From a virus, in IMG/VR virus record IMGVR_UViG_3300034066_001346, positions 32,798 through 96,797 of that record: a stretch of 64,000 nt of DNA; one strand, given 5' to 3'. The number at the start of each line of letters is the position of its first letter. Within the stretch, counting starts at the first letter, position 1. The notes under the pieces are model-generated. The model worked only from the letters and a program-made list of their open reading frames with translations. It was not told the DNA's origin and searched no databases. Made by a program: the position numbers and the translations under genes. Of the stretch, positions 1-64,000 are shown piece after piece.

Positions 1-1107
1 CAACTTGTTAAATGCAGCCTTTACAGACTTAAGTGTTGCTGCATTATCTGCAGTCAACTTAGCGATCTGTGCATCTTTAGCAGCAAGTGCTGCATCAGAA
101 GCGACCTTTGCATCAGCAATAGCCTTGGCAGAAGCAGCTTTTTCAGCAGTAAGAGCCGCAGCAGATGCTGCCTTCTCTGTTGCTAGTGCAGCAGCAGCAT
201 CAGCGTTAGCCTTTACAACTGCAGCATCTGAAATTGCCTTTGCAGCAAGTGCTGCATCCTTAGCTGCAGTCTGTGCAGCAAGTTCTGATACTAGATCACG
301 AACTGCGATTTCTGCAAATGGTGCTAGCGTACGAGCAGGAAGACCAACTACATCTGCAGTTGTTGCCTGACCAGCAGTTGTTGGAGCAAACGTAATAAGT
401 GTGCGTGATCCAGTTGTAGGAAGAGTTACTTTAAACTCAGCCACACCAAAGTCAGAGAGTGCGCTACCTAGTAGTGCCGTTGCTGAATCAAGTGTTCCTG
501 TTGCAGCAAATACTGTTGCGGTAATTGTTTTTGTAACACCATCAACTGCAGCACCAGAAACCTTGTTTCCAAATACATCTACAGCAGCAACTGTAATTGT
601 TTGCTTTGTACCTGCAGCACCTGATGCTGGAGCAGTTACTGTTAGGTTGTTGATCTTACCAGCAGTTCCCTGTACATAGTATGTAAGAGTTGTTCCACCG
701 TTGTTGATTACAACTGTGCCAATTGCTGTTGTCTTTGTATAGACATAGAATGTTGCAGTTGTTCCTGTACCAGTTGCAATGCTTAGGCTTGAAGAGCCTG
801 ATGCCGATGTTACTGGTGCAGCGGTTGTGTGTAGTGCAGACACGATTGTTGCGTTTGTTGTTACTACAGAAACGACTGTTCCTGTGTCAACTGTTGCGAC
901 GAACCTAAGTGCGTCAGCAGCGTCAACTGTGTTGTCTGCTGGGACTGGCAATGATGCAGGTGTTGCGATTGCTGAGGCAGTTGTGTTAGCCGTTCCAGCG
1001 AGATCGACAGCGACTGTCATTACAGCAGCACTTGCAGGTGTTGCTACGATTGTGCCCAAAGTCATGGCTGCAACCATGGCTAGTGCGATTTTCTTAAATG
1101 AGTTCAT
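1..1107 (-). CDS. Exported Ala/Thr-rich protein with Ig-like region, 3' end outside window
   Basis: The frame is open from an ATG at 1107 to the window edge (369 codons). Residues 1 to about 27 form a Sec signal peptide: Lys-Lys, a hydrophobic core, then TPASA. A Thr/Val/Gly-rich beta region follows, including a VDVFGNKVSGA stretch typical of bacterial Ig-like (Big_1) domains. From about residue 265 it becomes an Ala/Lys/Asp-rich helical repeat (AAKDAALAAK-like), probably a coiled coil. An AAGGAG ribosome site precedes the start. Codon choice is unusual for the window: by hand count Lys is AAG about three times as often as AAA, and AAC is favoured for Asn, as in the capsid and tail-tube genes. 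I infer high expression. It may be a virion decoration or an exported adhesin; I do not recognise the family. Confidence 0.8.
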   Translation of the reverse strand, partial: MNSFKKIALAMVAAMTLGTIVATPASAAVMTVAVDLAGTANTTASAIATPASLPVPADNTVDAADALRFVATVDTGTVVSVVTTNATIVSALHTTAAPVTSASGSSSLSIATGTGTTATFYVYTKTTAIGTVVINNGGTTLTYYVQGTAGKINNLTVTAPASGAAGTKQTITVAAVDVFGNKVSGAAVDGVTKTITATVFAATGTLDSATALLGSALSDFGVAEFKVTLPTTGSRTLITFAPTTAGQATTADVVGLPARTLAPFAEIAVRDLVSELAAQTAAKDAALAAKAISDAAVVKANADAAAALATEKAASAAALTAEKAASAKAIADAKVASDAALAAKDAQIAKLTADNAATLKSVKAAFNKL

Positions 1108-1154
1108 TTAATTTATTCTCCTTATTTCCTCTGCCTCTTCATGAGAACAGAAAT

Positions 1155-1325
1155 TTAGTTTTGATCTAATAGTTTTACATGAAAGCTGCATGGATCAAAT
1201 CCAGCTTCCCATTCATCTGCTTCTTCATCTGTCATTGGAGCACCTTCATGTGTATCACAAAAGACATCTGAGATCCATTTTTTTTCATATCCAACTAGAA
1301 GCCATGCTTCAAAGTCTAGATCCAT
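1155..1325 (-). CDS. Small acidic conserved-type phage protein
   Basis: 56 residues, starting MDLDFEAWLLVGYEKKW and containing THEGAPMTDEEADEWEAG followed by DPC. The pattern (CDTHEG, PMT, acidic run, DPC) resembles a short protein I associate with many actinobacteriophages, function unknown. The start overlaps the end of the thioredoxin gene by 10 bases, which supports translational coupling. No membrane segment or enzymatic motif is visible. Confidence 0.7.
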   Translation of the reverse strand: MDLDFEAWLLVGYEKKWISDVFCDTHEGAPMTDEEADEWEAGFDPCSFHVKLLDQN

Positions 1326-1618
1326 TTGGACAACTCCTCAACAAGTACATGCTTTGGTTTTGCTCCAATTATAGTTTTTACTGGTTTACCGCTTTCAAAT
1401 AATACCATAGTTGGTATTGATGTTACTGAGAATTCGGCAGTTTTTATTGGATTTTCATCAACATTTAACTTTGCAACCCATAAATTATTTTCTGATGATA
1501 TTTCATCTAATATGGGTGAAAGCTTTTTACAGGGACCACACCATTCAGCCCAAAAATCAACCAAAACAATCTTGTGTGAATTTATCGTGTCTTCAAATGT
1601 GGTATCTGTAATGTTCAT
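1316..1618 (-). CDS. trxA: Thioredoxin
   Basis: 100 residues, the full length of a single-domain thioredoxin. It should act as a cytoplasmic disulphide reductase, cycling between dithiol and disulphide and reduced by host thioredoxin reductase. The active site is W26-C27-G28-P29-C30, preceded by VDFWAE, and the cis-proline motif is I68-P69-T70. Both cysteines are present. The start ATG overlaps the upstream stop as TAATG, so it is probably translated in a coupled way with the 68-residue gene before it. Phage thioredoxins can support ribonucleotide reduction or serve as polymerase processivity factors; the polymerase here is DnaE-type rather than T7-type, so a redox role is more likely. No ribonucleotide reductase is visible in the window. 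Confidence 0.96.
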   Translation of the reverse strand: MNITDTTFEDTINSHKIVLVDFWAEWCGPCKKLSPILDEISSENNLWVAKLNVDENPIKTAEFSVTSIPTMVLFESGKPVKTIIGAKPKHVLVEELSKWI

Positions 1619-1824
1619 TAACTATCCTTTAGTTGATCTGCTGCTTCATTAAATTTAAACATAAATGTCTGAATTACCCAAATAGCTGTTTCTCCAGCAT
1701 TTTTAGCCATAGCCTTCGAAGCCTCTTCGGTTCTATCTTCAATAGCAAGACCATTGTACCATTTTTGGTATAGTTCTTCACCAATATCTTTAATGATTCC
1801 TTCTAAAACTGTAGTCTTATCCAT
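1618..1824 (-). CDS. Small helical protein of unknown function
   Basis: 68 residues, predicted largely helical and amphipathic (residues 20-66), with no cysteines or signal peptide. It sits between the subtilase and thioredoxin genes, overlapping the former by 8 bases and the latter by one (TAATG). This tight packing supports it as a real gene in the subtilase-thioredoxin operon. I do not recognise it. Confidence 0.65.
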   Translation of the reverse strand: MDKTTVLEGIIKDIGEELYQKWYNGLAIEDRTEEASKAMAKNAGETAIWVIQTFMFKFNEAADQLKDS

Positions 1825-2746
1825 TAATTGCCGCCTGCAAGTTAATAATCTTATTCACAGATCCGCTATATGTTTTTGCTACAGATGCAGTTGATTTGAG
1901 CAAAGACAAGTACTGAGTGTATGATAGTCCTGGCTTTGACTGCTTAAGTGCTACCCAGTTGGCTGCCGCAATTTGAGTAGAGATAGAAGTTCCAACTCCA
2001 TATCCTGTCGATCCACCTGGATAAATAACCTTGGCTGATCCTGGTGCAAAGAAACTGAGAAGAGATGTGTCATCATTTGAATAAAATTCAGCCTCAGACT
2101 GTGTGCTTACTGCGCCAACAGATATTGCGTTTGGAACACATGAAGGCCAGTCAACCCTCTTCTTGTCTCCATTATTTCCAGAGGCAAAAAATGGTGCTAT
2201 TCCAGCAGCAACCATGCTAGCCAAAGACTTAGTAACAACAGAATTATTCGGGCAGTAATTTGCTCCAGATAAAAGGTTATGGTGTCCTTGTGCCATGGCA
2301 ACCGCTTGAATATTAAACCTATCCTTATTTTCGATTACCCAATTTAGTGCTGCGGCTATTTCTGATGGACCAGTTGTCTGTCTTTGTCCAAAAATAGAGT
2401 TACCAATAATTCTTACAAAAACGATCTGCATGTTGGGGTTTGCTTCTAAAGCAACAGAAGCCATTTGTGTTCCATGATTAAAGTTTCTGCTACTCATGAT
2501 ATTCATTGGAAGAGATGCAGAGCCTGGGCCCTCCATAAATGCTTTTCCATTAGGACATGTCATCCACTTAATTATACATACTTCGTGTGCAATCTTTCCT
2601 TGAAAAGCTGGAATTGATGAATCAAGTGCCGTATCCAAAATTGCAATTGTTGGAACGGCAGTCGTTGAAGACTTGAGCGCAGCATGTGATGCTGTTGGGA
2701 TAAGCACTATCAATGATGTTAGTGCAATTATTAGTTTTTTGTTCAT
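1817..2746 (-). CDS. Exported subtilisin-like (S8) serine protease
   Basis: 309 residues with a Sec signal peptide (two Lys, hydrophobic core, cleavage near SHA-A at about residue 22). The catalytic triad of peptidase family S8 is intact: Asp38 in AILDTALD, His91 in NHGTQMASVAL, Ser254 in VGTSISTQIA, with oxyanion Asn191 in FFASGNNGD. There is no long I9-type propeptide between signal and catalytic domain. It should hydrolyse proteins outside the cytoplasmic membrane. Possible roles are processing of envelope or virion proteins, or damaging competitors; the sequence does not decide. It has its own promoter, with TTGACA-17-TAGAAT ending six bases before the ATG, so the mRNA is probably leaderless. 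An exported subtilase is uncommon in a phage. Confidence 0.92.
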   Translation of the reverse strand: MNKKLIIALTSLIVLIPTASHAALKSSTTAVPTIAILDTALDSSIPAFQGKIAHEVCIIKWMTCPNGKAFMEGPGSASLPMNIMSSRNFNHGTQMASVALEANPNMQIVFVRIIGNSIFGQRQTTGPSEIAAALNWVIENKDRFNIQAVAMAQGHHNLLSGANYCPNNSVVTKSLASMVAAGIAPFFASGNNGDKKRVDWPSCVPNAISVGAVSTQSEAEFYSNDDTSLLSFFAPGSAKVIYPGGSTGYGVGTSISTQIAAANWVALKQSKPGLSYTQYLSLLKSTASVAKTYSGSVNKIINLQAAING

Positions 2747-2752
2747 GGCTTT

Positions 2753-2781
2753 ATTCTACTAAAATGCCACTGGTATGTCAA
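2753..2781 (-). promoter_or_regulatory. Promoter of the subtilase gene, leaderless geometry
   Basis: On the minus strand TTGACA (2781-2776), a 17-base spacer, TAGAAT (2758-2753), then six bases to the ATG at 2746. A start site seven bases past the hexamer would be the A of the start codon. There is no ribosome-binding site upstream of the ATG. Confidence 0.7.
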
Positions 2782-2785
2782 TACC

Positions 2786-2947
2786 CTAGTCTACCTTCTT
2801 TTTATACCACTTTCCAGCATCCATATCTGGAACTGTTACCTGATTTTGATTTAATAACATTTCTATTGCTGTAAGTGCATACTCCATTTGGAATTGTGTA
2901 CGCAAAAGCTCCATCTCAAGGAGTCTTAGTCTTTCTGATTTTCTCAT
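2786..2947 (-). CDS. Small helical protein
   Basis: 53 residues beginning MRKSERLRLLEMELLRTQF, forming one long charged helix with coiled-coil character and a basic C-terminus (KWYKKKVD). The ATG overlaps the stop of the upstream zinc-ribbon gene as TAATG, and the -35 of the subtilase promoter lies just past its stop. Function unknown. Confidence 0.65.
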   Translation of the reverse strand: MRKSERLRLLEMELLRTQFQMEYALTAIEMLLNQNQVTVPDMDAGKWYKKKVD

Positions 2948-3258
2948 TATTCCATATTCTCTCTATCAACTAATGTTGGTGCAGTAGCAATATTACCACA
3001 TGATGCACACAACATATCTAAGAAATAGGTAGCTATCTCATAGTTTTCAAAAACTGTCTTAACGTACCATATATTAGATCCACATACACATATGTGTGTT
3101 GGTGTACCTCGTAAATCTAATGCTGTTGGCTCTGGCTCTTCTTGTGCCAACTCTTCTTTATCAAATATCAAAACTTCATATTTATCTAAAAAGTTTCTAG
3201 CAGCAGATGCCGATACTAAGCTTAGTATTAGAATAGATAATCTATTAAGCATCTTCAT
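2947..3258 (-). CDS. Small zinc-ribbon protein
   Basis: 103 residues. The C-terminal half has a CVCGS pair and a CASCG pair about 30 residues apart, as in a zinc ribbon. The N-terminal 20 residues are hydrophobic in this reading and could be a membrane segment, or the real start may lie further in. It is followed directly by the 53-residue gene (TAATG). Function unknown; DNA or RNA binding is possible. Confidence 0.6.
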   Translation of the reverse strand: MKMLNRLSILILSLVSASAARNFLDKYEVLIFDKEELAQEEPEPTALDLRGTPTHICVCGSNIWYVKTVFENYEIATYFLDMLCASCGNIATAPTLVDRENME

Positions 3259-3273
3259 ATAATTAATTATACT

Positions 3274-3828
3274 CTAAACCTGAATATATGTAAAGGGTGG
3301 TGCTACTGACATTGAGAATTCTGACGCCGCTTCTAAAGCTAATTTTAATCTCATCTTGGGATTCTTTTGATTCTTTGTTGCATGAAGGGCTCCAAGGGCA
3401 AACATTCCGCCTGAGCCTTCAGCCATATAATTAACTACATTCTCACCAACATGGAAATCTTCATCTACAACAAAGATTCTTCCCTCTAGGCCTACTATAA
3501 AGATGCCACCAGTATCTTCATCTGTTCCGCCTATATCTCCAAAGCCGTGATCTTTAAATGCCGCTTTAACAGAATCAATAAACTTAGTTCTCATAAACTT
3601 ATCTAAGCCTGAGTTAGTCTTTGTTGGAGTATACTTTGGTGGTGTCCATGAGTATTGAAGGATCTGCCCCATGCGAAAGCTATCAGTAAATGCAATACCG
3701 TACTGTCCAACCTTAAAGCACTTTGGCTCTTTTCTAGACATCACCCATCCACTTTTATCATCAGATGCGGCATGGTCGGAACCCATGTAGACGGTTCCAT
3801 TTTGAGCTATAGCAACAATACAGGTCAT
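3274..3828 (-). CDS. Proteasome/HslV-like Ntn-hydrolase peptidase
   Basis: 184 residues starting MTCIVAIAQNGTVYMGSDHA. If methionine is removed, Thr becomes residue 1, the N-terminal nucleophile of the proteasome beta/HslV family. Asp then falls at mature position 17, the expected catalytic Asp, and a Lys (K36 of the precursor, in EPKCFKVG) lies near the expected Lys33. The following GIAFTDSFRMGQ strand and GGMFALGALHATK helix fit the Ntn sandwich. No propeptide is present, as in HslV. It would need an ATPase partner to degrade folded proteins, and none is encoded nearby. The ATG lies six bases after TATACT, so the message is probably leaderless. An acylase-type Ntn-hydrolase is the alternative. 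Confidence 0.8.
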   Translation of the reverse strand: MTCIVAIAQNGTVYMGSDHAASDDKSGWVMSRKEPKCFKVGQYGIAFTDSFRMGQILQYSWTPPKYTPTKTNSGLDKFMRTKFIDSVKAAFKDHGFGDIGGTDEDTGGIFIVGLEGRIFVVDEDFHVGENVVNYMAEGSGGMFALGALHATKNQKNPKMRLKLALEAASEFSMSVAPPFTYIQV

Positions 3829-3834
3829 AGCATA

Positions 3835-3862
3835 AGTATACTATTTATAAATTCGTAGTGCT
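3835..3862 (-). promoter_or_regulatory. Promoter of the Ntn-hydrolase gene, leaderless geometry
   Basis: TATACT at 3840-3835 is followed by six bases and the ATG at 3828. An AGCAC motif at 3862-3858 lies 17 bases upstream of the hexamer. The promoter at 5700-5727 has the same AGCAC-17-TATACT-6-ATG arrangement. Confidence 0.6.
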
Positions 3863-4169
3863 AGTCCTCTTTTAAATGTATCTCAATATGTGATAATTTA
3901 ATTAATGTATTTTCAAGCTCAGCTTTAACCTCAATTAATTCCTGAATAGCCTCATAATATTTATTCTTCCACTCATGAAGGTCTTTTTCTAATTGATATA
4001 ATTTAATCTCTAAATCTTTTAATTCAAGCTTAAGGTCAGACTGAATTTTCTCTTGCCTTCTAAAGACTTCCCTTTTCTTTTCTTTAATAGAATTAAACAG
4101 GGCAGTGCCAAAACCGCTCAAAATTGAGATTAGTATAGTTATTCCTATTTGAAATGCAGATACTTCCAT
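3861..4169 (-). CDS. Membrane-anchored coiled-coil protein
   Basis: 102 residues: one N-terminal membrane helix (about residues 8-25, FQIGITILISILSGFGTAL) followed by a long Lys/Glu-rich coiled coil (30-98). The topology resembles an anchored spacer or a spanin-like protein, but an actinobacterial host without an outer membrane would not need a classical spanin. A TATAAT ends nine bases before the start. Function unknown. Confidence 0.65.
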   Translation of the reverse strand: MEVSAFQIGITILISILSGFGTALFNSIKEKKREVFRRQEKIQSDLKLELKDLEIKLYQLEKDLHEWKNKYYEAIQELIEVKAELENTLIKLSHIEIHLKED

Positions 4170-4199
4170 TATAATGCAATTATACAGTATAAATGATTA

Positions 4200-4436
4200 T
4201 TAAACTAATAATTCAGAAGCAGATATGTCATTACCAATGTATCTTTTTTTGACTATAAATTCTCTAACATATTCTGATCCAAATTGTCTTCCAGACAAAA
4301 TTACAACCCATCTTGGTTCAAACTTAGATGTTATGCATGTCTCACAAACAAGCAAATTTATAGGCAATAGGCTAGACTTTCTTAAATTCAACTTATTTTT
4401 ATTCTTATTGCATGAATAGCATAAAATTTTTTCCAT
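4200..4436 (-). CDS. Small treble-clef/zinc-finger protein
   Basis: 78 residues with CYSC near the N-terminus and CETC around residue 31, enough to bind one zinc. The middle (PRWVVILSGRQFGSEYVREF) is conserved-looking and basic. The ATG overlaps the upstream stop (TAATG-type junction at 4436). Probably a nucleic-acid-binding accessory protein; I do not recognise it further. Confidence 0.65.
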   Translation of the reverse strand: MEKILCYSCNKNKNKLNLRKSSLLPINLLVCETCITSKFEPRWVVILSGRQFGSEYVREFIVKKRYIGNDISASELLV

Positions 4437-4633
4437 TAATTTTCTTCCTCAATGTGCTCAAAAACTATTTCATCTACGATAACGAAATCTTCGTTCTCTA
4501 AAAGTGCTTCGTGCTCTATTTCATCTTTCTTATACCTGACTATTGAGGCAAATGCACCTAGCTTATCTATAGTGCCAAATACCCCCTCTTCGTTTAGGAA
4601 TACAACAACTACCCTATCATAGTACTCTTTCAC
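4436..4633 (-). CDS. Small acidic protein
   Basis: 65 residues, strongly acidic, predicted beta-rich: VVVVFLNEEGVFGTIDKLGA, then a strand of the VRYKKDGI type and EDFVIVDEIVFEH. It reads like a small barrel. It overlaps the genes on both sides by a few bases, supporting operon membership. No catalytic motif is seen; function unknown. Confidence 0.65.
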   Translation of the reverse strand: MKEYYDRVVVVFLNEEGVFGTIDKLGAFASIVRYKKDEIEHEALLENEDFVIVDEIVFEHIEEEN

Positions 4634-4934
4634 TTGGTGCCCCCTCTAGCTCGCATCTTACTCCATATGACTCTATCAACCTTTTTACCTTGTTGACATA
4701 ATCAATAACCATTTCTTTCTTAGTACCTTCATACTGTAAAAAATTGTCTTCATAAAGTCTTATTGCTAGAAAATCGGGATACATTACTATGTCCATTAAT
4801 AAATCAAAAACTGGCTTATTGATTTCTCTAACCCTTTGAGCCATTTCTTTTGTATAGAACACTGGCTTATTTGGCTCACCGTTCCACTGATTAATTCCGT
4901 GCTTAAAATGATTTTTGTCTTTATCAATAAACAT
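4617..4934 (-). CDS. Hypothetical early phage protein
   Basis: 105 residues, soluble, mixed alpha/beta with a helical middle (EMAQRVREINKPVFDLLMDIV). No cysteine pairs or catalytic motifs are seen. It overlaps the downstream gene by 17 bases and the WhiB gene by 11. Position in the WhiB operon suggests early takeover, but that is inference. Confidence 0.6.
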   Translation of the reverse strand: MFIDKDKNHFKHGINQWNGEPNKPVFYTKEMAQRVREINKPVFDLLMDIVMYPDFLAIRLYEDNFLQYEGTKKEMVIDYVNKVKRLIESYGVRCELEGAPSERVL

Positions 4935-5268
4935 TTTTTTTCTTCAATCTTTTCCATATTTCTTGATCTTTGTGTGTATTACGAGATCTGTTTATACTTC
5001 CTGCATTTAAATATACCCCGCCCCAAACTCCATACTCTTCATTTTCCACACCTGCGTCGTAACACATTTTAATAACAGGGCAAGACAGGCAGGCCTCATC
5101 TATATTTTTTGCAACATTAACATCTGATTCATACTTATCATAAAATAAATTAGTATCCATGCCTCTGCATATACCTAGATGCCACCACTCAAAATCTTCC
5201 TGATCAACACCTAGGTTATTTAAAATATTTGACATATCGCTTTGGCAGCTTCCATAGACCCTGATCAT
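4924..5268 (-). CDS. WhiB-family iron-sulphur transcriptional regulator
   Basis: 114 residues with the WhiB signature: Cys34, then Cys60-X2-Cys63-X5-Cys69, which would bind a 4Fe-4S cluster, followed by G80-V-W-G-G84 and a basic C-terminal tail (RSRNTHKD, KRLKKK) that contacts DNA. WhiB proteins bind region 4 of the principal sigma factor and redirect transcription, and the family is confined to Actinobacteria and their phages. This is the strongest evidence for an actinobacterial host. The true start may be the second Met (residue 12), which shortens the overlap with the upstream gene. It is the second gene after a consensus promoter at 5519-5548, so it is probably strongly expressed. Confidence 0.9.
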   Translation of the reverse strand: MIRVYGSCQSDMSNILNNLGVDQEDFEWWHLGICRGMDTNLFYDKYESDVNVAKNIDEACLSCPVIKMCYDAGVENEEYGVWGGVYLNAGSINRSRNTHKDQEIWKRLKKKNVY

Positions 5269-5446
5269 TGACAGTAATTGTTTCTGCCAAACCCCACTCT
5301 TTTCTAAACATTCCTTTTTTATCTGAATATCCAGAAGAATTTTTGTTCCATATAACTAGGTCATAATTATTCCAAAATGACTCTTGAGTTTTAGTCTTTG
5401 ACTTATTTATAAAAACATCTACACCTAAAGATGTAAGGGTCAGCAT
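5216..5446 (-). CDS. Small conserved-type phage protein, first gene of the WhiB operon
   Basis: 76 residues with a start supported by AGGA five bases upstream. The sequence (MLTLTSLGVDVFINK, YDLVIWNK, KGMFRKEWGLAE) suggests a small beta-rich fold. It is the first gene behind the strong promoter/operator at 5497-5548 and overlaps the WhiB gene by 53 bases, or less if WhiB starts at its second Met. Function unknown. Confidence 0.6.
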   Translation of the reverse strand: MLTLTSLGVDVFINKSKTKTQESFWNNYDLVIWNKNSSGYSDKKGMFRKEWGLAETITVNDQGLWKLPKRYVKYFK

Positions 5447-5496
5447 TTCTTTCCTATCAGTATGTCCGCCTGATTTAATTTTGTGTCATATAAAAG

Positions 5497-5548
5497 CATA
5501 GCCACACAACACTATATTATTATACAGTAATTTGTGTGGCTATGTCAA
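5497..5548 (-). promoter_or_regulatory. Consensus promoter with a 13-bp palindrome centred on the -10
   Basis: Minus strand: TTGACA (5548-5543), 18-base spacer, TATAAT (5524-5519). A perfect inverted repeat, CATAGCCACACAA at 5497-5509 and its complement at 5532-5544, is centred on the -10 and overlaps the -35. This looks like an operator through which a repressor would block polymerase. It drives the 5446 gene and whiB. Confidence 0.75.
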
Positions 5549-5549
5549 T

Positions 5550-5693
5550 CTATTTTTGTGCTATTTTAACTATATTAATTTTTTTGATTTCATCATCTAA
5601 ATTAAATATATCATGCACATATTCAGATGCATCCTCCTGGTTAAAGGCTTCTACCTCTATTTCAACATCTAATTTAACTTTATATGTGTTCAT
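5550..5693 (-). CDS. Small acidic protein
   Basis: 47 residues (MNTYKVKLDVEIEVEAFNQE and onward), alternating charged strands then a helix. This type of short protein is frequent in phages; function unknown. A TATACT hexamer ends six bases before its ATG, giving it its own leaderless promoter. Its stop is two bases upstream of the next promoter's -35. Confidence 0.65.
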   Translation of the reverse strand: MNTYKVKLDVEIEVEAFNQEDASEYVHDIFNLDDEIKKINIVKIAQK

Positions 5694-5699
5694 AGTATT

Positions 5700-5727
5700 A
5701 GTATAGCATTTTTAAGGTTTAGGTGCT
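5700..5727 (-). promoter_or_regulatory. Promoter of the 47-residue gene, leaderless geometry
   Basis: TATACT at 5705-5700, six bases, then the ATG at 5693. AGCAC at 5727-5723 is exactly 17 bases upstream of the hexamer, as in the promoter at 3835-3862. It lies inside the 3' end of the holin-like gene. Confidence 0.6.
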
Positions 5728-6032
5728 CTAGACGACTTTACTTTATCAGACAATTGACGCTCTTCAACTTCGACGTCTGCTACAGTTTTTGCGCCCTTGT
5801 CAACAGTTGAAAATGCTGCATTAATTTCATCTGCTGTTAGCTTGCCATCGTCCATAAATGCACGAGCAAGCTTCTCAACTACAGCTGCAACTGCTGTTAA
5901 TCCAGCAACTGTTATAGCCTTTGCTGTTGAAATTCCAGCAATTGCTCCAGCTCCAATAACGGCAAGTCCGTTAGCAGCAAAAACAGCAACAATTCTCATC
6001 AATATATTTTTAATATTCTTTACGCTATTCAT
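5712..6032 (-). CDS. Holin-like membrane protein
   Basis: 106 residues. Residues 9-50 are hydrophobic and Ala/Gly/Val-rich, enough for two closely spaced membrane helices. A charged, EF-hand-like stretch (DDGKLTADEINAAF) and a basic/acidic tail ending KSSRAPKP follow. Size, topology and adjacency to a second small membrane protein and an exported PA14 protein suggest a holin. The lysin lies about 3.5 kb upstream in the same direction. The call rests on topology only. Confidence 0.55.
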   Translation of the reverse strand: MNSVKNIKNILMRIVAVFAANGLAVIGAGAIAGISTAKAITVAGLTAVAAVVEKLARAFMDDGKLTADEINAAFSTVDKGAKTVADVEVEERQLSDKVKSSRAPKP

Positions 6033-6238
6033 TATTTATCCTTTCTTAACGGTATTGTAATTAGCCAAATTACTGTTGTTGCAAGTACTGCAATTCCAAC
6101 AATATCTCTTGCTGATCCCGTCAAAGTTAGCCATGCGATGAAGAAGCCTAGAAGCGTAAAGGCTTGTGCAATTACTTCCACCCCTGCATCTTTTAGCCAT
6201 GTAAAGAATCCCTTTACAACCTTTTTGATTATTTTCAT
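6032..6238 (-). CDS. Small two-helix membrane protein, holin-like
   Basis: 68 residues: an amphipathic Lys-rich N-terminus, then two membrane helices (about 20-40 and 46-62) with a short loop and a positively charged end (PLRKDK). This is the shape of a class II holin or antiholin. It abuts the PA14 gene upstream and overlaps the other holin-like gene downstream by one base. Either of the two could be the holin and the other its regulator. Confidence 0.55.
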   Translation of the reverse strand: MKIIKKVVKGFFTWLKDAGVEVIAQAFTLLGFFIAWLTLTGSARDIVGIAVLATTVIWLITIPLRKDK

Positions 6239-6239
6239 A

Positions 6240-8327
6240 TTACCTCCTCATCCCAATCATTACGTTTGCAATCTGTGAAACAATGATTACTGGGATAATG
6301 ACTTCTTGGGCTTTTTCTCTCTGATCATCTGTCATGTCCATACCCAATTCAGAGAAATTGGATAGGAGTTCTGTAACATCCACTTCAAATACTGCTCCAA
6401 GTGGGTCTGCTAAGAATGCTTCTGTTTGCACTTCTGTTACTGCATCTGCTAATGTAAATGGCATTGGGGTTTCTCCTGCATCCCCTGCTCTTTCTGCGAA
6501 CTCAACAAATGCTGATGCAAGTGCTGGGTTAGATTTCATCTGCTCAGCAATCTGTGCAACTTCTGATGCCTTGATACCAAGGTCCCCCGCAATTTCTGCT
6601 TTTGCTTCTTGGGTCAAAGAATTAAGGGTTTGGCTAACTGCTGCTATTTGCTCAGGTGAAAGTGTAACTAACTTGTTATCCTTGCTTGTAAGGTTAGCGA
6701 TAACTCCAGATAAATCTTCTGATGTTCCTGTACCCTTTTCAGGAATAAGTTCAGCCAACTCTTCATCTTCTATTTCAGGATTAGTTGTTGGTTCTGGTTC
6801 AGGAGTTGGTTCTTCTGTAGGTTCTGGAGTTGGTTCTTCAGTTGGATCTACGACTGGCTCATCTGTTGGTTCTGGATCTGGGGTAGGCTCATCAGTTGGC
6901 TCTGGCTTAGGGTCTTCTGTAGGCTCTTCTGTAGGCTCTGGAGATGGCTCTGTGGTAGGTTCTTCAGTAGGTTCTTCTGTTGGCTCAGTTGATGGTTCTG
7001 GAGAAGGCTCTGGGGTAGGCTCAACTGTAACCTCTGGTGTTGGTTCTGGCTGTGGCATGTTTGCAAGGGCAGTAGCAATGGCAGCATTAAGTTCTCTTTG
7101 TGCTTGCTCGTAGTAATATTCCCAAGCATCATTAATAGCATTATTTAAGTCAACGATTGATTGATTATATATTTCTATTCTGCTGTTCTTCAACTCTAAA
7201 GCATCTTCTGTATCTGCAACGGCATCAAGATGTTCCTGTGTCTTAGTTTGCAAGATCTGATTCATTGATGATAGTATTGCATTCTCAGAGTTGTATACGC
7301 TTAGTTTGTCATTGTATACTGCTAACTTATTATTATAATTTGTTTGTGCAGTAGTCCTTGCTGCAAGTGATTCATCATATGCATTTAACTGTGATTGAGT
7401 TGGTCCTGGTCCAGAAGAGAATGTTCCAAGGTTACAACTAAAACCTACTCCCCATCCACCAGTATAGTCACAACCTGCTCCAGTCCAACCTCCAGGAATT
7501 GCCCATCCAAGATGGTAAGAGCCTGGGCCTCCTCCGTTATACCACCATATCTCTACATCTAAAGTCTTGTCTTCACTAACATCATACACTGGAGAGTAAT
7601 CACTCCAGGTAACACCCTGTTCCACCCAGTTATTGACAGCAAGTTGTCCATCAACATACATTCTAAACCCATCATCTGTGGATCCTGCAAAATATGTTTG
7701 TGTCCAGTGGTCTGGAACAGTAATTCTTCCAGTAAACTTAACTATAATGTTTTCATATCTACCACACACTGGAAGGCTCATTGAGTTTGAGTTCCAAGTG
7801 CCAGTACATATAACAGATCCAGGAACTGCCTGGTTTCCATTTCTTAATAGGTTATAAACCGTATAGGCAAGCCCTGATCCTCCAGCACTCTGAATATTTG
7901 ATTGGGTGGTTTGAACATTTATGTTGGCTATGCTGAGAGCATCCTGTGCATCGTTTCTTTCTTCAAGGGCGTTGTCTTTATGTTCAAGGGCCAAGGCTAC
8001 TGTGGCTGTCTGACCATCTAAATTTGATTGGGCAAGATTTATTTCTTCTAAGGCTACAGCCTCTGCTTCTACTGCATCATCATAGGAATCATTGGCATCG
8101 TCTCTAAGTTCTATCGCATTTTTGGCATAGGTAAACTTATTTTCTGCTATGTCTATAAGATCTATAAAGTCATCTTGGTAACCAAGGTCATCTACGCTAT
8201 CGTTAAGTTTCTGTATTTCTTGGGCTGCAACAGTTAGAGGGTCATCGCCATTTGCGGGGGAAATAAAAAGCCAGCTGAATGCAAGAGAGATTGCAGCTGT
8301 TATTCTAAATAATTTATCCTTTTTCAA
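6240..8327 (-). CDS. Exported PA14-domain protein with coiled coils and a Pro-Thr-Glu repeat linker
   Basis: 695 residues from a TTG start. Order: signal peptide (1-28, LFISPANG), coiled coil (about 35-145), a PA14-like beta domain (about 150-300: STDDGFRMYVDGQLAVNNW, then WWYNGGGPGSYHLGW, with two Cys pairs), a second coiled coil (about 310-410), a Pro/Thr/Glu repeat linker (about 425-520), and a helical C-terminal domain ending in a hydrophobic stretch (VIIPVIIVSQIANVMI). PA14 domains usually bind carbohydrate. The terminal hydrophobic segment could anchor it in the membrane. The layout suggests a cell-surface or virion adhesin placed beside the lysis genes. A TATAAT overlaps the start codon, and a second promoter lies 37 bases upstream. 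Confidence 0.75.
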   Translation of the reverse strand: MKKDKLFRITAAISLAFSWLFISPANGDDPLTVAAQEIQKLNDSVDDLGYQDDFIDLIDIAENKFTYAKNAIELRDDANDSYDDAVEAEAVALEEINLAQSNLDGQTATVALALEHKDNALEERNDAQDALSIANINVQTTQSNIQSAGGSGLAYTVYNLLRNGNQAVPGSVICTGTWNSNSMSLPVCGRYENIIVKFTGRITVPDHWTQTYFAGSTDDGFRMYVDGQLAVNNWVEQGVTWSDYSPVYDVSEDKTLDVEIWWYNGGGPGSYHLGWAIPGGWTGAGCDYTGGWGVGFSCNLGTFSSGPGPTQSQLNAYDESLAARTTAQTNYNNKLAVYNDKLSVYNSENAILSSMNQILQTKTQEHLDAVADTEDALELKNSRIEIYNQSIVDLNNAINDAWEYYYEQAQRELNAAIATALANMPQPEPTPEVTVEPTPEPSPEPSTEPTEEPTEEPTTEPSPEPTEEPTEDPKPEPTDEPTPDPEPTDEPVVDPTEEPTPEPTEEPTPEPEPTTNPEIEDEELAELIPEKGTGTSEDLSGVIANLTSKDNKLVTLSPEQIAAVSQTLNSLTQEAKAEIAGDLGIKASEVAQIAEQMKSNPALASAFVEFAERAGDAGETPMPFTLADAVTEVQTEAFLADPLGAVFEVDVTELLSNFSELGMDMTDDQREKAQEVIIPVIIVSQIANVMIGMRR
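6780..7060 (-). repeat. Pro-Thr-Glu repeat coding tract
   Basis: About 280 bases of imperfect tandem repeats encoding EPTPEP, EPTEEP and DEPTPDP units within the PA14 protein. On the opposite strand it gives a long Gly/Ser/Val open frame that is not a gene. The tract probably varies in length between relatives by slippage. Confidence 0.8.
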
Positions 8328-8336
8328 TTATAACCC

Positions 8337-8369
8337 CTACATAACAAATTTTGTTATGTAGTAATTATA
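8337..8369 (-). promoter_or_regulatory. Promoter with a 12-bp palindrome at the transcription start
   Basis: TATAAT at 8369-8364 is followed by a perfect inverted repeat, CTACATAACAAA at 8337-8348 and its complement at 8350-8361, with one central base. It would cover the start site (about 8357) of the message for the PA14 and holin-like genes. There is no T-run, so an operator fits better than a terminator. Confidence 0.55.
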
Positions 8370-8371
8370 CC

Positions 8372-8560
8372 CTATTTAGGATTATCAGTTTTATAAAATC
8401 CAGTACCTTTAAATTGTATACCGAATGGACTGAAATGTCTTACCATTTCCGATTCACACTCAATACATGTATATCCTGGATCACTATCAGTTATAGAGCG
8501 ATTAACTGACATTATTGCATGTGCATCATCTTCTGTGCATTTGTATTCGTATACTGGCAT
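8372..8560 (-). CDS. FmdB-like zinc-ribbon protein
   Basis: 62 residues. MPVYEYKCTEDD at the start, a CIECES pair in the middle and FKGTGFYKTDNPK at the end match the FmdB/CxxC regulatory family, which usually reads MPxYEYxC, CxxC, FxGxGFYxTD. The first metal pair is degenerate (a single Cys followed by Asp), so zinc binding may be partial. It follows the hsp20 gene. Role in the phage unknown. Confidence 0.8.
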   Translation of the reverse strand: MPVYEYKCTEDDAHAIMSVNRSITDSDPGYTCIECESEMVRHFSPFGIQFKGTGFYKTDNPK

Positions 8561-8629
8561 TATTTATCCTTAATATTAATGAGCATTTTAAAGACTTGCT
8601 CAGGTCTGCCTTCGGTAGCGAATCGAAGA

Positions 8630-9049
8630 TTATTTAACCTTAATTGTTTTAGGCTTTTTTTCTTCTGGAACAATTCGATCTACGTTAATATGCAACATAC
8701 CATCTTCAATCTTTGCTCCAGTAACTTCCATATATTCGCCAAGTGCGAATGTTCTTGTAAACTTTCTAGACGCAATTCCCTTATGCAGGTACTCTCCGTC
8801 TGTTACTTCTTGAATCTCTCCAGTTACAATTAGTGCACCATTATTTACAGATACATTTATATCGTCTTTTGTAAATCCAGCCACTGCAATTGATACTTGA
8901 AAAGTATCTTCATCTAGCTTTAAAACATCATATGGAGGATAAGTTTGTCTAGCTGCTATTTGATGCACACTATTCATTCTTTCCAGATCACGATTAAAGC
9001 CTATAAAAAATGGATCTCTAAAAAGATCCATAGCAAATTGTGTTACCAT
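8630..9049 (-). CDS. Hsp20/alpha-crystallin small heat-shock protein
   Basis: 139 residues from the ATG at 9049, chosen because AAAAGGAGA lies seven bases upstream. An earlier in-frame TTG at 9070 overlaps that site. The alpha-crystallin domain shows PPYDVLKLDEDTFQVSIAVAG, DINVSVNNGALIVTGE and FTRTFALGEYMEV, and the C-terminal DGML plus a KPKTIKV tail resembling the oligomer-linking I-x-I/V motif. It should be an ATP-independent holdase in the cytoplasm, possibly helping virion assembly. It has its own extended -10 promoter covered by a palindrome. Confidence 0.93.
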   Translation of the reverse strand: MVTQFAMDLFRDPFFIGFNRDLERMNSVHQIAARQTYPPYDVLKLDEDTFQVSIAVAGFTKDDINVSVNNGALIVTGEIQEVTDGEYLHKGIASRKFTRTFALGEYMEVTGAKIEDGMLHINVDRIVPEEKKPKTIKVK

Positions 9050-9071
9050 TTTATTTCTCCTTTTAAGCAAG

Positions 9072-9115
9072 TAATATGGCCACCCCCTTTTGGCAGGTGA
9101 CCATATTATTATACC
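9072..9115 (-). promoter_or_regulatory. hsp20 promoter with near-perfect palindrome
   Basis: The extended -10 TGGTATAAT lies at 9116-9108. Downstream, arms at 9072-9084 and 9096-9108 form an inverted repeat with one mismatch in 13 (TAATATGGCCACC against GGTGACCATATTA). It spans the start site and early leader but not the ribosome-binding site, so it suits a DNA operator better than an RNA thermometer. Confidence 0.55.
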
Positions 9116-9137
9116 ATTTAAGCAACTAGAAATGCAA

Positions 9138-9545
9138 CTACTTTTTTGATTTTGCTCTTGCCTTTGCTAAAGCATCAAAATCTTTAATCTTGGTATCTCC
9201 CATGTATCCCCAAGCATGTCCGTCTATAATCATTTGCTCATTAATAGACTTTTCTGATCCATCAAGAAACACCCAACCTAAAATTCTTCCATATTTTTCT
9301 GAAGAATCCATCTTTTCTGTTTTAATAACTACAGTCTTTGCTGAATCAATTGCATTTTTTAAATAGGACTTTGCTTCTAAGCCAAGCGCTTTCTCCATTT
9401 TATCTACAGTTCTGCTTTCTGGAGTATCAATTCCAGCTAACCTAACTCTTGAGCTAAATGAGATATCAAAACCCAAATCTATATCTACATCAATTGTATC
9501 TCCGTCTACAACCTTAGTAACTTTTTTTACATAGTATTCAAACAT
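9138..9545 (-). CDS. Thermonuclease-like (SNase) endonuclease
   Basis: 135 residues, a single staphylococcal-nuclease domain. VVDGDTIDVDIDLG, RVRLAGIDTPESR and EKYGRILGWVFLDG carry the family's calcium and catalytic residues (Asp, Arg of RLAGIDTPE, Glu, Arg of KYGR). It cleaves DNA or RNA phosphodiester bonds. No signal peptide is present, so it should act in the cytoplasm, perhaps in host DNA degradation or nucleotide salvage. It follows the lysin gene, whose stop it overlaps by one base. Confidence 0.92.
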   Translation of the reverse strand: MFEYYVKKVTKVVDGDTIDVDIDLGFDISFSSRVRLAGIDTPESRTVDKMEKALGLEAKSYLKNAIDSAKTVVIKTEKMDSSEKYGRILGWVFLDGSEKSINEQMIIDGHAWGYMGDTKIKDFDALAKARAKSKK

Positions 9546-10159
9546 TACTTTGTTGCTGCTGGCTTTCCGCCGCCACCCTTTGCTGGCTTTGCTGGTGCTG
9601 CCTTTTTAGAAACTGGCTTATCCGTCTTTGGCTTAACTGCTTGACCAAATGTTGGGCGTCCAAATCCTACAATAAATACTGGTTGGCTCTTGCGAAGCTT
9701 TGACCCATTCTTCTTCTTATATGCACGATTCTTAAGGCATGCTTGTCCGCCATTTCTCTGATCTCCCTTTTTATCTGGACTAGTATTTCCTTCTGCAACA
9801 TCAACTGTTCCATCTGCATTAACTGCAGTAACAATTCCTACATGAGAAATTCTATCGACACCATCGTTTGGAAAATCAAAATACGCTATATCTCCAACTG
9901 CTGGTGTTGCTGTATCTACTGGCTGCCAGGTGCCTGCTTTAATAAATGCTTGTGCACCTGCTGGAGTGTAGACTGTATTAGGCATCTTTACCCCAGCCTC
10001 ATTTGCACACCACATTATATAACTTCCGCACCATGGTTGGAAGTTGGACTTTGTAAACTTACCATACTTTGTCTCGTTATCTTTTGGACCTTCAATGTAT
10101 CCAATTTCTGCCAACGCTACTTCTACTAATCTTGCTGCTGATCCTTGTACTGCTGCCAT
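9545..10159 (-). CDS. CHAP-domain peptidoglycan hydrolase (endolysin)
   Basis: 204 residues. The CHAP domain (about 8-160) has nucleophile Cys44 in PWCGSYIMWC, His106 in ISHVGIV and the polar EGNT strand (about 123-126). It is an amidase or endopeptidase cutting peptide bonds of peptidoglycan. The last 40 residues are Lys/Ala/Pro/Gly-rich (KPVSKKAAPAKPAKGGGG) and may bind the acidic wall. There is no signal peptide, so release should depend on a holin. It is clearly homologous to the CHAP domain inside the tape-measure protein, sharing WCG, TPxGAQ, AKxGxW-like, DxxxxRISHVG, EGNTS and VGFGRP. It has its own extended -10 promoter. Confidence 0.9.
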   Translation of the reverse strand: MAAVQGSAARLVEVALAEIGYIEGPKDNETKYGKFTKSNFQPWCGSYIMWCANEAGVKMPNTVYTPAGAQAFIKAGTWQPVDTATPAVGDIAYFDFPNDGVDRISHVGIVTAVNADGTVDVAEGNTSPDKKGDQRNGGQACLKNRAYKKKNGSKLRKSQPVFIVGFGRPTFGQAVKPKTDKPVSKKAAPAKPAKGGGGKPAATK

Positions 10160-10218
10160 TTCAATTCTCCCTAATTTTCTTTATTTCAGTATTTAAACAA
10201 TACATCATTTATATTCTT

Positions 10219-10227
10219 ATTATACCA
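10219..10227 (-). promoter_or_regulatory. Extended -10 promoter of the lysin gene
   Basis: TGGTATAAT on the minus strand, directly downstream of the SDR gene's stop and about 60 bases before the lysin start. No clear -35 is seen, as expected for an extended -10. The same nine bases occur before hsp20 and before the 43362 gene. Confidence 0.5.
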
Positions 10228-10241
10228 TTTCTATATTTAGA

Positions 10242-10919
10242 CTATCTAATTGAGTTATTTATGTGAAGAAGCTTAATTGACTCTACGTTTACATGCTTTG
10301 GCATAGAAACAGACCACCTAACTGCCTCAGCAACATCCTCTGGAGTCAGCCTATTTTCAGCGTCACCCTGATTTCTGCTATTAACATTACCAGGTGCGAT
10401 CTCGGTAACCCTGACATTTTGGTATAGCATTTCCATTCTTAGCAGTTCAGATAGCGCAACCTCTGCATGCTTTGCTACTGTGTATCCAGAACCTCCACGA
10501 TATACATAATGACCGCATGTCGAAGTTATAAAAATAACATGCCCATCTTCATTCTTGATCATATTTGGGACCAGGAGTCTAGTAAGATTTACTGGTGCTA
10601 GAACATTTAGATTATAAGCGTATCTCCATCTATCCAATGAGTCATTTATTATTGGAAGGTTAGTTGCTCCCCCGCCTGCATTATTTACTAAAACAGATAC
10701 ATCTTTATCACCTAAATATGAAACAAACTGGTTTACTGCGTCCTCATCAGTAATGTCTAGAGTGTAAGACTCAATGTTTGGGTCACCTGACGCTAAATCT
10801 TCAATTTCATCTGTGCTTCTAGCAACAGCAATAACATGAAAGCCGTCAGAGGAAAGAGCCTTGCAGGTGGCCTTTCCAATACCAAAACTTGCTCCAGTTA
10901 CAATTGCAATCTTTTTCAT
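10242..10919 (-). CDS. Short-chain dehydrogenase/reductase (SDR)
   Basis: 225 residues, a complete classical SDR: TGASFGIG (8-15) binds NAD(P), NNAG (79-82) stabilises the fold, and the catalytic Ser133 (ITSTCGH), Tyr146 and Lys150 (YTVAK) are all present. It catalyses reversible oxidation of an alcohol or reduction of a ketone; the substrate cannot be read from sequence. ARS at 33-35, after the second strand, hints at NADP. It is the last gene of the carbamoyltransferase/SGNH cassette, separated by a single base from the SGNH gene, so it may act on the same sugar or nucleoside. Confidence 0.92.
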   Translation of the reverse strand: MKKIAIVTGASFGIGKATCKALSSDGFHVIAVARSTDEIEDLASGDPNIESYTLDITDEDAVNQFVSYLGDKDVSVLVNNAGGGATNLPIINDSLDRWRYAYNLNVLAPVNLTRLLVPNMIKNEDGHVIFITSTCGHYVYRGGSGYTVAKHAEVALSELLRMEMLYQNVRVTEIAPGNVNSRNQGDAENRLTPEDVAEAVRWSVSMPKHVNVESIKLLHINNSIR

Positions 10920-10920
10920 A

Positions 10921-11691
10921 TTAACATTCCTTTATCTTGTTGTTTGTAAAAATTTCATCTAAAAATGGTTTATATAGATGAGGCTTTAAATGATCATTCA
11001 TAATGATTGGCATTTTTTTAGGCTGCATATGAGGCTCAATCATGTCTGTCTTCATTATATCTATGCTGCTTATTGGATCTTCAAGTCCGTATTGTCTTGA
11101 ATATTTTTTCAATGAGTCAATAAATTCATAATGGTATTCGTATCTTGTTTCAAAATCTATGTCTGGGTCGGCAGAATTTAAAACCCATCCATTTATAATG
11201 TACGTTATAAACTGAGGAAGGGGCTCCATAAATACGATGTTTGCCTTATCAAACTTCTTTATTGTTTTTTCAACATACATTTTAGCTACATCGTCAGTAT
11301 TTTTATATCTTGGAAGGTAATTTCGTATATCAACATATCCTAAAAATGGTACGATATTGCTAGACTTATTATTCCATTCATTCATATACTCATAATCTTC
11401 ATAGTTAAACCTATAGGCTGATGCTCCAGGATGATATGAAAATGATAAATTATGCTGACTATCAGAATAAGAGTATACGCCTTCTTTGTATCTTATAAAG
11501 ATCTTAACTTCCTCTTCTATGACCTTTCCGTTGTCCATCCAGCTTTCTTGATTAAATCTATAATAGTTATTTGTCATTTTATTATCTGAATCACGAAAAA
11601 CATGCTCATCATTTTGCGATCTAAAATAATCTGGCATTAGGTATGAAATCTTGGCTGTCTGTGAGTCTCCAATTATGTGTATATTTTTCAT
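10921..11691 (-). CDS. SGNH/GDSL hydrolase-like protein
   Basis: 256 residues. The N-terminal strand ends in IIGDSQT, block I of SGNH hydrolases with the nucleophilic Ser. Near the C-terminus MNDHLKPHLYKPFLDEI provides a candidate Asp-X-X-His dyad (block V). FMEPLPQF follows a central strand. It would act as an esterase or acyltransferase on an O-acyl group. No signal peptide is seen, so it works in the cytoplasm. It sits between the SDR and tRNA-Arg, downstream of two related SGNH-like genes. The ribosome site is GAGGGG. Confidence 0.7.
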   Translation of the reverse strand: MKNIHIIGDSQTAKISYLMPDYFRSQNDEHVFRDSDNKMTNNYYRFNQESWMDNGKVIEEEVKIFIRYKEGVYSYSDSQHNLSFSYHPGASAYRFNYEDYEYMNEWNNKSSNIVPFLGYVDIRNYLPRYKNTDDVAKMYVEKTIKKFDKANIVFMEPLPQFITYIINGWVLNSADPDIDFETRYEYHYEFIDSLKKYSRQYGLEDPISSIDIMKTDMIEPHMQPKKMPIIMNDHLKPHLYKPFLDEIFTNNKIKEC

Positions 11692-11710
11692 AGCCCCCTC
11701 ATTTATTAAG

Positions 11711-11783
11711 TGCCCTTGGCAGGAGTCGAACCTGCGGCCAGTCGGGTAGAAACCGAATGCTCTGTCCTCTGAGCTACAAAGGC
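11711..11783 (-). tRNA. tRNA-Arg (anticodon TCT)
   Basis: 73 nt, drawn by hand: acceptor GCCTTTG/CAAGGGC with one G-U, a four-pair D stem, anticodon loop TTTCTAC with TCT at 34-36, T arm GCAGG-TTCGACT-CCTGC, discriminator A, no encoded CCA. One mismatch lies at the top of the anticodon stem. It reads AGA, a common Arg codon in this A+T-rich genome. Confidence 0.93.
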
Positions 11784-11797
11784 ATTTAAGAAGTATA

Positions 11798-12763
11798 TCA
11801 AATTAAAAACCTTTTGGCTATAGCATCAGTAAAAATATCCGCCACATGTTGGTGTCTGTGAGAGCCCCAGTGTGCTTCACCTAATCCGCTTTCTGCATCA
11901 AACCCTATATCGAATCTAGTTGGATCTTCATTTTTTAGATCTCTGTGGCACTCTTTATCTAAAGAATAAGTACATTTCATGTCCTCTAAATTTAAATCCC
12001 ATTCCCAGTTATAATTTTCTATATCTATAAATCCTGAAAGCCCATAACTATTCCTATCTTGAATTTTTTGAATAGATCTTGAATGACCTTCTTGCCATGT
12101 TGTCCATAATAAATTTATGCCAGAGGACTTACAATATTGCTCTAAAAGGTTTATCATTGTCATTGATAAAAAATAAGCATTATCTGGTGCAAGTATGTTT
12201 TCTATCTCGGTTGGAAGCTTTACAACCTTTGGCCCCATTCCTTCTGGGCGCACATGCTGAATATTATCCCAGTAATTAGTGTCAGTTAGTTGATCTTTCT
12301 TAAATCTATTATTGTCATACTTATTGTATCCATAATTATAATTTTTTGTTCTAGTAAATCTATAAAAATCTGGGAAAATGCATAACAATGTCTTTGGATT
12401 GCCATACATTCTACAGTATTCAAAAATGTTTGAAACTATAATAAATACTGATCCTCCTGGTGATCCCAAATTTTGATGGGACACCCCTTTTTCTTTTGCA
12501 ATTAAATTGCTCCACAAATATTTAAGAGGTATACCAGTACCAAAAACAAAAGAATCTCCAGCAAAAAGTATATCTGGGTTATCAATAAATTCATCAGACC
12601 TAAATCCAAAGGAGTTTCTCTCATAGTATTCGTTCCTGAACATTAAGTCTGTTGGTCTCTTGAGCTTGTTTAAAAATATTGAATCCACAGCAGATGAATC
12701 AAATCTATAGTTGCTAGATTGAATTTCATGATATACACAGTTATCAAAATCTAGATCTTTCAA
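11798..12763 (-). CDS. SGNH-like protein, paralogue of the gene at 14288
   Basis: 321 residues from a TTG start with GCAGGT seven bases upstream. Block I is FAGDSFVFG, with a NLGSPGGS turn after it, CIFPDFYRF in the middle and EAHWGSHRHQHVADIF at the end supplying the catalytic His. It is homologous along its length to the 377-residue protein at 14288-15421, sharing GFRS-EF, NLG-PG, FPDF-R, LEQYCK, KIQ, CH-DLK and HWG-H-H-H. The two flank the carbamoyltransferase. It probably adds or removes an acyl-type group, or binds the carbamoylated product; the substrate is unknown. Confidence 0.7.
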   Translation of the reverse strand: MKDLDFDNCVYHEIQSSNYRFDSSAVDSIFLNKLKRPTDLMFRNEYYERNSFGFRSDEFIDNPDILFAGDSFVFGTGIPLKYLWSNLIAKEKGVSHQNLGSPGGSVFIIVSNIFEYCRMYGNPKTLLCIFPDFYRFTRTKNYNYGYNKYDNNRFKKDQLTDTNYWDNIQHVRPEGMGPKVVKLPTEIENILAPDNAYFLSMTMINLLEQYCKSSGINLLWTTWQEGHSRSIQKIQDRNSYGLSGFIDIENYNWEWDLNLEDMKCTYSLDKECHRDLKNEDPTRFDIGFDAESGLGEAHWGSHRHQHVADIFTDAIAKRFLI

Positions 12764-12869
12764 TATATATACCTGCCCCTGCTATTCTTTTTTTTAAATT
12801 TAGATTTAATCTTAAAATAAAAACTATATAAATAATACTTTATTAACACTAATCTGCCCTCAACATTCT

Positions 12870-14294
12870 TTAAGAAATTATTTCTTTATCGTAAGCTTTA
12901 TTCCATAAAATAATATCATCACTATCATTTAAAAGCGGCTGTCCTTTTATATTTAAGCTGGTGTTTAGTAATACTGGAACTCCAGTATGCCAGTACCATT
13001 GTCTTAATAAAAAATGAAGCTGTGGATGATCATATTCGTTTACTGTTTGAACCCTAGATGTTCCATCTACATGAACTACAGATGGAATTTTATCAGGCTG
13101 CTTGCATTTAACTGAATACTGCATGTATGGAGTTGATTTTGTTGGCATATCAAACCACTCATCTGCAAAATGCTCAAGAACAACTGGAGCGAAGGGCCTG
13201 AATAGCTCTCTCTGCTTAATTTGATTTACCTTATCCTTTATATCTGGATCTCTTGGGTCTGCCAATATGCTTCTATTCCCAAATGCTCTCGGCCCATACT
13301 CAGCTCTACCTGATGCTACTGCAGCAATTTTATTTTCTTTTAGTTCTGCAAGCACTCTGTCTACTGGCCACCTTTCACCAATATTAGTTCCTAGATACGG
13401 ACCCTTCCAATTCAAATGCTTACCGTATAGTGCTGCTGCTGCACCAAGGGAGCTTCCTGCGTCACCAGGATTTGGCATAATCCATATGTTATTAAATATT
13501 TTCCATAGAGCAGTATTTGCAGAACAATTTAAAGCGCAACCACCCATAAATACTAAATTGTTTTTACCAGTTATTTGCTTTGCCATGCTCATAAATTCCA
13601 TGAGTCTACTCTGATAAACAGCTTGAACGGCAGCGGCAATATCAAATTTATCTTGATCGCTGATTACTTCATTCCAATCATATATACCTTTATGAAAGTT
13701 ATATTTTTGCTTATGATATGAAGGGAAATATTCACCAACCTTTTTCAAGTATTTATTTGAATCTCCGTACCCAGCCATGCCCATCATTATGTACTCTTCT
13801 TGATTTGGCATTAGACCAATTAGCTCTGTAAATGCAGAATAAAATAATCCAAAGCTGACTGGGTAGTTTTGCTTGTATTTTAATTTGATTTTTTCATTTT
13901 CACCAGACCAAACCGTGGAGGTGTTGTACTCTCCTATAGCATCTAATACGACTACAACTGCATCCTTAAATGAGCTTGTATAGTATCCAGCTGCGGCATG
14001 TGAGTAATGATGTTTAAAATAATGAACTGGTACGTCGAGTGGTATATTTGGCTTCCAGTCTCCAGCTCCGCCCCTTAAAAATATTCTAGACCTTTTTAGC
14101 CAAGGCTTCTCGTAATAAGCAATTGCATCTGGAGTTCCATATTCTAAAGCATTCTGAATAATTTCTTCATTATTATACCAATCATTTTTTTTCTTGCTAT
14201 ATCTTTCTGCATGAGCAGCAAAAAGTATATCGCCATCTTTTATTAAAGACACCGATGCGTCATGTGAAGTTTCATTTATACCTAATATTATAAT
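12870..14294 (-). CDS. NodU/CmcH-family O-carbamoyltransferase, probable ATT start
   Basis: 474 residues if started at ATT 14294. The family's N-terminal motif, here IILGINETSHDAS, lies upstream of the first standard start (GTG 14252), and GAAAGG sits eight bases before the ATT. The Kae1-like domain shows HYSHAAAGYYTS and VVLDAIGEYNTS; the C-terminal YrdC-like part has RAEYGPRAFGNRSILADPR and PVLLNTSLNIKGQP. These enzymes make carbamoyl-adenylate from carbamoyl phosphate and ATP and transfer the carbamoyl group to a hydroxyl of a sugar or nucleoside. SGNH-like paralogues on both sides suggest a joint modification pathway. The gene overlaps the preceding one by 7 bases. Confidence 0.9.
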   Translation of the reverse strand: MIILGINETSHDASVSLIKDGDILFAAHAERYSKKKNDWYNNEEIIQNALEYGTPDAIAYYEKPWLKRSRIFLRGGAGDWKPNIPLDVPVHYFKHHYSHAAAGYYTSSFKDAVVVVLDAIGEYNTSTVWSGENEKIKLKYKQNYPVSFGLFYSAFTELIGLMPNQEEYIMMGMAGYGDSNKYLKKVGEYFPSYHKQKYNFHKGIYDWNEVISDQDKFDIAAAVQAVYQSRLMEFMSMAKQITGKNNLVFMGGCALNCSANTALWKIFNNIWIMPNPGDAGSSLGAAAALYGKHLNWKGPYLGTNIGERWPVDRVLAELKENKIAAVASGRAEYGPRAFGNRSILADPRDPDIKDKVNQIKQRELFRPFAPVVLEHFADEWFDMPTKSTPYMQYSVKCKQPDKIPSVVHVDGTSRVQTVNEYDHPQLHFLLRQWYWHTGVPVLLNTSLNIKGQPLLNDSDDIILWNKAYDKEIIS

Positions 14295-15421
14295 TTTTTT
14301 GACCTTTCAATAAAAGATTCGGCTATGTGTCTATGCTTGTGCACACCCCAGTGTCCTTCCCATTCAGATATTTCTACATCTTTTCCCCAATAAAAATACT
14401 CAGGGTATTTTTCTTTTAAATCTAGGTGGCAGATGTCTTCTGAATCAGAAAAAACTTTTGAGTGATTGTAGCTATCATTTGAATCTGAAAAAACATTATA
14501 CGGAACATATCTTTCGGAAACCCTAGATCCACCAGGATTCTCAACAGTTTGGGTATCAGCTTCAAATATTTTTGCTGCCCAGCTTTCAACATCTAGCTCA
14601 ACAAAAGAGTCGTACTTTAAAAAATCTTTTTGTATTTTTAAAATAGTTTTGTATACTTTTGGTTCCCATACTGACCATAAAAATTTTATACCTAAGTCTT
14701 TGCAGTACTGCTCTAGTATTAATATTTTTTTTATAGAATTAAATATAGAAAGCTCTATTCCTAAAACATCATTAATTTGGTAAGGCTTTCTAGAGTATGA
14801 TGGCTTTAAATCAATATCCTGATTCTTAGAAAAATGTGCATCAACAATAAATATCTGTCCATCAGTAGGCATTCCAAAGTAACTGAACTCGCTAACATTT
14901 ATATTTGGATTAATTGGGAATCGCATTCTTGTAAAATCGGGGAATAGGCAAAATATAAACTTTGGCTTCTTATACAATTTTAGATAAGAAAAAACAGAAT
15001 CTACAATCCAGTCTGAGCTTACGCCTGGCTTTCCTAAATTAGCATATGAGAGACCTAACTCATTTGCCAAAGATACGCCCCATATACATTCTTCTGGTAC
15101 GCCTAAGCCAAATGTGTAGGAGCACCCAGCTAATAATAAATCTGCATCATTAAATTCTGGAGAACGAAAATCTAAAGAATTATAAGAGTACTCTGTAAAC
15201 CTATCCATGACTAATTCTTTTCCTTTATAAGGCCTTGTAAAACCCTGCTTCTTTAAATTAGATCTTTTTTCAATAGACATTCCAGTTTTATTTAAATCCT
15301 CAATATTGTTATAAAAAATATCACGGATTGTTTCTTCAGATATTTTATAGTTTTTATTTTTCTTTTCTGGATAAAGAATAGCGTCATAAAAGTCATTACC
15401 GCCACTGCTTTTATTAAGCAT
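14288..15421 (-). CDS. SGNH-like protein with GCS in place of GDS
   Basis: 377 residues, paralogue of the 11798-12763 product. Block I reads LLAGCSYTFGLG: Ser is kept but the usual Asp is Cys. NLGKPGVSS, CLFPDFTRM, LEQYCKDLGI and EGHWGVHKHRHIAESF match the paralogue. It has an extra N-terminal stretch of about 50 residues and an Asp/Ser-rich loop (VFSDSNDSYNHS) before the last block. It may be a catalytically altered partner, or Cys may be tolerated. It lies between a small zinc protein and the carbamoyltransferase, overlapping both. Confidence 0.65.
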   Translation of the reverse strand: MLNKSSGGNDFYDAILYPEKKNKNYKISEETIRDIFYNNIEDLNKTGMSIEKRSNLKKQGFTRPYKGKELVMDRFTEYSYNSLDFRSPEFNDADLLLAGCSYTFGLGVPEECIWGVSLANELGLSYANLGKPGVSSDWIVDSVFSYLKLYKKPKFIFCLFPDFTRMRFPINPNINVSEFSYFGMPTDGQIFIVDAHFSKNQDIDLKPSYSRKPYQINDVLGIELSIFNSIKKILILEQYCKDLGIKFLWSVWEPKVYKTILKIQKDFLKYDSFVELDVESWAAKIFEADTQTVENPGGSRVSERYVPYNVFSDSNDSYNHSKVFSDSEDICHLDLKEKYPEYFYWGKDVEISEWEGHWGVHKHRHIAESFIERSKKL

Positions 15422-15647
15422 TACTTATTGTTCTTTCTACAATTTGCTGAACATATTCTGAAAAATGCTTTCTTATGTTACCAGAAGGTCTACTTCCTAA
15501 AGAAATCCATATTCTTTTATACTCCATTATATTTGCAAACGTGGTGGGACAAACCACAATATCGTGGTACTCTTTAAGCACAGTTGGCAGAGGCACGTGC
15601 TTGCCGCAACACTTGCATTCTTTAGCTTTTTCTTGGTACGTACTCAT
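15414..15647 (-). CDS. Small zinc-binding protein
   Basis: 77 residues with ECKCCGKHVPLP near the start and a fourth Cys in IVVCPTTF, suggesting one zinc site. The C-terminal half is basic and helical. It overlaps the terminase large-subunit gene by four bases upstream and the SGNH gene by eight bases downstream. Function unknown; position suggests a link to packaging or to the following cassette. Confidence 0.6.
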   Translation of the reverse strand: MSTYQEKAKECKCCGKHVPLPTVLKEYHDIVVCPTTFANIMEYKRIWISLGSRPSGNIRKHFSEYVQQIVERTISNA

Positions 15648-17440
15648 ATTATTAACATCCTATCCATTGATTCTTTTAATTCTTGTGGCATTCGTGGTGC
15701 CCTTATCATATTTTGAGCATACTCTATCTCTTCACTATCTCGATCATTTAGCATTGAGCTATAAGTATGAATATCTATTTCTTGATTATTTTCAAATCTT
15801 GTTCTGCTTATTGCATTGTATATTGATCCACATACAGCATCAGCTAAGTCTTTTGACCCTTTTCTTGGGTGATCAACTCTATCACGCATAATCTTTAGCT
15901 GAAGTAATTCATCTATTAAAAGAGGAATTCTGGGGCCAAGAAGTCTTTCTTCTAGTACTATCATAGCCATATCGTCGTAGTGTTTTTTTGCGACAGACAA
16001 AATTTCAGTGTTAATTCCATACTGCTTTAGCTGTTGCATCATGTCGTGAGAGTTCCATCGGTCAAATGTACAAACACGTATCTTAAATCCCATAGTTCTT
16101 AATGCTAAAATATAATCTTTAACCTCAGTAAAGTCTACAGACTTATCTGCTGTTGGAGTCCAATACCTTACTGCATCCACCTCAACTATTGGTGCTGGCT
16201 GAGAATATTCATTTGTTATTTTTATGTTAACCCATTTTTGCACATGAGCCAAAGACACTGCACAGTGGTCATGCTTTTGTGCTAAGTCGACATGTATAAA
16301 ATATTCTTTATCTGGGTCTGGTGCAAACCAGTTTTCAAATCTACCAAAGCCGTCTATGGCAATTGCAGTATTTCTAAATGCCGATTCTATTTTTTCTCTT
16401 GACTTAAAGAATGCATCTATTGCTTCTGCTGGCATGCAAGCAAATCTTCCTAGTGCATCAGATGGATTCTTATAGAATGCAACCTTAAAGTCTTCTATTT
16501 TTCTAACTGGATTAACATCCCATGTTGGTCTTTTAAGAGCATACATCTTTGGATACTTATAAGATATTATATGATCTTCTTCCCACTCTACGTCGAACTC
16601 ATTCCCAGCTGTTCCATCTGGAAGATCGTCGTCTAATTTAAAATGATGTGTTCTAACAACAACTTCTTTTTCAGCAACTACGTCGTCATATCTTTGCTGA
16701 ATATAATCATTTTTATAACGTGGAAATGAAAGTAGAATTACTTTGCCAAAGTCTGGGAATCTTGAGTCTACTGATGCCCTGTACATATCATAGATTGCTG
16801 ATCCAGTCTTTGCTTGCTCGTGACCAGTTGTATTTTCTATAGCAAAGCCAGAAATTTCATCAAGAATAATTACAATAACATTGTATCCTTCCCATGCCTC
16901 TCTTTCAGAGTGACCTGAGTGTACTGTGATAGCTTTATCAAACTTAATTTCAGAAGCCTTTGGGTCGTACTTTCCTGTAAACCATGGCGACTTATCTATT
17001 CGTGTTTTAAAACCTTTAAAGAAAACATTATTTGCCTGCTGAGAGTTAATTGCAATATTAATAATATCAATTGAGTCTCCAGGAGGCTTTCCATAATAAG
17101 TTGCTGGATCTTTTAGACACAATAGTAAATATACTATATAAGAAACTGCAATTGTGGAGCAGTAATCTTTTCCAGACCCCTTTCCTAATTGTGCAACGAC
17201 TTCATTAGCCGTTTGCTTAAACATTCTTTTGCCTTCTTGTTCGCCAAAAAGCTTAATGAGAGTTGACTCTTTATATATCTGGGAACTTTTTTCAATTAGA
17301 GTGTACTGATATTCAGAAAGTGGTGGTAGCCCTAAATAGTTTGGGCTCTGCACAAATGTTCTTAAATCGACTGGCTTTTCTTCAAACTCTTCGCCATCAA
17401 GTATGTCAATTAAATCATTAAAATCAAATTCCACTTGCAT
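15644..17440 (-). CDS. terL: Terminase large subunit
   Basis: 598 residues. ATPase domain: Walker A-like LGKGSGKDY (85-93), Walker B followed by catalytic acid in VIVIILDEIS (about 186-195), and a coupling region (VILLSFPRYKND). The RNase H-like nuclease domain starts around 365, with acidic residues in FIHVDLAQKHDHCA, CTFDRW and the C-terminal KGSKDLADAVCGSIYNA. It packages DNA into the prohead and cuts it. The gene follows the small subunit with a 17-base overlap. The fold is a full-length T4-gp17/HK97-type motor. No homing insertion or intein is seen. Confidence 0.93.
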   Translation of the reverse strand: MQVEFDFNDLIDILDGEEFEEKPVDLRTFVQSPNYLGLPPLSEYQYTLIEKSSQIYKESTLIKLFGEQEGKRMFKQTANEVVAQLGKGSGKDYCSTIAVSYIVYLLLCLKDPATYYGKPPGDSIDIINIAINSQQANNVFFKGFKTRIDKSPWFTGKYDPKASEIKFDKAITVHSGHSEREAWEGYNVIVIILDEISGFAIENTTGHEQAKTGSAIYDMYRASVDSRFPDFGKVILLSFPRYKNDYIQQRYDDVVAEKEVVVRTHHFKLDDDLPDGTAGNEFDVEWEEDHIISYKYPKMYALKRPTWDVNPVRKIEDFKVAFYKNPSDALGRFACMPAEAIDAFFKSREKIESAFRNTAIAIDGFGRFENWFAPDPDKEYFIHVDLAQKHDHCAVSLAHVQKWVNIKITNEYSQPAPIVEVDAVRYWTPTADKSVDFTEVKDYILALRTMGFKIRVCTFDRWNSHDMMQQLKQYGINTEILSVAKKHYDDMAMIVLEERLLGPRIPLLIDELLQLKIMRDRVDHPRKGSKDLADAVCGSIYNAISRTRFENNQEIDIHTYSSMLNDRDSEEIEYAQNMIRAPRMPQELKESMDRMLII

Positions 17441-17960
17441 CCTCTATGACTACTGCTTCAACTATTCCAGTAATTTGAGACAATCTTTTTGCAACATCCA
17501 TCTTACATTTAGGGCAAGTAGAGGTAACCTCTTTTAATATCTTTACCAAAACCTCTTGCTTACGTTCTGCTTCTGCAATTTGTGAAGCCAATTCATTATT
17601 TTCAAGTACGCCGACATCTTGAAGCATGCCTATTCTTTTGCCCTCAATGTCCGCTATAAGCTTTAATGCGCCAGCCTTAACATTTAGTTGACCAGACTGG
17701 TCTGCGTCCTCTACGGTCTTCCAGGCCTCTTTAATGAGCATTGCATAGTGTTGGTCGGCACCTGAGATGGCTTCCTTAGCACGGTCTCTAAGGCTGCTAT
17801 CATTATGAACAACGCTCTTCCACTCATCAATAAACTCAACAACCTCTTTACGAGAAAATCCAGTTATAGAAGCAATCTGGGTAGCACTATTACCCTTTAG
17901 CAGTTCTTCAACCACCTTGTTCATTCTATCAAAATGTTGTGCGAGTTCTATTTCAGCCAT
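17424..17960 (-). CDS. terS: Probable terminase small subunit
   Basis: 178 residues. The N-terminal helix-turn-helix (NSATQIASITGFSRKEVVEFIDEW, about residues 20-46) would bind the packaging site. A helical oligomerisation region follows (about 60-150, GALKLIADIEGKRIG), and a CPKC pair sits near the end. Size, order and overlap with terL support the call; small subunits are poorly conserved. The ATG lies six bases after TATAAT and there is no ribosome site, so the terminase message is probably leaderless. Confidence 0.75.
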   Translation of the reverse strand: MAEIELAQHFDRMNKVVEELLKGNSATQIASITGFSRKEVVEFIDEWKSVVHNDSSLRDRAKEAISGADQHYAMLIKEAWKTVEDADQSGQLNVKAGALKLIADIEGKRIGMLQDVGVLENNELASQIAEAERKQEVLVKILKEVTSTCPKCKMDVAKRLSQITGIVEAVVIEDASGI

Positions 17961-17966
17961 AGTTTA

Positions 17967-17995
17967 ATTATACTTCTAGTTGACTGAAATAGCAA
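17967..17995 (-). promoter_or_regulatory. Promoter of the terminase genes, leaderless geometry
   Basis: TTGCTA (17995-17990), 17-base spacer, TATAAT (17972-17967), six bases, then the ATG at 17960. It overlaps the 3' end of the upstream gene. Confidence 0.65.
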
Positions 17996-18320
17996 GTTTC
18001 TTAGCAATTTTAAGTAAGATTAAATAACCAATCATATCGTCAATATCATTATCTCCTGCAAATCCTGAGCCATTCTTGATCCTATTAATCTTGTCATCAA
18101 TTCTGATCTTAATCTGCTCCTGATTATCTGCTTGAGAAAATATACGAATAGGACTTAATGCTGAGTCTCCATAAGATATATTCTTTTTAATTAGCATCTC
18201 TGCAATATCAAGACATTCTCTAATTATTTTATGTCCAGAAGGTGCATCAGTTGCAATTAATTGCAAATCTGTTACCCAAGACTGATAGCTATCTTTATTA
18301 GGATAATCTGTTCCCGCCAT
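17976..18320 (-). CDS. Nmad1-like (DUF1599-type) nucleotide-modification-associated protein
   Basis: 114 residues, helical. LIKKNISYGDSALSPI, then RIDDKINRIKNG and DDMIGYLILLKIAKK match the pattern of nucleotide modification associated domain 1 proteins (K-x-x-x-YGDsa, R-DDK--R, D-x-x-GY). These are found in phages next to base-modification genes and resemble the all-alpha NTP pyrophosphatases. It may control a modified dNTP pool. The gene is immediately downstream of a nucleotidyltransferase gene. Assignment is by motif. Confidence 0.65.
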   Translation of the reverse strand: MAGTDYPNKDSYQSWVTDLQLIATDAPSGHKIIRECLDIAEMLIKKNISYGDSALSPIRIFSQADNQEQIKIRIDDKINRIKNGSGFAGDNDIDDMIGYLILLKIAKKLAISVN

Positions 18321-18982
18321 TATTCCATCTCCTTATATAATTGTTTAAGACCTTTTAGTGTTCCTATATCCATATACTTTCCGCCTGGCTTTACAGCCCT
18401 AATATCTAGACTCATATCAATCCATTCTTGTATTTGTTTTCCTGGATGCTCTAATTCTGGATCTATGTATCTTATCAAATTTTTGCGGAATAGCATAGTT
18501 CCCCACATGTTTGAATAGTCGCAATTATTTGTTTTATCCATAGAAGAAATAACTTTATCCCCAGATAATAACACTTGACCAACTCGACCCTTTAATTCTT
18601 CACTACATTCCCATACCCCTAAGACAAGGTCCCCAGAAACCTTATTCATTTCTTTATAAATATTATTTTGTGTTCCATGAATATATGTGTCTGGCATTCC
18701 AACTAGAACAGTATCATTATAATCACCAACCATAAACTTTACAGCATCTGACATAGTCGATGGCTCACGAACGATTAACTTAATATTCATATCCATATTC
18801 TGAATAATTGGAACCCATTCAGCTCTTGTTGAAACTCTAACCTCGTCACAAACTTCTAGCATTTGCTCAACGTGCCATTGTAAAAGAGATCTTTCATCTG
18901 AAATAGGCAGGCAAAACTTAGGTATACCGCCTACACGTGAAGCTTTTCCTGATGCAGGTAAAATTCCTATTGTTGACATCAT
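18320..18982 (-). CDS. Sugar-nucleotide-type nucleotidyltransferase (GT-A fold)
   Basis: 220 residues from the ATG at 18982, which overlaps the upstream stop in an ATGATG junction. IGILPASGKASRVGGIPKF is the N-terminal nucleotide-binding signature of RmlA/GlmU-type enzymes with the R-K pair, and VGMPDTYI provides the metal-binding Asp. GVWECSEELKGRVGQV and DYSNMWGTMLF follow as in sugar-1-phosphate nucleotidylyltransferases. It joins a sugar phosphate to an NTP, giving an activated sugar for the adjacent glycosyltransferase. The substrate is not readable. Confidence 0.85.
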   Translation of the reverse strand: MMSTIGILPASGKASRVGGIPKFCLPISDERSLLQWHVEQMLEVCDEVRVSTRAEWVPIIQNMDMNIKLIVREPSTMSDAVKFMVGDYNDTVLVGMPDTYIHGTQNNIYKEMNKVSGDLVLGVWECSEELKGRVGQVLLSGDKVISSMDKTNNCDYSNMWGTMLFRKNLIRYIDPELEHPGKQIQEWIDMSLDIRAVKPGGKYMDIGTLKGLKQLYKEME

Positions 18983-19737
18983 TTCTCCCACTCATGAGGA
19001 TTGAATCCATTGGGATATGACTCATTAACCATTGGATCCTTTTTCCATGCAATCCATCCAGCTTCTCTATCATCGCCCCAATACAAATGAACTACATCTC
19101 TATCTAGTAAACGCCTTGCTTCTTCGCCATTTAATATCTTTACGTTATTATTTTTTAACCAGTCCATCTCCATAAGCTCTGGCGCCCAATCATTTAAATG
19201 CTTTTGATAAGGCTCAACACCAAGCTCTTTATATATAGCGTCAGTGAACATTTGAACATCTGTGTAATAATGAACCATATGATTATGTTTGATAATACCG
19301 CTTGCACATCTTTCAACGCATAGATCAATTGCTGCCTTCATTATTGGGCTACCAGCCTTTGCAGCAATCACTTGCGTGGCAAGCCATGGGGTGTCCCTCT
19401 CTATATCCAAAAGAACATCATTTTCTTCTCTTAGCCAATCTGAAATTGGTGACTTACAGTGTGTATCCATATCTGCATATACTCCACCATTAATATAAAG
19501 AATTGCAAATCTCCATAGGCCAGCCTTCATGACACCTAAAGGTAAATTGATATAAGTGTTATATACTTCTTCAGAAAAGTTTTCTTTAAAAAAGGATTCT
19601 CTATCTGGTCCACTCATATATCCGTGTTGCCAATCTGGATTATTATGCTTCCAGGTATTTATGCTTTCTTTAGCATACTGTGGTAAATCTTCGTATGATG
19701 TTTCATACGTCTGCCAAATAGTCTTTTCGATACTCAT
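18979..19737 (-). CDS. GT32-type glycosyltransferase with DXD motif
   Basis: 252 residues. EKTIWQTYE at the start, WRFAILYINGGVYADMDTHC in the middle with the D-x-D metal and nucleotide-sugar site (ADMDT), and VHLYWGDD near the end match the Och1/capsular glycosyltransferase family. It transfers a sugar from a nucleotide-sugar donor. Acceptors could be modified DNA bases, a virion protein or a wall glycan. It is translationally coupled (ATGA-type overlaps) with the HTH gene before it and the nucleotidyltransferase after it. Confidence 0.87.
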   Translation of the reverse strand: MSIEKTIWQTYETSYEDLPQYAKESINTWKHNNPDWQHGYMSGPDRESFFKENFSEEVYNTYINLPLGVMKAGLWRFAILYINGGVYADMDTHCKSPISDWLREENDVLLDIERDTPWLATQVIAAKAGSPIMKAAIDLCVERCASGIIKHNHMVHYYTDVQMFTDAIYKELGVEPYQKHLNDWAPELMEMDWLKNNNVKILNGEEARRLLDRDVVHLYWGDDREAGWIAWKKDPMVNESYPNGFNPHEWEK

Positions 19738-19880
19738 CTTTTTTTAATTAGCCCAAACTGTTCTAGGTATCTCTGAATAGTCATTGCAGAGACTTGACAC
19801 TCTTTACCTATTTCTGTAACTGTTTTCTTTTGAACTACATATCTTCTATACAGCCACTCCTTGCTTTGATACATTTTCAT
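19734..19880 (-). CDS. Small helix-turn-helix protein
   Basis: 48 residues. WLYRRYVVQKKTVTEIGKEC followed by VSAMTIQRYLEQFGL is a compact helix-turn-helix, likely DNA-binding. The ATG overlaps the RuvC-like gene's stop (ATGA), and its stop overlaps the glycosyltransferase start. It could regulate the operon or be a DNA-binding accessory to the resolvase. Confidence 0.75.
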   Translation of the reverse strand: MKMYQSKEWLYRRYVVQKKTVTEIGKECQVSAMTIQRYLEQFGLIKKR

Positions 19881-20446
19881 CGTTCTGTTAACACCTTATT
19901 TGCGTAGTGAGCAATTCCAAATGAATCTGCCACATCAAAATCATCTAAATTTAAATTATACTTATCATTAAAATAATCTACAGTTCTTTGCTTTCTCATA
20001 TTTCTTATTTGATTCTTATACCATGAGTCAGCATATCCTGGACTCTTTAATCTTATCGCTGCCTTTTCTTCTTTTGTAGGGTTTTTATTCCCAATATACG
20101 CCTGCCAAGACGTCGGAGAAATAGTAATAACACTAGCACCCGTAGACATAAGTTCAGCAATGACAACGCCATATACATACGACAATTTTATCACAGCATC
20201 TGGTGATCTGACAAGGATGGCTCCTTCTACAACAATGTAATCAGACTTTAATTCATCTAACATCATAGCCATTTTTCTTTTAGCATCATATATCTTTTCA
20301 TATATATCAATTCCTTCAAGGTTAACCTTACCCCATTTAAGAGGAACATCATTTTCCATTAAACAAAATGCTATGGAATTAGTTGATGCATCTATGCCTA
20401 AAACTCTATTTGCTTGGGTCTTCTTTAAACTAGCTAATGTCATCAA
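19877..20446 (-). CDS. RuvC-like Holliday-junction resolvase
   Basis: 189 residues. RVLGIDASTNSIAF carries the first catalytic Asp of the RNase H-like fold, YIVVEGAILV the Glu, and DDFDVADSFGIAHYA the final Asp pair. This matches RuvC-type junction resolvases, which cut four-way junctions to debranch DNA before packaging. It lies with the recombination genes (Cas4-like nuclease, RecA) and overlaps the zinc-finger gene by 17 bases. An alternative start one residue in (second Met) is possible. Confidence 0.85.
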   Translation of the reverse strand: MMTLASLKKTQANRVLGIDASTNSIAFCLMENDVPLKWGKVNLEGIDIYEKIYDAKRKMAMMLDELKSDYIVVEGAILVRSPDAVIKLSYVYGVVIAELMSTGASVITISPTSWQAYIGNKNPTKEEKAAIRLKSPGYADSWYKNQIRNMRKQRTVDYFNDKYNLNLDDFDVADSFGIAHYANKVLTER

Positions 20447-20705
20447 TCATTCCTAGCAATCTGGATCTTGATGAATCACTATTCTTTTTTTCACAACCAG
20501 AGCAAACAGAGCCTTGATTATATCTACTTAGTCTAACTCCGCATTTGCAAGCTCGATAAGCGCCATTTCGTATAGACTTTTTTTCATAATACTTCTCCAT
20601 TATTCTTCTATTTGTTGCAATTCTGCAACATTCATCTGTGCAGTATTTTTGGTTGTGTGTCTTTGCTTCAAATTCTTTTGAGCATTCTTTATTATGACAT
20701 ATCAT
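20430..20705 (-). CDS. Double zinc-finger protein
   Basis: 91 residues. The first site is CHNKEC with YCTDEC after KTHNQK, a treble-clef pattern; the second is CKCG with CSGC. The middle is basic (NRRIMEKYYEKKSIRNG), so nucleic-acid binding is likely. It lies between nuclease and resolvase genes and may target either. Function otherwise unknown. Confidence 0.7.
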   Translation of the reverse strand: MICHNKECSKEFEAKTHNQKYCTDECCRIATNRRIMEKYYEKKSIRNGAYRACKCGVRLSRYNQGSVCSGCEKKNSDSSRSRLLGMIDDIS

Positions 20706-21493
20706 AAAGAAGGAACCTTAAATAATTCAATCTGAACTTCACCAACTGGGGTTTCTTTGCTATAGCATTCCTTTTTAATTGGGCAGTATGTGCATGGCAT
20801 TTTAGATTTAGTTGATCCTGCTGGTCGCATTGGTAGACCGCCATCTTGAAAGTTATCCCACACTTCCTGCATCCATAAAAATGTATCTTCAATTATCTTT
20901 TTGTTTTTATCATTCATAGAGATTGGTATTACAAGTATCTCCTGGGTGTTTTTATTCTCATAAAGAAAAAATCCTTCTTTCGCATTCTTAAGCTTCATGT
21001 ATGTCAGAAGTTGTAGTATGTGATTTGCAGATGGTTTCATCTCGGCCTGTCTTGTATCCCAGACTTCTTGCTTTGCCGTTTTAATTTCGCCTATTACCGT
21101 CTCACCATCATACTCCATAATTAAATCTATAAATCCACGAATTGGCGGATACTCGTTAATTATTTCTTCTTCTTCTGCCCTGAATTCTGGCATAGTGGCA
21201 ATTAGCTTTTGCAATCTTTCATGAGCCTGTGTTCCTTGTGACATATTTGCAACAGCAACTGCATCATTATTATCAATGAACATAGCACCACTAAAAGCCA
21301 TATACCAATATCTTGGGCATGTTCCGTGTCCGTATCCCAATGAGCTTGGACTAAACGACTTCTTTGTCATGTCGCCATCTGCACGCTTTGTATTTCTGTA
21401 AGACTCATCAAGTAGCTCGGCAAATCTTTCTGGATCAAAATACTTTCCAGTATGCTTCTTAAACTTAAGGTTCTTTACTATATCTCTACCCAT
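20702..21493 (-). CDS. Cas4/RecB-like PD-(D/E)XK nuclease with Fe-S cysteines
   Basis: 263 residues. The core reads GTQAHERL (His), then RGFIDLIMEYDG (Asp) and VIGEIKTAK (Glu-X-Lys), the catalytic triad of RecB-type exonucleases. One Cys near residue 60 (GTCPRYWY) and three near the C-terminus (CTYCPIKKEC) match the 4Fe-4S cluster of Cas4 and AddB. No CRISPR array or cas1/cas2 is present. It probably makes single-stranded ends for the RecA-like recombinase encoded downstream in coordinate order. Confidence 0.85.
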   Translation of the reverse strand: MGRDIVKNLKFKKHTGKYFDPERFAELLDESYRNTKRADGDMTKKSFSPSSLGYGHGTCPRYWYMAFSGAMFIDNNDAVAVANMSQGTQAHERLQKLIATMPEFRAEEEEIINEYPPIRGFIDLIMEYDGETVIGEIKTAKQEVWDTRQAEMKPSANHILQLLTYMKLKNAKEGFFLYENKNTQEILVIPISMNDKNKKIIEDTFLWMQEVWDNFQDGGLPMRPAGSTKSKMPCTYCPIKKECYSKETPVGEVQIELFKVPSL

Positions 21494-21831
21494 TATGAGT
21501 TATACCTAACAACATACTTAAGTGCATCTACAAGTTTGTCTATGGACTCCTTTAGTGAATAATATACATTTTTCTTATTATTGTTTTCAGTGCCAGCTTT
21601 ATCTTTTGCAATTGTTGAATAGTATGAAGCCATCACAGCAAACTTAGTTGACATTGCTTGAAGCTCCATAATAAGCATTGGAGATTTTGCTGAAGGAACA
21701 TCTGGATTCATTAAAAGCTTTACAACAATAGCCAGAGCCTTGTCTAAGTGCTCATCCTTCATGAACTCATGAAGGTCATTAAACTCAGTTATATTGCTAA
21801 TAAGTTCTAATGTATTTTTATCTTCTGCCAT
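21493..21831 (-). CDS. Helical hypothetical protein
   Basis: 112 residues from the ATG at 21831, chosen because AAAGGA lies seven bases upstream; an in-frame TTG at 21858 would add nine residues. Predicted all-helical (LEQ-type segments, KALAIVVKLLMNPDVPSAKS, IMELQAMSTKFAVMASYY). Its stop abuts the Cas4-like start. No recognisable domain; a partner of the nuclease is possible. Confidence 0.6.
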   Translation of the reverse strand: MAEDKNTLELISNITEFNDLHEFMKDEHLDKALAIVVKLLMNPDVPSAKSPMLIMELQAMSTKFAVMASYYSTIAKDKAGTENNNKKNVYYSLKESIDKLVDALKYVVRYNS

Positions 21832-21898
21832 CTTTTGTTCCTTTGTTAATTTTATCAATAAAAAGTCCTATTGAGTAACCTAATGCTAATCTTATCAT
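21818..21898 (-). CDS. Possible 26-residue peptide
   Basis: ATG at 21898 opens MIRLALGYSIGLFIDKINKG, ending in a basic tail and overlapping the next gene. One short hydrophobic helix. No clear ribosome site, so this may be chance; listed because it is the only open frame in the 90-base gap. Confidence 0.25.
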   Translation of the reverse strand: MIRLALGYSIGLFIDKINKGTKDGRR

Positions 21899-21921
21899 AA
21901 ACTTTAAAAAATAGATATAGT

Positions 21922-22710
21922 TTAAAATGTTAATCTCCATATGCCGTCACATTTAATACCGAAGGCCTGAACAGTTATTCTTTGATCTCCGTCTTCTATA
22001 TCTATTCCATGAGATATAGCATGAACAACTTTACTGTCCATGTGCAACATATCTCCAACAGAATACTCTACTAATTCTGGAGTATAGTTTGATACATGGT
22101 CTTCCATAAAACTTTTGTTGTAGTCTTTATTTTTAAACTCTATTTGCTTTATATAATCAGAATAAGAGTTGTTTGAGTAAATTCCTATATCTGGCTGGTC
22201 CCAAAGTATCATGCCAGCACCGCCAGCTGGCAGACTTATTGATAAAGTAAGAGAGATATAATTGCTATGATCAACCTCTGAATATCTTGATAAAGTATGT
22301 CTTATTCTGCCAAAAGAGTTGTCTATGTGGACATTTACATTTTCTTTAAATAAATTATTGACAGTAAATCCATCTTTACCTCCATATATAAAAAATCCAG
22401 GGATAGGCGAATCATCTAAAAATTGAGCAGCACCATAAATATCGCTAACTTTATTTATTATAGCATTGTAAAGAAAATCAAAATTTTTGCTAAGTAGGTT
22501 ATTATATAAAGCAACACTGGATAGGTACTCGTTGGATGGCGCCTCTCCGTTTTTAGGACCGTCTGCAAAAGCTGAAACTCCAAGGGTGTGCAGATTCTGT
22601 CCAGCAATAGTTCTTTCTATCCAGTATTCTTTTAGAGAGTTTACTGTGCTGGAAATACTTTTACACTCTTCTTTACTTAATATATTAACTTTTCCATACA
22701 GTGGATCCAT
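21922..22710 (-). CDS. 2-oxoglutarate/Fe(II)-dependent oxygenase-like protein
   Basis: 262 residues. The iron-binding triad is visible as His128-X-Asp130 (NVNVHIDNS) and His230 (DSKVVHAISHG), with Arg244 (DQRITVQAF) for the 2-oxoglutarate carboxylate. A conserved-looking SLPAGGAGMILW loop lies between. It would hydroxylate a substrate using O2 and 2-oxoglutarate. The gene sits end to end with a second oxygenase gene but shares little sequence with it. Substrates in phages include thymine-type bases and proteins; which applies is unknown. Confidence 0.75.
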   Translation of the reverse strand: MDPLYGKVNILSKEECKSISSTVNSLKEYWIERTIAGQNLHTLGVSAFADGPKNGEAPSNEYLSSVALYNNLLSKNFDFLYNAIINKVSDIYGAAQFLDDSPIPGFFIYGGKDGFTVNNLFKENVNVHIDNSFGRIRHTLSRYSEVDHSNYISLTLSISLPAGGAGMILWDQPDIGIYSNNSYSDYIKQIEFKNKDYNKSFMEDHVSNYTPELVEYSVGDMLHMDSKVVHAISHGIDIEDGDQRITVQAFGIKCDGIWRLTF

Positions 22711-23675
22711 TACATTGTTCTGCCGTCTACGTAAGAATCATCCTCTGCTTTAATAAACACCTTAATTGCTGGTGCTGTTGGCATTAACTTTTTACCCTCA
22801 ATATGTACTTCTCTATCTCTTTTACCTGCACTAACATCAATCTGTATGGCCTCTTCATTAATTCTATTCCACTCTTCGGCACCGTACTTTTCAACATTAT
22901 CAAACCATTCCTTTGATCCTGGGTGATCCCATAATGCAAATACACGTACAAAAACTTTGTGGTTACCTTCCTTTACAGCAAGTGCTGAGTGGAAGTAGGG
23001 TTCTCCTGAAGGGAAAACTGTGAGGTCTCCAAACTTTGGCTTGTATGTTATAAGTTTATTATCAACTTCACTTAAAAATTGAAGGTCTCCACCTTCGTAA
23101 TCATCGTTGACATACATTGTTATTGTAATAATTTGCTGAGTTCGTGGGCTTCCGTTTCTGTGCTCATGAGTATCTGTATGGAAACCAATTGCAAAATCTT
23201 TTTCTGGCTTGTTATCATGCTTTAATATCTCAATAACACTGTAGAACATCCTTGTTGCCTTATCATTGTTAATGTTCCAATTATCAATATACTCAGGCCA
23301 GTATCCTGAATCTGACCATTCATCAATATAGTCTTTAAAGACTTCTCCAAATACCTGGTAAAGCTTTTCTCTGAAGTCATATAAGAATATAAGGTTTTCG
23401 TCTTCTAGGCCTTCTGGCTTTTTTGTAAAATTAAAAAAAGTTTTCTTGCCAAACGTATGCCATGGGACCCAATTGTTTAATGGACTATCCTTTTGCTCTT
23501 CTAGTGGAAGAACGCCATGATCATCTTTTCTCATTGACTCTTCTTCATTTGTTATTTCTATTCCAGAAATATCTGTATCATACATCTGTAGTAATGAGTA
23601 GAATCTCTGAAGCTCTTCTTTACTAAACAAATCTTTATAAACTACAACTTGTGGCATTACTGTATATTTTTTCAT
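22710..23675 (-). CDS. 2-oxoglutarate/Fe(II) oxygenase, prolyl-4-hydroxylase type
   Basis: 321 residues from the ATG at 23675, which follows GGAGG by seven bases and overlaps the upstream stop (ATGA). The P4Hc core has His166-X-Asp168 (GFHTDTHEH), YEGGDLQF, FPSGEPYFHSALAV with His229, and HKVFVRVF with Arg244. Common in phages and usually annotated as prolyl hydroxylase-like. It oxidises a protein side chain or nucleobase. Tandem arrangement with another oxygenase suggests successive or parallel modification steps. Confidence 0.87.
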   Translation of the reverse strand: MKKYTVMPQVVVYKDLFSKEELQRFYSLLQMYDTDISGIEITNEEESMRKDDHGVLPLEEQKDSPLNNWVPWHTFGKKTFFNFTKKPEGLEDENLIFLYDFREKLYQVFGEVFKDYIDEWSDSGYWPEYIDNWNINNDKATRMFYSVIEILKHDNKPEKDFAIGFHTDTHEHRNGSPRTQQIITITMYVNDDYEGGDLQFLSEVDNKLITYKPKFGDLTVFPSGEPYFHSALAVKEGNHKVFVRVFALWDHPGSKEWFDNVEKYGAEEWNRINEEAIQIDVSAGKRDREVHIEGKKLMPTAPAIKVFIKAEDDSYVDGRTM

Positions 23676-23974
23676 TGATTTTCCTCCCAGAAATTTATTA
23701 ATTCTTCTAAAACTGACCACTCTATTATACCAAGCCTTACTTTAGACTGTTCGCCAAGTATTACTTTTAGGGCTGGGTGCATGTCTCTATTTACCTTAAA
23801 CGTATCAGTGCAAATCTTTGCCCATACGTCTTTATTTAAAGCAAAGGATCTTGAAGCCTCTTTATAGTCTACTAAGAACTGATTCCATTGGGCATCACCT
23901 TTTTGATAATCCCCACGTCCGCTATTTTTTTGAGCTTTTGCCCCATCACGTTTTACCTCTGCTCTTTCTGACAT
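23672..23974 (-). CDS. Small basic protein, possible PD-(D/E)XK-type fold
   Basis: 100 residues. SGRGDYQKGDAQWNQFLVDY followed by KE shows an Asp, about a dozen residues, then D-Y-K, and DVWAKICTDTFKVNRDMHPAL follows. That spacing resembles minimal PD-(D/E)XK or Hjc-like nucleases, but the motif is short and the reading tentative. It lies upstream of the oxygenases and downstream of a zinc protein, next to recA. Confidence 0.5.
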   Translation of the reverse strand: MSERAEVKRDGAKAQKNSGRGDYQKGDAQWNQFLVDYKEASRSFALNKDVWAKICTDTFKVNRDMHPALKVILGEQSKVRLGIIEWSVLEELINFWEENQ

Positions 23975-24171
23975 TATCCAACCTGTATTGAATTCTCATG
24001 CCCATCGCTGCATTTCCATGTCAGCAAAAGTTTTTTTGAGTCCCATAGAGCACCGTCAACATTTAGATCACACTTAGAGCATGGCCTAATCCCATCCAGA
24101 CTCTCAATATCTGCGTTATCTGGAACAAATTGTTTGTCTGGCTTATTTAAAAACTCATTAAGATTTGGCAT
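23974..24171 (-). CDS. Small zinc-ribbon protein
   Basis: 65 residues. RPCSKCDLNVDG and WKCSDGHEN give Cys-X2-Cys and Cys-X3-His, a single treble-clef zinc site. Overlaps the end of recA by 14 bases and the next gene by one. Short zinc proteins of this type are frequent among actinophage replication genes; function unknown. Confidence 0.65.
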   Translation of the reverse strand: MPNLNEFLNKPDKQFVPDNADIESLDGIRPCSKCDLNVDGALWDSKKLLLTWKCSDGHENSIQVG

Positions 24172-25162
24172 TTATTTCCTTAATTAATTTTTCTACCACA
24201 TCTGGGTTTTCTCTAAGATAAGCGACAGCTTTTGCTCTACCCTGGAATCTTTCCTCATTAATGGTATACCATGCACCACCCTTTTCAATTATTCCACACA
24301 TCTCTGCAACATCTAGGGTTTCTCCGACCTGATCTACACCCAAAGACTCGCCTTGGTAATAAAAATCATACTGACCTGAAAGATTTGGTGGACCCAACTT
24401 ATTGTAATCTATAATCCAATTTACTGGCCTACCTACTCTTTGCTCAATAATTTTATCTCCAACTTTAACGCCTGACTTAATAGCATTAGCCTCAGCTTCG
24501 CTAGACCAAAGTTTAATGACAGTAGAGGAGAAAAATTTAACCGCCATGCCGCCCGTAGGGATATGGCTTGCATGCATGCTGCCAAACTGATTGCGCTGCT
24601 GAGAAATAAGAACGAGTAGCGTATTTTTATTTGCGTAATTAAGCATCTTAACTGCATGAGTCATGTCCTTTGCTTCTGCACCGATTTGCTTAGTATCCTG
24701 CAAATCTTTCATTTCATTGCCGTCTTTTTCAAAATAGATCGCTGGGAGAAGTGCAGAAATAGAATCAACAACAATTATATCTACGCCAGCATTCATAAGC
24801 TTTGTTGCAACATCAACCATATCATTTACTGTTTTTGCTGGAGAGTGTATTAATGACTTTGAGTCTACTCCCAAAGACTCTGCCCAGTCTGGATCATATG
24901 AATCTTCAGAGTCAATCCAAGCACAAGTCTTTCCTTCTTTTTGAGCAAGTGCAATCATTTGTAAACAAAATGAAGACTTTCCAGCAGATTTATTTCCCCA
25001 TATAAGGGTTTGTCTTCCGTAGCCAAGGCCTCCCTTTAATGCCATGTTAAGGCCAATGCTTGGGGTTTTCTGTCTATCTACTTTAACATTTTGTGCTGAT
25101 TGAACTCTTGCTCTAGTTTTTGGATCTAGTTTTGCTAGTATATCGTCTATCAAAATTGTCAT
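24158..25162 (-). CDS. recA: RecA-like recombinase
   Basis: 334 residues. Walker A is GNKSAGKSS (56-64), the catalytic Glu follows in DSEDSYDPDWAESLG, Walker B is DIIVVDSISALLP (about 127-139), and loop L2/homology is seen in ISQQRNQFGSMH followed by GGMAVKFFSS. The C-terminal domain ends with a Lys-rich helix. It forms ATP-dependent filaments on single-stranded DNA and performs strand exchange. The start has GAAGG five bases upstream. It probably works with the Cas4-like nuclease, RuvC-like resolvase and the SSB-like protein. Confidence 0.95.
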   Translation of the reverse strand: MTILIDDILAKLDPKTRARVQSAQNVKVDRQKTPSIGLNMALKGGLGYGRQTLIWGNKSAGKSSFCLQMIALAQKEGKTCAWIDSEDSYDPDWAESLGVDSKSLIHSPAKTVNDMVDVATKLMNAGVDIIVVDSISALLPAIYFEKDGNEMKDLQDTKQIGAEAKDMTHAVKMLNYANKNTLLVLISQQRNQFGSMHASHIPTGGMAVKFFSSTVIKLWSSEAEANAIKSGVKVGDKIIEQRVGRPVNWIIDYNKLGPPNLSGQYDFYYQGESLGVDQVGETLDVAEMCGIIEKGGAWYTINEERFQGRAKAVAYLRENPDVVEKLIKEINAKS

Positions 25163-25182
25163 ATTAACCTTCTCTTTGTATC

Positions 25183-25191
25183 AGTATATCA
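25183..25191 (-). promoter_or_regulatory. Extended -10 promoter of recA
   Basis: TGATATACT on the minus strand, about 21 bases upstream of the recA start, leaving a leader long enough to hold its ribosome site. The -35 (TTCACG, 17 bases up) is weak. Confidence 0.45.
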
Positions 25192-25560
25192 TTAAAATAA
25201 ATTGCCGTGAAGTCTTGGTCTGTTAGAATTTATATCCATCTTCTTAAATAGCTGTTCGTCTAAGCTTGTATCTATTAGTCCGCCGTTCATCATTGCTGCA
25301 TATAAATCTAAAAGACGAATAATTACATCAGCCATTTCTTCTACAATCTTTTCAGACCCATGATTTTTTCGAATAGCCTCTAAAACTTCAGTTACTTCGG
25401 AATGAACTAAAGCAAGTTTGTTACCTAGCTTATCGTGATTTACTGGGCCTTCCCAAAAACCTTTTTCTATTGCTGTCTCGTGAAGTACAGCTGCCAAGGC
25501 ATCGAGACCATTGTCTGTAACCATGTATACGCCGTGATCACCATTATTCATTTGCTGCAT
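25192..25560 (-). CDS. MazG-like nucleoside triphosphate pyrophosphohydrolase
   Basis: 122 residues from the ATG at 25560 (AAGGA five bases upstream), giving MQQMNNGDHG. LALVHSEVTEVLEAIRKNHG and KIVEEMADVIIRLLDLYA form the E-x-x-E and E-x-x-D metal-binding helices of all-alpha NTP pyrophosphatases. It hydrolyses (d)NTPs to NMP and pyrophosphate. In phages this may lower ppGpp signalling or remove unwanted dNTPs. Its stop overlaps the recA promoter. Confidence 0.85.
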   Translation of the reverse strand: MQQMNNGDHGVYMVTDNGLDALAAVLHETAIEKGFWEGPVNHDKLGNKLALVHSEVTEVLEAIRKNHGSEKIVEEMADVIIRLLDLYAAMMNGGLIDTSLDEQLFKKMDINSNRPRLHGNLF

Positions 25561-25762
25561 TCTTTTCCTTAAGCTTAAACACAAATGTCTGTTCATCTGA
25601 ATTATATTCAACCTCTAGCTCTTTATCTTCATTTGCTGAATCTAAAAAGGTTAGAACTGGTATTTTTATCTCTTTAACTGTTTCCATTATTGCAACCAAA
25701 ACTTTACTAAGGCTCATTTCTTGAAACAGTTCTTCGGGGGTCTTACTTGTATCGTTAGTCAT
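25544..25762 (-). CDS. Short third copy of the 25755/26108 family
   Basis: 72 residues from the ATG at 25762 (GGAG eight bases upstream). MSLSKVLVAIMETVKEIKIP resembles the conserved N-terminal motif of the next two products (SSxMLxxIL, V-x-I-P/S-RES), and ELEVEYNSDEQTFVFKL corresponds to their beta hairpin. It lacks their C-terminal EEGER and IRSKWS blocks, so it looks like a shortened or diverged copy. Function unknown. Confidence 0.55.
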   Translation of the reverse strand: MTNDTSKTPEELFQEMSLSKVLVAIMETVKEIKIPVLTFLDSANEDKELEVEYNSDEQTFVFKLKEKNAANE

Positions 25763-26111
25763 TTCTATCACTCCATTTTGATCTTATACAAACGTATCCA
25801 AATACGCCGTCGTCTTGCATGTTTCTTTCACCTTCTTCTTTTGAAACAATCTTCATTGTAATTTCGTCATTTTTATTTTCATAGTATTCAACTTGGACAT
25901 AGCCTCCAGTTGATTTAATGTAATCCATATAGCCATCTTCATATGGCCAGTACTTTACATTCTCACGTATCTCATCATATTTAATAAGCATGTCAAACGA
26001 CTCCCTTGGAATTTTAACTCCGTCAAGGCTTTTTAAAATCAAAGACAGCATGCTAGAACTATTAAATCTATCTTTTATAGATATTACTGTTTGAAGAGGG
26101 CTTTCGCTCAC
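25755..26111 (-). CDS. Tandem paralogue A, unknown function
   Basis: 118 residues. Shares with the next gene: FNSSSMLSLIL, VKIPRES, WPYEDGYMDYIK, a VQVEY hairpin, SKEEGER and GYVCIRSKWS. A small alpha/beta protein without cysteine pairs or catalytic signatures I know. Between MazG-like and polymerase genes, overlapping both neighbours by a few bases. The pair arose by duplication. Confidence 0.65.
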   Translation of the reverse strand: MSESPLQTVISIKDRFNSSSMLSLILKSLDGVKIPRESFDMLIKYDEIRENVKYWPYEDGYMDYIKSTGGYVQVEYYENKNDEITMKIVSKEEGERNMQDDGVFGYVCIRSKWSDRND

Positions 26112-26479
26112 TGGTTACTCCACTTTGATCTAATAGGAATATATCCCATGTATTGTCCAGTCTGAATTAATCTTTCTCCCTCTTCTCTGGAAGCTAAATG
26201 AAAATAAAACGAATCGGTTTCTTGGTCAAATTTAACCATTACCGCCTCGCCATTTTCTTTTAAGTAATCAATAAATCCAGCCTCGTACGGATACTGCTTA
26301 ATATTCTTATCAACCATAGGATAGTCTAGCATCCCAAGAGCAGACTCTCTTGAAATATTTACCGTCTTCAGATGATTAAGTATTCCAGAAAGCATTGTTG
26401 AGCTATTTAATCTATGAAATATTTCAGTAGCAGAATCTTGTCGCTCTTCATAAATTTCTCTAGTTGTCTTTTCTGTCAT
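26108..26479 (-). CDS. Tandem paralogue B, unknown function
   Basis: 123 residues, homologous to the 25755-26111 product: LNSSTMLSGIL, VNISRES, YPYEAGFIDYLK, VMVKF hairpin, SREEGER and GYIPIRSKWS. It begins four bases before the polymerase stop, so it is in the polymerase operon. A role as polymerase or nucleotide accessory is suggested only by position. Confidence 0.65.
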   Translation of the reverse strand: MTEKTTREIYEERQDSATEIFHRLNSSTMLSGILNHLKTVNISRESALGMLDYPMVDKNIKQYPYEAGFIDYLKENGEAVMVKFDQETDSFYFHLASREEGERLIQTGQYMGYIPIRSKWSNQ

Positions 26480-29400
26480 TTTATTTCCTTTACATTTAAT
26501 GTGCCATCATCTAATTTAGCTAGCACAACCTTACATTTCATACCTTCACGCATTTTTGCAAGTGACATCTTATACATTGTTGGGAATGCAATAACTCGTG
26601 TTAATTCTTTTTCACCGTTAGATAATACTATATGGCTCATCATTTTACCAGCCTTAGTTTTATACGGAGTAAAGTTAATAACCATGTACTCATCTTCCTC
26701 TAAGTCATATTCTTTTCTATATAAATAATCTACAAAGAGGTCTGGGGCATCTGGACTAATATCTTTAACATTAACATATCTAGCAATGCGATTATCTCCA
26801 ACTAATATAAAGTACATTTGGTTTGGCTCAATTTGAGTATCCTCATGATGGAATAATCCAACAGTACCGCTTTCATCTACAAGCTCTACTCTTGCCCAGC
26901 CAGCTCCACGTTTAATGCTCTTAACCATTCCAAACATAACAAATGATCCAAGATCATCGAAGTCCTCGATAGGCCTTGCCTGTGCTTTAATTCTTGGTGG
27001 TATTCCCTCTAAATTAAAAGTAGGTATGCCCAAATATTCATAGTAATTATCTTTCTCATTGCCACCTCTAGGATTATCAGTAAAAGCAGCACCACCAATT
27101 GAATTTAATGCGGCAATTGCTCTGCTATTAATTCCACTTCCTTTTTTAGAAGCCTTGTCAATAAAATCTGAGTAGTCTGCAAATGGTCTTTTATCTAGTA
27201 TCTTGTTAGCAATACTGTCTGAAATAAATTTAATTTCAGCCAAGCCAAATATAATTGAATTATCTTTTAAAGAAAAATATATGTCTGATTCATTTACATG
27301 TGGCAACTTAATTTTAAGACCCAGGCGCTTAGCCTCAATTAAATATTCTGTTCTTGCGTCTTTGTCATTTTCGTTTTTAAGAATTGAAAACATAAACTCA
27401 AGAGGATAATAGGACTTAAGCCAAGCAGTATAATAACTAAGCATAGAGTAAGCAACAGCATGGGAGCGGTTAAAAGAATAACCAGCATGAGCCTCAAAGT
27501 CATGCCAAAGCTGCTCTGCTTTTTTCTGAGTAATTTGCTTTGAAGCCCCAGCAATAAACTGATCTTTGAATTGGTCAAACTCTTTTGCATCTTTTTTCTT
27601 TCCAATAATCTTGCGGACCTTATCAGCCTCTGACCAAGACATACCTCCTAGGTATACGCAGGCTTGCATAACCTGCTCCTGATATATAATAACACCATAT
27701 GTATTCTCAGTAAACTCTTTCATAATCACATGGCTATAATCAACTGCTTCTTTACCGTGCTTACGGTTAATGTATGCAGCACCCACTGTATTCATGGCTC
27801 CTGGGCGAACTAAAGCATTTGATGCAACTAAGTCTTCAAACTTATCTACGCCCATCTTCATTAAAAGATTTGTATACGGAGTTGCTTCCGCCTGAAATAC
27901 ACCCTTGGTGTATCCTTCGCTTAACATTTTATAAACTTTGGGGTCATCCATAGTAAGATCGGAAAGGTTGATGTCTTTACCAGATCTTTCCTTAATAGAT
28001 TGAAGCGTATCTGAGATTACTGATAAAGTCTTAAGTCCTAGCGCATCTAGTTTAATAAGACCTATATCGGCAACCGTATCCATATCGTATGCGACGACTG
28101 GAATTCTTCCAGATACTTTATCTTGTGAATCTTCACGAGACTCAACTGGCGCATAGTTTCTTAAATCATCTTTTGCTACAACCACTCCAGCTGCGTGTAC
28201 TCCAACTGATCTGATGCGGCCACGCAATCTTTCGGCAAGCCAGACTACCTCTGGGTACCTTGCTCTAAAATCTTTTGTATTCGGGGAATCCATAAAATCT
28301 TCGAAGGTGTCTACAGTTTTTAGTGCACGGTTTACTTCTTGAAGTGGAACCATGAATACACGAGCAGCATCACGAACAACACCCTTATCTTTAAAATAAG
28401 TGTAAGTTGAAATTGAAGCTACGTGCTTAAACTTTTTCTTTAGATATTCTTTAACTTCTTTTCTGCGACGGTCTTCAAAGTCGGTATCAATATCTGGAAA
28501 ATCATTTCGCTCTGGATTAATGAATCGAAAGAAAAGTAAGTCATATTTAATTGGGTCAACATCTGTAATTCCTAATGAATAACAAACTAAAGATCCAGCA
28601 GCAGAACCACGTCCTGGCCCAACCTTAATATTATTTTCTTTAGCCCAATTAATCATATCGGCGATTACTAAGAAATATGAGGCGAAGTTCTTTGAGGCAA
28701 TTACGGCTAGCTCTTCTTCTACACGAGCCACATAAATATCATCTGAAGCCTTCTGAAGCCTCTCTAAGCCCCGATAAGCCAACTCCCTAAGCTTCTCATC
28801 GGCATCTGTTTTTGGGACGGGCAGAAGGTCAAGATTTTGATTAAAGTCATAATCACTAACCTTATTAGCAATCTCCATAGTATTTTCATATATATCAGTA
28901 CGGCTAATTCCAGCCTTATTAAAGTCAGATTCAATTTCTGAGCGTGACTGAATAAATAGATTATAATCTTGAAATGAAATTCTACGATCTGGATAAAGAT
29001 AATTAAATCTATCTAACATATCCTTCATATTACGAGACATATCAAAGTCAGCATCTTTATCAAACTTAGGAGATGTGGATAGAATCAATAATGCTTCTTC
29101 TAATATTCTATCCTCTTCTTTAGCAAAGTGAGCGTCTCCTGTCGCTACCGCCTTAATTTTTAATTCATCTGCTAATTTTAATAAGGTCGAGTTGATTTCA
29201 TGGGGGTTATGTGATTGTACTTCCACGTAGAAATCTTCCATAAAGATTTGTTTAAAATCTTGAAGTATAAGCTTGGCTTCTGATAGTTCGCCCTTTTCGA
29301 TGCATTTACTAATAAGTCCATTAAGACATCCACTAAGTACAATAATACCTTCCGCATATTCTTTTAAAACCTCTCTGTCAATTCTTGGCTTGTGATAAAA

Positions 29401-29745
29401 TCCTTCGTTCCATGCAAGTTCCTGCAAAATATTTATATTCTCTAAGCCCTTTTTATTTTTAGCTAGAAGAATAATATGATTGTATGCCTGAATAGATTTA
29501 TCTGTTTTTGATGAACGGTCAAATCTATCTGTTGGAGATATGTATGCTTCTACTCCAAGTATGGGTTTTATCCCCAATTCTTTTGCAGCAATCTGCATAT
29601 CTCTATGGGAAGATAAAGTTCCATGATCTGTAATTGCAATTGCTGTCTGACCAGCATCCAATGCTGCTTGGCATAGTTCTTTTGGAGAATTTAGTCCATC
29701 CATTAATGAATAATAAGAGTGGACGTGCAAGTGTGTAAAACTCAT
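26476..29745 (-). CDS. dnaE: DNA polymerase III alpha subunit (DnaE-type)
   Basis: 1089 residues, near full length for a bacterial DnaE. The N-terminal PHP domain begins FTHLHVHSYYSLMDG with AITDHGTLSS and ATGDAHFA. The catalytic palm has KVGPGRGSAAGSLVCYSLGI and NPERNDFPDIDTDFEDRRR, carrying two of the three catalytic Asp, then VAYDMDTVADIGLIKLDALG with the third. A tandem helix-hairpin-helix and a C-terminal OB-like domain (GSFVMFGMVKSI, VELVDESGTVGLF) follow. It replicates the phage chromosome; no clamp or clamp loader is seen here, so host or distant genes would supply them. It starts one base before the next-listed Cys-rich gene's stop. Confidence 0.95.
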   Translation of the reverse strand: MSFTHLHVHSYYSLMDGLNSPKELCQAALDAGQTAIAITDHGTLSSHRDMQIAAKELGIKPILGVEAYISPTDRFDRSSKTDKSIQAYNHIILLAKNKKGLENINILQELAWNEGFYHKPRIDREVLKEYAEGIIVLSGCLNGLISKCIEKGELSEAKLILQDFKQIFMEDFYVEVQSHNPHEINSTLLKLADELKIKAVATGDAHFAKEEDRILEEALLILSTSPKFDKDADFDMSRNMKDMLDRFNYLYPDRRISFQDYNLFIQSRSEIESDFNKAGISRTDIYENTMEIANKVSDYDFNQNLDLLPVPKTDADEKLRELAYRGLERLQKASDDIYVARVEEELAVIASKNFASYFLVIADMINWAKENNIKVGPGRGSAAGSLVCYSLGITDVDPIKYDLLFFRFINPERNDFPDIDTDFEDRRRKEVKEYLKKKFKHVASISTYTYFKDKGVVRDAARVFMVPLQEVNRALKTVDTFEDFMDSPNTKDFRARYPEVVWLAERLRGRIRSVGVHAAGVVVAKDDLRNYAPVESREDSQDKVSGRIPVVAYDMDTVADIGLIKLDALGLKTLSVISDTLQSIKERSGKDINLSDLTMDDPKVYKMLSEGYTKGVFQAEATPYTNLLMKMGVDKFEDLVASNALVRPGAMNTVGAAYINRKHGKEAVDYSHVIMKEFTENTYGVIIYQEQVMQACVYLGGMSWSEADKVRKIIGKKKDAKEFDQFKDQFIAGASKQITQKKAEQLWHDFEAHAGYSFNRSHAVAYSMLSYYTAWLKSYYPLEFMFSILKNENDKDARTEYLIEAKRLGLKIKLPHVNESDIYFSLKDNSIIFGLAEIKFISDSIANKILDKRPFADYSDFIDKASKKGSGINSRAIAALNSIGGAAFTDNPRGGNEKDNYYEYLGIPTFNLEGIPPRIKAQARPIEDFDDLGSFVMFGMVKSIKRGAGWARVELVDESGTVGLFHHEDTQIEPNQMYFILVGDNRIARYVNVKDISPDAPDLFVDYLYRKEYDLEEDEYMVINFTPYKTKAGKMMSHIVLSNGEKELTRVIAFPTMYKMSLAKMREGMKCKVVLAKLDDGTLNVKEIK

Positions 29746-29952
29746 TTAGTATCCGCCCTGACATTCATTTCTAGTATGATAAAGTCTAATCTTTGTCATA
29801 ACCTTTTTATTTGGTGCATATAAATCTTCATTACAGCATAAGCAATTCATGTGCCACTCTTGTGCAAAGAAATCGTAGAGCATGCCTTTAAAATCTTTAT
29901 ACTTGTTTGACACAAATGTATCAAATGGGTCTGGTATCTCTAAGTTAATCAT
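29746..29952 (-). CDS. Small Cys-containing protein
   Basis: 68 residues with CLCC in the middle and a further Cys near the end (RNECQGGY), so a zinc site is possible. GGCGGAA serves as ribosome site. It lies between tRNA-Leu and the polymerase gene. No assignment. Confidence 0.55.
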   Translation of the reverse strand: MINLEIPDPFDTFVSNKYKDFKGMLYDFFAQEWHMNCLCCNEDLYAPNKKVMTKIRLYHTRNECQGGY

Positions 29953-29972
29953 TTCCGCCGTTTTCTATTATG

Positions 29973-30045
29973 TACCAAAGGTGGGATTCGAACCCACGCT
30001 GTATAGATTTTAAGTCTACCGCCTCTACCGCTGGGCTACTCTGGC
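29973..30045 (-). tRNA. tRNA with Leu anticodon TAA and short variable loop
   Basis: 73 nt: acceptor GCCAGAG/CTTTGGT (two G-U), a three-pair D stem with GG in the loop, anticodon stem GTAGA/TCTAT with loop CTTAAAA (TAA at 34-36), variable region of five bases, T arm GTGGG-TTCGAAT-CCCAC, discriminator A, no encoded CCA. Normal bacterial tRNA-Leu has a long variable arm, absent here. It would read UUA. Confidence 0.9.
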
Positions 30046-30078
30046 CTAAGAGGGCAGATTGCTCTGCCCTCCGCCAAA

Positions 30079-30753
30079 TTATAACCAGTCTAGGCTACTG
30101 TTTGTTGATGAGTCAGAAGACTCTTGTCCAGATTCTCCGTTAAAGAAAGCTTCCTGTTCAGTATAAGGCATATCACGAACAGCGGTTTCTTCAAGCTTAT
30201 ACAACTCTAATGAAGATGAGTCAAAGTCTGATTCATCTTTTGCTAAAGGAATGATAGTATAGCTTGTATCTGTCTTTGTGCCAGAACGTTTAATACGCCA
30301 CATTAGGTTTGTAATGCTACCCATTTCTCCAGCGTATTCAATTAATGTTGGTGTTACTGTCTTTCCGCTAGAACCCTGTGAAAGAATTGCAACATAAGGT
30401 TCCTCTTTGCCATCGTCTACTAAAACATTAATGTAAAGTCGTGAACGACCTTTCCAACCTGCCTTGTAATCTTTGCGATGTTGTTCACAGCCATAGCACT
30501 TGCCCTGATCTTCCATTGAGCATAGCGCCTTGCGGCGATAGTCTTTAGGGTTTGTGTGTTCTACTGCAATAAAGCCAAGTCCGTTCTTTTCATTGTAACT
30601 TGGTGAATCTGGATCAAGCTCCTGTAAGAAGCGAATCTTAACGCTTTCTGTATCTTCTAGCTTAACCCAACGTGCTTTAGTTCCTTCGCCACCTGATGAC
30701 TGTGGCTTATCCATTACTTTGTTTAGGTCTTTTAATCCCTTAACGATACCCAT
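30079..30753 (-). CDS. Probable single-stranded-DNA-binding protein, gp32-like
   Basis: 224 residues. ARWVKLEDTESVKIRFLQEL opens an OB-like core, with a zinc-type set (CSMEDQGKCYGCEQH) and an aromatic, basic strand (KGRSRLYINVLV). The C-terminus is Ser/Asp-rich and ends SLDWL, like the acidic tails by which SSB proteins recruit partners. Position between primase and polymerase genes fits. The start has AGAGGA five bases upstream. Assigned by architecture and context. Confidence 0.65.
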   Translation of the reverse strand: MGIVKGLKDLNKVMDKPQSSGGEGTKARWVKLEDTESVKIRFLQELDPDSPSYNEKNGLGFIAVEHTNPKDYRRKALCSMEDQGKCYGCEQHRKDYKAGWKGRSRLYINVLVDDGKEEPYVAILSQGSSGKTVTPTLIEYAGEMGSITNLMWRIKRSGTKTDTSYTIIPLAKDESDFDSSSLELYKLEETAVRDMPYTEQEAFFNGESGQESSDSSTNSSLDWL

Positions 30754-30776
30754 TTATATCCTCTTTTCATATAGTT

Positions 30777-30808
30777 GACAGTATATATCTGTCTGTATTG
30801 CTATTATA
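30777..30808 (-). promoter_or_regulatory. Promoter of the SSB-like gene with palindrome over the -10
   Basis: TATACT (30785-30780) lies inside the palindrome GACAG-N7-CTGTC at 30777-30793. A second hexamer with extended TG (TGATATAAT) lies at 30811-30803. Either could serve; the palindrome may be an operator. Confidence 0.4.
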
Positions 30809-31858
30809 TCATGGGTTCCAAGATCGATATTCGATATCGGAAACTGCGTTTTTTATACAAGCTTTTATCTCATCTTCTGACATATCGCCTGCATCTTTTG
30901 CTGCATGTGGATATATCTTACCATATTCATAAGAAGCCCACAAGATGTCTTTATTCTTTAATTTATTAGCAATGCTCATTCCTAATGCTCTTCCAGCTTC
31001 ATCTGCATCAGTCATTATTGTTATTCGATTAAAATATCTATTTAAAAGGTGGTGCTGTTCATTTGAAATAAATCCTCCAAGGGTTGCAACCACATTTGGG
31101 AATCCAGCCTGATGAACACGAATAGCGTCAAAGCTGGACTCAACTACGACTACATGATCACCGATTTTTTTTGCTCTATGAACATTAAATAAAGTTTTGC
31201 TCTTTGGAAGATTTGTACTGTTCTTAAAGGACTTGCCTTCTATTGATCTACCAACAATTCCAATAGGCATTCCGTCTGGACTATGAACTGGAACTGTAAC
31301 CATATCCATATTCTTTGAATATCCTAAATTAAAATATTTACCAGAAGTCATATTAATTCCTCTGGACTCAAAATACTTCTGTGCTTTCCATTCCGTAACT
31401 AGATCATCATTTAGTTTAACTAAAGTATCTTGTGAGAATTCCTCAAACACTGGTTTATCCTCTAGCATCTCCGCCATCAATTCATCAAAGTTATTAAGGG
31501 ACTCTGTTTCCTTAGCGGCAATATACCTCATAGCCTCGAAGTCATTCTTGTTGAGAACTTTTTTGATTAACTCAATTAACGTTCCAGCTTCACCGCAGGC
31601 AGGATTAAAACAAATAAAGGCGCCTTTATCACGACTTACGCTAAAGCTTGACGTATGTCTGTTTGAATGAAATGGACAATAGCATAGAAAATCGTTTGAT
31701 GTTTCTCCAACTATATCTAACCCTAAAGACTTTAAGATCGATTTGATATGGTTGGGCGCATATTGCGTGAGATCAGTTTTCCCTGAGACATTCCCTCTGA
31801 TAGCCATGCCTTCTTCTTTCCTACGTAAACTCCATGCAAGGTCATTAAGAACTTCCAT
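30809..31858 (-). CDS. dnaG: DnaG-type DNA primase
   Basis: 349 residues from the ATG at 31858 (AGGAG five bases upstream); the Met at 31807 is an alternative that shortens the 127-base overlap with the upstream gene. The CHC2 zinc site is CYCPFHSNRHTSSFSV with CFNPACGEAG. The TOPRIM domain shows VVVVESSFDAI (catalytic Glu), LGGF and ITIMTDADEAGR (Asp-X-Asp). It synthesises RNA primers beside the helicase. Shorter than bacterial DnaG because it lacks the C-terminal helicase-interaction domain. Confidence 0.9.
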   Translation of the reverse strand: MEVLNDLAWSLRRKEEGMAIRGNVSGKTDLTQYAPNHIKSILKSLGLDIVGETSNDFLCYCPFHSNRHTSSFSVSRDKGAFICFNPACGEAGTLIELIKKVLNKNDFEAMRYIAAKETESLNNFDELMAEMLEDKPVFEEFSQDTLVKLNDDLVTEWKAQKYFESRGINMTSGKYFNLGYSKNMDMVTVPVHSPDGMPIGIVGRSIEGKSFKNSTNLPKSKTLFNVHRAKKIGDHVVVVESSFDAIRVHQAGFPNVVATLGGFISNEQHHLLNRYFNRITIMTDADEAGRALGMSIANKLKNKDILWASYEYGKIYPHAAKDAGDMSEDEIKACIKNAVSDIEYRSWNP

Positions 31859-32052
31859 GTTTCTCCTGTGAATTCTACTGCAAAGGCTGGATCTATGTCA
31901 AGTACCCTTGCATATCCCTTGTCACGCATTTGATGCGTGAGCATGCTTTCATACTGATGCTTAATTTTAATAATTTCAGAATCATCTAAAAACTCAACAT
32001 TAATTTGAAACCTTTTAATTTTTTTGTGAGTCATTTTGGAAAGGATTCTCAT
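31732..32052 (-). CDS. Hypothetical protein between helicase and primase
   Basis: 106 residues: a basic start (MTHKKIKRFQINVE, the second Met at 32034 being an alternative), a helix (EIIKIKHQYESMLTHQMRD) and a beta-rich part (RVLDIDPAFAVEF, LMTLHGVYVGKKKAW). Overlaps the helicase gene by 38 bases and the primase by up to 127. Probably real by its patterned sequence; function unknown, maybe a helicase-primase partner. Confidence 0.6.
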   Translation of the reverse strand: MRILSKMTHKKIKRFQINVEFLDDSEIIKIKHQYESMLTHQMRDKGYARVLDIDPAFAVEFTGETWKFLMTLHGVYVGKKKAWLSEGMSQGKLISRNMRPTISNRS

Positions 32053-33259
32053 AAATCTCTTTGATGATACCTCTGTTGATATCCCAATCTAAGAAGACAT
32101 TAAAGTCTTGTCCATGTCTATTTTTTCGGCTAACCACTTCAACCATATTTGTATTAGTGTATTTGTGAATTGCAATAGCCATATCTGCATCATACTCAAT
32201 GGCTTTAGACCATGCAACCTGAGACAGCATTGGAGGGGCATCTTGATCTGTAATGTCATCCATTGTTGCTGCTGTAATATCAATAACTGGAATTCCATTT
32301 GTCATTGCTAACATTTTAAACTCACGAGATATGTTCATATTACGTTCTGTTGCACCTGAGCTACGCTTTGTGTCTGAGAACAACTGATGATAGTCAAGGA
32401 TTACTAGGTCTGGTTTATGTTGATCTATTTTTGCCTGAACTGTATTTGCGCTTACATCAGACATTCCTTCGCTTGACACCAACACAAAACCATTTTTGTT
32501 TTCAAACTTTTTAGATCCCCAAGACTTGAGGTCATCTATATTAACATCTCCCTTTGCAAAATCGCTTGCACGGAATAAACCTGAACCCATCATTGTATAG
32601 ATACGGTTACGCATATCTTCTGGGGACATTTCAAGAGAAACAATCATTGGCTTGAATCCTTGCTCCCAAGCCTTGCATGCAAGGTAGGAAGTAAACCAAG
32701 TCTTACCACGCCCTGGCCAACCAATAGCAACAATTAAATGCCCTGGAGCCATTCCAGTAGGATAAGCTTTATCAATTGCATCGAATCCAGTTAAGATTCC
32801 AGGACTGCCACCCATTGCTGCAGAACGCTCTTTTACTGAAGCAAAGTGTGTGGCTGCGGACTCAAGGTCTGTGACATCTAAATCTCTTACGTTATTAGTA
32901 AATTTAGAAAGCTGAGATAGCTTTGCCTGCATATCAGCGATAACTCTACCTGCTGCATCTTCCTTTAAGGCCGACCCAGATTGAATTAATATGCTTTTAA
33001 GTCTGCTACTTAAATATTCATTCTTAAGTTTATCTAAATAATATCCTGTTTCAGCCTTTGTATTGACTGGCTCAAAGTCTTTAAATCTTTCTGACAGGAT
33101 ACCTACTTCTGGAACAGCCTTGAACTTATAATAGTATGACTTTAAAGATTCCCAGATATCTCTGTGTGATGTAAATATCTCATCTACGTTATCTGCTAGT
33201 AATGTACTAATGTCTTTATTCTTACATACTGCGGAGATTACTTCTGCTTCTGTATTCAT
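32015..33259 (-). CDS. dnaB: DnaB-type replicative helicase
   Basis: 414 residues. The N-terminal helical domain (1-110) is followed by a RecA-like core from LTGFDAIDKAYPTGM: Walker A GWPGRGKTWFT, then VSLEMSPEDMRNR, Walker B DLVILDYHQL, and a conserved Gln/Arg region near SQVAWSKAIEYDADM. It unwinds the replication fork 5' to 3' as a hexamer and should couple to the primase. Somewhat shorter than bacterial DnaB in its N-domain. Confidence 0.92.
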   Translation of the reverse strand: MNTEAEVISAVCKNKDISTLLADNVDEIFTSHRDIWESLKSYYYKFKAVPEVGILSERFKDFEPVNTKAETGYYLDKLKNEYLSSRLKSILIQSGSALKEDAAGRVIADMQAKLSQLSKFTNNVRDLDVTDLESAATHFASVKERSAAMGGSPGILTGFDAIDKAYPTGMAPGHLIVAIGWPGRGKTWFTSYLACKAWEQGFKPMIVSLEMSPEDMRNRIYTMMGSGLFRASDFAKGDVNIDDLKSWGSKKFENKNGFVLVSSEGMSDVSANTVQAKIDQHKPDLVILDYHQLFSDTKRSSGATERNMNISREFKMLAMTNGIPVIDITAATMDDITDQDAPPMLSQVAWSKAIEYDADMAIAIHKYTNTNMVEVVSRKNRHGQDFNVFLDWDINRGIIKEIYENPFQNDSQKN

Positions 33260-33576
33260 TGCTCCCCGCCTTCAACTAATTTCTTCGTTGCTTCTAATAG
33301 CATACGACGATTCTCTACATCTTTTTCCATTGCAACTCTTAAATGATCAATCTTATCAAAGTTGTAAAAGAAAAAGTTTAATGGGTGACCAGACTTGCTT
33401 GTCTTAAAATAGTATATCAATAGATCTTTGGCACAATCAAACCCAACGCTATCGATTACATCTTGCATTGCCCATTTTTCCCTAAACTTATTTAGCTTTG
33501 GCTTTCGGCCATACTTTTCTAAGTATAAAGACTCATACAGTCCAATTAGGACATACGGCTCTTTCTCATTTGCCAC
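33256..33576 (-). CDS. Hypothetical protein upstream of helicase
   Basis: 106 residues, helical, with a KYGRKPKLNKFREKWAMQDVI segment and an aromatic run (NFFFYNFDKID). Overlaps the helicase start by four bases. Phage helicase loaders often lie here, but no loader signature (AAA+ or gp59-like) is visible, so that is only a possibility. Confidence 0.6.
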   Translation of the reverse strand: MANEKEPYVLIGLYESLYLEKYGRKPKLNKFREKWAMQDVIDSVGFDCAKDLLIYYFKTSKSGHPLNFFFYNFDKIDHLRVAMEKDVENRRMLLEATKKLVEGGEQ

Positions 33577-33778
33577 TAGGCTTCTTCAATTCTTCTTCAA
33601 CTTCACGAGTCTTTTCAATAAGCTTTTCTTCTACAAACTTATAGACACGCTCTGTTGCAGCCTCAACGCCTTCGCCTTGACGAACTGAATCTTCTATTCC
33701 AATACCAATCTTAATACTTTCGTAATTGCCAAGGTTGCGAGTAAACGATAAGTCTACCTTAACTCTAGTGTCTGACAT
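33566..33778 (-). CDS. Small conserved-type phage protein
   Basis: 70 residues from the ATG at 33778 (TAATG junction with the upstream gene). VKVDLSFTRNLGNYESIKIG forms strands, then a helical Lys/Glu-rich end. Sequences of this kind (NLGNYES) recur in phage genomes near replication genes; function unknown. Confidence 0.65.
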   Translation of the reverse strand: MSDTRVKVDLSFTRNLGNYESIKIGIGIEDSVRQGEGVEAATERVYKFVEEKLIEKTREVEEELKKPSGK

Positions 33779-34260
33779 TATTCCGCCTTCCATACAGGGA
33801 CAAACTTTCCTTCTTCGGTCTTAGTATACAATATTAAGTTGTGTTTGAGAAGTGCCAATATCTCAGCTCTTGATGGAACCTTTGACGAGTGACCAGCTTC
33901 TAAGATAAACTCATGTAAGTCTAGGATGTCTTTATGACTAAACATAAACTTAGACCACGAGCTATCTGGATTACCAATTGGATATATTCTGGCAGGAACT
34001 TTAATCTTGCCTTCTAATATATAATCTTCTATAGTAACCTTATGCTTATTTAAAAGAGCTGATACATCTTTGATTGAATAAGCATTCTCCATAGATTTTT
34101 CTACCTGAGTGTATGAGTATAACATTCTTTTTTTATCTTCATACGACCAAGCAATTAATTCATCTTTGGCTCTTGATGATTTTAATACTTTATGTATCTT
34201 CCCGTTTAAGAAGAAATAAAGAAACTTTTTGCGTGTCTTTGATCTTGTTTTTCTAGCCAT
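33778..34260 (-). CDS. Basic protein with possible MerR/excisionase-like helix-turn-helix
   Basis: 160 residues. The N-terminus is strongly basic (ARKTRSKTRKKF). YSIKDVSALLNKHKVTIEDY with ILEGKIKVPARIYPIG resembles a winged helix of the MerR/excisionase type, repeated more loosely as FSHKDILDLHEFI. Likely DNA-binding; perhaps an origin or regulatory protein. No integrase gene accompanies it, so it is not presumed to be an excisionase. Confidence 0.55.
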   Translation of the reverse strand: MARKTRSKTRKKFLYFFLNGKIHKVLKSSRAKDELIAWSYEDKKRMLYSYTQVEKSMENAYSIKDVSALLNKHKVTIEDYILEGKIKVPARIYPIGNPDSSWSKFMFSHKDILDLHEFILEAGHSSKVPSRAEILALLKHNLILYTKTEEGKFVPVWKAE

Positions 34261-34391
34261 CTACCTAATGCACTCGTTTCTTTATTAATCATCCAGCGTT
34301 TACCACACATGACACAAAATAGTTCCATGTGTAGCTTCTGAGAGAATACTCTATCAATAAATACTCTACCGTTACATTTCTGACAATACAT
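34206..34391 (-). CDS. Small zinc-ribbon protein
   Basis: 61 residues from the ATG at 34391 (TAATG overlap with the phosphoesterase stop). CQKCNGRVFIDR and CVMCGKRW form a four-Cys zinc ribbon; the C-terminus is basic. Probably binds nucleic acid; function unknown. Confidence 0.7.
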   Translation of the reverse strand: MYCQKCNGRVFIDRVFSQKLHMELFCVMCGKRWMINKETSALGRWLEKQDQRHAKSFFISS

Positions 34392-35191
34392 TATAAAGTA
34401 AATACCTTTCCGTCTACCACGCAAGAATAGTCTGGGGAGACATGAATCATTTGTATATGAGGATAATCATTTACGATATGTGCAATAGCAAATCCCTTTT
34501 GCCAATCATGATGCTGGGTGTATTTCATTCCTGGCCCCTTTTCATCACACATGTGACCTATTTCATAGCCACGCAATGTCTCGCCTTCGCCATTGTTTCT
34601 AAGCTCGTATGTTACCATGTGTGAAGCAATTCTATGTGAGTGACCACGAATTAAAGATATCTGAAGATCTTCCATGTCTTTTCTTACTGCTCCAGTAGCT
34701 GAAACAGAAAGCCCGTGATGCACATGGATATCTCCAAAGCGTCGCTTTGGCAACTGATCATAATAAATATATTCATATCCTAGTGAGTCTAAAGACCAAA
34801 GAGCTTCTGGCGTAACTTCTTTTGCATAATCTGGTAGCTTCTTATCAATATAATCAAATATTCTAACATCGTGATTTCCAAGTGCTGAGAATAGCTGTGC
34901 GTCTGGAAGCATCTCTCGTGTCTTAGCGTAAAAGTCTCTTGCACCTTTTGCCTCATGGCGCATCATTGGAACAATTAAATCTCTGCTATCATCCTTATGC
35001 AATTGCATAAATTCTGCAGAACGCCCTTCTGTATACTTGCTATAGCAAGCTTGGTCGTCGGTATCTCCTAAATAGTCAACCACATCTGGCTTAAACCATT
35101 TCATTACTTTAAACCATAGTGCAATCATCTTATCATCTTGATACGGGAATTGCTGATCAGAAGATAGCATCCATTTTAAGTCGTTTGACAT
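34391..35191 (-). CDS. Calcineurin-like metallophosphoesterase
   Basis: 266 residues. Metal-binding motifs in order: SSDQQFPYQD (first Asp, His replaced by Gln), DYLGDTDDQ, ALGNHDVR, HVHHG and RGHSHR. This matches the metallophosphoesterase superfamily with a Gln variant in the first motif. It could act on DNA ends (SbcD/Mre11-like or a 3' phosphatase) or on nucleotides. It is the first gene after the structural operon's terminator and the promoter at 35245-35272, heading the replication block. Confidence 0.87.
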   Translation of the reverse strand: MSNDLKWMLSSDQQFPYQDDKMIALWFKVMKWFKPDVVDYLGDTDDQACYSKYTEGRSAEFMQLHKDDSRDLIVPMMRHEAKGARDFYAKTREMLPDAQLFSALGNHDVRIFDYIDKKLPDYAKEVTPEALWSLDSLGYEYIYYDQLPKRRFGDIHVHHGLSVSATGAVRKDMEDLQISLIRGHSHRIASHMVTYELRNNGEGETLRGYEIGHMCDEKGPGMKYTQHHDWQKGFAIAHIVNDYPHIQMIHVSPDYSCVVDGKVFTL

Positions 35192-35205
35192 TATTTACCT
35201 TAATA

Positions 35206-35232
35206 CGAAAAAAGTCACGGGTACGTGACTTT
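35206..35232 (-). terminator. Rho-independent terminator at the end of the structural operon
   Basis: Minus strand: AAAGTCACG, loop TACC, CGTGACTTT, then TTTCG, so a nine-pair stem running into six T. It lies downstream of the last structural gene (stop 35275) and also downstream of the promoter at 35245-35272, so it may attenuate that promoter. Confidence 0.7.
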
Positions 35233-35233
35233 A

Positions 35234-35272
35234 ATGTTACAGTAATTGTAACATATTATATAGATGTGTCAA
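35234..35272 (-). promoter_or_regulatory. Promoter of the replication block with palindrome over the -10
   Basis: TTGACA (35272-35267), 16-base spacer, TACAAT (35250-35245). Eight-base arms ATGTTACA (35234-35241) and TGTAACAT (35247-35254) form an inverted repeat centred on the -10. Transcripts would start near 35238 and run directly into the hairpin at 35206-35232. Confidence 0.55.
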
Positions 35273-35274
35273 TA

Positions 35275-35697
35275 CTAGCTATTGCTAATAGGTCTTAAAT
35301 ATACTGCAATCCAAAATATGCCGAAGTTGTTCTTGTTTACGTTAGATGTAACGTATATAGTTTTTTGCAATCCTGTACCATGAACACTTGCAGACACAAC
35401 TTCCTTAGCATTTAGCTTTCCGCCAAGACCTACTATGATCCAAGGATTTTCTGTTTTTCCAGTGTACTTTTTACTTAATTGATCGGATATATTTATAGTA
35501 ACAACGTTGTTTGCTTTTAAATCTACGGACTCTCTATTTCCAGAAATAACTGGAACAGTTGTTCCGAGCAAAGAATCGACAATGTCTCCAGCAGTTGACA
35601 TTGCTCCAAAATTTCCTCTAAGCTTAACAAGCTCAGTATACATCTCATTTAGGGATGTAACATTTAATGGTTCACCTTCTTGGAATATATTTGCCAT
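35275..35697 (-). CDS. Hypothetical structural protein
   Basis: 140 residues. A helical start (LNEMYTELVKLRGNFG) and a beta-rich remainder (IVGLGGKLNAKEVVSASVHG, TIYVTSNVN). Last gene of the tail operon; probably a minor tail or fibre-associated protein by position. No recognised domain. Confidence 0.55.
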   Translation of the reverse strand: MANIFQEGEPLNVTSLNEMYTELVKLRGNFGAMSTAGDIVDSLLGTTVPVISGNRESVDLKANNVVTINISDQLSKKYTGKTENPWIIVGLGGKLNAKEVVSASVHGTGLQKTIYVTSNVNKNNFGIFWIAVYLRPISNS

Positions 35698-36101
35698 TAT
35701 AAGTTTTCTCCTAATTCGTGCATATTTGTTTCTGCTTCACTTACCTCTATTAACATAGATCTATTTAATCCATATCTATCAAAGACATCTGGGCTCAATA
35801 TATGTCGTCTCTTATTTTGAGATATTAAATACATTTTACCATCTGCTATGTTTTTTATCAAGGTGCCGTCCCTGAATCCCAATTTGCCTGCCGACTTAAT
35901 GGTAGACAGTGCGTGATCAGTTGCTAGCACTTCAACAAATCTCCAAGATTCGGCAGCTCTTTCAGATATAAGTTTATACCTTTTATTATCTTTAATCCAG
36001 TATATACCACTATCTGTTTTAACAGCTATTCCTGATGGGAAATTAGTTGGTGATGTTATCAAGACTGATTGAATAGTCTTTGATTGCTTCTTCTTTAGCA
36101 T
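35697..36101 (-). CDS. Protein with two surface-type beta repeats
   Basis: 134 residues with two copies of a motif: SGIYWIKDNKRYKLIS and DGKMYLISQNKRRHILS, each followed by an aromatic-containing helix. The repeat (G-x-x-Y-x-I, K-R, I-x-S) occurs in exported and virion proteins of actinobacteria and their phages, where it may bind glycans. Likely a tail-fibre accessory protein. Confidence 0.6.
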   Translation of the reverse strand: MLKKKQSKTIQSVLITSPTNFPSGIAVKTDSGIYWIKDNKRYKLISERAAESWRFVEVLATDHALSTIKSAGKLGFRDGTLIKNIADGKMYLISQNKRRHILSPDVFDRYGLNRSMLIEVSEAETNMHELGENL

Positions 36102-36225
36102 TCTTCTCGTCTACTAACTGTGTTAAATCAGCTCGCAAAACTGCAATCTGAGTTTCGTAATTTGATACTAATTCGCCTATACGTTGCTGTAGAGCGGCTA
36201 TGATTAGCTCCGCTTTTTCTACCAT
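36043..36225 (-). CDS. Small coiled-coil protein
   Basis: 60 residues, almost entirely an alpha-helical coiled coil (LQQRIGELVSNYETQIAVLR). Overlaps the next gene by 59 bases. Located in the fibre region with two other short helical proteins; might form a trimeric stalk or be a fibre chaperone. Confidence 0.5.
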   Translation of the reverse strand: MVEKAELIIAALQQRIGELVSNYETQIAVLRADLTQLVDEKNAKEEAIKDYSISLDNITN

Positions 36226-36234
36226 CTTTTACCT

Positions 36235-36453
36235 CTATGCTGTAAGTGATGCTAGCTCTGTTGTAAGAGCAGCTTTCTTTGCATTTAATTCTGCAATATC
36301 AGAATTAAGATTAGAAATTTTTTCAGAATCTGGAGTAGACACAGCCTCTTCTTCAATAACAGAAACTTCTAAGTTATAGATTGAATACTCAAGGTTCTTC
36401 ATATGCTGATTTACAATTGCTGTTTTTTCTTCATTTGTTAAAATTGTTGTCAT
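36235..36453 (-). CDS. Small coiled-coil protein
   Basis: 72 residues with a strong ribosome site (AAAGGAGGA). NEEKTAIVNQHMKNLEYSI, an acidic linker and a second helix (LNSDIAELNAKKAALTTEL) make a helical hairpin. It resembles the neighbouring 36490-36702 product in layout and residues (NxEK, SI-x-x-L, AL-x-x-EL), so they may be paralogues. Function unknown. Confidence 0.6.
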   Translation of the reverse strand: MTTILTNEEKTAIVNQHMKNLEYSIYNLEVSVIEEEAVSTPDSEKISNLNSDIAELNAKKAALTTELASLTA

Positions 36454-36489
36454 TTTATTCCTCCTTTCATATTATAACATAAATATAGA

Positions 36490-36702
36490 TTACTTGTAAA
36501 GACTTAATTCTGCTTCTAAAGCCTGCCTTTTTAAATTTTGATCTATTATAAACTGGTATATTTCTTGCTTTTTTGCTTCGGTAAAGGTTTCAAAGTACTC
36601 TATGTCTTCTGGCTCAGTATATTTAAGATGAGATATCGATATATCTATTAAATCGATTCTTTGCTGTAAAACTTGAGCCTTTTCATTATTATTCATATTC
36701 AT
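36490..36702 (-). CDS. Small coiled-coil protein
   Basis: 70 residues: NNNEKAQVLQQRIDLIDISI, a short loop and a helix ending KRQALEAELSLYK. Same helical-hairpin layout as the 36235-36453 product. Directly follows the large fibre gene and could be its chaperone or a spacer subunit; inference from position. Confidence 0.6.
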   Translation of the reverse strand: MNMNNNEKAQVLQQRIDLIDISISHLKYTEPEDIEYFETFTEAKKQEIYQFIIDQNLKRQALEAELSLYK

Positions 36703-36710
36703 CCTTTCTT

Positions 36711-39700
36711 TTATGCAAACGACAATAAGGCATTATTTACTGGAGTTGTTGTGTTTCTAACGCTTGAACTAGTTTTTATTCCAGTGCTATTTCCAGTTTG
36801 GGTTGCCCCAGACCAGGCGTTTACTCTAGCTCTGTAGTAAAAGTTTCCAGAAGTGCTTGTAGTTCCAGACGGTAGGCTTGTTGATAAGCTTATTGCATTA
36901 TTGCTTACAGCCAAATTATTTGCAACACCTTCGGTCCAGGTTATTCCATCAGCAGATCTATCTAAATAAATCGTACATGATGTGGTGTTTGTAAAAGTAA
37001 AGTTGAATGTTGCTTTTGGGTTAGCAAAAACAAAGTTGGGGCTTGATCCAGATCTTCCAGTTGTAGATGCTCTTATTGTAGAAACAGTCGGAGTTGGCTG
37101 AACTGCGGTCCATTGGGCAAAGAAGTTTAGACTTGATGTCGGTGTAAATGTTCCTTGGCTGCCTACCGAATAAAGCAAATCACCAGATGCTGGGTGCCTC
37201 CATGATGAAAAAGTAAATCCACCTCTAGTGACTAGTGGAGCTGTGTGTGCAAGACCTCTGGCTCTTGTAGTGTCAGCTCCGCCAGTTCCACCGTTAGCAT
37301 TCCAGGTTATTGTCCAGGTTAGAGTTGTTTCTGTCCACTGAGCGAATAAACTAAGCGCTGCGTTTAATGTATAAGTTGCTCCAGCTGCATAGCTTGTTCC
37401 AGTTCCATTGGCTGCAGTGTTCCAACCTGCAAATGTGTACTGGGTACTGCCGACTGTTGCACGAGTTGGTGCTGTTGAACTTAAAGTCAAGTTCGTACCG
37501 TGTATCTTAGTTTGGCTTGCTGGTGCTCCTGTGCCACCGTTAGCGTTATATGTAACAGCATAAGTTTTAGCTGACCACACAGCCCCAAAAGTAAGATCGC
37601 CTGTTGGATTAAAAGTTCCTCCATCATTTACAGTATACAAAACATCAAATCCAGTGGCTGGGTTTCTCCAGTTAGAAAAATTAAATCCCTCTCTGGTTCC
37701 TGGGGAAGGTGCGGTGTGTGAAACTCCACGATTCTGTGTTGTGCTTCCTCCGCCAGTTCCACCGTTAGCATTCCAGGTTATTGTCCAGGTTAAATTTGTT
37801 ACTGTCCACTGAGCAAACAAACTAAGTGGTGCGTTTAATGTATAAGTTGCTCCAGCTGCATAGCTTGTTCCAGTTCCATTGGCTGCAGTGTTCCAACCTG
37901 CAAATGTGTACTGGGTACTGCCGACTGTTGCACGAGTTGGTGCTGTTGAACTTAAAGTCAAGTTCGTACCGTGTATCTTAGTTTGGCTTGCTGGTGCTCC
38001 TGTGCCACCGTTAGCGTTATATGTAACAGCATAAGTTTTAGCTGTCCACACAGCGGCGAAAGTAAGGTCGCTGTCTGGATTAAAAGTTCCCCCATCGCTT
38101 ACGGTATATAAAATATCAATTCCAGTGGCTGGGTTTCTGTAATGTACAAAATCAAAACCGTCTCTGGTTCCTGGGGAAGGTGCGGTGTGCGAAACTCCAC
38201 GATTCTGTGTTGTGCTTCCTCCGCCAGTTCCACCGTTGGCACTCCAGGTTATTGTCCACTGCTCTAATATTGTGCTAAATGTTCCAGTTTTAATTACTCC
38301 AGATGTTCCTTCACCATTTTTAGGAGTTATGGAATAAGTGTAATCTCTTGGTGCGGTTAGCCCACTAACAGAAATTGGTGTAGAAGGAGAAGTTACAACC
38401 CTAGGGTAAGTGCTTATTGATGTGCCTGCATATTTTATATCTATATCATATGATGTCATATAAGAATGAGTATATGGTATTGATGCTGTTGTAGATCCAG
38501 CAGTAATTGTTCCAACTGTTATTACTGGAACCCCATATACTAATTTGTATACTGAATATTCTGATGGAGATAAAGTTGCTGGGTTATATGCCTTAACTGC
38601 AAAGTACAGCGCTTTGTCAATCATATTTAACTGACTTCTATAATCAACTGTTGGTGTTACTAAAGAAAAAGATTGTGAAGATAAAGATGATCCTTCATAA
38701 TAATTTGGAGCAGTTGTTGTTCCAGATGCAGATGTGCCAGAAAAAGATTGAATTGTCCAATATGAAGAATTGTTAGGATTTGCATTTGCCCAGTAAGAAG
38801 TACTGGAAAGACGCACATTTATTTCCGACCAATATGTTGTGTTAGTGCTAGAAGGTGTCTGTGCACCTACTGGTGTAGAAGTACCTGGGATCACGTATCC
38901 CATACCAGAATTTTGTTCAGCTCTCCATCTTGTTCCATTATGGCTTACTATAGATCCAGTAGGGTAGTTTGAAGATGAAGACCATGCTGAAACAGCAGAC
39001 ATTGCTTGTATACATCTATATCTTGTAAATCCATCCCACGCATTATCCCCTACATTATAAGCACTACTAGCAGAAAACAATGTTGGGGCTGGCATTGATA
39101 TTGATGCATAATATGCATTACCTGAAAATGAAACTAACGATCCAATAGAATATGCTGTTGATGCAGACCAGGCTGTTGGTGTTGGTAATGTAAATGATAC
39201 AGTGCTATTTGTTCTTGAAGTTATAGTGTGTGTTCCATTAAATAAAGAATCCATGCCAGAAATTATTAATTGATCATTTACTTTATAGCCATGATTGGTT
39301 GATGTTAATAACGATGCAGAAAATCCAGACAAAGTTTTATTAGAAACTGATCTTGCTTGAGCAAATGTCAATGGATAGCTTGTGGAGCCGCTCATAAAAT
39401 ACCATCTGTAATCATACGATGTTGGAGAGTTTGTCCATACACCTATATTTCCAAATGCATTATTACCTACTGTAGTGCTTCCAGTAATTTCTGGATATGG
39501 CGACTGTGGAATTGGTGTTCCATAATATGAAACAAGTTTTGACAAGCTCTCTGAGCTTGCATTTGTTCCATAAGTAGAATTTGTTGCCATAAACTTAAAT
39601 CTAAAATACATGTCTGGCCCAGATGTAAAATAAGAAGGAGAAAGGGTTAATGCGAGGGAGGATGAGGATGAGCCAGATGCTGGATTTGTTGTAGATTGAG

Positions 39701-40037
39701 CTGTTCCAATATCTGACCAATTAGAGTCATCTGGTGAACTTTGCCAAACATATGTAACTCCAGTTGCATTGTTCCAAGAGTATCTGGTAGATGTTATTGT
39801 AACGAATGTGGAATCATTCATTATATTATTAGATGCATTTATTCCGCCGCTTAAAGATATTGTTGATCTTGATTGCACTGTTGGCGTTATAACAGCTGTA
39901 AAAAAATCTGACCATACATTAGCTGCAGTCTTTACTCTTCCCTTTATTACATCTGACCATGTGCTTATAGCAGTTTTAACTCTTAACTCAGTAACATTAG
40001 CCCAGGTAGAAGATCCAGTTTTAACTCTTATCGGCAT
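36711..40037 (-). CDS. Large tail fibre/adhesin with CBM-like and InlB-like repeats
   Basis: 1108 residues. Order: three short RVKT-x-x-x-W repeats at the N-terminus (4-46), Ig/FN3-like beta domains (50-230), two or three W-x-A-S-x-x-Y-x-x-G repeats like chitin-binding CBM5/12 (about 285-420), an FN3-like domain (about 480-580), then five InlB-type (Flg_new) beta-grasp repeats with WNANGGTGG and FAGWNTAANGTG motifs (about 590-980), and a C-terminal beta domain. Such repeats bind surface carbohydrate. It is most likely the receptor-binding fibre. Two of the repeats are identical in DNA over 214 bases. Confidence 0.8.
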   Translation of the reverse strand: MPIRVKTGSSTWANVTELRVKTAISTWSDVIKGRVKTAANVWSDFFTAVITPTVQSRSTISLSGGINASNNIMNDSTFVTITSTRYSWNNATGVTYVWQSSPDDSNWSDIGTAQSTTNPASGSSSSSLALTLSPSYFTSGPDMYFRFKFMATNSTYGTNASSESLSKLVSYYGTPIPQSPYPEITGSTTVGNNAFGNIGVWTNSPTSYDYRWYFMSGSTSYPLTFAQARSVSNKTLSGFSASLLTSTNHGYKVNDQLIISGMDSLFNGTHTITSRTNSTVSFTLPTPTAWSASTAYSIGSLVSFSGNAYYASISMPAPTLFSASSAYNVGDNAWDGFTRYRCIQAMSAVSAWSSSSNYPTGSIVSHNGTRWRAEQNSGMGYVIPGTSTPVGAQTPSSTNTTYWSEINVRLSSTSYWANANPNNSSYWTIQSFSGTSASGTTTAPNYYEGSSLSSQSFSLVTPTVDYRSQLNMIDKALYFAVKAYNPATLSPSEYSVYKLVYGVPVITVGTITAGSTTASIPYTHSYMTSYDIDIKYAGTSISTYPRVVTSPSTPISVSGLTAPRDYTYSITPKNGEGTSGVIKTGTFSTILEQWTITWSANGGTGGGSTTQNRGVSHTAPSPGTRDGFDFVHYRNPATGIDILYTVSDGGTFNPDSDLTFAAVWTAKTYAVTYNANGGTGAPASQTKIHGTNLTLSSTAPTRATVGSTQYTFAGWNTAANGTGTSYAAGATYTLNAPLSLFAQWTVTNLTWTITWNANGGTGGGSTTQNRGVSHTAPSPGTREGFNFSNWRNPATGFDVLYTVNDGGTFNPTGDLTFGAVWSAKTYAVTYNANGGTGAPASQTKIHGTNLTLSSTAPTRATVGSTQYTFAGWNTAANGTGTSYAAGATYTLNAALSLFAQWTETTLTWTITWNANGGTGGADTTRARGLAHTAPLVTRGGFTFSSWRHPASGDLLYSVGSQGTFTPTSSLNFFAQWTAVQPTPTVSTIRASTTGRSGSSPNFVFANPKATFNFTFTNTTSCTIYLDRSADGITWTEGVANNLAVSNNAISLSTSLPSGTTSTSGNFYYRARVNAWSGATQTGNSTGIKTSSSVRNTTTPVNNALLSFA
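37360..37573 (-). repeat. 214-bp exact repeat in the fibre gene, copy 1
   Basis: Identical base for base to 37831-38044, offset 471 bases (157 codons, in frame). It encodes a Flg_new/InlB-like repeat. Flanking repeat units have diverged, so the identity points to recent duplication or gene conversion. Confidence 0.9.
37831..38044 (-). repeat. 214-bp exact repeat in the fibre gene, copy 2
   Basis: Second copy of 37360-37573. Sequence diverges immediately on both sides of the two copies. Confidence 0.9.
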
Positions 40038-40046
40038 ATATTTAAC

Positions 40047-42059
40047 CTAAGCATATTGCAGCCAAACATCTCCTATGTTGCCAGTACCAGAGGTGGCTCC
40101 GATTAATGTATTTCTAATCCATATATTTCTAATATTTTTTGTTGAAGTTCCGCCTACTTCTGTATCTATGTTAACAGAATTATTTGTACCAGAAAGAGTT
40201 AGGTTTCCAGTAACCCTTAAAGATGAGTCTATCAGAACGCCGTTTAGTGCAGTTATATCTACATATCCTGCTGTTTCCATGTAAATACTTTTATCAGCAG
40301 ATATCTTTCCACCGCTAATAGTTATCGTGTTATTAGAGTATGCACCTGGCGATCCAATTGCTGAAAATGAACCAGATGCAATAATGTTATTTGCCCTAAT
40401 AGAAGCATCTGATGCATTGATTAAAACATATTTACCAGTTGTGTCATATGCATAAATACCATGTGTAGATGTAACTCCACCAGCTGTTACCGCTGAGGAA
40501 AATGCTCCAATTTCAATCGCAGCGTTTGGAGTTACTCCATCTACTGCATAACTTTTGATAACTCTGAGCTGTCCAGTAACTGTTGGTGAACCAACACTTA
40601 TTGCTCCAGTAAAGTTACCCGCTTTAGCATTAATAGTTCCAGTTACTGATAAAGTTGTGCCATTCCATGATAGATTATCTGTTGCGCTGCCAATTTTTAT
40701 AACAGCCGCATTATCTGCCACCGTATTACCAGATACATACCAATAGTTATTTGTACTTAAATATAAACCCTTGTTAACATTGTTTCCGCCAATTCCATAA
40801 CCAAGCTTCATGTCTCCAGCAGTTAAAGCCTTTGTTCCAGTTATTGATCCCGTAAATGATGGTACAGTTACTGTTGTATTAGACCAAGTAGAAGAAACAT
40901 TATCGTATTCATCATAAACCGACAAGCCAACTTCATATGTTTGTCCAGCAAGAAGTCCGTACAAAAATGTAGACGTAGTTGTTCTTCCTGGAATAGACAT
41001 AAATGTATACCCACCAGAACTTCCATTTATTCTAAATCTTATTTTATATCCAAGGGTTGTGGTATCAGAATTTTGAGTCCATGTAAAAGGAACTTTATAG
41101 TTAAAGTCAAAAAGCCCGTCGCCATCAACCGATGGTGTGCCAGGAGTTATTACGCTACTATTTGATGGAGCAGTGGCATCGTAGCCACTTGGACTTAGCG
41201 ATGCAACAGATTTTACATTAGAGTATAAAGAGTATGTTCCATCCTTTACCTTATGTCTTATTCTTACATACTTTGTATTTAAATCAGAAACATAGTATGC
41301 GCTTATTGGGCTTTGTCCATAAGTCATTAACGAGTAAGTGCCGCCGAGTGTGGTTGATTGATAAACTTCTGTATAAAGATATGACTCTGATTCGCCTGGG
41401 TCTGTAAATGGATTTACGTAAACAAAGTACCCGTCAAGTCTTGCTGATAGATTCCATGAAGCGTCATCAATTGCCTTATCAGTTAATGTACTTCCGTTAG
41501 ATGCCGTTGTAAAAGATAGACCTGAGCTGACGCCATCATCATTTACTGTTTTAATAACTCCAGAAAAAGCTTTAGGAACATGCTTTGAATTTCCAGAACT
41601 TCTCCAAGTATCCATCCTTGCTTCTGTTAATTCAAACTTTTGTCTAGTTTGAGATGGATCCACATTCTGAGTAAATTTACCAGTAGTCAAAACTCCGCTA
41701 CCATTTAGAGCAGACAAAGATATCTCAAAACTTTTAGCTCTGTTTGCCAGTACACCATCAACTAACTCTTCTGGCCTGTCGAAACTTATAAATAGAGTGT
41801 TGCCTTTCCACTCACTGGATATATTTGCAACATTTGGTACTGAGACTCCAGGTGTTGTAACTTCAAACACAGCAGAATAATCGCTTATAGTTTTATCTTC
41901 ATACACCCATGCAAATTGCATCTTGTAATCGGTGTCTAGGTTTAAGTCAGTTAATACTACGTCAATATAATCTTTATCGTCTTGAATTTGACTAACATCA
42001 TTTAAGAGGTCTGGCGGAACATATCCCGCACCTCCATTCTTAACGATTGGGTTTGCCAT
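40047..42059 (-). CDS. Tail tip/fibre protein with FN3-like domains
   Basis: 670 residues. FN3-like strands near the N-terminus (LNLDTDYKMQFAWVYED) and at about 200-390 (YKIRFRINGSSGG, YEVGLSVYDEYDNVSS). The C-terminal part (about 440-640) has SVTGTINAKAGNFTGAISVG and repeated SG-x-I-x-A elements, as in the stalk of central tail-tip proteins such as lambda J-type fibres. No enzymatic motif. It follows the hub and minor tail genes, supporting a tip/fibre role. Confidence 0.7.
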   Translation of the reverse strand: MANPIVKNGGAGYVPPDLLNDVSQIQDDKDYIDVVLTDLNLDTDYKMQFAWVYEDKTISDYSAVFEVTTPGVSVPNVANISSEWKGNTLFISFDRPEELVDGVLANRAKSFEISLSALNGSGVLTTGKFTQNVDPSQTRQKFELTEARMDTWRSSGNSKHVPKAFSGVIKTVNDDGVSSGLSFTTASNGSTLTDKAIDDASWNLSARLDGYFVYVNPFTDPGESESYLYTEVYQSTTLGGTYSLMTYGQSPISAYYVSDLNTKYVRIRHKVKDGTYSLYSNVKSVASLSPSGYDATAPSNSSVITPGTPSVDGDGLFDFNYKVPFTWTQNSDTTTLGYKIRFRINGSSGGYTFMSIPGRTTTSTFLYGLLAGQTYEVGLSVYDEYDNVSSTWSNTTVTVPSFTGSITGTKALTAGDMKLGYGIGGNNVNKGLYLSTNNYWYVSGNTVADNAAVIKIGSATDNLSWNGTTLSVTGTINAKAGNFTGAISVGSPTVTGQLRVIKSYAVDGVTPNAAIEIGAFSSAVTAGGVTSTHGIYAYDTTGKYVLINASDASIRANNIIASGSFSAIGSPGAYSNNTITISGGKISADKSIYMETAGYVDITALNGVLIDSSLRVTGNLTLSGTNNSVNIDTEVGGTSTKNIRNIWIRNTLIGATSGTGNIGDVWLQYA

Positions 42060-43012
42060 TAGAAGGATAGATCCAATCTATACTCTATGTCGACTTGTCT
42101 TCCAGCTAATTTGTTTAATGGCGTTGCAAGAGATGATCTACTTATTAATCCATATGAAGGATCAAATGTGTCCTCATCATTAATTCTAATTCCATCAAAA
42201 TATGCAGAAGTTGCTCCGCCTGAATCTGATGTAACAACTATTCCAATTTTAGATATTGCTTTTGCGTCTGGATTATTGATAGGATTATTCAACATTGTTC
42301 CTAGGGCAACTGATTTAATTCTATCTCCAGCAGACCCATCTCCAGTAACTTGTGCCTCATAGTAATCTGTTGCTGAGCTATAAAATCTAATTTTAATATT
42401 TGCAAGATTGGCGTCTGCTTCATAAAATGCAAACGACAGCGTATCATTTACGCTATATCCAGATATATCTAAATTGTTTACAGATGTATTATATTGAATA
42501 GAAGATGATGATCCAGATGTAGACATCTGAACTAAATACTTTCCAATTCTTGGATTGTTAGATGTTACTATTGGCGGGAATGTTACTCCATCTGAAGATA
42601 GAGTCCATAATGTATTATCTTCAAAGTCTGCCAGGAACTTGTCATCATAGTTATTTACTGATGATCTGAGTCCTGGATATATACCGACTTCCTTTACAAT
42701 TCCCTCCACATCTTGAGGAATAGTTGTTTTATAAATAACAGAATAATTAAATCCACCTAATCCATCAGATTGTATATCTATTCCTCCATATGAAATTGGT
42801 AGTCTATAAAATTCAAATCCAAGTCTGCTGTTGCTGGGGGATACTGCATAGTCTGAATCATTTGCTATTCCCAGGGCCATATCTTTAGAATCAAACGGCA
42901 CGTTTCCAGCGATATAGCTGGTTAGGAATCGCTTGCCGAACTTTGTTATTATGTTATCTGAACGATAAATTTCTTTTCCGTCTTCATAAAATATATATGT
43001 GCCCTTTATCAT
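42059..43012 (-). CDS. Minor tail protein with jelly-roll-like domain
   Basis: 317 residues. The N-terminus (GTYIFYEDGKEIYRSDNIIT, then TKFGKRFLTSYIAG) is of a kind common in phage tail-fibre connectors. The middle (about 150-270, IQYNTSVNNLDISGYSVND) reads like a carbohydrate-binding jelly roll. The end returns to DIEYRLDLSF. Sits between two fibre genes with one-base overlaps. Called by context. Confidence 0.6.
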   Translation of the reverse strand: MIKGTYIFYEDGKEIYRSDNIITKFGKRFLTSYIAGNVPFDSKDMALGIANDSDYAVSPSNSRLGFEFYRLPISYGGIDIQSDGLGGFNYSVIYKTTIPQDVEGIVKEVGIYPGLRSSVNNYDDKFLADFEDNTLWTLSSDGVTFPPIVTSNNPRIGKYLVQMSTSGSSSSIQYNTSVNNLDISGYSVNDTLSFAFYEADANLANIKIRFYSSATDYYEAQVTGDGSAGDRIKSVALGTMLNNPINNPDAKAISKIGIVVTSDSGGATSAYFDGIRINDEDTFDPSYGLISRSSLATPLNKLAGRQVDIEYRLDLSF

Positions 43013-43362
43013 TACTCTCCACCACTTCCTGTTGGAACTGCAATTCTTGCATCCATTCCAGACAAAACCTGACCACTACTATTTCTAATTCTAATAACTA
43101 ATTTAGCTTTTGTTTTATTTGTCTTTGTATCCACATAAACACTTTTTGTGACAGACTCTATATCTGACAGCTGAGGTATTTTATTAGGCTCTCCTGGGCC
43201 TCCTGTGCCCTCTATCAAGCCTTCTACTGCGCCACCTAAAGGCAGCGGAGTATATCTAATATACTTCTGATTCATATAATATGCATCTGAAGTACCTGGA
43301 GAAATAACTGGTTCAGAGTTTTGGGTTATATCTAAATTACTTATTCTTGGTGTGGTAGCCAT
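43012..43362 (-). CDS. Small minor tail protein
   Basis: 116 residues, Pro/Gly-rich N-terminal half and a beta strand pair (SVYVDTKTNKTKAKLVIRIR). Its ATG lies six bases after TGGTATAAT, so it heads a separate, probably leaderless message for the fibre genes. Function otherwise unknown. Confidence 0.6.
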   Translation of the reverse strand: MATTPRISNLDITQNSEPVISPGTSDAYYMNQKYIRYTPLPLGGAVEGLIEGTGGPGEPNKIPQLSDIESVTKSVYVDTKTNKTKAKLVIRIRNSSGQVLSGMDARIAVPTGSGGE

Positions 43363-43368
43363 TTATTT

Positions 43369-43377
43369 ATTATACCA
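43369..43377 (-). promoter_or_regulatory. Extended -10 promoter of the fibre genes, leaderless geometry
   Basis: TGGTATAAT (43377-43369), six bases, then the ATG at 43362. No ribosome site upstream of the ATG. It would give the fibre genes transcripts independent of the tail operon. Confidence 0.6.
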
Positions 43378-43385
43378 TTTATCAA

Positions 43386-46300
43386 CTATAGTGTTCTACA
43401 CACTATTGAAGTTGACAGCCCCTCTGAATATGAATGATCTACATTCGTTACTATAAATTTTTGTGTTGTGCCATCTAAGCCATGATAGTCATACTTTATT
43501 GATATTACATCTCCAACAGAAATAAGTGGGTTGCCAAACATTTCTAAAGACGAGACCATCTGTTTTTTAGCCCACTGTGTTTTAATCCACTTCGCAAGGT
43601 TAATGACATCAGTATTATTTTGAAGCCATTGAGAAGAAAATATAACTGGCTCTTCTGATGTAAATTCATTTGAAGAGTCATCTACATATTCTAATACGCC
43701 TGACTTAGTAACAGTCTTGCCGCCTACATAAAAAGAATATGTGTCTCCATCATCTAGCGGTATATATGTTCCAGAATTATTTAAAACATATGCCTCTGCA
43801 GAAAATGGAGTGGTTCTTGAACCAATAACTGTAGCAAACTTATTTGCTCCAGTTGAAGGCCAAAGTGGGTAGGCTGGCCTACTGCTATATTTAATATCGA
43901 CTTTTCTTATTTCTCTTGCAATTATTCCAAACTCTTCTACCTGACCCTTTATCGGCTCAGTGTCTGTTGATTGGTTTAAAACCTTTTCTCCATATAAGAA
44001 TTGAAGAGAATTGCTTGAAAACTTTCCACTATACAGATTATATGTGTACTTCGCATTATATTGTGGCTCTGTGGTTTTTATTCCATAAACATAATCAAAT
44101 TTAGTTGTTCCAGTTGTAGATATCATAGCAAGTATGTTTGTTGGAGATAGTATTGGATTTTCTGTAGTCTTTGTATCTATTGCATCGACTTGATATCCAT
44201 TTACATAAACTGTTATTGTATTTGCCAAACTAGTTGACTTTACTCTTATATCTAATCTGTATGAATCTCCGCCATAAATTCCAGAAAGCTTAACCTGCTC
44301 TGTCTGACTATCATCTAATCTTTGTATTGTGTTGTTGCTAACCTTTAATATTGAAAGCTCATTTTTTGAAGACATTGCTGAAGATTTTGCGCTTGTATCA
44401 ATTTTTACTATATATCCAGAGCTTGCATTAGAAGACATAAAGAAACCAAATGCTCCGCCAGCAATTGGATCATTTATATTGTTTTCCATAAACATTGTTG
44501 TTCCAAATGTATAGTACTGGTCGGTACCAGAAGTTGGCATAGATGTAAAAGCCTTATATGCTAAAGAGTAGTCAGTTTTTGAAGGAGAATTGTTTGTGAC
44601 ACAGAATAAAGATCTTGCTGCAGCTACACTATTTTTATCATTAAGAACTCCCTTTTGCAAGAATCCGCTTGCTGCATTAATTCCTTCTATAGTATTTGTG
44701 TTTACTGCTCCTGGTAATCCATACTTTATAGATGAATTATTTGATGCAGTTGAAGTTCCAGTACCATCCCATGCCTTGTCTACTGTTGTCCATGAAGATA
44801 TGATATCTTTTGAACCAACCTTGTGATCTCCTAGTGGTGTTGAAAATGCTTGTCTTGCTTTAATTCTATATCGCCCTGTTGGTCTAAAAAATGCCGTCTC
44901 TGGCTTTGTGTAATCTTGTGCGCCAGCTTTTGCTAGTGCTCTGTATTTAAATACATCGCTTTCATTTTCAATTACAACATCTACCCAATTTGTGCTACCA
45001 ATTGGCTGGTAAGTATATTCAACAGCATCGTATTCAATTATCTCTGAGTTAATCAGTAGGTAGCCGTTAAATGAGAAAAGAGACTGTATGTTAGTGTTAT
45101 CGTCTGTCACTATTGGAAGAAGCTTAACCCAGCTATTTGGTCCAGCCGCTTGGGAAGATAAAAGATCTTCGTCTAAAGATAATGCGCCTAGATAGGCTGT
45201 TGGAGATTTCCAAATCGGACTGTTGTCTTGAATGTAATTTGATGTAAGTGCGCTTTGCCATCTTACAATAACTTTATTTGCAGAAGGAAGATCTTGTTTT
45301 GACATAGATACTATGTTTGGAAGAATTGTAATTATATTTGGAGATGACCCTTCTTGTAGATCATCATATGTTGCTTTCCAATCAACGTCTCTATCTCTGT
45401 ATAAAAAATCTCTAGTGTAAAATTGAAGAACGTTGTTTTCATCAAATACAGCAGTCATCTGAGTATCTCTACATATTTGTTGCAATGTTTCCCAAACAGT
45501 TGTAGAGTCGTCTGTCCACCAGTAGGCTGGAGATATTATACTTTTTTCTAAATTTAAATCTGGGTGAATATTAATATTGTAATTAGTAAATCCAATATTA
45601 TCTAGAAGTCTTCTAATAATAGCAGTAACAGAATATCCCTCACAAAATATATCTGGGCAAACAATCTCCTGTAATATCTTTGCTCCGTCTAAACATTCTA
45701 CATCTACATTTCCATATTCAGATATAGACCAGCTATCCATAAAGAATTTGCCCTGATTAATGATGTCATACTTTTCAGATGTTCCATATGCTCCATCTGC
45801 ATGATAAACTTTAAAATGTGGCTTAACTTCAGCTAGCTTATAAAAATAAATTTTACCATCTTCAAATTCTGTAGTTGACTTTATGTAAGATACAGACTTT
45901 ATAGAATCTTCATTATACCTATTCATTTGCATTGAAAGAGAGTTTGCGGATATATATCCTACTGGCAATGTATCTCTTGATGAAGATGAGCTTTCTTTTA
46001 ATATATCAAATGCCTCTACGTCTGATGATACGTCAATAACATACTTTGGTGCCACCTCAATTATTCCAACATACTCGTTTGAAGAAACATCAATTGATAG
46101 CCCAACTTTATTTATTGCAATCCGTGCTGATGTATTTAGGTCTGCTTCATTTTTTGACCACCCAGTGCCAGTATAATATATAGTTAAAGAACCAGCATCA
46201 TAATTCTTTTTATTATCTGTTTTAAATGGCTTTATGTCTGAAGACGTTCCAGTAAGAAGTGTTTGAGATGATCCACCTGGCACTGTTCCACTAATTGTCC

Positions 46301-46745
46301 ATGAGGCTGGAAGTGAATGAGATATTTCAAACTTAACAACTATCTTATTTACAAAAATAGTTTTAGGATATGAAATAGATAAGGTTGTATCTTGTCCAAT
46401 TGGAGTTATAAAGTATTTATAATATGTGTTCGCTCCTGGAATATAAACTCTATAGTCTTTTGAATAGGATACATTTACTGGATTAGCCCATTCTTGAGAA
46501 TTAACATCTCCGTTTATATAATATTTAATTCCTGCAAGTTCTGGTCTAATTGGCTTTACAATTGTATCTACTGGGAAAAGCTTTTGAAATGGCTTAGCAT
46601 TATTAATTGTTTTATACTCTGCTCCAGTAACAACTATATTGTTAACCATAGAGTTAAGATTATATTCTATTAAACAACCCGCATTTATTTTTATTGCATG
46701 GTTTGTTTTCAATACTTTTTTTAATGCATCTGAGGCGGGAATCAT
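43386..46745 (-). CDS. Tail hub/minor tail protein
   Basis: 1119 residues. The N-terminal third contains hub-like beta domains with PVGYISANSLSMQMNRYNED and WWTDDSTTVWETLQQICRDT (a pattern of gp27/minor tail hubs). A concanavalin/LamG-like insertion (about 770-890: FGTTMFMENN, GGDSYRLDIRVKSTS, TVYVNGYQVDAI) interrupts it. The C-terminus (MFGNPLISVGDVISIKYDYH, then FIVTNVDHSYSEG) is typical of hub proteins after the insertion. Placed between the distal tail and fibre genes. It should form the tail tip ring. Confidence 0.75.
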   Translation of the reverse strand: MIPASDALKKVLKTNHAIKINAGCLIEYNLNSMVNNIVVTGAEYKTINNAKPFQKLFPVDTIVKPIRPELAGIKYYINGDVNSQEWANPVNVSYSKDYRVYIPGANTYYKYFITPIGQDTTLSISYPKTIFVNKIVVKFEISHSLPASWTISGTVPGGSSQTLLTGTSSDIKPFKTDNKKNYDAGSLTIYYTGTGWSKNEADLNTSARIAINKVGLSIDVSSNEYVGIIEVAPKYVIDVSSDVEAFDILKESSSSSRDTLPVGYISANSLSMQMNRYNEDSIKSVSYIKSTTEFEDGKIYFYKLAEVKPHFKVYHADGAYGTSEKYDIINQGKFFMDSWSISEYGNVDVECLDGAKILQEIVCPDIFCEGYSVTAIIRRLLDNIGFTNYNINIHPDLNLEKSIISPAYWWTDDSTTVWETLQQICRDTQMTAVFDENNVLQFYTRDFLYRDRDVDWKATYDDLQEGSSPNIITILPNIVSMSKQDLPSANKVIVRWQSALTSNYIQDNSPIWKSPTAYLGALSLDEDLLSSQAAGPNSWVKLLPIVTDDNTNIQSLFSFNGYLLINSEIIEYDAVEYTYQPIGSTNWVDVVIENESDVFKYRALAKAGAQDYTKPETAFFRPTGRYRIKARQAFSTPLGDHKVGSKDIISSWTTVDKAWDGTGTSTASNNSSIKYGLPGAVNTNTIEGINAASGFLQKGVLNDKNSVAAARSLFCVTNNSPSKTDYSLAYKAFTSMPTSGTDQYYTFGTTMFMENNINDPIAGGAFGFFMSSNASSGYIVKIDTSAKSSAMSSKNELSILKVSNNTIQRLDDSQTEQVKLSGIYGGDSYRLDIRVKSTSLANTITVYVNGYQVDAIDTKTTENPILSPTNILAMISTTGTTKFDYVYGIKTTEPQYNAKYTYNLYSGKFSSNSLQFLYGEKVLNQSTDTEPIKGQVEEFGIIAREIRKVDIKYSSRPAYPLWPSTGANKFATVIGSRTTPFSAEAYVLNNSGTYIPLDDGDTYSFYVGGKTVTKSGVLEYVDDSSNEFTSEEPVIFSSQWLQNNTDVINLAKWIKTQWAKKQMVSSLEMFGNPLISVGDVISIKYDYHGLDGTTQKFIVTNVDHSYSEGLSTSIVCRTL

Positions 46746-47213
46746 TTAAACCTCTTCCAGAGATAAAGACACATTCCAATGAGGTTGTATACCACGCTTT
46801 ACAATTGTAAAAGTTGCTTCTGTACATGAAACATTATATTCTTCATAACCAGATGACTCTTGGCTTGTTCCAGTCTTTGCCATATTTACTCTTATTTTAA
46901 AGGTTCCCGTTCCGCCATTTTTATAAAATTCTCTTAAATCTTCTGCTCCCCATGCACCATCAACGGTTAAAGTTCTATATGAAGGAAGCATTTCCCAACT
47001 TAGATTAAATGATTTCTTATCTGCAACATGGTACTTTCTTAAAGTACCATTTGACATTCTTCTTTTAGATTCAATTCTTTGTGTTCCAATTGTAAATTCT
47101 GATCTATTGTGCTCTGTAACTTTGTTCCAAGCTAATGAAGTTCCAGCTGGAGTTGCTAATAAATCTTTAGCTTCAATTAATAATATTGAGCCTCTTGGCA
47201 TCATCATGCTCAT
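46746..47213 (-). CDS. Distal-tail-like protein
   Basis: 155 residues, beta-rich: TEHNRSEFTIGTQRIESKRR, KKSFNLSWEMLPS, GTGTFKIRVNMAKT. Length and position directly after the tape measure suggest a small distal tail (Dit-like) protein. It overlaps the tape-measure stop by four bases. No decisive motif. Confidence 0.6.
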   Translation of the reverse strand: MSMMMPRGSILLIEAKDLLATPAGTSLAWNKVTEHNRSEFTIGTQRIESKRRMSNGTLRKYHVADKKSFNLSWEMLPSYRTLTVDGAWGAEDLREFYKNGGTGTFKIRVNMAKTGTSQESSGYEEYNVSCTEATFTIVKRGIQPHWNVSLSLEEV

Positions 47214-50200
47214 ACTGTAATTCCTCCACCAGTCATGCTCTGTCTTCTTGCTCCACGGGCATCCATTATATTAACTATATGGTTTGCAAGCTCTTTAACA
47301 TCTTGTCCCTGTGCGCCATTAACAACAATTCCTCCAGCATTATAGTGGTGAATTGATCCACCTTTATTATACCCTGGAACTTGATTGCTAGCAATACCTA
47401 CCGTGCTTGTTGGAATGTTATATGTAGGAGAAGCCATTCCTCCGTTGGCAAATCCTGGTATAGACATTTTTGGATTAAATGAGGTGTTTACAATTCCCCC
47501 ATTGGCAAATTTAGGAATTTGTATTTTGCCATTGTTAACAAATCCCCCGCCTGCTGCTTCTTCCACATTTTTTAGCTGTTCTTTGATATCAGAAATTATT
47601 GACATAAAATCTTTTTCAGATAAAGCTCCCCTAGCATATAGACCTACAGCTGATTTTTGAACTGCTAAAAGATCTTTTTCATCTGCATAAGTTTTTCCAC
47701 TTGTATATTTGCCAAAACGTGTAAACATTAAAAGTGCGCCTAAAGCTTTTTGCGTATCACTTATTCCAACACCTATATCTCCTGTTTGAGCTCTTTGTGC
47801 ATTTAAAATATATTCAAATGGGTTGTGTCCTGAGCCATGAGCTAAGTTGTCTATGTCGCTAGCATTATGTCCGCCATCAAACCTGACTCCAAGATTCGCA
47901 GCCATTTCTGCTATCTCTTCTTTGTTTAAAGAGCTAAATTCTCCTCTAACGGCATACCTGTATTTTTCATCTATTCCAATTTGTTTCTTTGCTTTATCTA
48001 TTGCTAGTATTTGCAAAATTCTTGAAGCGCTTAAATACTCATCAGATTCATAATTGCTTCGTGCTGGCATGTAAAATTCTTCTGAGTGACTACCTCCCAT
48101 AGCATTGTCTGTACGTGCTATAGGTTTTAAATTACCATTTTCGTTAACTGCTTGTAATATTTGAGCAAGCTCTGATTGAGAATATTTTTCTTTTGCTAAA
48201 TAAAATATTTCTTTTGCTGAAAAATCTTCTGCAATTATTGGAGGTTCTTCTCCATCTTTATACAAATTAAGTTCTTTTAATTTTGCTATATAATCAGATT
48301 CTTCAAGTGGAAAGCCTGAGCTTAGCTCTCCTTCTTTTTTACTGTAGTGAAAAGGCTTTCCAAATCTTTGCAAGAAATAACTGTCTACTGAATGAAGCTG
48401 TTCTGGTTTTCCATTGTACTTCATTAAATTAGAAAGTGTGCTTACTATAAATGGTCTATCTGGCTTCCATTCACCCTGCATATGTGACTGAACTGCGTCA
48501 TAAATTCCAAAGTGTCTTGATGTTCTAGCTGCGGCTAATTGTTCTAGAGTGCCGACAGTTCCTTCAGGGAGGCCTTTTGGACCAAAAAATCTAGAAAGTA
48601 TGTGGGTCGCTGCATCTTTTTCAAAAAGATCTCCCTTGCCATCTGTTGATGGGAAATCGTCATTAAATATTCTTATCATAGGAATATCTCTTGGTGTTAA
48701 AGGAGTGTAAGAAGGATCCCAGCCTCTTGCTTTCAGGTCTGCAATTTCTTTTTTAGTTAAAGGCTTTTCTCCACGCACCCCATGCAAGCCACCTCTTGGG
48801 CCGCCTTGTCGTGCAATATTGGCAGCTACCGCTTCTTGTTGTAGTCTGACATTTTCTATATATTCCTGAACCATTTTTGTAAGTAGTGGTGAAATTGCTT
48901 TTGTTTTAGTTTTAATAGCAACATCATCTCTTGTATTGCCACGCATTGCAGAAATTAATTGTGCAAGCCCTGCTGGATCTAGTGACTCTGAAAGCTCTGG
49001 CCTTCTAAGGCCAAAAAGATGTGGGGATGCTAAATCTTGTGGATCAACCTTTTTTAAATTTATGCTACCTGATGCTAGCATATTCATTAAAAATTCTTTT
49101 ACTTCTCTATCGCCCCATTGGTATCCTGAATCCATTTTATCTAATAATCTTCTAGCTTTTGTATGGTTTGGATCTTTTTTCAAAATATAGGATAGGATTC
49201 CTTCTGGTGTTGTAGGAATAATATCAGTTACCTGATGGCTTGCTAATAATGAGCTTAAATTTTCAGTACGACCTTGAAAAACAACTGCGTCATTTCCAAA
49301 ACCGCTTCCTGAATGCACTGGTACATTTTTCCCTTCATGAATTACAAATGGCGGGTAAACGTTATTTGGCTTAAAATCATCTGAAGAAATTTTTACTTGT
49401 GGTTTTTGAATCATTGAAGATATTTTATTTTCGGCAAATGGTCTTGATGCGCCGATGATTGCTGCAGTTATAGCATTAGATGTAAATTTTGGAACTGCTG
49501 ATGTTGCATATGGTATAGAACCCTTTGGAAGAAGAGAGCCTAATCCAGGAAGTCCTTTTGACAATCCATATCCTTCAGCTAGTCCTCTTATCGAAGCGTT
49601 TCCAGCTGCTGCTGGCAATAAGAATGAACCAAAATCTAATCCAACTTGTGCAGCAATTTCTGGAAGTACAGACTTAACTCCTTGTTGTTTTATTTTTTCT
49701 TGTTGTGATTTTAATCCTTCTATGTTTGTAGAAGCAATTGGGTTTGTACCAGTAAAGGCTGCTTGTACTCTGTCTAAAGATAATATTGCTGGAAATAAAA
49801 AGTTGTCATAAATTTTTTGAGCAACAGATTTTGGAGCTTTATAATTACTTGCCATGTGTCCAGCAGGCAAACGTCTGCGGCCTGATCTTCTACCTGATGA
49901 AGATTCCATTTTTTGTTTTAGGGCAGCTGATACAGAGCCCATTGATGACATTCCTAAACTATGTGGGGCGCCTGAATGAGTATGTCCTACTGGTCCGCCA
50001 GCATGGAACATTAGCGGTCCTAAACCGTAAGCACCATTGCCAATGCCACCCGTAGAGGCGCCAGAGCCTGCAAGACGCATAGGGTCTCTGTCTATGCCCA
50101 TTCCTGGGCTTGCAAATGGCTTGCGTGGCTGCTCAAGCATCTGATGCATGTAGTCTGAATGCTGTGGGACCGAACCGCTAAATTTAAGTCCTGGTATTTC

Positions 50201-53200
50201 TGTTCCGCCCCAAATATCCATGCCTGGGCTGCGTGGCCCAATAAATCTTGAAAGTTCTCCCCAATATTGACCGAAAGGATTACCTATAGGTCTTCCAGAT
50301 CTAGAGTAAGGAACACCTGGCTTTCTTTGTCTTGGTACTGTTAGTGGCCCCTTAATCCAATTTCCAGAATCAGTTAAGCTGTTTACAACTTTTCCACCTT
50401 CTGCAAACTTCTTTATGTTTACCTTTGTGCCTGCAAAAATTCTTGACCCGCCCATATATTTTGGATCATTTAGCTGTGGATTCATTTCCATTAATTGCTT
50501 GACGCTAATACCATACTTTGCAGCAATTGCAGATAATGTATCTCCTCTGCCTACTGTGTATCTATCATTTTCATAATCTGACTTAGCATCATCTGCGCTG
50601 TAATATTCTGGTGTGCCATATCCATACTTAATAGTATCTACTGGCTTATATGAAGGTCTTCCAAATCCTACAACTGGAGCATTCTTCATATTGTATTGTC
50701 TTACTTTTGCATGTACTCCGCCGCCGCTTCTTTGACTTCCAGAACCTGATGTATTTCCTTCTATAGTTGAAACTGCATTGCTACTTAAAACATTTCTTAC
50801 TAACCCTACGTGAGAAATTCTATTAACGCCATCTCCTGGGAAATCCATGAAAGCTAGATCTCCACGCTTTGGATTCATCTTTGTCCACTTGCCACTCTTC
50901 ATAAATGACTGAGCTCCACCAGGAGTCCAAATCATGCTTGCTAAATCTACCCCAGCATTTTTTGCTGCCCAATTTATGAATGCTCCGCACCATGCTATGT
51001 ATCTGCTCTGCAGATCATAAGCCTTTTGTGCAAATCTACCAAATATAGTGTCGTTGTTCTTTCCTTCTTTATATCCAAGCATAGACTCAGCTGCTTTAAT
51101 CATTGAGTCTACTGTGCCTAGAGTGCTTTCTTTTCCGCCTCTCATCTTACTTACTTTTCCGCCATTTGCAAATCTACCAGCATTTAAATCATGAAGGAAT
51201 GATGGACCAAATTCTTTTTCAGCTTTTTTAACTGAGTCTGCTTTTATTACCCACTCACCGTCTGAAAGCATTGCAGGAATTGAATCAGATGTTGAAGTTC
51301 CTGGACCACTTACATTTCCTCCGCCATCATAATTAGTTGCATAGCCGCCCATAGCAAGTTTTCGGGCTCTTGATGGGAATATCTTTGCATCATATCCAGA
51401 CTCAACAACATATTTAACTCCATCAACTTCAAAATATTTACCCTTTTGATATTTATTTGTATTAATAATATATGTCAGCCCTGCTTTAGTTATTGTTCCA
51501 TCTTTAGACTTTAGTGGTGCTGCTTCTGCGGCAGTTGTTCCCCCTGGTGCAACTTTAGGAAGAGTTGCGGCGTTAACCTTAAATGGATCCTCTTTTGTTC
51601 CACTTCCAGTTCCTGATGTCGCTCCAGCAAATTTATCTACTGCAAGAATAAACTTATCTACAGCTGATGCAAATGCTACATTTTTATTATCATTTACTGC
51701 CTTTGCTAAAGCCTGTGCAAGCTGAAGTTCTGGAGACATAGCAACTGGCTTGCCACCAGCTTGTGAAGGAGGCTGGTTAATTGCAGGATAGTTGCTAAGC
51801 ATTTCATCTGCAGCTTTTTTAATTGATCCGCCAGCTTCTCTCATTTCATTAAAGATTTGAATTAGAAGCTTTTCGTCTGACTTAGAGAAGTTGCCCCCTG
51901 GATTTCTTGTTACAATATCATTTATTCTTGCTCTAAAGTCAGCAATAGTGGCAAGGTCTGCAGACTTTTTAGCAGCTGCTGAGCCTGCTGTGGCGTTATT
52001 GTCTGCTGCATCATCTATTATTTTTTGCAATCTTTCAATTTCTTTATTTTGTTGCTCAATGCGCTTTTCATAATCATTTGTAATTGATTCTCTTGTAATC
52101 TGTCTTTGTCTATCTTCTTGCAATTTCTTTATGTTAAGTTGAGATTGAGCAGCAGCAGCAAGATCACCAGCAGCCAAGAACTCCTGATATCTTATCTGCT
52201 CTTCCTTTAAAGATTTAGCAAAGTCGGCTTCAGCCTGCTGAACATCCAAAAGCTTTAATCTAGTATTTCTTTCTTTTTCTAACTGATTTATAACCTTCTG
52301 GATTGACTTTATTTTATCCTTGTAATAATCGGCATCAAACTTTGCAGCAGCCTTTTGAGCCTTAATTGCATTTTCAGAGGCTTTCTTTGCTGCATCATAA
52401 AGTTTTGCTAAAGCAGAGAGGGGGTTATTTGAATCTGTTGATGAAGTTACTTCATTTAAAGCACCTTGGTATGCAGCAAGTTGTCTGGCAAATTCTACAG
52501 CTTCCTTTCCAGTCATAGCTGCAATATTTATTTTATCTGCTAAACCAGCTGCGTATATCGCTGTTTTTGCATAAATACTTTGAAGGGTTTCTCCATTTTT
52601 TAATATAGTTGCATAAACTAAATTTTGTTGTTTAAGACCATCTAAAGTCTTTTTATCTATTTCATTTGTTGCGCCTTTTATTTTTCCTATTTCATCCAGG
52701 GTCTGCTTAAGTGCATCAGCTTCTGTTAATTCTGTTTTACCATCTTCTCCGCCTTTTGATCCAACCAAAGAATCTTGGTAGGTAGAAAGAACATTAATCA
52801 TATTCTCTACACCAGTATTTAGCTCTTCTAAGAATCCCTTACTTGTGCTACCGTTCATTGCTACTATTGCATTTGAAACCATTTTAACTGATGCTGCGGC
52901 AGCAGATGCTCTGTCTGTAATTTGTTTAAATGAATCAGAAGATATTGCTGAAACTGACTGACCTGATTTATTTGATGCAGCAATTAAAGCATAAATTTTA
53001 TTTGTTGCTTGTTGCACAGACATTCCCATAGATACATATTGAGACTTAAGCGATGTAGCTAATTGATTAACCTTAGATGAATCTATATTATTAAACGCTG
53101 CTAAAGTTTCTGGCATTTCTTTTTTAACTCTAGCAGTTTCTTCTCTTAATTCTTTAATTGTAAAAGTTAATCCACTTATACCAGTTTTTGTATTTGAGTC

Positions 53201-56200
53201 ATACGATGCACTTGCTTTAGCACGCTGCAAATCTAGCTGAGCATTTATATCTTTTAATCTAGTAGATAGGTCTTTGTACTTTCCAGAAAGACCCGCCTCT
53301 CCTAAAGTTTTTTCATTAGCTCCAAATGCTAGTCTATTTGCCTTACCAGCATCTTCATACTTTTTCTTTAGATCTAATAATACTTTTCCTAAAGCTATTG
53401 CAGATGTTACTGCTAATCCAAACCCAGCAAACTTCATAACTTTTGATAATGTAAGTGTTCCTTTTATTAAAAATGGCAAAATTGATGCTACTTGTCCTAA
53501 CATAGAGCCAATCATAAAGCCCGTGTTTCCACCCATAGCTTGTCCAGCCACTCCTCCGCCAACTGCTGTTGCCATGCTAAATACTTGAGCTTTAGCTCCG
53601 TATGGATTTATCCCTGACGAACCTTTTGTTATTGGAGTCATTCCCATTTGAGTTGCTAAAGGGGTTTCGTATCCAGGCATAGTAGGAATAGCAGGAAGTC
53701 CATATCCTGTTCTGTTCTTAACAATATCTCCGCCTGGAATTATTCCGCCTGAATTTCTAGGAACAAATATTTCTGGTCCGTTTTCTCCAACAAGGTAAGG
53801 TCTGTTTGCATTAACTGGACCACCCATGGCACGTGTACCGTCAACAACTGTTTCTAATTTCAATGTTCCATTTTCATATCCAACTACTCTAAACTTTCCA
53901 CCAAAAATAGATTCTTGTTCGGATCTTGAGTTATGTCCAGCTACCTTTTGTCCAAATGGCGCTGAGAATTTTGCATCTGGGAATATGTCAGAAGCTGGAA
54001 CAACATTTCTATTTTTTACAGATGCCTCTATAAGTATTGATGACCCATCTGCGGATGCTCCGTGTCCTGGCGCAAATAGGGAAGCAATATCTCTATTTTT
54101 ACTCCATGATGAACGGCGCATAATAAATTCTTGACCAATAAGTCCAGATGGATCTCCACTTAATCTTGCCTGATCAATTGCCTCTATAATATTTTGAGGA
54201 AGAGGGTTTGCTCTATTTTTGCTTAGTTTTAATCCTCTATAAAGAGTTCCGCTAAACTTTCTAGACAACTTCTTCATTAATTCTGTAGCGCCTGGAGTCT
54301 GTAATATTCCATAGTTACCAGCCATGTATTGACGAAGTATATACTTCCCACGCTCTTCTTCAGATCCAATTGGGAACTGTCGCATAACATTTTGTCTTGC
54401 GAATCTATCGTCTTGATAAATTACTTCTCTTGTCCACTCATAATCATCTTGTCTATCTTTTGGAACCATGGTTCTACCAATTTGAAGTGGACCATGAAGT
54501 GGATCTTGATTTCCTAATGTGTATTGATACCCTGGCATTCTAAAGCGTTCTTGTGGCTTCCACCTTGCAGTTAATCTGGCAATTGCACTAGATGCTAATG
54601 ATGGAACTCCATAGCCGTATCTTCCTCTTTGTATATTGCCTCCTGGAATCATTCCTCCAAGATTTGCAGCAAACGGTGTGGCTGATGAATTTCTGGAGAA
54701 TCTGGTCATTGCTCCAATTTCTGCAGAGTTTACTAGTTGTCCCCACATGGCTTCATTCATTAAGCCATTTCTTCTTTCTACGAGAGCATTTAGTCTGCTA
54801 GCTGCGAGCTCTGCAACTTGTTGTGCTTGAGCCTCTGGAACACCAATATCTTTTAGTTTTCCTAAAAGACTTTGCATGTCTTGCCAGCCTACTTCTCTCC
54901 ATGAATCTTTCCAGCCTTTTCCATCTGAAGTTCTTGCTGGAGATCCGTCGCCCTTAATTCTTTGATTAAATTTTGAAGTGTTTTTTACCCATGTCGTTGA
55001 CAATGCAGTAAGTGTTGATAATTTACTGCCTTGAGGTACTGATACGCCTAAAGATCTTAATACTGATACTGGAATCTGATCTTCTGGACCGTACCCTAAA
55101 GATTCAAGTCTTCTTACAAATGCAGGAGGAAAAGCATGAACTAATACATCTCCCCTTTTTGTTGGAGTAATTCCATATCTCTTATTAGTCTCATCAGAAT
55201 AAATTGCACTAGATCTTGAACGTGCTGAAGAATATTGTATAGAACCTGATCCTGGCTCTGAAACAGATTGTGTATTAGAACCAGTTGTATCCCATCTATT
55301 TCTGCTAGCTCTCCAGTATCTTGTTCCTGGAGATCTACCTCCTCCTATCATGGAAGATCTAGCTAAATAGTTGGCGATTAAAGATGCTGGATTTAGACCG
55401 TAGTTCTTTTTATTTCTAGATACATCTCCACCGAATGCGTATCCATTATTAGCTGCGTCAACTGCAGCATACAGTTCTGGATCTCTATGTATACCTGGGC
55501 CAAAAATAGTTTCTTTTGGAGTTAGCATAGCCTTCATTGTAGATCCGCTATTACTAAATGTTGAAGGTGCAGCATCTACTAAATCTTTATTGCGTGGATC
55601 TAGCGAAGCTTGTTGATTTAAAACATATCCGTTTAACGGAACATTTCCAAACCTATCGTCATAGTTAATAGATGACGGACCTGATACTACTGTCTTATTT
55701 GGCCCAAAGCTCTCAATGTCTCCACCGACATTAAATCTTTTTGGTCTTGTTGTTTCAATACTATAAGGAGCACCATATGTTTTAACTCCAAGCACTCTGG
55801 CAATGGAATTAAATAATGTTCTTGTTCTTCCTGGACGAGTAAGCTCTTTCATGTTTGCCTTACCAGTAACAGGATCAAACGCTGGTTGGTCTACGAGGGG
55901 TAGCTGTGTTAAGTTTATTGTTCTTCCTTGTGCAGTAGCAACTTCTGTTGCTGCCTGCCCCATCATCATTTCAATCTGTCTATTTAAAGCAACAACTCTT
56001 GCTCTTGCTTGATCAACAGTTATTTTTGATGCTTGCAGCTGTGCAACAATTTCAGCAGATTCTGTTGCAGCTAAAGTTGTTATTCTTGACATTTGAGGAA
56101 GAAGGGCTTGATATGAATCTGATAATGAAGTTGTAATTAATCCAGTTGCTGCAACTTCACGCTTTAGTAAAGCAATTTCTGCTTCCGACTGCATTGCAAG

Positions 56201-58447
56201 TGCGCCAGTCATTGCGTGCCACTTTGCTGCTTCTCCTGCAACTATTCCAGTAGAAACACCCTTTATTGCAGATACTCCAGCAACCTTTGGCAGGTCTGAG
56301 CTCATGTACATCTGCGGATTATTGCTAATCGCATTGTTTACTTTAGGTGCTCCTGGAACAATTCCAAATATAGTCTGGGCTTCTCTTTCAGCTGGGGTCA
56401 TAGCTGAAACAGGATTTGGGTGAGAATAAGCTCTTGTATCCCTTGGAGAGATGTATCTACTTGTAGGATCTACTTCTCTTATAGCTGTGCCAGTCATAAC
56501 AACTTGACCAGCAACAGTTGAAATTGTAGGAGCTGCGCTTACGCCAGAATTTGCTCTTGCCTGCAATATTCTAAATTCTTCATTTAAGTTATGTAGTGCT
56601 GTAGATAAAACCGTAGCTGCTTTTGCATCACTATAGAATGTTGTTTCTAATAGGTTACCAGCTTTGTTGGCAGCTAAAATTTCTGGAGTTAATAATTTCC
56701 ATCCTTCTCCGCCTTTAAATAACGCTCTAAAGTGTGCAGCACCTTTAACAACATACCCAAGGAAGTTTGCAAGCACACCAGTTAACATAATTATTGGGCC
56801 AGTTAATGCTGTAAATCCTGCCGCAAATGTTAATAGTTTTTTGATTGGGTCTGGCAGCTTGTTAGCAAATTGAACTACCTTGTCGATAATATTTATAAAA
56901 AATGTTCCGATGTTTAAGAACTGCTCTCCTACTCCAGCTAAGCTGGCCTTTAAAGATTCTAGCGCTCTCTTATATTTACCAGATGCAGACTCTGTAATCT
57001 GAGTTAATTCTCGGTTAGCAATATTGGCTAAATCTTGTGTACTAGTTTTCATTAAGTCTAGTACTTGTAATGTCTGACTTCCTTCTTTACCTAAGTTTTC
57101 AAATAAGGCAGATAGTCTTGCAAACTGAAATTTTCCAAAAAGCTGCTCAATCGCCTTTGATTTACTTAATGGGTCAAGTTTGTCTAGAGCAGATTGAAGC
57201 TCTAACATCATTCCAGTTAAATTGCCAGCATTTGAAGTAACTATATTTTCAAGATCTATTCCAAATCCTTGGAACATTTCTTTAGCTACCTTGGTTGGGT
57301 TAATAAGGGATGCTAATGAGGACTTGATTGCATTTGCACCTTCAGATGCATTTACTCCGCCCTCTTTCATTGCAGTTAAATATAATGCTAAATCTTGGAC
57401 TGATCCGCCAAGACTTTGAATTACTGGTCCTGCTTTTGGAATCGCTTCTACTAAATCTGCAAGAGATGTGGATGTCTGGTTTTCAACTGCGTTTAAAAAG
57501 TTAATTGATTCAGAAAGTTCTGTTGTATTTTGCTTAAAAGCTGTCTGAATTGCAAGTGTGGCTTTCATTGCTTCTTGCCTATCAACTTCACCAAGTATGG
57601 AAAGTCTTGTAGTTTCTTGAGTTGATCTGATTAGATCATCTCCCTGCTTTCCTGTTGCAGCAATATCCGCAGCTAGTGCGATTGTTTCTTTGTAAGAAGC
57701 TCCGTAAGCAGCTGCTAATTCTCTTGCTGTGGCAGAAACTTCTTTTCTTACTTTTGCTAACTCTGTTGCAGAAGTTTGTGCTACCCCACCATAAACTTTT
57801 GTTAATCTTACAAGTTGCTCGTCTGCTTCTCTAAATGCTTTTGATGCAGCAATCCCAAAAGCTGTTATTGGTACGGTTAGTCCTACAGTTAACTGGCGTC
57901 CTGCCCACTGAGTATTTTTACCCCAGTTAATTAGTTGGACTCCGCCATCTTGAATAACTTTATTAAATATCTGCATCTCTTGCTTGAGAAGAGCTGTTCT
58001 ATTTTTAGTAGCATCCAGACCTCTTGGTATCTGAACGTTAAACTGCATTAAGCCTTCGGCATTTCTACCTAGGGGCTGAAGTATTGCATTTTGTAATTGA
58101 ACTTGCTGTCTTGCTAACTCCCTAATCATTCCACCAGAAGTTCTAGTGTGATCTTGGAATGTTCTATAGTAATCTTTAAGCTTAAGTCTTCCCTGATCTA
58201 AGTTTTTACCAAATTTTTCTACATCAGAAGAAAGACTTACGAAGTGGGTTGAGAACTGACCAGTGCTTCTAAGTGTTGCTGAAAAGCCTTGCTGTATCTT
58301 TGCTGCATCCATCGCAAGTGCTTTGTTCGTTGTTGCTAAAGCACCTTTTAATTGAGCGAGCTCTGCCGTAGCCTTTTGCACATTAGCAATAAGACTTGAG
58401 AAATTAGCATTAGCTACTATATTCGTAACTATTGTCTCATTGGCCAT
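47210..58447 (-). CDS. Giant tape-measure protein with ADP-ribosyltransferase-like, CHAP and LysM domains
   Basis: 3745 residues. The N-terminal tape-measure core (about 185-500) includes YGASYKETIALAADIAATGK and LALYLTAMKEGGVNASEGAN, followed by hydrophobic segments (about 545-575, 1660-1700). An ADP-ribosyltransferase-like domain lies at about 1395-1525 (Arg1404, Ser1447, Glu1510-X-Glu1512). A coiled coil follows (about 2030-2150), then DSIPAMLSDGEWVIKAD, a CHAP peptidase (about 2440-2600, AWCGAF, ISHVGLV) and a LysM (about 2628-2681, GDTLSAIAAKYGI). Residues about 3040-3625 form an unassigned globular region. The protein sets tail length and is ejected at infection; its CHAP and LysM parts should open and bind peptidoglycan. 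The gene follows the tail chaperones, as usual. Confidence 0.93.
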   Translation of the reverse strand: MANETIVTNIVANANFSSLIANVQKATAELAQLKGALATTNKALAMDAAKIQQGFSATLRSTGQFSTHFVSLSSDVEKFGKNLDQGRLKLKDYYRTFQDHTRTSGGMIRELARQQVQLQNAILQPLGRNAEGLMQFNVQIPRGLDATKNRTALLKQEMQIFNKVIQDGGVQLINWGKNTQWAGRQLTVGLTVPITAFGIAASKAFREADEQLVRLTKVYGGVAQTSATELAKVRKEVSATARELAAAYGASYKETIALAADIAATGKQGDDLIRSTQETTRLSILGEVDRQEAMKATLAIQTAFKQNTTELSESINFLNAVENQTSTSLADLVEAIPKAGPVIQSLGGSVQDLALYLTAMKEGGVNASEGANAIKSSLASLINPTKVAKEMFQGFGIDLENIVTSNAGNLTGMMLELQSALDKLDPLSKSKAIEQLFGKFQFARLSALFENLGKEGSQTLQVLDLMKTSTQDLANIANRELTQITESASGKYKRALESLKASLAGVGEQFLNIGTFFINIIDKVVQFANKLPDPIKKLLTFAAGFTALTGPIIMLTGVLANFLGYVVKGAAHFRALFKGGEGWKLLTPEILAANKAGNLLETTFYSDAKAATVLSTALHNLNEEFRILQARANSGVSAAPTISTVAGQVVMTGTAIREVDPTSRYISPRDTRAYSHPNPVSAMTPAEREAQTIFGIVPGAPKVNNAISNNPQMYMSSDLPKVAGVSAIKGVSTGIVAGEAAKWHAMTGALAMQSEAEIALLKREVAATGLITTSLSDSYQALLPQMSRITTLAATESAEIVAQLQASKITVDQARARVVALNRQIEMMMGQAATEVATAQGRTINLTQLPLVDQPAFDPVTGKANMKELTRPGRTRTLFNSIARVLGVKTYGAPYSIETTRPKRFNVGGDIESFGPNKTVVSGPSSINYDDRFGNVPLNGYVLNQQASLDPRNKDLVDAAPSTFSNSGSTMKAMLTPKETIFGPGIHRDPELYAAVDAANNGYAFGGDVSRNKKNYGLNPASLIANYLARSSMIGGGRSPGTRYWRASRNRWDTTGSNTQSVSEPGSGSIQYSSARSRSSAIYSDETNKRYGITPTKRGDVLVHAFPPAFVRRLESLGYGPEDQIPVSVLRSLGVSVPQGSKLSTLTALSTTWVKNTSKFNQRIKGDGSPARTSDGKGWKDSWREVGWQDMQSLLGKLKDIGVPEAQAQQVAELAASRLNALVERRNGLMNEAMWGQLVNSAEIGAMTRFSRNSSATPFAANLGGMIPGGNIQRGRYGYGVPSLASSAIARLTARWKPQERFRMPGYQYTLGNQDPLHGPLQIGRTMVPKDRQDDYEWTREVIYQDDRFARQNVMRQFPIGSEEERGKYILRQYMAGNYGILQTPGATELMKKLSRKFSGTLYRGLKLSKNRANPLPQNIIEAIDQARLSGDPSGLIGQEFIMRRSSWSKNRDIASLFAPGHGASADGSSILIEASVKNRNVVPASDIFPDAKFSAPFGQKVAGHNSRSEQESIFGGKFRVVGYENGTLKLETVVDGTRAMGGPVNANRPYLVGENGPEIFVPRNSGGIIPGGDIVKNRTGYGLPAIPTMPGYETPLATQMGMTPITKGSSGINPYGAKAQVFSMATAVGGGVAGQAMGGNTGFMIGSMLGQVASILPFLIKGTLTLSKVMKFAGFGLAVTSAIALGKVLLDLKKKYEDAGKANRLAFGANEKTLGEAGLSGKYKDLSTRLKDINAQLDLQRAKASASYDSNTKTGISGLTFTIKELREETARVKKEMPETLAAFNNIDSSKVNQLATSLKSQYVSMGMSVQQATNKIYALIAASNKSGQSVSAISSDSFKQITDRASAAAASVKMVSNAIVAMNGSTSKGFLEELNTGVENMINVLSTYQDSLVGSKGGEDGKTELTEADALKQTLDEIGKIKGATNEIDKKTLDGLKQQNLVYATILKNGETLQSIYAKTAIYAAGLADKINIAAMTGKEAVEFARQLAAYQGALNEVTSSTDSNNPLSALAKLYDAAKKASENAIKAQKAAAKFDADYYKDKIKSIQKVINQLEKERNTRLKLLDVQQAEADFAKSLKEEQIRYQEFLAAGDLAAAAQSQLNIKKLQEDRQRQITRESITNDYEKRIEQQNKEIERLQKIIDDAADNNATAGSAAAKKSADLATIADFRARINDIVTRNPGGNFSKSDEKLLIQIFNEMREAGGSIKKAADEMLSNYPAINQPPSQAGGKPVAMSPELQLAQALAKAVNDNKNVAFASAVDKFILAVDKFAGATSGTGSGTKEDPFKVNAATLPKVAPGGTTAAEAAPLKSKDGTITKAGLTYIINTNKYQKGKYFEVDGVKYVVESGYDAKIFPSRARKLAMGGYATNYDGGGNVSGPGTSTSDSIPAMLSDGEWVIKADSVKKAEKEFGPSFLHDLNAGRFANGGKVSKMRGGKESTLGTVDSMIKAAESMLGYKEGKNNDTIFGRFAQKAYDLQSRYIAWCGAFINWAAKNAGVDLASMIWTPGGAQSFMKSGKWTKMNPKRGDLAFMDFPGDGVNRISHVGLVRNVLSSNAVSTIEGNTSGSGSQRSGGGVHAKVRQYNMKNAPVVGFGRPSYKPVDTIKYGYGTPEYYSADDAKSDYENDRYTVGRGDTLSAIAAKYGISVKQLMEMNPQLNDPKYMGGSRIFAGTKVNIKKFAEGGKVVNSLTDSGNWIKGPLTVPRQRKPGVPYSRSGRPIGNPFGQYWGELSRFIGPRSPGMDIWGGTEIPGLKFSGSVPQHSDYMHQMLEQPRKPFASPGMGIDRDPMRLAGSGASTGGIGNGAYGLGPLMFHAGGPVGHTHSGAPHSLGMSSMGSVSAALKQKMESSSGRRSGRRRLPAGHMASNYKAPKSVAQKIYDNFLFPAILSLDRVQAAFTGTNPIASTNIEGLKSQQEKIKQQGVKSVLPEIAAQVGLDFGSFLLPAAAGNASIRGLAEGYGLSKGLPGLGSLLPKGSIPYATSAVPKFTSNAITAAIIGASRPFAENKISSMIQKPQVKISSDDFKPNNVYPPFVIHEGKNVPVHSGSGFGNDAVVFQGRTENLSSLLASHQVTDIIPTTPEGILSYILKKDPNHTKARRLLDKMDSGYQWGDREVKEFLMNMLASGSINLKKVDPQDLASPHLFGLRRPELSESLDPAGLAQLISAMRGNTRDDVAIKTKTKAISPLLTKMVQEYIENVRLQQEAVAANIARQGGPRGGLHGVRGEKPLTKKEIADLKARGWDPSYTPLTPRDIPMIRIFNDDFPSTDGKGDLFEKDAATHILSRFFGPKGLPEGTVGTLEQLAAARTSRHFGIYDAVQSHMQGEWKPDRPFIVSTLSNLMKYNGKPEQLHSVDSYFLQRFGKPFHYSKKEGELSSGFPLEESDYIAKLKELNLYKDGEEPPIIAEDFSAKEIFYLAKEKYSQSELAQILQAVNENGNLKPIARTDNAMGGSHSEEFYMPARSNYESDEYLSASRILQILAIDKAKKQIGIDEKYRYAVRGEFSSLNKEEIAEMAANLGVRFDGGHNASDIDNLAHGSGHNPFEYILNAQRAQTGDIGVGISDTQKALGALLMFTRFGKYTSGKTYADEKDLLAVQKSAVGLYARGALSEKDFMSIISDIKEQLKNVEEAAGGGFVNNGKIQIPKFANGGIVNTSFNPKMSIPGFANGGMASPTYNIPTSTVGIASNQVPGYNKGGSIHHYNAGGIVVNGAQGQDVKELANHIVNIMDARGARRQSMTGGGITV
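50405..50565 (-). other. LysM domain within the tape measure
   Basis: YTVGRGDTLSAIAAKYGISV with an N-PQL turn and a V-N-I end is a complete LysM, binding N-acetylglucosamine of peptidoglycan. It lies directly after the CHAP domain. Confidence 0.9.
50640..51130 (-). other. CHAP peptidase domain within the tape measure
   Basis: AWCGAFINWAAKNAG (catalytic Cys), TPGGAQSFMKSGKW, NRISHVGLV (His), EGNTSGSG and VGFGRPSY align motif by motif with the free lysin at 9545-10159. Predicted to cut the wall locally during DNA entry. Confidence 0.92.
53873..54265 (-). other. ADP-ribosyltransferase-like domain within the tape measure
   Basis: Residues about 1395-1525. GTLYRGLKLSK carries Arg1404, RRSSWSKNRDIASLFA the Ser-X-Ser (1447-1449), ILIEASVK a middle strand, and SEQESIFGGKFRVV the Glu1510-X-Glu1512. 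Order and spacing match R-S-E class ADP-ribosyltransferases; E-X-E usually marks arginine-specific enzymes. Confidence 0.72.
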
Positions 58448-58457
58448 ATATTATATG

Positions 58458-58826
58458 TTACCCCACTTCGTATCCCAAACCTGCTCCGATTCCAAATCCA
58501 TTCTCTGCGGCAATTGATCCTTGTAGTGAAACAACATCGTCACCACTTGCATTTATTCCTAGAGCTCTTCTTTGAATATCTTCAAAAGTTGGGCCTTCTT
58601 TTTCTTCTTCGGATTCAAGGTTGATGCCTTGAAGTCCTGCTAAGAATTTTCTTTCTTTTTCTTCTTTCTTATTCATTGATTGCAAGGTTTGAATAAGTTC
58701 TGGCATTGAAAGGTTTTCTTCTAGCTGCTCATAGTTTTTCCAATGACCTAGAAGAAAAACCTCTCCAAGTAAAGCGGCTAAATCTAGTTCTGACCAGCCA
58801 GAACCGCTGCCGCTAGAAGGTTTGGG
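58458..58826 (-). CDS. Tail assembly chaperone, frameshifted extension
   Basis: The -1 frame is open from just before the slippery site to the stop at 58458. After the shift it encodes GWSELDLAALLGEVFLLGHW, then LEENLSMPELIQTLQSMN and an acidic, helical tail (KKEEKERKFLAGLQGINLES). An internal ATG at 58706 could give an 82-residue product but lies within the continuous -1 frame. In siphophages the G-T type fusion binds the tape measure and recruits tube subunits. It lies ten bases upstream of the tape-measure start. Confidence 0.82.
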   Translation of the reverse strand, partial: PKPSSGSGSGWSELDLAALLGEVFLLGHWKNYEQLEENLSMPELIQTLQSMNKKEEKERKFLAGLQGINLESEEEKEGPTFEDIQRRALGINASGDDVVSLQGSIAAENGFGIGAGLGYEVG

Positions 58827-59116
58827 TCATCCATCTTTATCCCACCACATACTTCTAGAATACGATTAATTGTAGGAACATCTAATGCATCTTCTAGTGC
58901 ATCTCTATCTGCTACCAACTCTGGTAACTGCTTTTCTAATGCTACTGCACATGCATCAATAAGGATGTCTAATGTCTCATCTTCTGATGTTGTATTTGCT
59001 GTTTTTTGAATAGCGATCATAAACTTGCGAAGCTCTTTAATTGTTAAAGGCTTTAGCTTTACGGTTGCGCCATTTTGTAGTTGAATTTCTTCTACGTCAT
59101 AGATTGTAGTTGCCAA
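58784..59116 (-). CDS. Tail assembly chaperone
   Basis: 110 residues from a TTG start with GGAGG six bases upstream. TIKELRKFMIAIQKTANTTS and a helical body (LDILIDACAVALEKQLPELV) fit the gpG-like chaperone. Near its 3' end CCCAAAC allows a -1 shift to the extension at 58458-58826. It has its own promoter just after the tail-tube terminator. Confidence 0.82.
   Translation of the reverse strand: MATTIYDVEEIQLQNGATVKLKPLTIKELRKFMIAIQKTANTTSEDETLDILIDACAVALEKQLPELVADRDALEDALDVPTINRILEVCGGIKMDDPNLLAAAVLAGQN
58820..58826 (-). other. Programmed -1 frameshift site CCCAAAC
   Basis: Reads C-CCA-AAC in the chaperone frame, the X-XXY-YYZ heptamer. The -1 frame has a stop directly upstream and no further stop until 58458, and the zero frame ends at 58784, so slippage anywhere in this 40-base window makes the fusion. 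Confidence 0.85.
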
Positions 59117-59142
59117 TTTATCCTCCTAGGATTGTCTTAATT

Positions 59143-59171
59143 ATTATAACAAAACACCTTTACTAATACAA
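59143..59171 (-). promoter_or_regulatory. Promoter of the tail chaperone genes
   Basis: TTGTAT (59171-59166), 17-base spacer, TATAAT (59148-59143). It sits between the terminator after the tail-tube gene and the chaperone start, leaving about 20 bases of leader with AGGAGG. Confidence 0.5.
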
Positions 59172-59175
59172 GCAG

Positions 59176-59199
59176 AAAGCCCCCATTTCTGGGGGCCTT
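59176..59199 (-). terminator. Hairpin terminator after the major tail protein gene
   Basis: Minus strand: GCCCCC, loop AGAAAT, GGGGGC, then TTTCTGC. A strong six-pair G-C stem but a short T-run, so termination may be partial. An 18-base A+T palindrome (59202-59219) lies between it and the gene. Confidence 0.65.
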
Positions 59200-59225
59200 C
59201 CAATTAATTTAAATTAATTAAATTA

Positions 59226-59948
59226 TTATGCTAGTGTCCAAGTACGGTCAATAATCTTACCGTATTCCTGTCCTGCGTATGCAGAATCTCCTGATGGGAG
59301 AAGGCGGAATGTTACTGGGAATGTTGATGCTGCGTTACGAGCAAGTGAGAATTGTGACTGCTGTACAGACAAAACTCTACGTGCATAATAAACACGCTCT
59401 GAAGTTGCGCTTGTTGTAGTTGGTGCTTGGCCTACTGCAATAAGCTGGCGCTCTGTTGGAGCTGATCCAAGAGCACCTGCCTCAAGTCCTAGAACTCCAC
59501 CATTTAGTGTTGACTTTCCTTGGCCGAATACAACTAGAATATTTTCTAGAGTACCTTCTGCCATTTCTGTTGCAATCATAACTTCCATTGACTCCTTGAA
59601 CAGCTTTGCTGTGTCAAGAAGCTGATCTACTGTTACTGAACCGTATGATGGGTTGTAAGTAATCTGAAGACCATTGTTTGTGTAACCTACGTTACGGTAT
59701 GCTGCTGCATCTGTTCCACCTGCTGCATTAGTATCTAATGCATTCAGTGTTGGAATATATGATGTACCTGTGTTGAAAGCTGGTACCTTTGTAGATGGCT
59801 TGACTGCGCCATTTGCAGCTGTTCCTGCTCTTGCAACTCCTGGCTCCATGTTATCTACATAACCTGCTGCTGTTGAGTCGTCTACTGAAAGAAATAGTGG
59901 TGAAGCACCAACTAGAATATTCTTGGCATTACCTGTGTTTTGTGCCAT
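59226..59948 (-). CDS. Major tail tube protein
   Basis: 240 residues with AGGAGG as ribosome site. N-terminus MAQNTGNAKNILVGASPLFL, then SVDD and a beta-rich core (LQITYNPSYGSVTVDQLLDT, VYYARRVLSVQQSQF). It lies between the neck genes and the chaperones, the fixed place of the tube gene. Codon use is richer in C-ending codons than in most of the window, as expected for a protein made in hundreds of copies. A terminator follows. Confidence 0.8.
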   Translation of the reverse strand: MAQNTGNAKNILVGASPLFLSVDDSTAAGYVDNMEPGVARAGTAANGAVKPSTKVPAFNTGTSYIPTLNALDTNAAGGTDAAAYRNVGYTNNGLQITYNPSYGSVTVDQLLDTAKLFKESMEVMIATEMAEGTLENILVVFGQGKSTLNGGVLGLEAGALGSAPTERQLIAVGQAPTTTSATSERVYYARRVLSVQQSQFSLARNAASTFPVTFRLLPSGDSAYAGQEYGKIIDRTWTLA

Positions 59949-60059
59949 AATTTAAAACCTCCTGTTTATAATATCAATATTAAATTGTAAAACATAATTT
60001 GGCTGGCTAGGCCAATTCCTCTAGATCCAATTTTAGTGTATAATGCCCCAAAAGGCAAA

Positions 60060-60572
60060 CTAAATGAATCGACCAGAATTATCTGTTATTCTGGAATACT
60101 TTATTTCTAGGACTACGTCTGAAGACAAAAATCCCTGAATTTCCTCAGAGGGTGATGTTGGGGATATGTCAGCAACAAATATGTTATGGAACTTAAATAG
60201 GTCTGATACTAGGTCTGAGTTTCTGACATCCCTTGCTGATTCATCCATTCTCCTAAACTCATCAATCATGAAGTTTCTTATCTCATTAATCTCTGATATG
60301 TCTGTTGAATATATGGTAAATAAAATTTGTTCACAGCATATTAGCCAATTGTCCTCATAGGACATTCCTATCTTGTCATAGACTATATGCTTCTTGCCGC
60401 TCAAGAATTGATTTAATTCCGCCGACTGCTGTACTGGAATTATAGGAATAATCTCTTTACCTATATTGTCTGAATAATAGTCACTGGCATCAAATATCTC
60501 GTAGTTTAAAAGCTGAGACCATAAAAACTTTCTTATCTCAGATGATGCATCTAATTTATAATTTGCCGTCAT
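60060..60572 (-). CDS. Tail terminator-like protein
   Basis: 170 residues. Position immediately before the tail tube gene and the alpha/beta pattern (EIRKFLWSQLLNY, YEDNWLICCEQILFTIYST, IEIRNFMIDEF-type helix, VLEIKYSR) suit a tail terminator. In the 111-base gap after it, a +1 frame stays open for about 39 codons to 59965 without an evident start. Assigned by synteny. Confidence 0.6.
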   Translation of the reverse strand: MTANYKLDASSEIRKFLWSQLLNYEIFDASDYYSDNIGKEIIPIIPVQQSAELNQFLSGKKHIVYDKIGMSYEDNWLICCEQILFTIYSTDISEINEIRNFMIDEFRRMDESARDVRNSDLVSDLFKFHNIFVADISPTSPSEEIQGFLSSDVVLEIKYSRITDNSGRFI

Positions 60573-61357
60573 AGCATTGAACCTCCAAATGATGAAGCCA
60601 ATGCAACGTCTGCTTGTGCCCTGACAGCATTTGGCGAAAATGAATATTGAACCTTTTTAATATTTGATGGAATTCCAAGTGCTTTTGACATTGCACCATT
60701 AAATATATTTTGAAAGCCAGATTTTTTAATTGATAAATTAACTAAATCGCTTTTAAAAAAATGTGCATATGCCATCTTAAAGGATCCAGTTGTAGCAGCC
60801 CCTCCAGGCCTTCTGACGACCACTGAGGCCCCTTTGGGCATAAAGACGGTATAACCGTTAACCTCAAATACAAGGCGCTTAGAAGCCTTTGGAGAGATTG
60901 TTATGGGGTTTCCTAGTTCCATTACAGAAGCTTTGTTTGCAAATACATAGGAGTTCTTAGATCTTTTATCTTTAGGGACTTTAGTTTTTGAAAGCTTAAA
61001 ATCATATCCTATTCTAAAGGATAGTCCGTCTGAACCCATTCTATTTAATTTAAATAGTCTTGCAGACTCTTGCCCTGTTTTTTTCCATTCATAAACATGG
61101 TGAAAGGACTTGGGCTTTGTTCTTGCCTTAGCATCTATATAATTACCAAAATCTTTATCTATCTGATTATAGATCATTGTTTGAAATTTATTCTTAAATC
61201 CAGTATTGCTCATAAGCTTTGCTATTACATTTGATTGATAATATAAAGCAGCAGATATTTGTGCAACAGTTGTATCTTGTAAGTTTGTACCTACAGTGCC
61301 AACCATTAATTTTTCTAGTCCGCTTGCGGCTTGAAGTAAAGCAACATTAGATTCCAA
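60569..61357 (-). CDS. Neck/tail-completion protein
   Basis: 262 residues. Helical N-terminus, then a basic beta-rich region (KASKRLVFEVNGYTVFMPKG, VVRRPGG) reminiscent of HK97 gp10-like tail-completion proteins, with longer extensions. Overlaps neighbours by 4 and 11 bases. Named by order: connector, stopper, completion, terminator, tube. Confidence 0.55.
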   Translation of the reverse strand: MESNVALLQAASGLEKLMVGTVGTNLQDTTVAQISAALYYQSNVIAKLMSNTGFKNKFQTMIYNQIDKDFGNYIDAKARTKPKSFHHVYEWKKTGQESARLFKLNRMGSDGLSFRIGYDFKLSKTKVPKDKRSKNSYVFANKASVMELGNPITISPKASKRLVFEVNGYTVFMPKGASVVVRRPGGAATTGSFKMAYAHFFKSDLVNLSIKKSGFQNIFNGAMSKALGIPSNIKKVQYSFSPNAVRAQADVALASSFGGSML

Positions 61358-61775
61358 TTGTCTGATTCTCCGACCTTAGAGCCATAGAGTTATATCCAAT
61401 AACCTTTCCGAATGGGTCGGTTATAGGTGTCGTGCCAGATATCTCAAACACCGTTGGAGTGTTAGAAGGGAAATTTATTTCTGTCCATATTGGGTTATTT
61501 TTGTTATCCCTAATGTTAGTTATTTTCTCTCTAGAAGTAAGCCTGTCAGATGTTCTAATTTGTATTACCTGCTCGTTAGAATATTTATTATTAAACACCT
61601 GTTTGTCTCCAGACCTAGAGGTGCTTGAGTTTGATATGATTCCCTTTGCATGGCACTGTAGTGTTTTATAATAATGCCATTCTTTTTTGATAGCCCCAGT
61701 GTCTGGATCTTGTTCGTCAAACTGTCTGTAGACATCTAATTTCATCAAAAGAACTGCGTCTATAATTCCTTGCAT
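61347..61775 (-). CDS. Head closure/stopper-like protein
   Basis: 142 residues, beta-rich: VYRQFDEQDPDTGAIKKEWH, TLQCHAKGI, VIQIRTSDRLTSREKITNIR. The opening strand pair and length match head-closure proteins of the SPP1 gp16/HK97 type. Located after the head-tail adaptor gene. Assigned by synteny and pattern. Confidence 0.6.
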   Translation of the reverse strand: MQGIIDAVLLMKLDVYRQFDEQDPDTGAIKKEWHYYKTLQCHAKGIISNSSTSRSGDKQVFNNKYSNEQVIQIRTSDRLTSREKITNIRDNKNNPIWTEINFPSNTPTVFEISGTTPITDPFGKVIGYNSMALRSENQTIGI

Positions 61776-61776
61776 T

Positions 61777-62763
61777 TTATATTACCATTGCCTGATTAAT
61801 AACATAATCTGATAAAAGCTTATCTGCATAAGAGCATCCAGTTCCAGTGTGAATATCAGAAGAGTAATCAAATTTCCAGTCAAATGTTTGAACTGACTTT
61901 AAATACTGATCTTTCCAATGTCTATCCTTGTCAAAGAAGTGGCCCATAAGCTGTATGCATGCTTGCTCAACTTCATCTGGAACGCTAGCCCAACCAAATC
62001 TTCCAGAAACTCTATACCTTGAGTTGTTTTTAAATACTCCATTAAATGAAATATCGTTTACCGTAGGTGGAACCATTCCATTTGCAGTGTATACAGTGTT
62101 GTCAGTCATAAGAGCGGTATCAACTCTTATTCCAAATCCGCTTTCTGAAACTACTGTAGAAAGACCCCAATTGTTTACTTCATTAATGTTGTCTACTAAA
62201 AGGTAATCTCCTACATGCAATGTATACAGGCTGTTAATTTTTGCTGGAAGTGGAAGAGAGTATGAGCCTGAGCCATAAACAACTTCTGTTGAGTTGTAAA
62301 GATAGAACTTCTGTCCACAATAATTTTCAATTATTTTTCTAGCGTACTTCTCTGCCATTTGAAGATCATGATAAGTTTTATATTCAGGATCAGATTGATC
62401 TGTTCCAAAATTTAAATCCTCAATTGCTTCTGCAAGATTAGCATAGGGAGTAACTACATCCGTATAAGATATATGATAAGAGCTGCTTCCACCAACCACA
62501 TATCTCCAAACCATTTTAAATTTTCTATTTCTATCAGAGTATGCCGTTGGCAATACTATCTGGTAGGTACCAAAATCATTTTCTAGTTTTGTGGCTGTAA
62601 GGTTTAGAAGAAGGCTAGTTGGGTTAATGGCTGGAAACACCAATGGGTCTTCGGTAATATCATAGACTTCAACGGAAACATTTCCGTCAGGGTCTACAAT
62701 TTCACCTGCCCAAAATATTTTAGTTTTGATTGGTGCATTACTATTAACATAAATCTCTGCCAT
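61777..62763 (-). CDS. Head-tail adaptor protein
   Basis: 328 residues. The N-terminal 115 residues form an Ig-like beta domain (EVYDITEDPLVFPAIN, YQIVLPTAYSDRNRKFKM). The rest is adaptor-like: LQMAEKYARKIIENYCGQKF, a beta excursion and VPDEVEQACIQLMGHFFDKD, close to HK97 gp6-type helices. It should bind the portal ring and start the neck. The extra N-terminal domain is unusual in length. Confidence 0.7.
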   Translation of the reverse strand: MAEIYVNSNAPIKTKIFWAGEIVDPDGNVSVEVYDITEDPLVFPAINPTSLLLNLTATKLENDFGTYQIVLPTAYSDRNRKFKMVWRYVVGGSSSYHISYTDVVTPYANLAEAIEDLNFGTDQSDPEYKTYHDLQMAEKYARKIIENYCGQKFYLYNSTEVVYGSGSYSLPLPAKINSLYTLHVGDYLLVDNINEVNNWGLSTVVSESGFGIRVDTALMTDNTVYTANGMVPPTVNDISFNGVFKNNSRYRVSGRFGWASVPDEVEQACIQLMGHFFDKDRHWKDQYLKSVQTFDWKFDYSSDIHTGTGCSYADKLLSDYVINQAMVI

Positions 62764-62775
62764 ATTACATAGGGC

Positions 62776-63171
62776 TTAGTTGTAGTACTCTTGAACTTCC
62801 TTTGGAGTAGCTAATCTAAAACCCTCCTCCTTATCAAAAATTTCTTGTGCTGTCTTTGGATCCATTGCCACAAAAGGGTGTTCCTTTGTAAATGTGTGAC
62901 CTTGAATATCGTATCTGAAGTTAGCTCTTGTCATTCTAACAAGCACGTCGTCTTCGTCTAGTTCTTTCTTTGAATCAAATCTAGGCAAGACTTCAATCTC
63001 TTCTGAATCTTCTTCAATATCTTTAATTGTCTTCTGGTACACTGACCATGTGACGCCTTCTTCTGTGAAAGCTGCAATTATATCGTTCTTATTCTTTAAA
63101 CCTTCTGTATCAACGCCGAAATCTTCTGCGATTTTCTTTAACTCAGATACCTTTAATGTATCAAATGACAT
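62776..63171 (-). CDS. Small head-region protein with SAP/HeH-like motif
   Basis: 131 residues. LKVSELKKIAEDFGVDTEGL followed by KNKNDIIAAF is a helix-extension-helix as in SAP/Rho-N domains. An acidic middle and an end that includes GHTFTKEHPFVAMDPKTAQE, resembling small phage proteins placed next to capsid genes. AAGGAGA is five bases before the ATG. Role unknown, perhaps capsid-associated. Confidence 0.65.
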   Translation of the reverse strand: MSFDTLKVSELKKIAEDFGVDTEGLKNKNDIIAAFTEEGVTWSVYQKTIKDIEEDSEEIEVLPRFDSKKELDEDDVLVRMTRANFRYDIQGHTFTKEHPFVAMDPKTAQEIFDKEEGFRLATPKEVQEYYN

Positions 63172-63197
63172 AAAATCTCCTTAGTCTAAGTTATTTA

Positions 63198-63226
63198 ATT
63201 ATAGCATTAGTCAATTAAAATGAAAA
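63198..63226 (-). promoter_or_regulatory. Promoter of the neck genes
   Basis: TTTTCA (63226-63221), 17-base spacer, TATAAT (63203-63198), about 27 bases before the ATG at 63171. The -35 overlaps the T-run of the capsid terminator. Confidence 0.5.
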
Positions 63227-63248
63227 GCCCCTAAAATTAATTAGGGGC
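63223..63248 (-). terminator. Rho-independent terminator after the major capsid gene
   Basis: Minus strand: GCCCCTAA, loop TTAATT, TTAGGGGC, then TTTT. An eight-pair stem with a T-run, about 30 bases past the capsid stop. Confidence 0.8.
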
Positions 63249-63278
63249 CTTTCTTGCAAGTCTTCTTAATAAATTAAA

Positions 63279-64000
63279 TTATGAAGCGACTTTAACGTTC
63301 TTAACTACAACCCAAGCATCTGCTTGCTCGATCTGGACGCCAACACGAGTATACATTGTGTACTCAATTGAGTCCTTACGTGGCCAGAAGAATCGGTATA
63401 CAGTTACGTCACGCTTAACACCAATAACAACGTTATTTGGGAATGTTAAGTGGATATCACCGTGTGAACCTGATGCTGCTGAATAGTCACCAGTCTGTGT
63501 CTCTGGTAGCAGTGGAACTTCAACGATTGGAATACCAAATGCGTATGGAGCTACATATCCTGCTGGACCTGAAACTGGAGCAACCTCACCACGGATGATG
63601 CCTGAAGCAATATCCTGTGGGTTGACGTTCTGGATGTTTTGTGATGTTGAGTATAAGTAATCCTGAATCAAGTTTGAACCTGAGAGGAAGCGAAGATCTG
63701 TTCTACGCTGCTTGTACTTACGTGGGAGTGCCTTAAGAGCTGAGTTAAATACTGCACGAGAGATACCAGCACCTGCTGCGTCTACTACGTGTGCATCTGA
63801 CTTTGCCTTCTTTACAACGCCATCAAATGCCTTGTATAGGTTATCTGATGATAGTGATGTATTTCCGTTAAGTACTACATCTTCAATGTCATTACCTGCC
63901 TGTGTTGCCATCATGCGTGCAATGTGATCTTCTAGATCTGGACCTTCAATGTTGTCTTCTAGAGACTCTGTTGAAAGCTCCCAATCCAAGCGAAGCTTCT
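63279..64000 (-). CDS. Major capsid protein, 5' end outside window
   Basis: About 240 residues of the C-terminal part are present, with the frame open to the window edge. DWELSTESLEDNIEGPDLED, then IARMMATQAGNDIEDVVLNG is the spine-helix region of HK97-fold capsid proteins. AFGIPIVEVPLLPE and LTFPNNVVIGVKRDVTVYRF form the P and A domain strands. Codons favour AAG and C-ending forms, as for an abundant product. A strong terminator follows. No scaffold, protease or portal gene falls in the window; they should lie upstream. Confidence 0.88.
   Translation of the reverse strand, partial: KLRLDWELSTESLEDNIEGPDLEDHIARMMATQAGNDIEDVVLNGNTSLSSDNLYKAFDGVVKKAKSDAHVVDAAGAGISRAVFNSALKALPRKYKQRRTDLRFLSGSNLIQDYLYSTSQNIQNVNPQDIASGIIRGEVAPVSGPAGYVAPYAFGIPIVEVPLLPETQTGDYSAASGSHGDIHLTFPNNVVIGVKRDVTVYRFFWPRKDSIEYTMYTRVGVQIEQADAWVVVKNVKVAS

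What the first reader, a model, noticed from the sequence alone, without database searches (positions are those of the whole stretch)
53873..54265. ADP-ribosyltransferase-like domain embedded in a tape-measure protein
Residues about 1395-1525 show LYRGL with Arg1404, a Ser-X-Ser at 1447-1449 and Glu1510-X-Glu1512 before a FRVV strand, in the order and spacing of R-S-E ADP-ribosyltransferases. T4-type phages inject such enzymes as separate head proteins; here it would be part of the tail ruler and could enter the cell with it, modifying host proteins at the moment of infection. I know of no described case, but I cannot search.
Basis: partly seen in the sequence, partly recalled or inferred. Interest (0 to 1): 0.85.

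Follow-up and report, generated by a model that had tools for sequence, protein, structure and literature searches.

The report
ADP-ribosylating enzyme inside phage tail ruler
The giant protein that sets the tail length of this virus of bacteria carries a swappable enzyme module that looks able to chemically tag host proteins, which would let the virus deliver an enzyme through its tail at the moment of infection rather than packing it in the head.

Summary
Residues 1395-1525 of a 3,745-aa tape-measure protein (TMP; window 47210-58447, minus strand) carry R1404, S1447-W-S1449 and E1510-Q-E1512 as described. The motif alone is weak: 19% of shuffled TMPs contain a comparable pattern. Three further results make it convincing. 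(1) R, S and both E are invariant in 28-29 unique relatives down to about 27-29% identity, while the residue between the two glutamates varies freely. (2) An AlphaFold2 model (pLDDT 78) matches solved ADP-ribosyltransferases (ARTs) in its top 12 PDB hits (best E 9.5e-6; first non-ART E 0.33). (3) dN/dS is 0.13-0.36. No Pfam, PHROG or PDB sequence search finds the ART. It is a discrete cassette: two TMPs about 77% identical differ by a clean ~300-residue insertion containing it. In related TMPs the same slot holds a different, weakly kinase-like cassette, and a C-terminal slot holds others. Papers held on phage ARTs and polyvalent proteins describe head/portal (MuF) fusions and never mention tape measures. 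Best reading: a catalytically competent R-S-E mono-ART delivered by the tail ruler. Fold and active site are supported; catalysis and delivery into the cytoplasm are inferred.

The parts
47210..58447 (-). Tape-measure protein, 3745 aa, host of the ART cassette
   Evidence: single ORF; PhageMin_Tail E 1.8e-26; PHROG_10030 tape measure E 3.6e-122
57134..57733 (-). PhageMin_Tail conserved TMP domain, residues 239-438
   Evidence: Pfam PF10145
53750..54640 (-). ART cassette (approximate limits, residues ~1270-1566, flanked by GG(M/I)xP-type linkers)
   Evidence: mapped from the clean presence/absence pair L070/L071; slot A
53834..54376 (-). R-S-E ADP-ribosyltransferase domain, residues ~1358-1538
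   Evidence: AF2 model pLDDT 78; Foldseek top 12 PDB hits all ARTs; alignment A2
54236..54238 (-). R1404, arginine of strand 1 (LYRG)
   Evidence: 29/29 unique relatives
54101..54109 (-). S1447-W-S1449, S-x-S motif of strand 2
   Evidence: S1447 and W1448 29/29; S1449 27 S, 2 T
53912..53920 (-). E1510-Q-E1512, E-x-E motif with the predicted catalytic glutamate
   Evidence: both E 28/28 where aligned; middle residue Q/K/S/A/E/H
53375..53557 (-). Glycine zipper (G1631xxxG1635xxxG1639xxxG1643xxxG) plus two hydrophobic segments, residues 1631-1691, just C-terminal of the ART cassette
   Evidence: GxxxG runs at the matching place in most of the related TMPs
50753..50998 (-). CHAP peptidoglycan hydrolase domain, residues 2484-2565
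   Evidence: PF05257 E 6.4e-7
50414..50560 (-). LysM cell-wall binding domain, residues 2630-2678
   Evidence: PF01476 E 2.9e-12
47498..49609 (-). C-terminal slot B module of unknown function, residues 2947-3650
   Evidence: shared only with a few TMPs, e.g. L081 (87%) and L101 (59%), absent from the others tested; no Pfam match

Best explanation
The domain is a catalytically competent mono-ADP-ribosyltransferase of the R-S-E (E-x-E) type, carried as an exchangeable cassette inside the tape-measure protein of a long-tailed phage, probably one infecting Actinomycetota. It is made with the TMP and enclosed in the tail lumen in the few copies of the TMP (three in T5). When the tail opens, the CHAP/LysM part works on the cell wall, the glycine-zipper/hydrophobic segment inserts in the membrane, and the ART (threaded or unfolded in the tube, then refolded) meets host NAD+ and ADP-ribosylates a host target, probably an arginine, at the start of infection. 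Shown by computation: sequence, conservation, purifying selection, predicted fold, cassette behaviour. Inferred: catalysis, target, refolding, entry to the cytoplasm.
For: R1404 and S1447 in 29/29, E1510 and E1512 in 28/28 unique relatives, with a free middle residue. AF2 model with ART strand order. Foldseek PDB: the top 12 are all ARTs (Vis, HopU1, CDTa, iota-toxin Ia, ExoS, ART2.2), first non-ART E 0.33. Foldseek viral: best named hit is Gordonia phage GMA2 ART, E 1.7e-6, which is itself a PF03496 member at E 1.9e-13. hhalign to phage VIP2-like ARTs aligns the E-x-E/FRVV/LxxE region (E 0.0018). dN/dS 0.13-0.36. Clean cassette presence/absence in otherwise alignable TMPs. Every ART-family match listed in the fetched loci lies in a long TMP-like ORF. 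CHAP, LysM and glycine zipper in the same chain. T5 TMP expulsion, proposed membrane insertion and possible refolding (PMC10038345).
Against: No sequence-profile match to any Pfam ART family, even at E 10. Foldseek TM-scores are modest (0.33-0.45 query-normalised, rmsd 6-10 A). hhalign probability is only 15% despite E 0.0018. The ART lies N-terminal of the hydrophobic segment, so it may stay on the tube side of the membrane. A folded ART in about three copies would be tight in a tail lumen of about 4 nm (general knowledge). Few copies per virion limit the dose. No immunity or target gene was identified.
Confidence: 0.62

Rival explanations
1. A real ART, but acting in the producing cell or on the virion: the TMP is made late and the domain modifies tail or host proteins (or itself) before or during assembly, not after injection.
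For: Active-site conservation is equally compatible; the ART is N-terminal of the membrane segment, which does not favour cytoplasmic delivery; the cassette is dispensable for an otherwise intact TMP (L071).
Against: Expression late inside a dying host gives a toxin-like enzyme little to do; virion-linked enzymes in described phages are read as injected effectors (PMC5512222, PMC9503650). CHAP and LysM in the same chain suggest that the chain works at the new host's envelope.
Confidence: 0.15
2. An ART-fold NAD+ glycohydrolase: it destroys host NAD+ or counters NAD+-based defence signalling rather than modifying a protein.
For: An ART-fold NAD(P) glycohydrolase effector family (Tne5) is reported in PMC13285283 (title and abstract); NAD+ systems recur in virus-host conflict (PMC9503650); the E-x-E does not by itself separate the two chemistries.
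Against: The E-x-E pair is typical of arginine transferases (general knowledge); a handful of copies per virion would deplete cellular NAD+ only slowly.
Confidence: 0.13
3. A catalytically dead ART fold kept as a structural or binding insert in the tail ruler.
For: It sits in a structural protein; no activity has been measured.
Against: R, S, E and E are invariant while the residue between the glutamates varies: the pattern of catalysis, not of packing. The cassette is missing from functional-looking TMPs.
Confidence: 0.06
4. Not an ART: a chance motif in a fold of another kind.
For: No Pfam/PHROG hit; the motif occurs by chance in 19% of shuffled TMPs; modest TM-scores.
Against: All 12 best PDB fold hits are ARTs, most of the best named viral hits are ARTs, and the active-site columns are invariant.
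Confidence: 0.04

Closest known systems
MuF/portal-fused phage ARTs and MuF polymorphic toxins (e.g. Microbacterium phage Percival gp4, PMC7302621; Stenotrophomonas phage AXL1 gp16, PMC9206674; MuF toxins, PMC5576092)
   Same: ART domain fused to a virion structural protein, read as delivered with the DNA
   Different: Those are in the head (MuF/portal); here the carrier is the tail tape measure. No MuF domain here.
T4 Alt (head-packaged, injected ART)
   Same: Virion-associated R-S-E ART expected to act at the start of infection
   Different: Alt is a separate head protein; here the ART is internal to the tail ruler, in few copies, beside a presumed membrane-inserting segment.
Polyvalent proteins (Iyer et al. 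2017, PMC5512222)
   Same: Several unrelated enzyme-like domains in one phage protein, ARTs common; one related TMP (L094) has a weak match to ART-PolyVal PF18760 (E 0.027)
   Different: That paper's text has no occurrence of 'tape'. Here the carrier is a TMP and this ART is of R-S-E, not H-Y-D, type.
PF03496 ADP-ribosyltransferase exoenzymes / phage VIP2-like ARTs (Gordonia phage GMA2 orf14 and relatives)
   Same: Same predicted fold, R / S-x-S / E-x-E order, FRVV..L.LE ending
   Different: Not recognised by the PF03496 model; those are stand-alone or on other carriers; SST/STS instead of SWS
TMPs with muralytic domains (T5 pb2; CHAP/LysM TMPs)
   Same: Enzymes embedded in a TMP and expelled at infection (PMC10038345)
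   Different: Known embedded enzymes act on the cell wall; here one is predicted to act on an NAD+-dependent intracellular target

Membership tests
ART superfamily, R-S-E (E-x-E) clade | ART fold | tested here: met
   AF2 pLDDT 78; Foldseek PDB top 12 all ARTs, best E 9.5e-6; TM-scores modest
ART superfamily, R-S-E (E-x-E) clade | Arg in strand 1 | tested here: met
   R1404 29/29, in predicted strand 67-78 of the model
ART superfamily, R-S-E (E-x-E) clade | S-x-S/T in strand 2 | tested here: met
   S1447 29/29; S1449 27 S + 2 T; in strand 111-120
ART superfamily, R-S-E (E-x-E) clade | E-x-E before strand 5 | tested here: met
   E1510 and E1512 28/28, at the start of strand 183-196
ART superfamily, R-S-E (E-x-E) clade | R, S and E clustered around an NAD+ site in three dimensions | not testable with these tools
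   model coordinates are not released to the session; only strand order and fold match are available
ART superfamily, R-S-E (E-x-E) clade | NAD+-dependent transferase activity | not testable with these tools
   needs an assay
Pfam PF03496 ADPrib_exo_Tox | score above curated cut-off | tested here: not met
   no match up to E 10 in any of 20 relatives
T4 Alt-type injected ART | separate, head-packaged protein | tested here: not met
   domain is internal to the TMP ORF in the window and relatives
MuF polymorphic toxin | MuF domain in the same protein | tested here: not met
   Pfam scan of the whole TMP
Polyvalent proteins | several enzymes of unrelated activity in one virion protein | tested here: inconclusive
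   ART fold plus CHAP in the window; further enzyme-like cassettes in relatives rest on motifs, PF18760 at E 0.027 and a low-confidence kinase-like model
Tape-measure protein | TMP domain, size, position after major tail protein and chaperone-sized genes | tested here: met
   same order as Streptomyces phages LilMartin and Coruscant

The most novel reading that the evidence does not exclude
The tape-measure proteins of this phage group are a general, polymorphic effector-delivery chassis: two insertion slots (one before the glycine zipper, one at the C-terminus) take interchangeable enzyme cassettes (R-S-E ART, H-Y type ART, kinase-like, metallopeptidase-like), so that tails, not only heads, inject host-modifying enzymes.
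Probability: 0.5. Interest if true: 0.88.

Novelty: new variant of a known kind. Interest (0 to 1): 0.74.

Why it matters
Phage enzymes that act at the moment of infection are described as head cargo (T4 Alt, MuF and portal fusions). An ART built into the tail ruler would be a second route. It would be coupled to membrane penetration and ordered ahead of or with the DNA, and it is visible in genomes because it is covalently part of a structural gene. It would also explain part of the large size variation of TMPs (about 2,070 to 3,890 residues among most complete TMPs of this family here), and it makes testable whether globular cassettes count towards tail length.

Tried and rejected
Gordonia phages DumpTruck/Xenia2 TMP hit (E about 1): the matched region lies beside peptidase- and transglycosylase-like sequence and has no ART motif, so chance. 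PDB sequence hits: chance. Prophages or host genomes carrying the ART or this TMP: two genome-contig scans gave no relative, so the host was not identified directly. The closest isolates by TMP are Streptomyces and Gordonia phages (about 40%), and the two Streptomyces TMPs checked lack the ART. GMA2 ART relatives in viral contigs: none found. The slot A kinase-like cassette was folded but with low confidence (pLDDT 54; best E 0.06, nearly all hits kinase-fold): a hint only. The window's own C-terminal module has too few relatives to fold usefully. The motif alone was rejected as evidence.

Full report
Observation. The ORF at 47210-58447 (-) encodes 3745 residues. Residues 1395-1525 map exactly to 53873-54265, and R1404, S1447, S1449, E1510 and E1512 are as stated. 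The protein is a tape measure: PhageMin_Tail (E 1.8e-26), PHROG tape-measure families (E 3.6e-122), CHAP and LysM. It lies after a major-tail-like gene and two small chaperone-sized genes and before two minor-tail genes, in the order of Streptomyces phages LilMartin and Coruscant; the two following proteins align with LilMartin gp57 and gp58. The window is bases 32798-96797 of a 96,797-base IMG/VR virus record.

Is the motif more than chance? Taken alone, no. A loose R / S-x-[ST] / E-x-E pattern occurs in 375 of 2000 shuffled TMPs. No Pfam, PHROG or PDB sequence profile recognises the region. Relatives decide it. Three scans of viral contigs gave over 30 loci. In 29 unique sequences, reaching down to about 27-29% identity, R1404, S1447 and W1448 are 29/29, E1510 and E1512 are 28/28 (one not aligned), and S1449 is Ser or Thr. 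The residue between the glutamates is Q, K, S, A, H or E. dN/dS between pairs is 0.13-0.36. The frame is thus a protein under selection, with the catalytic positions fixed and the position between them free.

Fold. AlphaFold2 on 20 relatives gave pLDDT 77.7 and pTM 0.71, with helices, then strand 67-78 (holding R1404 = model residue 75), helix 89-101, strand 111-120 (S-W-S), short helix, strand 141-154, then E-x-E leading into strands 183-196 and 199-204. That is the ART order. Foldseek against the PDB returns ARTs for ranks 1-12 (Vis, HopU1, CDTa, iota toxin Ia, ExoS, ART2.2; best E 9.5e-6, probability 1.00), and the first unrelated entry is at E 0.33. Against viral models the best named hit is the Gordonia phage GMA2 ART (E 1.7e-6), which the PF03496 model recognises at E 1.9e-13. 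TM-scores are modest (about 0.33-0.45 by query), so the detailed geometry is not established. Profile-profile alignment with five phage VIP2-like ARTs matches only the E-x-E/FRVV/LxxE end (E 0.0018, probability 15%). I therefore place it in the ART superfamily, R-S-E type, but not in PF03496, whose threshold it fails.

It is a cassette. The conserved TMP part (residues 200-560) found 587 or more relatives; the nearest 80 were kept. Of 38 non-redundant complete TMPs among these, 12 carry the ART; this sample leans towards the window's own kin and is not a frequency estimate. L070 (with ART) and L071 (without) are about 77% identical over their alignable parts and nearly identical next to the junction. 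About 300 residues of L070 (roughly 1248-1551), holding the whole ART between linker motifs, are simply absent from L071. ART relatives lie in long TMP-like ORFs, including very distant L029 and L027, which match tape-measure PHROGs at E 3e-101 and 1.7e-121. GC and GC3 of the cassette equal those of the rest of the gene, so composition gives no sign of recent acquisition.

The slot is polymorphic. Comparison with the shortest TMPs shows two variable places: slot A (about 960 to 1240-1800), where the window has the ART, and slot B at the C-terminus. Slot A in L093, L099-L101, L105, L107, L121 and others holds another domain with kinase-like motifs. Its model is poor (pLDDT 54), and its best PDB matches, nearly all kinase-fold, are not significant (E 0.06). 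Slot B modules recur in different combinations: an H-Y-type ART-like domain (L082, L046, L094, L091; PF18760 ART-PolyVal E 0.027 in L094), a second R-S-E-like domain (L082, L099, L058), a second kinase-like segment (L082, L046) and a putative metallopeptidase HEGAH segment (L094, L091). These assignments are by eye and motif except where stated; none passes a Pfam cut-off. The window's own slot B module (2947-3650) is unassigned.

Mechanism. In T5 the TMP is a trimer in the tube, is expelled on opening, its hydrophobic stretch is proposed to form the membrane channel, and its muralytic domain to be released, possibly with refolding (PMC10038345). The window TMP has the matching parts: a run of GxxxG repeats and hydrophobic segments at 1631-1691, then a long linker region, CHAP and LysM. 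Glycine zippers in TMPs and in the T6SS effector Tde1 have been linked to membrane passage (PMC10240207). Placing an ART just before the zipper would put an NAD+-dependent enzyme in the ejected chain. Inferred, not shown: survival of the segment in the mature TMP, refolding, side of the membrane, activity and target. E-x-E suggests arginine as the acceptor (general knowledge). The low copy number (three per tail in T5) implies a catalytic action on a low-abundance or local target.

What is known. The survey of NAD+/ADP-ribose systems in viruses (PMC9503650) describes ARTs packaged in heads and fused to MuF or portal; 'tape' does not occur in its text. The polyvalent protein paper (PMC5512222) likewise has no 'tape'. 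Full-text searches joining tape measure with ADP-ribosyltransferase, VIP2, mono-ADP-ribosyltransferase, polyvalent proteins or toxin domain returned none about a TMP-embedded ART among the papers opened; the rest were judged by title and abstract. The library is open-access only, so this is not proof of absence. I rate it a new variant of a known kind: virion-delivered ART, with a new carrier.

Noticed in passing
window 47498-49609 (-): TMP residues 2947-3650 form a second variable module without any family match; shared with L081 and L101 only among the distinct TMPs tested. It may be another effector.
   Followed up: partly
L082:16634-20845, L046 TMP C-terminus: C-terminal TMP cassettes with 'FHGS..GMGFYGTSSKAEADLY' (H-Y ART-like), 'HGGN..IDFG' (kinase-like) and a second R-S-E-like segment in one chain.
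   Followed up: partly
L094:15689-18667 and L091:15656-19189: TMP C-terminus with weak ART-PolyVal match (E 0.027 in L094) and an HEGAH metallopeptidase-like motif.
   Followed up: partly
L101:12467-14785, L105:9016-11325 and others: Slot A carries a conserved kinase-like cassette ('VFVKP', 'LRGDKDLSPGN', 'ADxGT') where the window has the ART.
   Followed up: partly
L101:17615-20998: An OmpA-like peptidoglycan-binding domain (PF00691, E 1.6e-18) in the C-terminal slot of a TMP, where the window's TMP has CHAP and LysM.
   Followed up: no
L146:7981-10632 (Gordonia phage GMA2 orf10): A putative structural protein with a sub-threshold Acb1/2H phosphoesterase match (E 0.0008) at its C-terminus: possible virion-borne anti-CBASS domain.
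   Followed up: no
window 12870-14252 (-): ORF whose start ('GDILFAAHAERYSKKKND') recalls NodU/CmcH-type carbamoyltransferases; near a short-chain dehydrogenase-like ORF at 10242-10919. Read by eye only.
   Followed up: no
window 11710-11783 and 29972-30045: Two tRNA genes (Arg-TCT, Leu-TAA).
   Followed up: no
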